Origin: a virus
DNA length: 25,037 bases
Direction: 5' to 3' (one strand)
Virus record (IMG/VR): IMGVR_UViG_3300018418_000126
Coordinates: 1-25,037 of that record
This document shows positions 1 to 25,037 of this stretch, piece after piece. The notes under the pieces were generated by a model. That model searched no databases and was not told where the DNA came from. It saw only the letters and a program-made list of their open reading frames with translations. Every line of letters begins with the position of its first letter. The stretch's first letter is position 1. A program made the position numbers and the translations under genes.

Positions 1-339
1 CTTGAAGAACAGGAGAGACTTGTAGCAAGTGGTCGCTCACAGACTATGAAGTCTAAACATCTTATTCAAGACTCTGGTTATTCACATGCGGTGGATGTGG
101 TAGCTTATGATGGGTCAGATGTTGTGTGGGAAATTAATGTATATGACGATATTTGTGATGCTTTCAAACAGGCCGCTGAAGAGCTTGGAGTAGCGATCAA
201 GTGGGGTGCTGCTTGGTCAGAAGGCGATATCAGATCTTATTCTGGTACTGCTGAAGATGCTATGAATGCATACATAGATCTTCGTCGCAGTCAAGGTCGG
301 AGGCCTTTTATCGATGGGCCACACTTTGAACTTATGTGA
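1..339 (+). CDS. M15-family peptidase, probable endolysin (5' end outside window)
   Basis: The frame is open from base 1, so the N-terminus lies outside the window; the internal Met at 46 is not a likely start because conserved sequence (GRSQTM) runs through it. The visible part matches the M15_4 L-alanyl-D-glutamate / D-Ala-D-Ala peptidase fold: SKHL followed by SHAVDVV gives the HxxxxxxxxxxxD-type zinc ligand pair, and the C-terminal DGPHFEL supplies the third zinc ligand His. Such proteins cleave peptidoglycan cross-bridge or stem peptides and commonly serve as phage endolysins. No signal peptide can be judged because the start is missing. The insertion QDSGYS between the two zinc-ligand motifs is longer than in the shortest family members. 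It is followed by the tmRNA promoter. A second M15 domain in this window sits inside gp5. Alternative: a virion-associated peptidase. Confidence 0.88.
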   Translation, partial: LEEQERLVASGRSQTMKSKHLIQDSGYSHAVDVVAYDGSDVVWEINVYDDICDAFKQAAEELGVAIKWGAAWSEGDIRSYSGTAEDAMNAYIDLRRSQGRRPFIDGPHFELM

Positions 340-365
340 TATATTTGCAATACTTTAAAAAAGTG

Positions 366-394
366 TTGACATGTCGTAATAATTGTGGTATAAA
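366..394 (+). promoter_or_regulatory. Promoter for tmRNA (sigma70-type, overlapping a T4-late-type box)
   Basis: TTGACA at 366-371, a 17-base spacer and TATAAA at 389-394 form a near-consensus sigma70 promoter with predicted start near 401. The -10 is also the first part of TATAAATA (389-396), the exact T4 late promoter box, so the same site could be read by host RNA polymerase early and by the gp55/gp33-modified polymerase late. The dual use is inference. Confidence 0.8.
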
Positions 395-401
395 TAAATT
401 C

Positions 402-464
402 GTAATTGTTGATGCAATTCAAAACACATACTGGACTTGGGGGCAGTACCCAACGCCTCCACCA
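402..464 (+). ncRNA. ssrA: tmRNA acceptor piece
   Basis: Mature 3' end is CCA at 462-464, encoded in the DNA. T-arm is TTGGG / CCCAA with the 7-base loop GGCAGTA, the non-canonical T-loop style seen in alphaproteobacterial two-piece tmRNAs. CGCCTCC (454-460) forms the acceptor stem with the start of the coding piece. The 5' boundary is inferred from the promoter and was not seen directly. Confidence 0.85.
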
Positions 465-550
465 TAAATGCACTATGTCCTGCTGCATCAGGAAGTTATG
501 CAGAACATAGGTTGCCCACGATGGGACGCCGAAGTTAGTGCATTTTTGAT
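465..550 (+). other. ssrA: tmRNA intervening segment, removed during maturation
   Basis: AAATGCACTA (466-475) is perfectly complementary to TAGTGCATTT (536-545), so the segment folds back and places the CCA end beside the first G of the coding piece. Inside are CTATGT / ACATAG with CTGCAT / ATGCAG (partly competing with the outer stem), and the small hairpin CCCA-CGA-TGGG. The hairpins would present the two processing sites at 464/465 and 550/551. Confidence 0.8.
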
Positions 551-712
551 GGGGGCGAACTAGGATCGACAGGTGAGTAGAGATGAGTGGAGATTACCGT
601 GGTGGCTTACGATATTCGGCCAACTAAACTAAATGCAAACGATAATTTTGCACCTTCTGAGTTCGCTCTAGCAGCGTAACCACAGGGGGTTGGCCACTCA
701 CCTAGCAACAGA
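551..712 (+). ncRNA. ssrA: tmRNA coding (mRNA-like) piece
   Basis: Starts GGGGGCGAACTAGGATCGAC, the tmRNA 5' consensus (acceptor strand plus D-loop analogue). It contains the tag reading frame and the closing helices 618-624/689-695 and 571-578/696-703. GTGGT near 599-603 could pair with ACCAC at 679-683 as a pseudoknot. The 3' end is not fixed by the sequence; the helices end at 703 and a possible pairing to the acceptor piece ends at 711. Confidence 0.88.
635..679 (+). other. ssrA: tmRNA proteolysis-tag reading frame (ANDNFAPSEFALAA)
   Basis: GCA resume codon at 635, 14 sense codons, and TAA at 677-679. The peptide starts ANDN and ends in a hydrophobic ALAA, matching the alphaproteobacterial tag pattern (ANDN...A.A) recognised by ClpXP and SspB-type adaptors. 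The run TAAACTAAAT just before GCA resembles the A-rich resume-codon context of other tmRNAs. Confidence 0.92.
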
Positions 713-747
713 AGAAGTGGCGCTCATAATAAAAAGGAATAACAAAA

Positions 748-1101
748 ATGAGAAGTATTATTTTGTCAGGTGCATTTGCACTTGTATTGGCAAGTTCGGC
801 CGCAGCGATGGAACTTGGAAACGGTCTTTCATGGAACAATGAAGTGACAGCAGAAAGAAATTTGGAAACAGAAACAAATAGCTTTACATTTGAAACTGAT
901 GTTGCATGGGATTTTGGATTGGGCACTTTAGAAGTCGGCCCAAATGTATTTGATCTTGAAAATATTGAATGGACTTCAACAGAATATCAAGTAACTATGC
1001 CAGTCAAATTTCTTGATGGCGCAGAAGTTTTTACAAAAACATCTACCAATAGTGATTGGGAAATTGGTGACGTAACAATCGGCGCATCTTTCACATTCTA
1101 A
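748..1101 (+). CDS. Small secreted beta-rich protein with outer-membrane-type C-terminus
   Basis: 117 residues. The first 20 form a clear Sec signal peptide (MRSIILSGAFALVLASS, then AAA), with likely cleavage before MELG. The mature part of about 97 residues is made of alternating polar/hydrophobic stretches with many Thr, Glu and Phe. It ends GDVTIGASFTF, the terminal aromatic residue typical of the BAM recognition signal of outer-membrane beta barrels. It is too short for a usual 8-strand barrel, so it may be a periplasmic beta protein, an oligomeric barrel or a porin-like fragment. AAGGAAT at 734-740 is the ribosome site. It lies directly downstream of the tmRNA and may share its transcript. 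No phage family is recognised; a role at the host surface, such as superinfection exclusion, is only a guess. Confidence 0.78.
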   Translation: MRSIILSGAFALVLASSAAAMELGNGLSWNNEVTAERNLETETNSFTFETDVAWDFGLGTLEVGPNVFDLENIEWTSTEYQVTMPVKFLDGAEVFTKTSTNSDWEIGDVTIGASFTF

Positions 1102-1133
1102 ATATTTACAGGGTTGCTACTTAATAAGCACGC

Positions 1134-1160
1134 CTCCCCCCACGGTTAGGGGGAGATTTT
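1134..1160 (+). terminator. Hairpin terminator after the secreted protein gene
   Basis: CTCCCCC (1134-1140) pairs perfectly with GGGGGAG (1149-1155) around an 8-base loop and is followed by ATTTTA. The U tract is short, so termination may be partial. It would end transcripts from the tmRNA and the gene at 748. Confidence 0.65.
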
Positions 1161-1183
1161 ACACACAGACACAGGAGAAAAAA

Positions 1184-1405
1184 ATGTCTAATAAAAATCC
1201 TTTTGAAATTCGTTCCGAAATGCTTCAACTTGCCAAAGATTATATGGATCAGCAATATCACATGAATCGTGAGTTCGCGGAGAAAATGTATGAAGCAGGT
1301 AAAAGCTCTATGGAAGAGTGGCAAAAAGCCAATCAAATGTATTCAATGGATGAACTAATGGAAAAAGCAAAAGAAATGTATTCTTTTGTTTCTAAAAAAT
1401 ACTAG
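1184..1405 (+). CDS. Conserved-type small charged helical protein, function unknown
   Basis: 73 residues, predicted almost wholly alpha-helical. It starts MSNKNPFEIRSEMLQLAKDY and is rich in Met, Glu, Lys and Tyr, with no Cys and no membrane segment. The pattern (NPFEIR, then LAKDYMDQQYH) resembles short hypothetical proteins I associate with marine T4-like phages, but no function is known to me. CAGGAG at 1172-1177 is a good ribosome site. The gene is isolated: it follows the hairpin at 1134-1160 and precedes the inverted-repeat segment, so it probably has its own promoter or relies on read-through. Phasin-like helical proteins look superficially similar, but I would not assign that. Confidence 0.72.
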   Translation: MSNKNPFEIRSEMLQLAKDYMDQQYHMNREFAEKMYEAGKSSMEEWQKANQMYSMDELMEKAKEMYSFVSKKY

Positions 1406-1414
1406 CTGAAATGC

Positions 1415-1522
1415 GGATGTCGGATACAAGTAAATCATATATATTTTAGTGGTTATGAATTTCTAAGATTGAAATATCAATAAACGGAAAATATAATTGA
1501 ATAAAGCTTGTATCCAACATCT
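1415..1522. repeat. Long inverted repeat bracketing an AT-rich segment
   Basis: GATGTCGGATACAAG (1416-1430) and CTTGTATCCAACATC (1507-1521) are inverted complements with one mismatch in 15. A G-U pair extends them to 1415/1522. They enclose about 76 AT-rich bases containing a small hairpin (ATTGA-aata-TCAAT). It fills most of the gap between two genes and could be a structured RNA, a long-range stem in the mRNA leader of the next gene, or the remnant of an inserted element. Confidence 0.6.
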
Positions 1523-1542
1523 AAAAGTGAATAGAGGTAATA

Positions 1543-1830
1543 ATGCCATTATATACATTTAGATGTAAAAGTTGTAATCACGAATTTGAACATTCGTGTA
1601 AAATATCAGAGAGGGACGAAGCCCTACGTGGTTCTTGTCCGTCTTGCGTTCACCCCGAAAAATGTACATTAGAACAGATCATTACCAAAGTAAACATTGG
1701 TGATCCAACTGGTCGTGCAAAAGTTCCCCTTGAATTTAAAGAAAAAGTATTAGATAAGGTTGATGCTGTGCCAGGCGCTGCAAAACGTGAATCTAAATTT
1801 AATGTAGAGAGATCTGCCTCGGGGTATTAG
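1543..1830 (+). CDS. FmdB-like zinc ribbon protein
   Basis: 95 residues. The N-terminal 40 form a zinc ribbon of the FmdB/CxxC_CXXC_SSSS type: MPLYTFRCKSC gives Cys8 and Cys11, and GSCPSC gives Cys32 and Cys35. The remainder is a charged, probably flexible tail (PGAAKRESKFNVERSASGY). Bacterial FmdB proteins are described as putative regulators, and small FmdB-like proteins are common in T4-like marine phages, where their role is unknown; the ribbon may bind nucleic acid or a polymerase subunit. GAGGTAA at 1533-1539 is the ribosome site. The leader contains the 3' arm of the inverted repeat, so folding there could affect expression. Confidence 0.85.
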   Translation: MPLYTFRCKSCNHEFEHSCKISERDEALRGSCPSCVHPEKCTLEQIITKVNIGDPTGRAKVPLEFKEKVLDKVDAVPGAAKRESKFNVERSASGY

Positions 1831-1879
1831 ATATTTACAAGCTTACAATTAGTTTTCCCCCAACAATAGGAGTCTGATC

Positions 1880-2599
1880 GTGAGCAGAAGGTCTAAGAAA
1901 AATAGAAGTAGTAACAATAGATTAATTGGTTTAGATAGCAGGAGTACAGATTTAAAAAAAATTTTTCCAATGACACCAGCACAAGATAAAGTATTTTCTT
2001 CATTTGAACAAGGAAATCATTTATTCTTACATGGAGTTGCAGGCACAGGTAAAACTTTCGTTTCATTATATCTTGCATTGAATGAATTGCTTTCTAAAAG
2101 ATCGATGTATAGAGAAATACAGATAATCAGAAGTGTAGTTCCAACAAGAGATATGGGATTCTTGCCCGGCACAGAAAAACAGAAAACAGAATCATATGAA
2201 GCACCATATAAAACAATTGTAAACGAATTGTTTCAGTGTGGCACAGCATATGAAAGTTTAAGAAAAACCAATTTAATTAATTTTAGTTCTACATCATTTA
2301 TTCGTGGCCAAACATTTTACGATAGCATAATAATTGTTGATGAATGTCAAAATATGAACTTTCATGAACTAGATTCAGTAATTACTAGAATAGGAGATAA
2401 TTGTTTAATAATATTCTGTGGAGACTTTAGACAGTCTGACTTCAGATGGGAAGATGAGAAAAATGGCATCAAAGAATTTATGAAAATTATCAGAAAGATG
2501 TCACAGTTTTCATTCATAGAATTTGGCCAAGAGGACATTGTAAGGAGCGCACTAGTTAAAGATTACATTATAAATAAACTAGAACTAGGAATTGCGTAA
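1880..2599 (+). CDS. phoH: PhoH-like P-loop ATPase
   Basis: 239 residues with a GTG start chosen because TAGGAGT (1867-1873) lies 6 bases upstream and the next Met is inside the ATPase domain. Walker A is GVAGTGKT (52-59); Walker B is IIIVDECQN (about 150-158) with Asp154 and Glu155. GDFRQSD (181-187) is the downstream sensor-like motif, and RSVVPTRDMGFLPG (about 84-97) matches the family signature. PhoH proteins are predicted RNA/DNA helicase-like ATPases; in marine phages the gene is very common, and a phosphate-starvation role has been proposed but not shown. The first 30 residues are basic and low complexity. It is followed directly by the gene at 2600, suggesting an operon 1880-3597. Confidence 0.93.
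   Translation: MSRRSKKNRSSNNRLIGLDSRSTDLKKIFPMTPAQDKVFSSFEQGNHLFLHGVAGTGKTFVSLYLALNELLSKRSMYREIQIIRSVVPTRDMGFLPGTEKQKTESYEAPYKTIVNELFQCGTAYESLRKTNLINFSSTSFIRGQTFYDSIIIVDECQNMNFHELDSVITRIGDNCLIIFCGDFRQSDFRWEDEKNGIKEFMKIIRKMSQFSFIEFGQEDIVRSALVKDYIINKLELGIA
2569..2576 (+). promoter_or_regulatory. Possible late promoter box inside phoH
   Basis: TATAAATA, the T4 late consensus, lies 24 bases before the ATG at 2600. Three exact matches per strand are expected by chance in AT-rich DNA of this length, so position is the only support. Confidence 0.3.
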
Positions 2600-2923
2600 A
2601 TGTCAAATGTAATAGATGCAGCAGAGTATTTCAGTATTAAGAAAGAACAGGGCCTCCCAACACTGGAGTCGATCAAAGATTATATTGACTATGGAGATGA
2701 ATCAGATCAAATTTGTCAGCATGTTATGTTGGATTTAATCGAAACATTATCTGTAGAATATGAATTTGAAACACAGGATTTGAGGTTCTTAGATGAATTA
2801 GCTTTTCTGCATCTAATACTACAAGCAATTGTTGACAGACAATTAGATATTGATAATCCATTTATTGAAGAGATGAATGTAGCAATTAGTAATTTGAAAA
2901 GGGAACATAAGAAAGAAGTATAA
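2600..2923 (+). CDS. Acidic helical protein of unknown function
   Basis: 107 residues, acidic, predicted mostly alpha-helical, with a basic last segment (SNLKREHKKEV). There is no signal peptide and no membrane segment; it has one Cys. It begins one base after the PhoH stop and its last base overlaps the ATG of the nuclease gene (TAATG), so it is translationally coupled to both. I do not recognise the family. Its placement between a PhoH ATPase and a RecB-like nuclease suggests a small accessory protein in nucleic-acid metabolism, but this is context only. Confidence 0.8.
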   Translation: MSNVIDAAEYFSIKKEQGLPTLESIKDYIDYGDESDQICQHVMLDLIETLSVEYEFETQDLRFLDELAFLHLILQAIVDRQLDIDNPFIEEMNVAISNLKREHKKEV

Positions 2924-3597
2924 TGTTTAATCATGTTGATGTTGACTTACCGATTAATAAGCTTAGTCGAGTAAATGAAAATGGTAAAAGATGGTATCTA
3001 ACACCAGACGGAAATAAGTATCCATCTATAACAACAGTCCTTTCGTGGTTTTCTGCGAAAGGACTTATGGAATGGAGAAAAAGAGTTGGTGAAGAGGTTG
3101 CCAATAAAATCACTACTCAAGCTGCCCGAAGTGGAACTAGTGTTCATCAAATGGCAGAAGATCATCTAAACAATTTAGAATGGAAATCAAAAAAGACTAT
3201 GCCTAATGACATAGAAACTTTTTTGAAAATAAAACCTGTCTTAGATGAAAGAATTGATAATGTGTATGCACAGGAACATCCATTATATTCAGATCATTTA
3301 GGACTGGCTGGGACGGTTGACTGTGTTGCCGAATTTGATGGTAAACTATCCATAATTGACTTCAAGACTTCTAGGCAAAGCATGATTGGAGATAAATATG
3401 GTAAGTTAGAAAAATATTTTTGTCAGGCTTCTGGTTACGCAGTGATGTTTGAGGAGAGATATAAAATGCCCATAAATAATTTAGTCATTATTGCGGCGGT
3501 GGCAGACAAAGACGAACCAGAGGTTTTTGTGTCTAAACGAGATGTTCATATAAAAGAACTAATAAATATGACAGAAGAATATAAAAATAGGTTTTAG
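2923..3597 (+). CDS. Cas4/RecB-like PD-(D/E)XK exonuclease
   Basis: 224 residues. The nuclease core is clear: GTSVH with His75 (RecB-type His motif), GTVD with Asp133, IIDFKTS with Asp146 and Lys148 (DxK), and QASGYA with Gln168 and Tyr172 (QxxxY motif). The N-terminal PSITTVLSWF matches the start of phage exonucleases of this group. There is no Cys cluster, so it lacks the iron-sulfur site of true Cas4. Such enzymes are single-strand or end-processing exonucleases, probably in phage recombination or host DNA breakdown. The start overlaps the previous stop by one base. In the phoH operon. Confidence 0.88.
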   Translation: MFNHVDVDLPINKLSRVNENGKRWYLTPDGNKYPSITTVLSWFSAKGLMEWRKRVGEEVANKITTQAARSGTSVHQMAEDHLNNLEWKSKKTMPNDIETFLKIKPVLDERIDNVYAQEHPLYSDHLGLAGTVDCVAEFDGKLSIIDFKTSRQSMIGDKYGKLEKYFCQASGYAVMFEERYKMPINNLVIIAAVADKDEPEVFVSKRDVHIKELINMTEEYKNRF

Positions 3598-3607
3598 GAA
3601 AAAATAA

Positions 3608-4399
3608 ATGTCCAGAGTAGTTAGATTGGTTAGCGACAGAATTCCATTGGGAATTGAGCATCATCTTGGAGTTCTCTATGAGCCCCAATATGAGGATGGG
3701 GCCCCTTTTGTTTGGGGGAATTTTTATTTATTTGGTGTTACCAGATTGGATAAAAACACTGATGATCTTGAGATTGTTCCAGAAAAAACAGTTACTCTTA
3801 ATTCACAAATTAGAGAAAAGAGAGTGACACTCGCGCCTGGCCAGACTGTAAAGTTAAAAGTTAATAATTCTTCTGTAGGAATTGCTAGAGTTGCTTTACT
3901 CATAAGTGCTAGCACTAGTGATGGGAGTGTGGATATAATTTTTGATGATAAAAATAAAACAGTTGTTCATACAAACGAAACTTCATGGATGCAATATATT
4001 GATTTAACTCTGACGCCCGTAAAAGATTTTCCTACAGTTACATATTCCCTTTCGATAGATAGACAAATCGGAGAATGGGGATACAATTTAATTAATTCTA
4101 CAAGTCCATATCCAAAATTTCCATCATCTCCACAATTAGTTGCTCAATGGGATACTAAAAAATTTGAAAATGTGAGTTGTACTATAGTTTTTGGACAAAG
4201 ATTCGGAGAACGTCTGGGACAAACAAAAATTCATATCAATTCTATAGAAAGTAAATTTTTGATTTTGCCATATAGATGGAAAAATAGTGGATGTAGCAAA
4301 GCAGATATTGTATGTCATTTTGATGTATTGTCTGAAAATGGAGATGTTGCTAAATTTAAATGTAAAGAATTAGCAGGTATAGACGGCATAAGTTATTAA
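3608..4399 (+). CDS. Beta-rich protein of unknown function
   Basis: 263 residues, no signal peptide, no transmembrane segment, predicted mainly beta strands with polar loops and few charged helices. Notable stretches are IREKRVTLAPGQTVKLKVNN, typical of an Ig-like or jelly-roll sandwich, and FGQRFGERLGQ. Three Cys lie in the second half. The start follows AGGAAA at 3596-3601 by six bases. The gene lies between the nuclease and the membrane protein pair; on composition it could be a minor virion or decoration protein, but nothing in the sequence identifies it. Confidence that it is coding is high because of its length and consistent codon use. Confidence 0.8.
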   Translation: MSRVVRLVSDRIPLGIEHHLGVLYEPQYEDGAPFVWGNFYLFGVTRLDKNTDDLEIVPEKTVTLNSQIREKRVTLAPGQTVKLKVNNSSVGIARVALLISASTSDGSVDIIFDDKNKTVVHTNETSWMQYIDLTLTPVKDFPTVTYSLSIDRQIGEWGYNLINSTSPYPKFPSSPQLVAQWDTKKFENVSCTIVFGQRFGERLGQTKIHINSIESKFLILPYRWKNSGCSKADIVCHFDVLSENGDVAKFKCKELAGIDGISY

Positions 4400-4460
4400 A
4401 GCCGTATATTAATTACTATGTGAATTTGAAAAACAACTTAAAAACGAAAGGAGGTAATAC

Positions 4461-4691
4461 ATGGATATTATCAACAAAGTAAAAGGTTGGGCTGGCGCAC
4501 TAGCTGAATTAGGTATTAGTGTCGCCGCGCTTATGATTGTAGTAGAAGTACTAGGTTTAGGTGCAATCCCATTCTTTCCAGAAGTGAGTGTAGTAAGCAA
4601 TGTGAGTAATATGCTTGCTGTACTAGGCGCAGAAGGTCTTATGGGCTTGATTGCGATTTGGGTATTATGGGGAATTTGGAATCGCAAGTGA
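4461..4691 (+). CDS. Small two-helix membrane protein
   Basis: 76 residues. Short amphipathic N-terminus (MDIINKVKGWAG), transmembrane segment about 14-38 (ISVAALMIVVEVLGLGAIPF), a polar/PEVS turn, and a second segment about 50-72 ending LWGIWNRK. The ribosome site AAAGGAGGTAA is a near-perfect anti-SD match, so it is probably highly translated. The gene after it has the same SD and a similar layout (INKVKGW/VDKLKDW start, LWGIW/LWGVW end), suggesting distant paralogues. A holin, antiholin or inner-membrane takeover protein is possible from size and topology, but there is no diagnostic motif and the endolysin at 1-339 is 4 kb away. Confidence 0.8.
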   Translation: MDIINKVKGWAGALAELGISVAALMIVVEVLGLGAIPFFPEVSVVSNVSNMLAVLGAEGLMGLIAIWVLWGIWNRK

Positions 4692-4728
4692 TTCCAGACA
4701 ATTAACTGATTAACAGAAAGGAGGTCAT

Positions 4729-4902
4729 ATGGTCGATAAGTTAAAAGACTGGACTATGGCTAGAAAAAATGAAAGAACTACTTGGGATGGTATTCTTTTA
4801 GTAGTATTTGGAGTTTTATTGTTAATGGGAAGTCCATTAGTAAAACTCGCCGCATGGATAGCAATTCTTTGGGGCGTATGGACAATCTGGAAGTCAGAAT
4901 AA
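4729..4902 (+). CDS. Small membrane protein, 57 residues
   Basis: ATG at 4729 is preceded by AAAGGAGGT (4718-4726), the same strong ribosome site as the gene before it; stop TAA is at 4900-4902. The protein has a charged N-terminus (MVDKLKDWTMARKNERTTW), hydrophobic segments about 21-34 and 37-54 separated by SP, and ends WGVWTIWKSE. The two segments may be a helical hairpin or one long bent helix. Its end (ILWGVWTIW) mirrors the end of the neighbour at 4461 (VLWGIW), so the two may act together. Function unknown; holin-like size. Confidence 0.78.
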   Translation: MVDKLKDWTMARKNERTTWDGILLVVFGVLLLMGSPLVKLAAWIAILWGVWTIWKSE

Positions 4903-4906
4903 AGTC

Positions 4907-4935
4907 TTGACATAACTTGTATTATAGCGTATACT
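4907..4935 (+). promoter_or_regulatory. Promoter for 33-59
   Basis: TTGACA (4907-4912), 17 bases, TATACT (4930-4935). Predicted start is near 4942, in the loop or right arm of the palindrome. It belongs to the same TTGACAT-type series as the promoters before the tmRNA and gene 32. Confidence 0.82.
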
Positions 4936-4957
4936 GTAAAAATATACGCTATAATAC
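4919..4957. promoter_or_regulatory. Perfect 15-bp inverted repeat over the promoter (operator-like)
   Basis: GTATTATAGCGTATA (4919-4933) is repeated as its exact inverse TATACGCTATAATAC (4943-4957) with a 9-base spacer. The left arm covers most of the spacer and the -10, and the right arm covers the start site and leader just before the ribosome site AAAGGAG (4959-4965). It could be bound as DNA by a dimeric repressor or fold in RNA; since the left arm is upstream of the predicted start, a DNA operator is favoured. Confidence 0.65.
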
Positions 4958-4970
4958 GAAAGGAGATAGA

Positions 4971-5195
4971 ATGTTAAAATTAAAAAGTTCAAAAGAATTT
5001 TGTGATGAAATTGAAAAGAATGTAAGTGAAATGAAAATGTCTTACATCGAAACAATCACGCATTACTGCGAAACTAATAATTTAGAAGTTGAAAATGTGA
5101 CTCCACTTTTGAGTTCATTTATAAAAGAGAAAATCAAATACGAAGCAGAGGGTTTAAACTTAGTCAGAAAATCGACTCAGCGGCTACCTTTATGA
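4971..5195 (+). CDS. 33: gp33-like late-transcription coactivator
   Basis: 74 residues. It resembles T4-like gp33, which bridges RNA polymerase and the sliding clamp and, with sigma factor gp55, drives late transcription. Seen: SKEFCDEIEKNVSEMKMSYI, then a THYCETNNLE helix-turn segment (the pattern MSYxxAxxxYCExN recurs in marine T4-like gp33), then IKEKIKYEAEGLNLV. The in-frame ATG at 4917 is rejected because it lies in the promoter; ATG 4971 has AAAGGAGA five bases upstream. The stop overlaps the start of gene 59 (ATGA), so the two are coupled. Regulation appears to involve the palindrome over its promoter. Shorter than T4 gp33 (112 residues), as is usual in marine relatives. Confidence 0.8.
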   Translation: MLKLKSSKEFCDEIEKNVSEMKMSYIETITHYCETNNLEVENVTPLLSSFIKEKIKYEAEGLNLVRKSTQRLPL

Positions 5196-5875
5196 GATAC
5201 ATGTCTAGTAGAAAAATAGATGATTTTGAAGCCTTTAAGATATATTTGGCAATGAAGAATCATTTCGCTGGTAAGTTTGATTTTAAGAAGTATAATGGTA
5301 AAGTAAATACAAAAAAAGAAACATATCTGAATAGAAAAGATAAAAAAACTTTTGAAGAACTTTCTAAAAGATATGACAAAAAAACCTTAGAAGAATTTTT
5401 ACTTTCAGTTTTTGTTAATGTTACTGATAGTGGAAATTTAGCAATACATAGAAATGAATATATGTATTCTAAAAATCTACTTGATAAAGAATCGATTGAG
5501 ATCTATAAAAACTGGAAAAAAAGAATACATAGTATCAGATACACTTTTAAATCGGATTGTGAAATTCTATTTTCTAGTGCATCAAATAAAGACTTAGAAT
5601 TTCAAGATATTTTTAGGTCTTTAAAAGGACACTATCCTTTTATAGTACAACTGGAACAAAAAGGTGAAATTTGTTTAGAAACCTTAGTAATCTTTGAAAA
5701 GATTTTTGGTTTCTTGAAAAAAGTAAAGATTGATGATACAACTTACTGGCCGGTTTATTGTAAGAAGATAGACAAGTACATGTCTTTTTTAGATGTGGAA
5801 CTTGATTATTATGTTGGAGTTATAAAGACTCTTTTGATTGAAGATTATTATGAAAATTATGGTAAATATATTTAA
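5192..5875 (+). CDS. 59: gp59-like helicase loader
   Basis: 227 residues, close to T4 gp59 (217). gp59 loads gp41 helicase onto forks coated with gp32 and gates leading-strand synthesis. The protein is basic and helical; the N-terminal domain (DDFEAFKIYLAMKNHF, then KYNGKVN) matches the family pattern FxxYKxYLALKxHFxxxxYDYxKYNGK. The conserved aromatic middle and the C-terminal helical domain (PVYCKKIDKYMSF) are also present. The start is coupled to gp33 (ATGA at 5192); a second Met four codons on is an alternative. T4 has the order 32-59-33; here the genes run 33-59-32 with separate promoters for 33 and 32. Confidence 0.88.
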   Translation: MRYMSSRKIDDFEAFKIYLAMKNHFAGKFDFKKYNGKVNTKKETYLNRKDKKTFEELSKRYDKKTLEEFLLSVFVNVTDSGNLAIHRNEYMYSKNLLDKESIEIYKNWKKRIHSIRYTFKSDCEILFSSASNKDLEFQDIFRSLKGHYPFIVQLEQKGEICLETLVIFEKIFGFLKKVKIDDTTYWPVYCKKIDKYMSFLDVELDYYVGVIKTLLIEDYYENYGKYI

Positions 5876-5883
5876 TTTACATC

Positions 5884-5912
5884 TTGACATACAACGAATA
5901 TTGAGTTATATT
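5884..5912 (+). promoter_or_regulatory. Promoter for gene 32
   Basis: TTGACA (5884-5889), 17 bases, TATATT (5907-5912). It begins nine bases after the gp59 stop. Leader of about 40 bases, AU-rich and without obvious helices. Confidence 0.82.
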
Positions 5913-5944
5913 AGAAAAATAAACAAACGCATACAACGCATATT
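5888..5944 (+). repeat. Direct repeat flanking the gene 32 leader
   Basis: CATACAACGAATATT (5888-5902) and CATACAACGCATATT (5930-5944) match at 14 of 15 positions. The first overlaps the -35, and the second touches the ribosome site AAGGAG (5945-5950). The spacing from start to start is 42 bases, four helical turns. A protein-binding pair or a duplication is possible. gp32 in T4 represses its own translation by binding unstructured leader RNA, so the second copy may be part of such a site. Confidence 0.55.
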
Positions 5945-5958
5945 AAGGAGAAAAATAT

Positions 5959-6864
5959 ATGTCTTTTGCAGCATTAAAAAAGAATCGTACCAACTTTAGT
6001 AAACTTACAGAAGAGTTGGAAAAAACATCTCAACCACAATCAAATACATCATCTGTAGATGATCGTTTTTGGAAACCAACTATTGATAAGTCTGGTAACA
6101 GTTATGCTGTTATTCGATTTCTTCCACCAACTGATGGTGAAGACCTTCCTTGGGTTCGAGTTTTCAATCATGGGTTCAAAGGCCCTGGCGGTTGGTTAAT
6201 TGATAATTGTCTTACTACTATTGGAAAGCCATGTCCTGTTTGTGAAAGCAATACAGAACTTTGGGGAACTGGTTCTCAAGACAATCAAAATCTGGCTAGG
6301 GATCGTAAACGTAAACTGAAATATATGTCTAATATTTACGTTGTTAAGGATCCAGCAAATCCAGAAAACGAAGGTAAAGTTTTCCTTTATTCTTTCGGTA
6401 AAAAAATCTTTGATAAACTGAACGATATCATGCGTCCACAATTCGAAGATGAAGATCCAGTAAATCCATTTGATTTTTGGGAAGGTGCTAATTTTAAATT
6501 GAAGTATCGTACTGTTGATGGATATGGTAATTATGATAAATCTGAATTTGATCGCCAGTCTGCACTGTCAGAAGATGATGCAGAATTGGAATCAATTTAT
6601 AATCAACAACACTCTTTAGAAGAGTTTGTAAGTCCTAGTAACTTTAAGTCTTATGAACAACTTAAAGAGCGTCTTGATAGAGTTCTTGGTAATACTGCTT
6701 CTATGACAAATGCAGATTATGATATGGATGAGTCAATCTCTGATACTCCAAGTTTTGCGAAACCTTCATTCAAGGAAGTACCAACACCAGAACTCGCTTC
6801 AGCATCTAGTGATGATGAAGATGATTCAATTTCATACTTCACACGTCTTGCTGAAGAAACTTAA
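5959..6864 (+). CDS. 32: Single-stranded DNA-binding protein gp32
   Basis: 301 residues, identical in length to T4 gp32. N-terminal basic B domain for cooperativity (AALKKNRTNFSKL), a linker, then the OB-fold core from about residue 35. Zinc ligands are His71, Cys84, Cys92 and Cys95 (VFNHGFKGPGG, NCLTTIGKPCPVC), matching the His/Cys3 site of T4 gp32. The C-terminal acidic tail SSDDEDDSISYFTRLAEET is the protein-interaction domain for polymerase, gp59 and others. It coats single-stranded DNA in replication, recombination and repair. It has its own promoter and leader repeats, and a strong terminator follows, so it is a monocistronic unit, fitting its high required dose. Confidence 0.96.
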   Translation: MSFAALKKNRTNFSKLTEELEKTSQPQSNTSSVDDRFWKPTIDKSGNSYAVIRFLPPTDGEDLPWVRVFNHGFKGPGGWLIDNCLTTIGKPCPVCESNTELWGTGSQDNQNLARDRKRKLKYMSNIYVVKDPANPENEGKVFLYSFGKKIFDKLNDIMRPQFEDEDPVNPFDFWEGANFKLKYRTVDGYGNYDKSEFDRQSALSEDDAELESIYNQQHSLEEFVSPSNFKSYEQLKERLDRVLGNTASMTNADYDMDESISDTPSFAKPSFKEVPTPELASASSDDEDDSISYFTRLAEET

Positions 6865-6865
6865 A

Positions 6866-6930
6866 GGGTATACTAGATAGAATATCCCTGATGGCAGAGT
6901 AAGCCTCGCATCGAAAAGACTAGGTACACC
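6866..6930 (+). ncRNA. Possible structured RNA in the gene 32 3' region
   Basis: Two local helices can form: GGGTAT (6866-6871) with ATATCC (6882-6887), and GATG (6890-6893) with CATC (6909-6912), enclosing GAG / CUC. CTAG in the first loop (6873-6876) could pair with CTAG at 6920-6923 as a pseudoknot. The sequence is richer in GC than the surrounding intergenic DNA and lies between the stop codon and the terminator. It may protect the mRNA 3' end or be a small RNA. No known class is matched. Confidence 0.4.
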
Positions 6931-6936
6931 AGAGCG

Positions 6937-6970
6937 GAAGGTAGAGATTATATCTCTACCTTCTTTTTTA
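6937..6970 (+). terminator. Strong intrinsic terminator of gene 32
   Basis: GAAGGTAGAGAT (6937-6948) pairs perfectly with ATCTCTACCTTC (6952-6963) around a 3-base loop, followed by TTTTTT (6964-6969). Confidence 0.92.
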
Positions 6971-7080
6971 CATAACGGGCATTCTCAAATTTCATAGCTT
7001 AAACCCTTTTTTTTCTGCAATTGCAAACTACATAATAATGTATCAGATACACACATTTATCACATTAGGAGAATAAAAAA
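6971..7080 (+). other. Intergenic leader of the DUF1127 gene
   Basis: About 110 AT-rich bases with a short T run (about 7006-7014) and the odd palindrome GTATCAGATAC (7040-7050). I see no convincing -35/-10 pair. The ribosome site is TAGGAGAA (7066-7073). Confidence 0.4.
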
Positions 7081-7326
7081 ATGTTTGAGACATTTGTAAG
7101 ATTATATTCAAATTGGCAAAATAGATACGAGGCTGCTCGTAGTAAAAAAATTACTATTGATGAGTTGAGTAAACTTAACGATAAAGATTTAGAAGATATT
7201 GGAATAAACAGAGGTGATATTCGTTTCATTGCAGATAAACATTATAACGACATTAGAGAAGAATATTTCAGAGATATTAGAGCTAGAGCAGATATGATAA
7301 ATTCTAATTTAAGAGGATGGGTATAA
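7081..7326 (+). CDS. DUF1127-domain small protein
   Basis: 81 residues. The central segment KKITIDELSKLNDKDLEDIGINRGDIRFIAD (roughly 22-52) follows the DUF1127 pattern (Lx.L.Dx.L.DIG..R.DI), a short domain with an Arg-rich surface that is abundant in alphaproteobacteria. Some host members have been linked to RNA binding, small-RNA turnover and phosphate or stress responses. The N-terminal part is a short aromatic helix and the C-terminal part is charged and helical, so it is longer than the minimal 45-residue forms. TAA overlaps the next ATG (TAATG at 7324-7328), so it is co-translated with its neighbour. Acquisition from a host or use to alter host RNA metabolism is inference. Confidence 0.85.
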   Translation: MFETFVRLYSNWQNRYEAARSKKITIDELSKLNDKDLEDIGINRGDIRFIADKHYNDIREEYFRDIRARADMINSNLRGWV

Positions 7327-7511
7327 TGACAGATACTTTATTTCATTTAAGAAATGAGATGTCCTCTATGGCGTCTAGTGTTTGGTCTGGGTTTTATAAA
7401 TTCTGTGAAATTTCTGGTTATGCAAGAGCAGCATCAGCACTAGCCAGACAGGGATTGCACGAAGAAGCAAAAGCTTGCATGATGCAAGCGAAAAAACTGC
7501 GTACTAATTAA
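7326..7511 (+). CDS. Small helical partner of the DUF1127 protein
   Basis: 61 residues. The start at 7326 is preferred over the in-frame ATG at 7317 because AGAGGA (7311-7316) is correctly spaced for 7326 and abuts 7317, and because 7326 gives stop/start coupling. The C-terminal half GYARAASALARQGLHEEAKACMMQAKK is helical and similar to the helix of short proteins that accompany or carry DUF1127 domains in alphaproteobacteria. No signal peptide. Its stop codon (7509-7511) touches the stop of the minus-strand gene (7512-7514), leaving no spacer. Function unknown. Confidence 0.72.
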   Translation: MTDTLFHLRNEMSSMASSVWSGFYKFCEISGYARAASALARQGLHEEAKACMMQAKKLRTN

Positions 7512-10220
7512 TTAGAATGCTCCATGTAAACCTCTGGTCGCATCTCTGATTGCTTGGTCAGTGTGTCTGACTTCTGGCTTCTGTACTGCTGTAGTTGTAT
7601 TGTTATTGACTACATTATTTGTAGTTGATTGCGGAGCAACAACTACATTTGCAGCACCGCCTGCAGGGCCCGCTGAATCTAGTGCATTTGTATTCATAAA
7701 TTCACTTGCTGCAAGTTTTTGTTGAGCAGAGTTTAATTCATTGGCAGATGTATTGGAAACGTCTGTAGTTAAGCCCGATGCGTTTAGAGTGTTTGTTGGT
7801 GTTATGTCTTGAATAGCTGAAAGCTTTTCTCTTTCTGCATTCAAAAGTTCTGTTGTTTTATTCACTCGAATTTGACGTGCTTCTTTCACTGGATCGGGTC
7901 CTCTTTTGGGACTTTTTGTGTTGTCCAATGCTGCTTGTTCTTTTGCTAGTGTACTTTCCAATCTCTTTATGTTTTCTTCAATTTTCGCTTTTTCTTTTGC
8001 TTGTAGTATTTGGTTTTGTTTTTCGATATTATTTTCTGCTCCAGAAATCATTTCTTTTGCTAATTGAGTCAGTTCGTCTGTTCTTTGTTTAAAGAGTTCT
8101 GGATTTGTTGTAGAATCTGTATCAAATGGGCGCGGATTTTCTGGGGTGCGATACATATCATTATAAGTATCTCTTACCATCAATCCAATATCCAATGGAG
8201 CTCCCGCTAAGCTTGGTAAAAATATTCCAGCACCTTCGGCTGCAGCCCCGGCGAAATCTCCCTCAAACAATCTTCCTAATGCAAAAATTCCTCCAGCAGC
8301 AATTCCAAGAGCAGGTATTGCTTTTACTGCAACGCCTGCTGCATTTTTTGCCAGAATTTTCATTGCTAGTTTTTTATCGATTGATGATGCTACTTTTGCT
8401 ACACTACCTGTTTGGTTTCCGGCCGCACTGGCAGCACTATCGATTGCACTAACGACACCTCTATTGTTGCTCGCAATTATTTTTCTTGCCTCTTCTAATC
8501 CACCATCTCCCGCTCTTGGTGCTGCAGATGGTTTTGATATGGCCGGATCGACTTTTGTATTGACGCCATCCGACACTGCGACTTTTATATCGTTATTCTG
8601 GCGCAATCTCACTCGTTCATCGTTTATTAGGTCAGTCTGAGTTTTTCTTTGGTCAAATTTCTTAATTTCGGCATCTTGTGCTTTTTTTGCCAACGCCTCT
8701 CTTTCTAATCTTCGAAACTCTAAATCGGCCCGCTGTCTTTGTTTCATTTTTTCAATTTCTGCCTGTTGTTTCGCTTTTGCTCTTTTCTCTGCTTCTGCAT
8801 CGGCGTCAGTTTTTTTCGTATTATCGGCGTCAGTTTTTTTCGTATTATCGGCGTCAGTTTTTTTCGTATTATCGACGTTGTCAACATTAGGTTCTGGTAA
8901 ATCGGGTGCTCTAAACATTGATGTAAGTAGAGATCCGCCACCAATCGCAGCAGTCAATGCTAAAAGACCTTTTCCTAATTTTCCTCTAGTCAGTGCTTTT
9001 GTTAAATTTTTCAATCCGCCTAAAAGGCCTTTTCCCTTTCCTTTTCCTTTTCCTCCGAAAAGATTTCCTAAAAAAGAGCCCCCTGCAACTGCGCCAAAGA
9101 GATCAACTCCACTTCCATCTCCATCGCCGCCGGGCCCAGGCCCACCGCTTTCAGCAATCTCTTTGTTGGTTTTTGCAAGTGCTTGTAATGCTTTCAGTTG
9201 TGCAAGTTCTATTTGTTGATCTTTTTTTCTTTCTCTTCTGAGTTCTCTCTGTTCTTCTATTTCTAATGATGTTGGATTACCATCATTATCTTTCATCCAT
9301 TGTAGGAGATCTCTTATTTCTGCTAGATATGGTTCATTAGGCCCAAGTTTTGTATCTATTTCATCAAGTGCATCTTTATTTCCTGTGAGTTTATCTTCTA
9401 TTCCAGAATTATCTACAGGTTCTGGTTTATTCTCTGGTTGTGATACTGAAGGTTCACCATCTAATCCAAATTTTGACTTGAGTGCTTCAATCTCATCCAG
9501 TTCTGCTTTTTTAATTTCTCTATCTTGTTTGTCTGCTTGTGCTTTTCTAATGATGTTGTCTTTGATTTCATTTATGACTTCATCTTCAGATACGCCTCTA
9601 CGTCTTGCCTCTTCTTGGATTTTTTCTTGATCCATATTAGAACGAGCAATCGCATCTTCGTTTGATATTTGGGTTCGTAGTACTTCGAATTCTTTTTTCT
9701 CTAGAGCTCTTTGTGCTGCAATTCTTTCTTCTCTTTGTGCATTTTCTTCTTTAGCAGCTTTGCGTCTTTCTCTGAATTGTTTTACTCTTTGTCCAATAAA
9801 ACTTGCTCCCATTGCGAGAAGTGGACTTTGTGATAATGCTCCCGTTACAAGGCCTCCTATTCCATCAAGACTTCCTTTGACAGTATCAGATACTAAATCT
9901 TTGACGCCTGCTTTAAATCCAGCATTTTCTTTGATGCTTGCTTGAGAATTTTGAAGAACTTGTTCTAAGATTTGTCTTTCTCTATTAGAAACACCTTCCA
10001 TATTTTCAAGTGTTGCACTTAATGCATCAATTCTTTTTCTAGTTTCCGTGAATTGTTTTACAGAAACATCTGATTGTTGTTCAAAAATAGAACCTATTTC
10101 ATTCAATGCCTGTCTTGCACCGGCAGACTGAAGAGAAGCGCTCGCGTCTTTTACAGACTTCGCGAGCTCTTCTTGATTTTGTTTTACTAATTTTTCAGTT
10201 ACTGATGCAAGATCTGCCAT
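7512..10220 (-). CDS. Putative tape measure protein, 902 residues
   Basis: Very long, low-Cys protein with long helical coiled-coil stretches (about 1-100, 140-250, 300-350, 470-560 and 740-830) and three Gly/Ala-rich hydrophobic blocks: about 108-145, 375-445 (containing the KGKGKGKG run) and 620-680. This coiled-coil plus hydrophobic-block layout is typical of phage tape measure proteins, which fix tail length and help DNA pass the inner membrane. Position supports this: it is the last gene after gp54-like, gp26 and gp51, as tape measure genes follow their chaperones in other tailed phages. It is longer than T4 gp29 (590), implying a tail of about 135 nm at 0.15 nm per residue. Residues about 451-474 are a near-perfect 8-residue tandem repeat. 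Start overlaps the previous stop (TAATG). Alternative: another large tail-internal structural protein. Confidence 0.6.
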   Translation of the reverse strand: MADLASVTEKLVKQNQEELAKSVKDASASLQSAGARQALNEIGSIFEQQSDVSVKQFTETRKRIDALSATLENMEGVSNRERQILEQVLQNSQASIKENAGFKAGVKDLVSDTVKGSLDGIGGLVTGALSQSPLLAMGASFIGQRVKQFRERRKAAKEENAQREERIAAQRALEKKEFEVLRTQISNEDAIARSNMDQEKIQEEARRRGVSEDEVINEIKDNIIRKAQADKQDREIKKAELDEIEALKSKFGLDGEPSVSQPENKPEPVDNSGIEDKLTGNKDALDEIDTKLGPNEPYLAEIRDLLQWMKDNDGNPTSLEIEEQRELRRERKKDQQIELAQLKALQALAKTNKEIAESGGPGPGGDGDGSGVDLFGAVAGGSFLGNLFGGKGKGKGKGLLGGLKNLTKALTRGKLGKGLLALTAAIGGGSLLTSMFRAPDLPEPNVDNVDNTKKTDADNTKKTDADNTKKTDADAEAEKRAKAKQQAEIEKMKQRQRADLEFRRLEREALAKKAQDAEIKKFDQRKTQTDLINDERVRLRQNNDIKVAVSDGVNTKVDPAISKPSAAPRAGDGGLEEARKIIASNNRGVVSAIDSAASAAGNQTGSVAKVASSIDKKLAMKILAKNAAGVAVKAIPALGIAAGGIFALGRLFEGDFAGAAAEGAGIFLPSLAGAPLDIGLMVRDTYNDMYRTPENPRPFDTDSTTNPELFKQRTDELTQLAKEMISGAENNIEKQNQILQAKEKAKIEENIKRLESTLAKEQAALDNTKSPKRGPDPVKEARQIRVNKTTELLNAEREKLSAIQDITPTNTLNASGLTTDVSNTSANELNSAQQKLAASEFMNTNALDSAGPAGGAANVVVAPQSTTNNVVNNNTTTAVQKPEVRHTDQAIRDATRGLHGAF
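8799..8870 (-). repeat. Three 24-bp tandem repeats inside the 902-residue protein gene
   Basis: Three identical 24-base units at 8799-8822, 8823-8846 and 8847-8870, with partial units at the edges, encode repeats of ADNTKKTD in frame. The multiple of three keeps the frame, so copy number could vary without breaking the protein. Each unit carries a 7-A run on the coding strand. Confidence 0.9.
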
Positions 10221-10522
10221 TATTTTCTACTCATGTAAGCTTGAGCACCAAAATAAAAACCAACAATAGATGCCTGTGCAATATAAAATAATCCGAATAA
10301 ATCAGATAAAGCATTTACTCTAGAGTCTGATAAAACTGGTGTGAATAATACAATAGTAAAAATTAACATAGAAGCCAAAGATATCCAACTCATTTTCTTT
10401 TGAGTCTCTGCCTTTTCTTCGGCTCTTTCTATTTCAAGCATTTCTTTTTTCAATGCGATTTCTTCTTGACTCACTTTTCCATCTCCATGTAGGTCAAAAT
10501 TAATTTCCTCTGCTGGTGCCAT
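10220..10522 (-). CDS. EF-hand-like membrane protein, 100 residues
   Basis: An N-terminal EF-hand-like loop DLHGDGKVSQEE (residues 10-21: Asp1, Asp5, Gly6, Val8, Glu12; position 3 is His rather than Asp/Asn) is followed by a charged helix (about 22-43) and two transmembrane segments, about 45-64 and 73-95, ending QAYMSRK. It sits between the gp51 frame and the 902-residue protein in the tail operon, overlapping the start of the latter by one base. The topology (cytoplasmic charged N-terminus, short hairpin) resembles holin-like and other small phage membrane proteins. Its position suggests a late role, either in lysis or with the tape measure protein at the membrane. No firm function. Ribosome site AAGGAAAT is seven bases before the ATG. 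Confidence 0.75.
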   Translation of the reverse strand: MAPAEEINFDLHGDGKVSQEEIALKKEMLEIERAEEKAETQKKMSWISLASMLIFTIVLFTPVLSDSRVNALSDLFGLFYIAQASIVGFYFGAQAYMSRK

Positions 10523-10531
10523 TTGATTTCC

Positions 10532-10762
10532 TTATTGATTTTGTTCTCTTCGTTTCTTTTCTTCGTTTAAATAATTAATCAATAAATTAAGATAGATTTC
10601 TCTTTCCCACGGAATCATATTTTCCAATTCACTCAAACTATATTTATGATGATGCATTAACGCAAAGTTATTCCTATACAAAGACGCGAGGGATTCATGA
10701 TTTAAGGTTAGGAAAAAAAATCGGAAATGCCTCTTACTTTCATTTCTTTTTGAAATCCACAC
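10532..10762 (-). CDS. 51: gp51-like baseplate hub assembly protein (frameshifted frame)
   Basis: The open frame runs from a GTG inside gp26 to a stop at 10532. The recognisable part starts at LNHESLASLYRNNFALMHHH and continues YSLSELENMIPWEREIYLN, the gp51 pattern (FAxMHxxxYSxxELExMIPWERxxY). T4 gp51 catalyses baseplate hub assembly. There is no good independent start: the GTG lies within gp26 without a ribosome site, and the conserved region begins right at the gp26 stop. The frame is -1 to gp26 and joins it at the U8 run at 10713-10720. The product is therefore probably a gp26-gp51 fusion, with standalone gp51 unlikely. Annotated coordinates are those of the open frame, not of an independent gene. 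Confidence 0.68.
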   Translation of the reverse strand: MWISKRNESKRHFRFFFLTLNHESLASLYRNNFALMHHHKYSLSELENMIPWEREIYLNLLINYLNEEKKRREQNQ

Positions 10763-11433
10763 TTAGGACATCTAATATTCACTTCACATACTGTTTCTGG
10801 CATATTTTCAAAGAAGTCATTTATTAAATCTAATTGTTTTTGTGTCAGATTTTCAATAAACTCCGATACTTCTTCAATAGTATAATCTGAAACATTGTGC
10901 ATATCATCTGCATCCCAGATAAATTCTACGCAACTTGCAATTAATTTCACCAAATCATCATAATCTTCTGCTGATAAAAGCCTATTTAATGTTTCAAAAT
11001 CAGGATATTTCATTATAAGACCAATTTCATCTGTTAGTTCTATTTTATTTGAATATCCTTCTTGTTCTGTGTTGACTCTAACTTGGTCTAAGTCAAGCAA
11101 AAAAGGTAATTGACAATCCCCTGGCCCGTTTTCCTTTTCTGAACAATTTTCTTTTTTATAATTCAAATTAATAATATTTCCAACAGATTTTGATCTGAGT
11201 TGAATGAATAGATATTCTATATCAAATGTAGATAATTTTTCTACATCAATATCATTTAATACGCAATTTCTTATTATTTGTTTAACTGCATCAATTTTTT
11301 CTTCTACTGTCTCTCCTTCTTGAGCCATCAAAAGAATTTTCTCTTCTTTGACCAGAAATGGCCTATATCTTATTTTTTTATTTGTCGATGGCAACTTCAA
11401 TTCATAAGTTGGTGTATCAATTTTTGGTAACAT
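10708..11433 (-). CDS. 26: gp26-like baseplate hub / tail assembly protein
   Basis: 241 residues, in the T4 baseplate family that contains gp26. Seen: N-terminal LPKIDTPTYELKLPSTNKKI, typical of the family start, then FLVKEEKILLMA and EKIDAVKQIIRNCV. A zinc ribbon-like pair of Cys clusters is suggested by ENCSEKENGPGDC in the middle and CEVNIRCPKC near the end. The protein ends GISDFFS. gp26 acts in hub assembly with gp51, gp27, gp28 and gp29. A good ribosome site (GAGGAAAT) precedes the ATG. The last codons lie on a run of eight U just before the stop, giving a canonical U-UUU-UUU slippery heptamer that would lead into the gp51 frame. Confidence 0.86.
   Translation of the reverse strand: MLPKIDTPTYELKLPSTNKKIRYRPFLVKEEKILLMAQEGETVEEKIDAVKQIIRNCVLNDIDVEKLSTFDIEYLFIQLRSKSVGNIINLNYKKENCSEKENGPGDCQLPFLLDLDQVRVNTEQEGYSNKIELTDEIGLIMKYPDFETLNRLLSAEDYDDLVKLIASCVEFIWDADDMHNVSDYTIEEVSEFIENLTQKQLDLINDFFENMPETVCEVNIRCPKCGFQKEMKVRGISDFFS
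10713..10720 (-). promoter_or_regulatory. Candidate -1 ribosomal frameshift site, gp26 to gp51
   Basis: On the coding strand the gp26 frame reads gat ttt ttt tcc taa, so the heptamer T TTT TTT fits X XXY YYZ exactly and lies one codon before the stop. The -1 frame is open through gp51. T4 has 26 and 51 as neighbours, and lambda-type G/GT tail chaperones use a similar overlapping -1 arrangement. Confidence 0.6.
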
Positions 11434-11455
11434 AATTTCCTCACAAAATTAATTA

Positions 11456-12250
11456 TTAAAATGGTATTCTAAAAGATGAACGTAAATTTGAAATTCTATT
11501 ATTTATTTGGTTTTGTGTAGCTTGAAATCTCTGACTTACTTGGGACTGTAAGTTGGTAACTTGTCCTTGAATATTGTTACCTACAGTATTACGAAATTCT
11601 CCGACATAATCTCTCCCGGCCCTTTCAGCCAATTGGTCGAGTGTCGCAAATGGTAGTGAGCTCACTGGAGAATTTGCTGGGTATCCAGATGAAAATTGCC
11701 CCGTTTCTGTTGTTCTATTCTCCAAAACCGTTTCTGAACTATATTTTAGATATGACATGGTAATTTGGCATTGTGCAACATCATCATTTCCATATGCAAA
11801 TGAAACCTCTCCTATTGATAATGGAAATGCGTCTTGAAACTCATGCACACTCATAAGAACATCTTTTTCATTGAAAACTAGCAATCTAAGTTTTCCATTA
11901 TATTCTGTTGAATATCTTATTTTATGGTCTTGATAATCGATAACATAATGCATCCAGTTTTCAAACCATTCTCTCTCTTTTAGTCCTTCGCTCAAATAAA
12001 TACTAAAAGTCAATTGGTCATATGTGGTGGAATATGGTGCTTGTCTTACAGGCCCATATACTTTTGTCTCTGTTGTTGCTAATGATTTTTGCGGAAGAGT
12101 TATGGATGGAACTCTAAATCTCAGATCTTGAGATCCCATTTCTCTAATGTTATTTACTGCAATAGGAGGATGAACAAACAATTCATATCTATTTGCTTTT
12201 GTAAATCCAAGTTTTCCTACATTACTTATGAATTCAGATATTGAGGCCAT
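11456..12250 (-). CDS. 54: gp54-like tail tube initiator (gp19 family fold)
   Basis: 264 residues. The tail tube family signature is visible: YSTTYDQLTFSIYLSEGL, KEREWFENWMHYVID, then FQDAFPLSIGEVSFAYGNDD with a QITMSYLKY strand. These match the T4 gp19 tail-tube family, which also includes gp48 and gp54. The C-terminal 60 residues (from about 200) are a Gln/Arg/Asn-rich helical tail, longer than in a plain gp19 tube subunit. Together with location beside gp26/gp51 rather than the sheath gene, this favours gp54, which caps the baseplate hub and starts tube polymerisation. It could instead be a second gp48/gp19-like protein. Eight bases separate it from the previous gene. Confidence 0.68.
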   Translation of the reverse strand: MASISEFISNVGKLGFTKANRYELFVHPPIAVNNIREMGSQDLRFRVPSITLPQKSLATTETKVYGPVRQAPYSTTYDQLTFSIYLSEGLKEREWFENWMHYVIDYQDHKIRYSTEYNGKLRLLVFNEKDVLMSVHEFQDAFPLSIGEVSFAYGNDDVAQCQITMSYLKYSSETVLENRTTETGQFSSGYPANSPVSSLPFATLDQLAERAGRDYVGEFRNTVGNNIQGQVTNLQSQVSQRFQATQNQINNRISNLRSSFRIPF

Positions 12251-12258
12251 TTATCTTC

Positions 12259-12834
12259 CTATCTTGCCTTAGCAGAATCTGACCAAACTTTTGATGCAGC
12301 TGCTTTTTTAAATTTTTGTACTGGTAAAAACAGAGCAATGTCCCATTCATTTGCGTCTATTTTTACAAAGTTACCTTTTACATGTGTATATAGATATTTC
12401 TTCACACACGGTTTTATCATGTTATATTTAGACAAACCTTTTAGGACATTATAAGAAATTGCCAATTTTGTTTTGGCATCATAATTCTTTCCTTGAACTG
12501 TTCTGGTTAAAGCATCCATGATTACAATTCTGTTTCTTGGAGAAACATAATGAAGATTGATTCCCACAAATCCGCCAGGAATTTTATCTATCATGAATAT
12601 GAGAGGAAATTCGTCATAGTAAGGTAATTTTTTTGCATATTTTGGGTCATAGTAATAGCAATACATTGAACCAATCTGTGGTCCGCTGACTTTTCTGTCA
12701 GATGCATTTGCTAGTGTGTTTCTACTAATCCTAGTTTCTCTAACCTTTTTTCGAAACCATTCTCTTGCTTTGTTTGTATTTGGTGTAATACCCTGAGCGG
12801 CAAGTCTATTTAATAGTGGTGCAAAATTTGCCAT
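12259..12834 (-). CDS. 2: gp2-like DNA end protector / head completion protein (tentative)
   Basis: 191 residues, basic. Central signature GSMYCYYYDPKYAKKLPYYD, then FPLIFMIDKIPGGFVGINLHY and SPRNRIVIMDAL, then CVKKYLYTHVKGNF and WDIALFLPVQKF. I associate this pattern with the protein annotated as T4 gp2 (DNA end protector) in marine T4-like phages, where it is shorter than the 274-residue T4 protein. The neighbour is gp4, as in T4 (2-4-53), which supports the call. gp2 sits on the packaged DNA end and protects it from RecBCD. The gene starts one base after gp4. Not certain; it may be another neck or connector protein. Confidence 0.55.
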   Translation of the reverse strand: MANFAPLLNRLAAQGITPNTNKAREWFRKKVRETRISRNTLANASDRKVSGPQIGSMYCYYYDPKYAKKLPYYDEFPLIFMIDKIPGGFVGINLHYVSPRNRIVIMDALTRTVQGKNYDAKTKLAISYNVLKGLSKYNMIKPCVKKYLYTHVKGNFVKIDANEWDIALFLPVQKFKKAAASKVWSDSAKAR

Positions 12835-12835
12835 G

Positions 12836-13276
12836 TTATCTTCCTAACTGATCTTCTGTCATAATTTTAAATTCCCAACTTCTGTCTTTACAGAATTCTT
12901 CTGCGGCTTTCCATTTTGCTTCATTTACAGACCAAGTTTTCATTTCGCTCAAATATCTAGGTGTAATTTTTTGTCTTTTTCTGGGTGCCTTGGTTTCTTT
13001 TTTGGGTTTTACTTCTACTATAATTGTTTTTGGCTTTCCTTCTCTATTCACCTTAACTAGAAAGTCAGGATAATATCTATGTACTTTTTTATCTAAAGGA
13101 GATAAATAAGGAATAACTAGTTCTTCACTAGACCAAATTAAAACATCAGGATTTTCATCACAATACTTCATGAATCGTCTTTCCCACATAGAACGATACA
13201 CAATATTTTTTACATTCCCAACGTATTTTTGTGGGTTATTTGGGTTGTATTTTCCTTTATATGTAAATCTTCTCAT
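12836..13276 (-). CDS. 4: gp4-like head completion protein with nuclease-like fold
   Basis: 146 residues, close to T4 gp4 (150). Pattern GKYNPNNPQKYVGN...IVYRSMWERRFMKYCDENPDVL, then WSSEELVIPY, then YYPDFLVKV and IIVEVKPKKE. YPDF and EVKPK give the conserved Asp and Glu-x-Lys arrangement of a PD-(D/E)XK type core, as in Tn7 TnsA-like enzymes, and the family is noted for this resemblance. gp4 is a head-completion protein required for joining heads to tails. First gene of the minus-strand operon; the ATG is 20-30 bases from a TATA-rich control region and lacks a clear ribosome site (upstream CATCTAA). Confidence 0.88.
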   Translation of the reverse strand: MRRFTYKGKYNPNNPQKYVGNVKNIVYRSMWERRFMKYCDENPDVLIWSSEELVIPYLSPLDKKVHRYYPDFLVKVNREGKPKTIIVEVKPKKETKAPRKRQKITPRYLSEMKTWSVNEAKWKAAEEFCKDRSWEFKIMTEDQLGR

Positions 13277-13328
13277 TTAGATGAAAAAAACCTTTATAAA
13301 TATATTTAACTATTTAGGAGAAAAATAG
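13277..13328. promoter_or_regulatory. Divergent control region between minus tail operon and plus baseplate operon
   Basis: 52 AT-rich bases. On the plus strand TATAAATA (13295-13302) is an exact T4-late-type box with no good -35 (as late promoters lack one), and TAGGAG (13315-13320) is the ribosome site of the next gene. On the minus strand the same tract reads TATTTATAAAGG, which could serve as a second, weaker box 20 bases before gp4. The two start regions share one TATA tract. Confidence 0.7.
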
Positions 13329-14153
13329 ATGTATCAAGAAGCAGGAAGAACAAACGCTTATGATATTGGCCTGTATAGTCAATTTGAAGGATCATATCCA
13401 ATAGACGGACCTAATGCTATTGAAAATGATTATATTCTTTTTACTGGATATGAAGGAAAAGTTCCTGGCTATACAAAAATAAAAAGTCGAGGTGCTGCTT
13501 CTGCCAGGGCAACTGGAACTGTGAAACTTTATATTCCAGAAAATGTTAAAAATTCTACAAAATCAAATTATGAAGGAACAAACGGCGGAACTCTCTTATC
13601 GGCCGGTGTAAACGCTGGTGGAAATGTTGATGACCCTGCTTCTCTCAGTGGGGTTACGAAGTATTTGAAACAATTAGGCATTGATGCCATCACCGCGGTC
13701 GGTAATGCTGCCATTGGCGACAACGCAGCTGTAACTTCTCAGGCAGTAGGAGTTTCTGGTGCAGCAGCAAATAGACATGTTCTTTTTCAGGGTGTAGATT
13801 ATAGACAATTTACATATCAATATAACATGATGCCAAAAACAGCAGGCGAATCTCAACAACTAACAAATATAATTAAATATTTTAGAGCACAAATGTCACC
13901 CGAATTGACGGCGGGCGGAAACTTTTTTACTCCACCAAACTTTTTTGGAATTAAATATTATATTGATGGAAGAGAATCTTCGCATTTAAATAAAATCAAA
14001 CCCTGCGTATTAACTGACTGCGAAGTTGAATATGGTGGAAATGGTTCGTTTGGAATGTTTAGAGAAACTGGAGCTCCAGCGGTTGTTAACTTAACTCTTA
14101 CTTTCCAAGAAGTTCAACTTATAACAAAATCAGACGTACAGGTGGGTTTCTAA
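13329..14153 (+). CDS. 48: gp48-like baseplate tail tube cap
   Basis: 274 residues, shorter than T4 gp48 (364). The C-terminal half matches the gp48 tail-tube cap family: RQFTYQYNMMPKTAGESQQL, FRAQMSPEL with FFTPPNFFGIKYY, LNKIKPCVLTDCEVEYG, and NLTLTFQEVQLITKSD, the strand pattern shared with gp19/gp54 tubes. A Gly/Ala-rich loop of about 60 residues (about 80-140) is inserted. gp48 sits on gp54 and supports the tube and tape measure end. It is the first gene of the baseplate operon, under the late-type box at 13295 with a good ribosome site. Confidence 0.8.
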   Translation: MYQEAGRTNAYDIGLYSQFEGSYPIDGPNAIENDYILFTGYEGKVPGYTKIKSRGAASARATGTVKLYIPENVKNSTKSNYEGTNGGTLLSAGVNAGGNVDDPASLSGVTKYLKQLGIDAITAVGNAAIGDNAAVTSQAVGVSGAAANRHVLFQGVDYRQFTYQYNMMPKTAGESQQLTNIIKYFRAQMSPELTAGGNFFTPPNFFGIKYYIDGRESSHLNKIKPCVLTDCEVEYGGNGSFGMFRETGAPAVVNLTLTFQEVQLITKSDVQVGF

Positions 14154-14154
14154 A

Positions 14155-15390
14155 ATGTTTAAAAATATTCAAAATATAGTATATGATATGAACCTTGATG
14201 GTAGGGTTCGCCCAGTAAAGAATATTTTTAAATATTCTTACATAATTCAATCATATGTAAATAATCCATTGTCAACTTTTGACTATACTGTTTCTGACAG
14301 CGATTCAGCAGAATTGATTGCAGCTCGTTATTATGGAGATCCAGAATTATCTTGGATAATATTACTTCTAAATGATATTAAAGATATTTACAGCGAATGG
14401 CCAAAATCAGAATATTCTTTGATGAATTATTTAAAGAGAAATTATAATCCCGAAAGATTATCATATTTTGACCTAAAAAGAGTAAAGGCGCTGACAAAGA
14501 AAAATAATATTCCTGATCCAAAAGACGGCGATGTAATATATTTGGAAGATTTGGATCAGACTCATAAGTTTGATGGCCCAAGTCAAAATTGGAATTTTAT
14601 TTCTAATGGAAAACCACAATCAAGAATTTACAATAAAGAATATTTTATAACTTTAAACCAATATGATACTCCACAGTCATTTGTAGTTTCTTCAAAAACC
14701 TCAAAAATACCTGTCACAAATATGACTCTTAGAATTTATAGAGGTTCTACTGTAAATATAAACTTTACAGGACAAGATGTTTCTAGATTATACATTACTA
14801 GAGATGATGGTGGTAGTTTCACTTCTGAGAATTATTTTAGAGAATATAGAGAAGGGATTGAAAATAATAGATTGTCAAATGGATTATTGACATTTAATGT
14901 TCCTATGGATGCGCCTAATAGATTATATTATCAATCTTCTAAGTATAGAGATGTGAGAGGTTCTATTGATATTTTAAATAGGGAAGATGAGTATTATGTT
15001 GAACATTCTGATAAAAATTCCTTACAGCAAAGAAGCGGCAATAGAGTAGGACAACTTGCTAGAGTTGGAAGTGATTTTTATATTTGGAACGGAAATATTA
15101 AAACTATAAACAATTTTATTAGTACTTGGGAAAAATTGACAACTGATAGTAAAGTTCTTCATTTAGACATTGCAAAAAAAATTCCTAAACATTATATACA
15201 CACAGAATATGACCATATTATTTCTTCCGAAACATATACACATTTATCCGATCAAGAAAAAAAATTATATAAAAAATATTCATCATATGAATATGAATTT
15301 GATCTAAATGAAAATAATAGAATAATAAAAATTATGAGAAGAGAAGTTCTTTCAGAATTTTTGAAAGAATGGGAAAGGATTTCTAAGTAA
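14155..15390 (+). CDS. 53: gp53-like baseplate wedge protein, with long C-terminal extension
   Basis: 411 residues. The N-terminal 120 match gp53: YSYIIQSYVNNPLSTFDYTV, then SAELIAARYYGDPELSWIILLLND and SLMNYLKRNY. T4 gp53 has 196 residues; this protein carries about 215 extra residues with beta-rich middle and an acidic/basic C-terminus (about 345-411, helical). The family links adjacent wedges via a LysM-like fold. Starts two bases after gp48 and overlaps the next gene by one base. The extension could be a structural replacement for another wedge subunit. Confidence 0.88.
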   Translation: MFKNIQNIVYDMNLDGRVRPVKNIFKYSYIIQSYVNNPLSTFDYTVSDSDSAELIAARYYGDPELSWIILLLNDIKDIYSEWPKSEYSLMNYLKRNYNPERLSYFDLKRVKALTKKNNIPDPKDGDVIYLEDLDQTHKFDGPSQNWNFISNGKPQSRIYNKEYFITLNQYDTPQSFVVSSKTSKIPVTNMTLRIYRGSTVNINFTGQDVSRLYITRDDGGSFTSENYFREYREGIENNRLSNGLLTFNVPMDAPNRLYYQSSKYRDVRGSIDILNREDEYYVEHSDKNSLQQRSGNRVGQLARVGSDFYIWNGNIKTINNFISTWEKLTTDSKVLHLDIAKKIPKHYIHTEYDHIISSETYTHLSDQEKKLYKKYSSYEYEFDLNENNRIIKIMRREVLSEFLKEWERISK

Positions 15391-16667
15391 TGTCTGATTT
15401 TGCAAAGTTAGGTGATTATCAAATAAATGATTTGACAATAACATCACACAATGGATTTCAAAGAAGTCTAATACCAATGGCAATGTCTATTCAAGTTTTT
15501 GAAGATATATTCTCTCCAAACATGACATGTAGAATTAGTATTAGTGATGATGGTGGAATGTTAAATTATTTGCCGATTATTGGACAGGAAAAGGTATCTT
15601 TTTCTTTTGTGACTATGGGTGGTACAACATCTATTAATATGAATATGATTGTTCATAAAATATCTGGCCTCACTGCCGATGGATTGTCTCAGTTATATAA
15701 TTTAGAACTAGTTACCGAAGATATGATAAAAAATTTCGAAATGAGAATATCAGAAAGATTTGAGGGTAGTGTTACAGAAATAGCACAACAAGTCTTTAGT
15801 AAAATGGGAACAACAAAACAGTTGGAAGTTGAGCCCAGCGATGATAGATATGATGCAGAAACTGGAATCGTAATTCCAAATATGACTCCGATAAAGGCTT
15901 TAGATTTTTTAAGTGGAAAGGCATTTTCTGATACTTATAAAAGTTCTTCTTATACATTTTTTGAAAATTCTAAAGGATATCATTTAAAACCTATTGAAGC
16001 TTTGGCACAAGGAGCCTCAAAAAATAAATTTTATCTTGGAGATTTGAAAAATGTTGATGGGCCAGGAGGACAGAATTCGGAAAACAAGAAAGTAATTGAT
16101 TATTCTTTTGATTCTAATTTTTCTGTTATCGATAACATAATGAGAGGAATGTATGTCGGAAATTTAATTACCGTTGACCTTCTTACAAGAAATTTCAAAA
16201 CTTTAGAACATTCATATTGGGATAATTATATGGATTATCAATATATGAATGATGGCCCTATACATGATGTTAGCGGAACAGGTGTTCAATATAATCCAAG
16301 CACATTATATATTGCTCCCGAAACAGAACTAGAAACTGGAAAGCCTTTGCAGAATCAAGAAAAGATATTTCTTCAAAGAAAGTTTCACAGACAATTGATG
16401 CAGAACATAAAATGCACAATAAGTGTATATGGAGATAGTGATTTGACAGTTGGGGATTGTATTGATTTGAATGTTCCATTATTTAGTTCGACAGACCCAG
16501 ATGAAATAGATAAATATTACAGTGGTAAATATTTAATCATGGCAATTCGGCACAGATTGCAATTTGGTAGATATATTACAGATATAGAAGTTGTTAAAGA
16601 TTCTTTCAACGATTCGTTGCCATCTCCAATACCAATTCCAGTAGAAAATCGAGGAAACGCCAGATGA
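15390..16667 (+). CDS. 27: gp27-like baseplate hub
   Basis: 425 residues (T4 gp27 has 391). The N-terminal QINDLTITSHNGFQRSLIPM with MSIQVFEDIFSPNMTCRI is typical of marine T4-like hub proteins; tube-like beta-barrels are expected for domains 1 and 2 (GQEKVSFSFVTMGGTTSIN, and TVGDCIDLNVPLF near the end). gp27 forms a trimer at the tail tip that holds gp5. ATGA overlap (16664-16667) couples it directly to gp5, in agreement with the hub complex (gp27-gp5)3. The assignment comes from position and fold pattern rather than a motif unique to gp27. Confidence 0.82.
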   Translation: MSDFAKLGDYQINDLTITSHNGFQRSLIPMAMSIQVFEDIFSPNMTCRISISDDGGMLNYLPIIGQEKVSFSFVTMGGTTSINMNMIVHKISGLTADGLSQLYNLELVTEDMIKNFEMRISERFEGSVTEIAQQVFSKMGTTKQLEVEPSDDRYDAETGIVIPNMTPIKALDFLSGKAFSDTYKSSSYTFFENSKGYHLKPIEALAQGASKNKFYLGDLKNVDGPGGQNSENKKVIDYSFDSNFSVIDNIMRGMYVGNLITVDLLTRNFKTLEHSYWDNYMDYQYMNDGPIHDVSGTGVQYNPSTLYIAPETELETGKPLQNQEKIFLQRKFHRQLMQNIKCTISVYGDSDLTVGDCIDLNVPLFSSTDPDEIDKYYSGKYLIMAIRHRLQFGRYITDIEVVKDSFNDSLPSPIPIPVENRGNAR

Positions 16668-18982
16668 TGAATTTTATGGGTAGAGAAGGTATGGTCTGGT
16701 GGCAGGGTATCATCGAAGATATCAAAGACCCTGAGGCTTTAGGTAGAGTTCGAGTCCGTATTATCGGATACCATACCGAAGATAGACAACAATTACCTAC
16801 AGATGCGTTACCTTGGGCATCTCCAATTATGCCAATTACCTCTGCTGCGATAGCCGGTATAGGACAATCTCCTACTGGTGCATTGCCTGGCGCATGGGTT
16901 ATGGGTTTCTTTAGAGATGGTGAGGCAGCTCAAGATCCTATTATATTTGGAACAGTTTATGGGCGTCCAAACGATACATCACAGACAACAGAAGATGGTT
17001 CATATCCATCTTCAGATGAGAGGGTGCCTGGCGCGTCCACAAACAACGAGACAGATGTTAACAGACTTGCAAGGGGAACTGGCGTCAGTGAAGAATCTGG
17101 TGGCTCTGGTGATGCTAATGGTGTCAGTGATGGTGCTGCAAATACTGGAGATCAAACTGCACATGGAAAAGTGGATCAAGACGGAACGCCATCAGATTCT
17201 GAAAACAAAAAAAGACTTTCAAAGATTACTACTAAAAATGGAAAATCAACATATGTAGCTACAATATTTGCAGAAAATTTTCAAAATTTTATCAATGAAC
17301 TAGAAAAAACACCAGCACCAAATCATCCAAATGGATATACGATTTATAGTATAGGTGGGTATAATCATAGAAAATCCGCAGCGGGAAGTGGTGCATGGAG
17401 TTATCATGCGTCTGGTGCATCTATCGATATCAATCCTAGAGAAAATCCATATAGTTCGCAATTTATAACTGATATGCCATCAAACACTTCAGCTATTGCA
17501 GCAAAATATGGATTGGGTTGGGGCGGTGATTGGACAAGCAAAAAAGATACAATGCATTTTAGTATGGCTTCGGCAGAGCGCGGTTCTGTAAAATTAAAAA
17601 GAAATGGTGTTGTCCCAGATCCAAACACTGGTAGTCAAGAAGGTAGTCCAAGTTCTTCAGGTTCGTCCAGTGTTTATGGTAAAGGGAGTCCATTCCTTGG
17701 CGAAGGAAACACAAGGTATACTGCTCCGCAAAATCAACCGAAAATACAGACACAAGCACGTCCGGCCGTGAACGCGCAAGATTGGCAGTCTGGAAAAACT
17801 TATCAGGTTGGAGATGTTGTAAAAAGTCCAGTTCTTTCAAAGGGGCAAAATTCCACAGGAGGCCCGCCACATACAATGAAAAGCGGAATTATCTCTTCTG
17901 CTTCAGCATTGGGAATTTCTGCCGTTGATTTGGCTACAGTAATATCATACGAAACTGCTGGAACATTCAATCCAAGAAAACCTGGCCCTACAACCAAATG
18001 GGGTCAACACAAAGGGTTAATTCAATTTGGAGAACCTCAGGCTACACAGTATGGAGTAGACTTTACTACAGAACAATCTGCAATAGATACTCAATTAGGA
18101 TCAAATGGCGCAGTAGTGAAATATCTACGAGATGCTGGTGTGAAGCCAGGAATGGGACGATTGGAAGTTTATTCTGCAATCAACGCCGGTGGAATTGGAG
18201 AGAAATACTATGGAAGAAGCGATAGTTCTTCTGGTGGAGCTGCTGGTACAGTCAGAGATAAAGTAAACAACCAAATGGCCGGACATGAAGTCAAAGCAAA
18301 TAGACTCCTGCAAGGTACTGACGAGGCCAAATTTGTTGAACAAACTGTATTTATCGCAAGGAAGGCTGGTATTTCTGGAAGTGATGGTGGGCCTAGAAAA
18401 TCTAATCTAACTGATGGTGATGTTCTTTGGGAAGTTGCAAATAACGAAATTCAACAACAATCTGTGAGTGAACAATTTGCAGAAGCCGAAGCAGCAGCTG
18501 CAACAACCTCAGATGGATATACCACAAACAATAAAGGAATTTCCAATACTCCTGCTGAAAACAAACCAGCGGCTGTACAACAAAAAGAAAATAGTATTGA
18601 TGAAACGGATTTGTTTAAAGAACCAGATAATCCTTATGCAGCAGAATATCCATACAATAAAGTTTTGTTTACTGAGTCGGGACATATTCAAGAATTTGAC
18701 GATACGCCTGGTGCAGAAAGAATACATACTATGCACAAGTCAGGAACATTTCAAGAGATACATCCAGACGGCACGACAGTAACAAAGGTTGTGAAGGATA
18801 ATTATCAGATTGTCTTTGGAGAAAATAACATATATGTGAAAGGGAATCTGAACATAGTCGTAGATAAAGATGTAAATATAAAAGTGAGTGGCGCTGTTGA
18901 TGCCCAGATTGGTAAAACTCTGAATTCGCAGAGTGGTGGAAATACAACAATCAAAGCACCAAGAATAGATCTAAACCCATAG
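16664..18982 (+). CDS. 5: gp5-like baseplate hub spike with M15 peptidase and SLT-like lysozyme domains
   Basis: 772 residues against 575 in T4. (1) Residues 1-105: OB fold, VWWQGIIEDIKDPEALGRVR, with DPIIFGTVYGR at its end. (2) Low-complexity linker. (3) About 180-305: M15 zinc peptidase, SYHASGASIDIN with His248 and Asp255, WGGDW, and MHFS with His298. (4) About 367-385: short WQSGKTYQVGDVV module, like a sugar-binding motif. (5) About 408-545: SLT/lysozyme-like, ATVISYETAGTFNP with Glu430 as probable acid, and HKGLIQFG. (6) About 650-772: beta-helix spike (VKGNLNIVVDKDVNIKVSG). T4 gp5 has a single T4-lysozyme domain between OB and spike; here two different muralytic modules take its place. 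It punctures the outer membrane and degrades the cell wall during entry. Start ATG 16664 or 16667. Confidence 0.93.
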   Translation: MMNFMGREGMVWWQGIIEDIKDPEALGRVRVRIIGYHTEDRQQLPTDALPWASPIMPITSAAIAGIGQSPTGALPGAWVMGFFRDGEAAQDPIIFGTVYGRPNDTSQTTEDGSYPSSDERVPGASTNNETDVNRLARGTGVSEESGGSGDANGVSDGAANTGDQTAHGKVDQDGTPSDSENKKRLSKITTKNGKSTYVATIFAENFQNFINELEKTPAPNHPNGYTIYSIGGYNHRKSAAGSGAWSYHASGASIDINPRENPYSSQFITDMPSNTSAIAAKYGLGWGGDWTSKKDTMHFSMASAERGSVKLKRNGVVPDPNTGSQEGSPSSSGSSSVYGKGSPFLGEGNTRYTAPQNQPKIQTQARPAVNAQDWQSGKTYQVGDVVKSPVLSKGQNSTGGPPHTMKSGIISSASALGISAVDLATVISYETAGTFNPRKPGPTTKWGQHKGLIQFGEPQATQYGVDFTTEQSAIDTQLGSNGAVVKYLRDAGVKPGMGRLEVYSAINAGGIGEKYYGRSDSSSGGAAGTVRDKVNNQMAGHEVKANRLLQGTDEAKFVEQTVFIARKAGISGSDGGPRKSNLTDGDVLWEVANNEIQQQSVSEQFAEAEAAAATTSDGYTTNNKGISNTPAENKPAAVQQKENSIDETDLFKEPDNPYAAEYPYNKVLFTESGHIQEFDDTPGAERIHTMHKSGTFQEIHPDGTTVTKVVKDNYQIVFGENNIYVKGNLNIVVDKDVNIKVSGAVDAQIGKTLNSQSGGNTTIKAPRIDLNP

Positions 18983-18991
18983 GAAACTAAA

Positions 18992-19453
18992 ATGGCAACA
19001 CTTCAGACGAATAAAGATTTTGATTTGAAATTCACCAGAATGCCTAGTGGTGATGTGAAAATTAAAACAGATAAACCACAACTAAATCAATTTCCGGCAA
19101 TAGAACAGAGTTTAATTAATATTTTGTTAACAAATAAAGGAGAAAAACCTTTTAATCCGGCTTTCGGTGGTGATTTATATGCAAGTTTGTTTGAACTCAT
19201 TCCAGATATTGAGTTTTTATCTATTCCAGGCCAGATAAATATAAAAGAAAATATAAAATTAGTTCTAGAAGAATATGAACCAAGAATCAATGTAATGGAA
19301 GTTAATTTTGTTGGAGATGGAGAAAATAGATATGGTAAAGGTTCAGTTCATAAATCTACTGATAATAATCAGATCAACATTGAAATTAAATATATTGTTC
19401 CACCAGCAACACAAATGTATGAATATACACTACAAGTAAAAAGAGTAAGATAA
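18992..19453 (+). CDS. 25: gp25-like baseplate wedge protein
   Basis: 153 residues (T4 gp25 has 132). GPW/gp25 family pattern: INILLTNKGEKPFNPAFG with GDLYASLFE, then NIKENIKLVLEEYEPRINV, typical of the conserved core that clamps wedge to hub and triggers the sheath. Ends in a beta strand (YEYTLQVKRVR). The spacing to gp5 is 9 bases and it abuts gp6 with no gap (TAAATG). This core subunit is conserved also in R-type and type VI baseplates. Confidence 0.93.
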   Translation: MATLQTNKDFDLKFTRMPSGDVKIKTDKPQLNQFPAIEQSLINILLTNKGEKPFNPAFGGDLYASLFELIPDIEFLSIPGQINIKENIKLVLEEYEPRINVMEVNFVGDGENRYGKGSVHKSTDNNQINIEIKYIVPPATQMYEYTLQVKRVR

Positions 19454-21496
19454 ATGGCCAAGAACATTAACATATCCGAATTAGATTTCAATTCAATTAA
19501 ACAATCTATCAAGGCATATATGCAGTCAGACGAGACTTTCAAAGATTATAATTTTGAAGGATCTGCCCTTAATACTCTTACTGATATATTAGGATACAAT
19601 ACATATTATAATTCATTTTATTTGAATATGATGGCAAATGAAATGTTTCTTGAGACTGCAAGGTTGAGAGATAATGTTGTTTCTAAGGCGAAATTGCTGG
19701 GTTATACACCGACATCAAACAAATCTTCTGAAGCAACTATTGTTGCTACATTCGTGATAGAAAATTCTGTGAGCGATAGATTAAATTCAAAATATACAAA
19801 TATTAAAATTGATAGAAATTTTGTTTTCAAATTGAATGCAGATGGCGCAGAGTATAGATTTGTCCCTAAAATTAATAGAGTTGTAAATCGTTCTCAAAAT
19901 CCTATAGATATGGGTAACGGAAAATATCGCCACATATATGAAATATTTGATTTGGAATTGATTCAAGGAAACGAAGTTCAAGAAATGTATACAGTAGATA
20001 CTTCTGATCCAAATCAGAAATTTTATATTTCAAATCAAAATGTAGACATATCCTCTCTTAAAGTTTATGTAAAAGAAAATCAATTTAGCGATACAATTGA
20101 AGAATATAGCATCAATACAGATACAATGTCGTTAACAGATATTTCTACAAGATATTTTTTACAAGAATCTACTGATGGAAAATATGAAATATTATTTGGA
20201 GATGGTGTTCTAGGAAAAGAATTAGTGTCTGGTAATGTGATAACTATAAAATATATTACTACTGCTGGTGCAGCAGCAAATGGTTTTGGTGGAAAAATGA
20301 CTTTGTTGGGTAAAAGTATTCCAGACGGAATCAAACCAGCATCATCTACTTTGGTTCCAAACAACCTTGAAATTGTCGGAAGAACTTACAATGGCGCAGA
20401 TAAAGAAAGCATAGAATCTATCAAGTTTTATGCTCCAAGAACTTTTGAAGGACAAAATAGGGCAGTAACTGCTAGAGATTATATGACAATTGTTCCAAAA
20501 ATATATCCACAGACTGCATCAATGAATATTTGGGGAGGAGAAGATAATAACCCACCCCAATACGGTAGGGTTTTTATTTCAATTAAACCTAATACTGGAT
20601 TATATCTTTCACAACTTGAAAAACAATCGCTTCAAAATAATTTGATAAAGAATTATTCAGTATTGGGGCTGACTCCTGTCATTGAAGATCCAGATTTTAT
20701 TAAACTAAAATTAAACATTCAAGTTAAATATGATAATGAAGCAACACTTTTAGATGAAGCAGATTTACTAGGCGCAGTAAAAAATTCTATTGTAGATTTT
20801 AATGAAAAGTTTTTAAATGATTTCAATAGTTATTTTAGATATTCTCAATTTTTGGCTAAAATTGACCAAACAGATGAGTCCATCACAAACAACTTGACTA
20901 CCATGATTTTAATTAATGAACAAATAGCAACACTCAATACTGCTTCTGCATATAACTTTAACTTCAGTAATGCAGTTTCTCCAAACTCAATTTATTCTAA
21001 TGCTGTTTATGTGTCTGGTGGAGATGTTCCATATTATATTGATGATAATGGACTTGGTTCTATTAGAATGTATTATATCAATAATTTTAATACAAGAGTA
21101 TATAATACTCTTCCAATCGGAACTATAAATTACACTACAGGAACGATCAATATTCCAGATTTAAATATATCTGGAGTTTTAGGTGGAGATGTGTTTGGGG
21201 TTGCATGTACTCCAGCATCAAATGATATCTTTCCCGTAAGAAATCAAATTATATTTATTGATATGGAAGAACTGGATGTAACTATGTTGCCAGACACAGA
21301 CGAATTCAACGAGAACTATGATATTTCAACTCAGAGAGTTGTTGTAAGTAGAAATGTTTCTACAACATATAACACAGGAAATTCATCTATTTCATCATCT
21401 GGAGCAAATTCTTCAATAACGAGAGTTTATAGTGACAGCGGGCAAACAAGTTCTGGTTCGTCTGGAACCAATACTGGTACTGGTAGTGGATACTAA
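19454..21496 (+). CDS. 6: gp6-like baseplate wedge protein
   Basis: 680 residues (T4 gp6 has 660). The N-terminal ISELDFNSIKQSIKAYMQSD and FNTYY-like segments (LGYNTYYNSFYLNMMANEMF, ARLRDNVVSKAKLLGYTP) are the family hallmark. The middle shows the gpJ-like core (YEILFGDGVLGKELVSGN, then TARDYMTIVPKIYPQ with a WGGEDNNPPQYGRVFISIKP strand). gp6 makes the wedge ring joining neighbouring wedges. The last 40 residues are Ser/Gly/Thr-rich and disordered. Starts at the base after the gp25 stop. Confidence 0.93.
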   Translation: MAKNINISELDFNSIKQSIKAYMQSDETFKDYNFEGSALNTLTDILGYNTYYNSFYLNMMANEMFLETARLRDNVVSKAKLLGYTPTSNKSSEATIVATFVIENSVSDRLNSKYTNIKIDRNFVFKLNADGAEYRFVPKINRVVNRSQNPIDMGNGKYRHIYEIFDLELIQGNEVQEMYTVDTSDPNQKFYISNQNVDISSLKVYVKENQFSDTIEEYSINTDTMSLTDISTRYFLQESTDGKYEILFGDGVLGKELVSGNVITIKYITTAGAAANGFGGKMTLLGKSIPDGIKPASSTLVPNNLEIVGRTYNGADKESIESIKFYAPRTFEGQNRAVTARDYMTIVPKIYPQTASMNIWGGEDNNPPQYGRVFISIKPNTGLYLSQLEKQSLQNNLIKNYSVLGLTPVIEDPDFIKLKLNIQVKYDNEATLLDEADLLGAVKNSIVDFNEKFLNDFNSYFRYSQFLAKIDQTDESITNNLTTMILINEQIATLNTASAYNFNFSNAVSPNSIYSNAVYVSGGDVPYYIDDNGLGSIRMYYINNFNTRVYNTLPIGTINYTTGTINIPDLNISGVLGGDVFGVACTPASNDIFPVRNQIIFIDMEELDVTMLPDTDEFNENYDISTQRVVVSRNVSTTYNTGNSSISSSGANSSITRVYSDSGQTSSGSSGTNTGTGSGY

Positions 21497-21498
21497 GA

Positions 21499-24400
21499 AT
21501 GTCAAGCAACATCAAAGATATATCAAATTATATAAGACAACAACTTCCTTACTATATTTCTTCTGATGAAGATTATGGTAAGTTTGTAAGATTTCTAGAA
21601 TTATATTATGAGTGGTTATCTCAACCATCAAATGTATCTGATGTAACAGGAAAAATTATTGATTATACCGATTTAGACCAAACTCTTGACCTTTTTGTTT
21701 CTATGTTCAAAAGCGAACTGGCTGATAGTTTTCCAAACATTACCAGAATAAAAGGTATTGAGTTTTCAAATGAAAATACAGAAAATAATACACAATCTGC
21801 AACTATTACAACTTCAGATCAAAATTTCTTTGCAGATGGGTCGAATCATACTTTTAAATTAAATTATTTCAATCCTCTTTATTATCTTGGAAACCCAGAT
21901 GATAATAGTAAAGTTGTAGAGATTAAGGTTTTCACAAATTTAGCAGGATCGGCGAGAGGGACAGATAGTTCTTTGGATGGGGTTCTTGATTTCTTAACAT
22001 CTCCTGATGTCGATCCAAATGGTTCTGCTGGTTCATATAATTTACTCGTAGAAAATACTGATTATGTTTTGATTGACAATACAATTAAATTTATTGATAT
22101 TAATGGTGACCCTGAAGCTCCAACCAATAATGATTTAATTAAAGTTAGATTTTATATTGAGTCTATATTACAGACAACAGGAACTGCTGATAGTGAAGAT
22201 GATGTTAAGAAAATTGTCTCTGATGCATCTATCAAAAAAACTAGTTACACAAATCAAAAAAACTTTTTGAAATTTATGAAAGATTTCTATCAATCAAAAG
22301 GAACAGAACCATCATATAAATTTTTGTTTCGTTCTATTTTCAATGAAGATATAGATATCTATTATCCAAAAAATAATTTATTCAAGCTGAGCAACAATGT
22401 TTGGGACAGCACTAGAAGTTTAAGAGCAATTCCATATTCTCCTTCAAAGGTTACTGATCCTAAAGTAGAAACTCCATATAGAATAAAAGGTAAAACATCT
22501 AATGCAACCGCTACAGTAGAATATTATAATGATGTTACTATTGGTTCATATTCGGTTAGAGAATATTTTATAACAAATATCTCTGGTGATTTTATAAATA
22601 AAGAAAAAATTGAAATTCTTCAAACAAATAACACAACATATGAAGAGGAATTATATGTATGTGTGGTTGGATTTGATATTATTGAGCCCGGCCAAAACTA
22701 TCCAAGAAATAGACCTCTCACAAGTTATGTTTCTGATGCTGGTTCTGGGACTGGATTTTCTGCAATGATTCAACACACAACGATGGGTTCTCTTGATGAA
22801 ATTGAAATCATTGGATCTGGTTCTAACTATATTACTGGCGAACAAATAGATTTTGCAGAAACTGGTTCGTTAGGATCTGGTGCTCTTGGTGAAGTGAGCG
22901 AAATTGACTCAGTTACTACAGACTATGAGGTTGTTTTCAATCAAAATCCAGAGTCTTTAGAATATCCTGTTCTGTCATTTGATATTTCTCTTTCTGGTGA
23001 TATATATCCTTCAAATTCCACAAATACAATAGTTTCAATTGAAAATATTGATTCTAAAACAAACGATGTTTTAATTTTATATGATTATGAAAATTTAATT
23101 CGTGATAGAAGAGTATATCAAAATGGAATGTCATTTCATGGGTTTTTGTTGGATAAAAAGTCAAATACAATTGCATATAGACACAAAGCATCTCTAATGC
23201 CTGTGGAAAATCCACTCGATACTGTAGTAAATACAAATTTTGGAGAAGTTACTGATACTAGAATTAGACAAGATTTGGATATTAGAGTCGATTCTGTAGA
23301 TGCAAATGGTGGTATTACTTCAGCATCTGTTATTACTCCTGCGGCTAATCCAACTTCGATTTTTCCTAATATAATTCAATTAACTAACCAAACAGCAGTC
23401 TTAAACAATGGCCTTGGATTTGGAGCCAGTTTTGATGTTGTTGTTGAGAATAATACTATTACTAGTCTCACTTTAAATGCCGATGATAATTCTCAATTAT
23501 ATTCAATTAATGATATTATAAAAATTGATGGTTCTACTTTTAGACCAGATGGCGAGAGCATTAATGATGATGTATTCATTAAGATCACAGCTGTTGCGGG
23601 TGGAGTTGTTGTGACTGATATTGAAAGCGATGCATATACAACAACTAGTGTAAACGGTACTGGCGCAGTTTGGGATATTGATACTACACAAGCAACATAT
23701 CCAAAACTAATATCAGTTTTATTGAGTGATGCAGATTCTAATGGAAATCCATCTCCTACTAGTGGATATGAAGTGGGAGATTCATTTACGATACCTGGCT
23801 CAGTTATCAACGGCACTGATGGTGAACACGATCTGACGATTGAAGTTACTGAAGTGGATAATAATGGAAGAATTCACAGTTTCCAAACGCTAGGTCGTCC
23901 ACAGGGCGGACAGATATCATCATTTACACAAGAAAATTTTCCAACACTACCAGATGCAAAACATGAATTCTATAATCCAACATTTGTTGCAAACAATCCA
24001 AACGGCGGGCCCGTTGGTGTTGGATTAAAATTTTCTGTGAATGTAGATGGAAGTTCATATTCTGTTATAAATCCTTTTGGTGTGTCTCGTGGCTCAGGAT
24101 ATGAGGTGGGAACTACTCTTACTATCAATGGTGAATTATTGGGAGGAACTACTGGTGTAAATGACCTTGTAATTCGAATTGATGATGTAGTGGACAATAT
24201 TAGAGATGGAGAGTTTATTTCTGGACAAGTAAAAGAGTTGTCTGTTGTTAGTGGAACAGCTGTAAATAAAACAACATATAGAAATGTAAGTGTACAAAAT
24301 GGAAAAGGAAGGGGTGCTAGATTTGATGTTGCTGTTAATTCTGGAACCTATTCTATTACAATTCCAGCGGGAAAAGAGGGAACTGGATATTCTATAGACC

Positions 24401-25037
24401 AAACTCTTACTATTCCTGGCCAAGTTCTTGGTGCCCAATGGATTAAAGATGGATTTGTGGCTGGTTTGGATCAAGTTGGAGAGTATGCTCTTCACACAGA
24501 TTTTGGATATGCCAGAACAGATGATGTCGATGAAATTCTATCAAATAGCTTAACAAATAATGAATTGACTTTAGATTTTTGGTATTTTAGAAAATCAACA
24601 TCCATAACTGATTTAAATTCTCCTGGCTCATCAATATTTTCTTTCAATGTTGAAGATGGTGGAGATCAAAAAACAATTCTTTGGCAAAAAACAGACGGAA
24701 CACTTTTATTAGAAGATAGTCTTGGAAATCAATTAACAACTGCACAATTAGAATTTGGAAAATGGCATCATATCGCTGTTTATTTTAGCGACAATGCAAC
24801 TACAATATATGTTGATGGAAAAAAAGAAGATACTATTGCGTCCACAAACATGCTTGAATATACTACAGGTACTAATTTTTATGTCGGCGCTAGACAAGAC
24901 GCTGGACCAGACTATGTAATACTTGATTATACTTTAGGTTTCTTTGGTAGTATGAGATTTACCAAAGGACAGAGATATGAGGAACAACCAATTAATGGGG
25001 ATGGTAATATTTTAGTTGAAGATTTGGGAACAGAAAA
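21499..25037 (+). CDS. Large baseplate wedge / adhesin-like protein (gp7 position), 3' end outside window
   Basis: The frame stays open for 1179 codons from ATG 21499 to the window end with no stop. The N-terminus (MSSNIKDISNYIRQQLPYYI, YGKFVRFLELYYEWL, and KFMKDFYQSKGTEPSYKFLF about 255-275) is a helical domain found on proteins that follow gp6 in marine T4-like phages. It is placed where T4 has gp7, but I see no gp7-specific motif. The middle (about 415-980) holds at least four related beta modules of the type G.G..F.V.V...YxxGxxxTI.G. Residues about 1019-1163 form a LamG/concanavalin-like sandwich (LTLDFWYFRKST, FGKWHHIAVYF, TIYVDGKK, LGFFGSMRFTKGQRY), a frequent carbohydrate-binding fold. 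The protein is therefore probably a wedge protein with external adhesive domains. Two bases after gp6. Confidence 0.85.
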   Translation, partial: MSSNIKDISNYIRQQLPYYISSDEDYGKFVRFLELYYEWLSQPSNVSDVTGKIIDYTDLDQTLDLFVSMFKSELADSFPNITRIKGIEFSNENTENNTQSATITTSDQNFFADGSNHTFKLNYFNPLYYLGNPDDNSKVVEIKVFTNLAGSARGTDSSLDGVLDFLTSPDVDPNGSAGSYNLLVENTDYVLIDNTIKFIDINGDPEAPTNNDLIKVRFYIESILQTTGTADSEDDVKKIVSDASIKKTSYTNQKNFLKFMKDFYQSKGTEPSYKFLFRSIFNEDIDIYYPKNNLFKLSNNVWDSTRSLRAIPYSPSKVTDPKVETPYRIKGKTSNATATVEYYNDVTIGSYSVREYFITNISGDFINKEKIEILQTNNTTYEEELYVCVVGFDIIEPGQNYPRNRPLTSYVSDAGSGTGFSAMIQHTTMGSLDEIEIIGSGSNYITGEQIDFAETGSLGSGALGEVSEIDSVTTDYEVVFNQNPESLEYPVLSFDISLSGDIYPSNSTNTIVSIENIDSKTNDVLILYDYENLIRDRRVYQNGMSFHGFLLDKKSNTIAYRHKASLMPVENPLDTVVNTNFGEVTDTRIRQDLDIRVDSVDANGGITSASVITPAANPTSIFPNIIQLTNQTAVLNNGLGFGASFDVVVENNTITSLTLNADDNSQLYSINDIIKIDGSTFRPDGESINDDVFIKITAVAGGVVVTDIESDAYTTTSVNGTGAVWDIDTTQATYPKLISVLLSDADSNGNPSPTSGYEVGDSFTIPGSVINGTDGEHDLTIEVTEVDNNGRIHSFQTLGRPQGGQISSFTQENFPTLPDAKHEFYNPTFVANNPNGGPVGVGLKFSVNVDGSSYSVINPFGVSRGSGYEVGTTLTINGELLGGTTGVNDLVIRIDDVVDNIRDGEFISGQVKELSVVSGTAVNKTTYRNVSVQNGKGRGARFDVAVNSGTYSITIPAGKEGTGYSIDQTLTIPGQVLGAQWIKDGFVAGLDQVGEYALHTDFGYARTDDVDEILSNSLTNNELTLDFWYFRKSTSITDLNSPGSSIFSFNVEDGGDQKTILWQKTDGTLLLEDSLGNQLTTAQLEFGKWHHIAVYFSDNATTIYVDGKKEDTIASTNMLEYTTGTNFYVGARQDAGPDYVILDYTLGFFGSMRFTKGQRYEEQPINGDGNILVEDLGTE

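Follow-up and report, generated by a model that had tools for sequence, protein, structure and literature searches.

The virus studied here, a marine T4-like phage, very likely makes two forms of one tail assembly chaperone, a short form ending at the gene 26 stop codon and a long form continuing into a gp51-like tail, by -1 ribosomal frameshifting at a T-TTT-TTT heptamer at the end of that gene. This reading is drawn from sequence comparisons of the window, i.e., the whole analyzed stretch of 25,037 nucleotides (positions 1 to 25,037 of IMG/VR record IMGVR_UViG_3300018418_000126), with its relatives. Directly observed are the site's sequence, frame and conservation, the selection acting on the -1 reading frame, and the domains of which T4 gp51 is composed. 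A short and a long tail chaperone made as a pair is an already known kind of system, and the window constitutes a well-supported new example of it.

The overlap of gene 26 with a gp51-like frame

The features of the locus and its neighborhood, all on the minus strand, are:

11456..12250 (-): tail-tube-type protein, encoded ahead of gene 26 (phrog_45, tail tube, E 5e-31)
11433..10708 (-): gene 26, predicted short tail assembly chaperone (TAC-N), 241 aa (Pfam T4_baseplate PF12322, E 4.8e-61; phrog_150, E 3.5e-63)
10725..10738 (-): weak AGAGG stretch resembling a Shine-Dalgarno sequence, ahead of the heptamer and a possible stimulator (duplex -5.8 kcal/mol, where the group mean peaks)
10720-10714 (-): slippery heptamer T-TTT-TTT, read from the sequence (codons GAT TTT TTT TCC TAA)
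10708..10710 (-): gp26 stop TAA, one sense codon (TCC) past the heptamer
10532..10714 (-): 60-residue gp51 tail entered by the predicted -1 slip (FLTLNHESL...REQNQ), followed by a stop (phrog_634, E 4e-27)
10220..10522 (-): 100-aa protein encoded between gene 26 and the probable tape measure gene (phrog_27150, E 1e-8)
7512..10220 (-): 902-aa probable tape measure protein, from position and length, with an HTVC008M counterpart annotated as tape measure (synteny)

The original prediction had gp26 ending one codon past a U-UUU-UUU heptamer in the right frame, with an open -1 frame leading into a gp51 motif, and both descriptions are correct. Free of stop codons between 10762 and 10532, the -1 frame overlaps gene 26 at precisely 10708-10762, and its ORF matches phrog_634, the gp51 family, as well as the C-terminal end of phrog_150, the gp26 family (E 2.7e-7). 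The heptamer is embedded in a run of eight Ts. The in-frame pattern T-TTT-TTY occurs a single time across the 18 ORFs of the window (5,938 codons), at the end of gene 26, and the expectation for a canonical X-XXY-YYZ heptamer within the last five codons of an ORF is ~0.04. As in dnaX-type sites, an X-XXY-YYZ heptamer stands in frame, and as in systems of the G/GT type, overlapping ORFs are joined by a -1 shift at a heptamer near the end of the first.

From this arrangement we infer the slippage itself, along with its rate and the expression and ratio of the two products. Ribosomes translating gene 26 would arrive at GAT-TTT-TTT-TCC-TAA, where the majority would terminate to release the 241-aa short chaperone; a minority would slip by -1 with both tRNA-Phe on T-TTT-TTT, pass the TAA and add the 60 residues of the tail. 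The predicted product, gp26-51, comprises gp26 residues 1-240 followed by this tail, i.e., 300 aa. Like lambda gpG and gpGT, the two forms would hold the tape measure protein and recruit the tail tube protein during tail assembly.

The heptamer is the only general element of the signal that is demonstrated; two further candidates were a Shine-Dalgarno-like stimulator and a downstream RNA structure. The Shine-Dalgarno-like stretch peaks 11-18 nt ahead of the heptamer across the group (mean -6.5 vs -5.1 kcal/mol after synonymous recoding); this trend is significant, but it is tied to conserved R/E-G residues, the stretch of the window is no better than its synonymous recodings (-5.8 vs -6.3 kcal/mol), and T4-type genes have it too. 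These results for the window count against the frameshift reading, as does its lack of a predicted downstream stem-loop (z +0.68). A downstream RNA stimulator was rejected as a general element, being lineage-specific elsewhere, with strong hairpins in S-PM2 (z -7.9), L042 (z -4.8), S-WAM1 (z -4.2) and P-SSM2 (z -3.8). In S-PM2, L042 and P-SSM2 the hairpin lies directly past the gp26 stop (loci L082 4010-4060, L112 3210-3250 and L042 3720-3760) and is a possible lineage-specific stimulator of frameshifting.

Conservation of the heptamer and selection in the -1 frame

We compared 80 IMG/VR loci and regions of annotated phages, with T4 and its T4-type relatives as controls. Removal of near-duplicates left 73 representatives, viz., 58 with the overlapping single-gene arrangement, 12 of the T4 type and three distant ones. 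An in-frame NNT-TTT-TTN is present in 58/58 of the overlapping set; the frameshift group being itself defined by the presence of the heptamer, the meaningful count is 58 of the 61 non-T4-type representatives with the heptamer and 3/61 without it. The heptamer is retained across Kyanoviridae, Schizotequatrovirus, Nanhuvirus, Emdodecavirus, Pootjesviridae and Menderavirus, and its spacing to the stop is exactly one codon in 53/58. In two loci, L043 (3690-3745) and L058 (3675-3730), the zero frame continues for eight codons beyond the heptamer before reaching a stop.

Seven different codons (GAT, AGT, AAT, TCT, CGT, GCT and GGT) fill the X position among the 58 representatives, so that the residue preceding the two phenylalanines may be Asp, Ser, Asn, Arg, Ala or Gly. 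The third base of this codon is T in every one of them, where codon usage predicts 63%, and the first Phe codon is invariably TTT, where it predicts 65%; the naive probabilities, which treat relatives as independent and are not exact values, are ~1e-13 for each. The heptamer is found in 0/12 of the T4-type representatives, which come from the kind of phage where full-length gp51 has its own gene and which encode the same FF motif differently (GAG-TTC-TTT in T4 itself). A point against the frameshift reading is that the three distant relatives, the Ackermannviridae GG32 and KpS110 and the Vibrio phage D507, have ATT-TTC or CTT-TTC instead of a canonical heptamer. Their loci (L106 3200-3410, L113 3250-3460 and L105 3180-3410) display an open -1 frame and a gp51-like motif after gp26.

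Within the conserved block of the gp51 tail, the -1 frame contains 0 stops in the wider lineage of the window, compared with 31 and 35 for the two alternative frames; its median dN is 0.29 vs a dS of 0.78. The block thus evolves as protein, under purifying selection, in the -1 frame only. The original prediction had further stated that this frame offers no start for gp51 beyond a GTG inside gp26. This is not literally the case, as a TTG at 10681 and an ATG at 10657 are also available in the window, but both lie past the start of the conserved block. The GTG itself, at 10762, was rejected as a gp51 start: it is not conserved, and the open stretch upstream disappears in close relatives. With no usable start and with selection on the block, ribosomes must enter the -1 frame from upstream, and the heptamer is the conserved candidate for the point of entry. 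Together, the conservation of the heptamer, its absence where a separate full-length gp51 exists and the selection on a part of the -1 frame that precedes every usable start support -1 frameshifting, and the fusion of gp26 to gp51 by this means, as originally proposed, is very likely.

These data also bear on two other ways in which the gp51 frame might be expressed. Were gp51 a separate small protein translated by reinitiation near or after the gp26 stop, the T run would be incidental; the deposited annotations of S-PM2, P-SSM2, HTVC008M and Melnitz-3 do use such starts, and in 23/58 representatives (~40%) an ATG, GTG or TTG precedes the block in the -1 frame, at times overlapping the gp26 stop. 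The remaining 35/58, among them the close relatives of the window, lack any such codon ahead of the block; in L043 there is none as far as its ENM motif, and in several representatives the -1 frame opens precisely at the heptamer. Moreover, the ATG at +53 used in the HTVC008M annotation omits the block under purifying selection, neither the invariant heptamer nor its loss in T4-type phages is accounted for, and T4 gp51 carries a gp26-like domain covalently attached. We therefore consider reinitiation very unlikely as the general explanation. Slippage of the RNA polymerase rather than the ribosome is more improbable still, to the point of being barely credible. The eight Ts of the window are near the run length at which bacterial polymerases slip, but the Z base is not T in 38/58, leaving a run of only six Ts with the heptamer and its frame still kept, and transcript slippage has no need of heptamer phasing. 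Ribosomal frameshifting to a gp26-51 fusion hence remains our preferred reading, beside which coupled reinitiation may add free gp51 in the lineages with starts ahead of the block. In KVP40-type and Rhizobium phages (L101 2550-2560, L109 2550-2560 and L110 2510-2520), an ATG in the -1 frame overlaps the gp26 stop in the form TAATG or TGATG.

The T4 counterparts and a probable chaperone role

The entire PF12322 profile is matched by T4 gp51 residues 1-201 (E 3.9e-52), and phrog_634 by the C-terminus of the protein. The gp26-51 fusion, which likewise couples a PF12322 domain to the gp51 C-terminal tail, aligns with T4 gp51 straight across the junction, the tail being collinear with T4 gp51 192-244. 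Comparison of the gp26 family with the T4-type gp51 family using hhalign recovers the relationship over gp26 residues 20-239 (E 8.5e-10), and AlphaFold2 models of gp26 and a T4-type gp51 (mean pLDDT 89 and 86) show their structural elements in the same order, the C-terminal end of gp51 having additional helices. Thus, the gp26 of the window is homologous to T4 gp26 and gp26-51 has the domain order of T4 gp51; unlike the single frameshifting gene seen here, T4 has two divergent genes and no heptamer. Two PF12322 genes are present in 5/5 T4-type phages, as against one in the single-gene, frameshift-type phages searched, including G001, a near-identical relative of the window with 203,815 bases. 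On these sequence relationships, T4 encodes the two forms separately, the short one in gene 26 and the long one in gene 51, which has its own gp26-like domain and tail. That T4 gp51 is a gp26-like domain plus the gp51 tail in turn supports gp26 and gp26-51 as a short/long pair, in line with the original prediction of a T4-type chaperone pair.

In a tree of the domain, T4 gp26 and T4 gp51 each fall in a well-supported clade of their own, distinct from the frameshift group; the tree is unrooted and has long branches, and so does not give the direction of change between one gene and two. One scenario, for which we see the chances as evenly balanced, is that the single frameshifting 26/51 gene is older and that the T4 pair arose by duplication, one copy becoming short-only and the other fused to the tail, with later decay of the slippery site; reinitiation at a start codon that overlaps the stop may give certain marine and vibrio lineages a third product, the free gp51 tail.

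With respect to genomic context, the gene lies between the tail tube and tape measure genes, as in G/GT-type systems, with the qualification that the 100-aa gene intervenes and that the tape measure gene is identified by position only. Uncharacterized genes of similar size occupy the position of the 100-aa protein in HTVC008M, Melnitz-3, phiM12 and RL2RES. Elsewhere in the window, the N-terminus of a 411-aa ORF (14155-15390) matches the baseplate wedge protein gp53 and its residues 140-274 match a "baseplate wedge tail fiber protein connector" family, which suggests a fused baseplate protein.

The database names of the two proteins and older T4 genetics ("baseplate hub" and "hub assembly catalyst"; PMC3004832) would allow the fusion to be real and yet serve hub assembly, with gp26 and gp51 being parts of the baseplate hub as annotated. 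We consider this unlikely, though less so than either alternative to ribosomal frameshifting discussed above. The same T4 review describes gp26 and gp51 as hub assembly chaperones, with gp51 needed for assembly and absent from the particle (PMC3004832), and a 2022 paper in Virology is cited elsewhere as the source for the chaperone genes of T4-like phages. Further, the gene lies beside the tape-measure-like gene, and its short/long frameshift layout is that of known chaperones. The fold of gp26 also hints in this direction: its only coherent match in the PDB is the HK97 tail assembly chaperone gp13 (2ob9; probability 0.63, TMt 0.50, rmsd 3.7 A), a weak match at E 1.5. Searching the PDB by sequence with the gp26 profile returned no match, and searching it by fold with the model of T4-type gp51 returned no coherent match. 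Homology, position and the published work on T4 thus make gp26 and gp26-51 very probably a short/long pair of tail chaperones.

Related systems and implications for T4-like phages

A conserved -1 frameshift has reportedly been described by Xu, Hendrix and Duda (2004) in tail assembly chaperones of the lambda gpG/gpGT type. Like these, the locus in the window has two ORFs that overlap, placed between the genes for tail tube and tape measure, and a heptamer shortly before the stop of the first, with the -1 fusion appending a short C-terminal domain; it differs from gpG in that gp26 is a PF12322 protein with a Cys-rich segment and in that the heptamer takes the form T-TTT-TTN. The same heptamer, overlap and gp51 tail are found in S-PM2, P-SSM2, HTVC008M, Melnitz-3 and the KVP40-type vibriophages, although the annotations there either give separate genes whose starts are inconsistent or omit gp51; some of these phages also have a hairpin downstream or a start codon that overlaps the stop. 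Another parallel is the chaperone locus of Pseudomonas phage Adele and Vandenendeviridae, where the -1 frameshift takes place at a poly-T motif closing the short ORF, the phage family and the motif (GTTTTT) being different (PMC12846349).

Our search recovered no open paper on gp26/gp51 frameshifting. Both the PRFect paper (PMC10885494) and the Adele paper (PMC12846349) cite Vladimirov, Gautam and Davidson (2022) for the chaperone genes of T4-like phages; the former mentions that some T4-like phages use a short gene and a fused long gene in place of frameshifting (PMC10885494), and the latter that the short-chaperone genes of T4-like phages are known to carry poly-T signals (PMC12846349). To judge from these citations, the marine case may have been partly or wholly published there.

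Frameshifting on gene 26 accounts for an oddity in the length of cyanophage gp51, which was reported to be ~20% of the length of T4 gp51 and to be without its first ~200 residues, in a study that leaves frameshifting unmentioned (Sullivan et al. 2010; PMC3037559). The missing residues would be supplied by gp26 via the frameshift. It is further implied that in many marine T4-like genomes the annotation of gp51 is wrong or absent. More generally, the "baseplate hub" protein gp26 and the "hub assembly catalyst" gp51 are recast as two probable forms of one chaperone, with a clear link from a single frameshifting gene to the two-gene version of T4.
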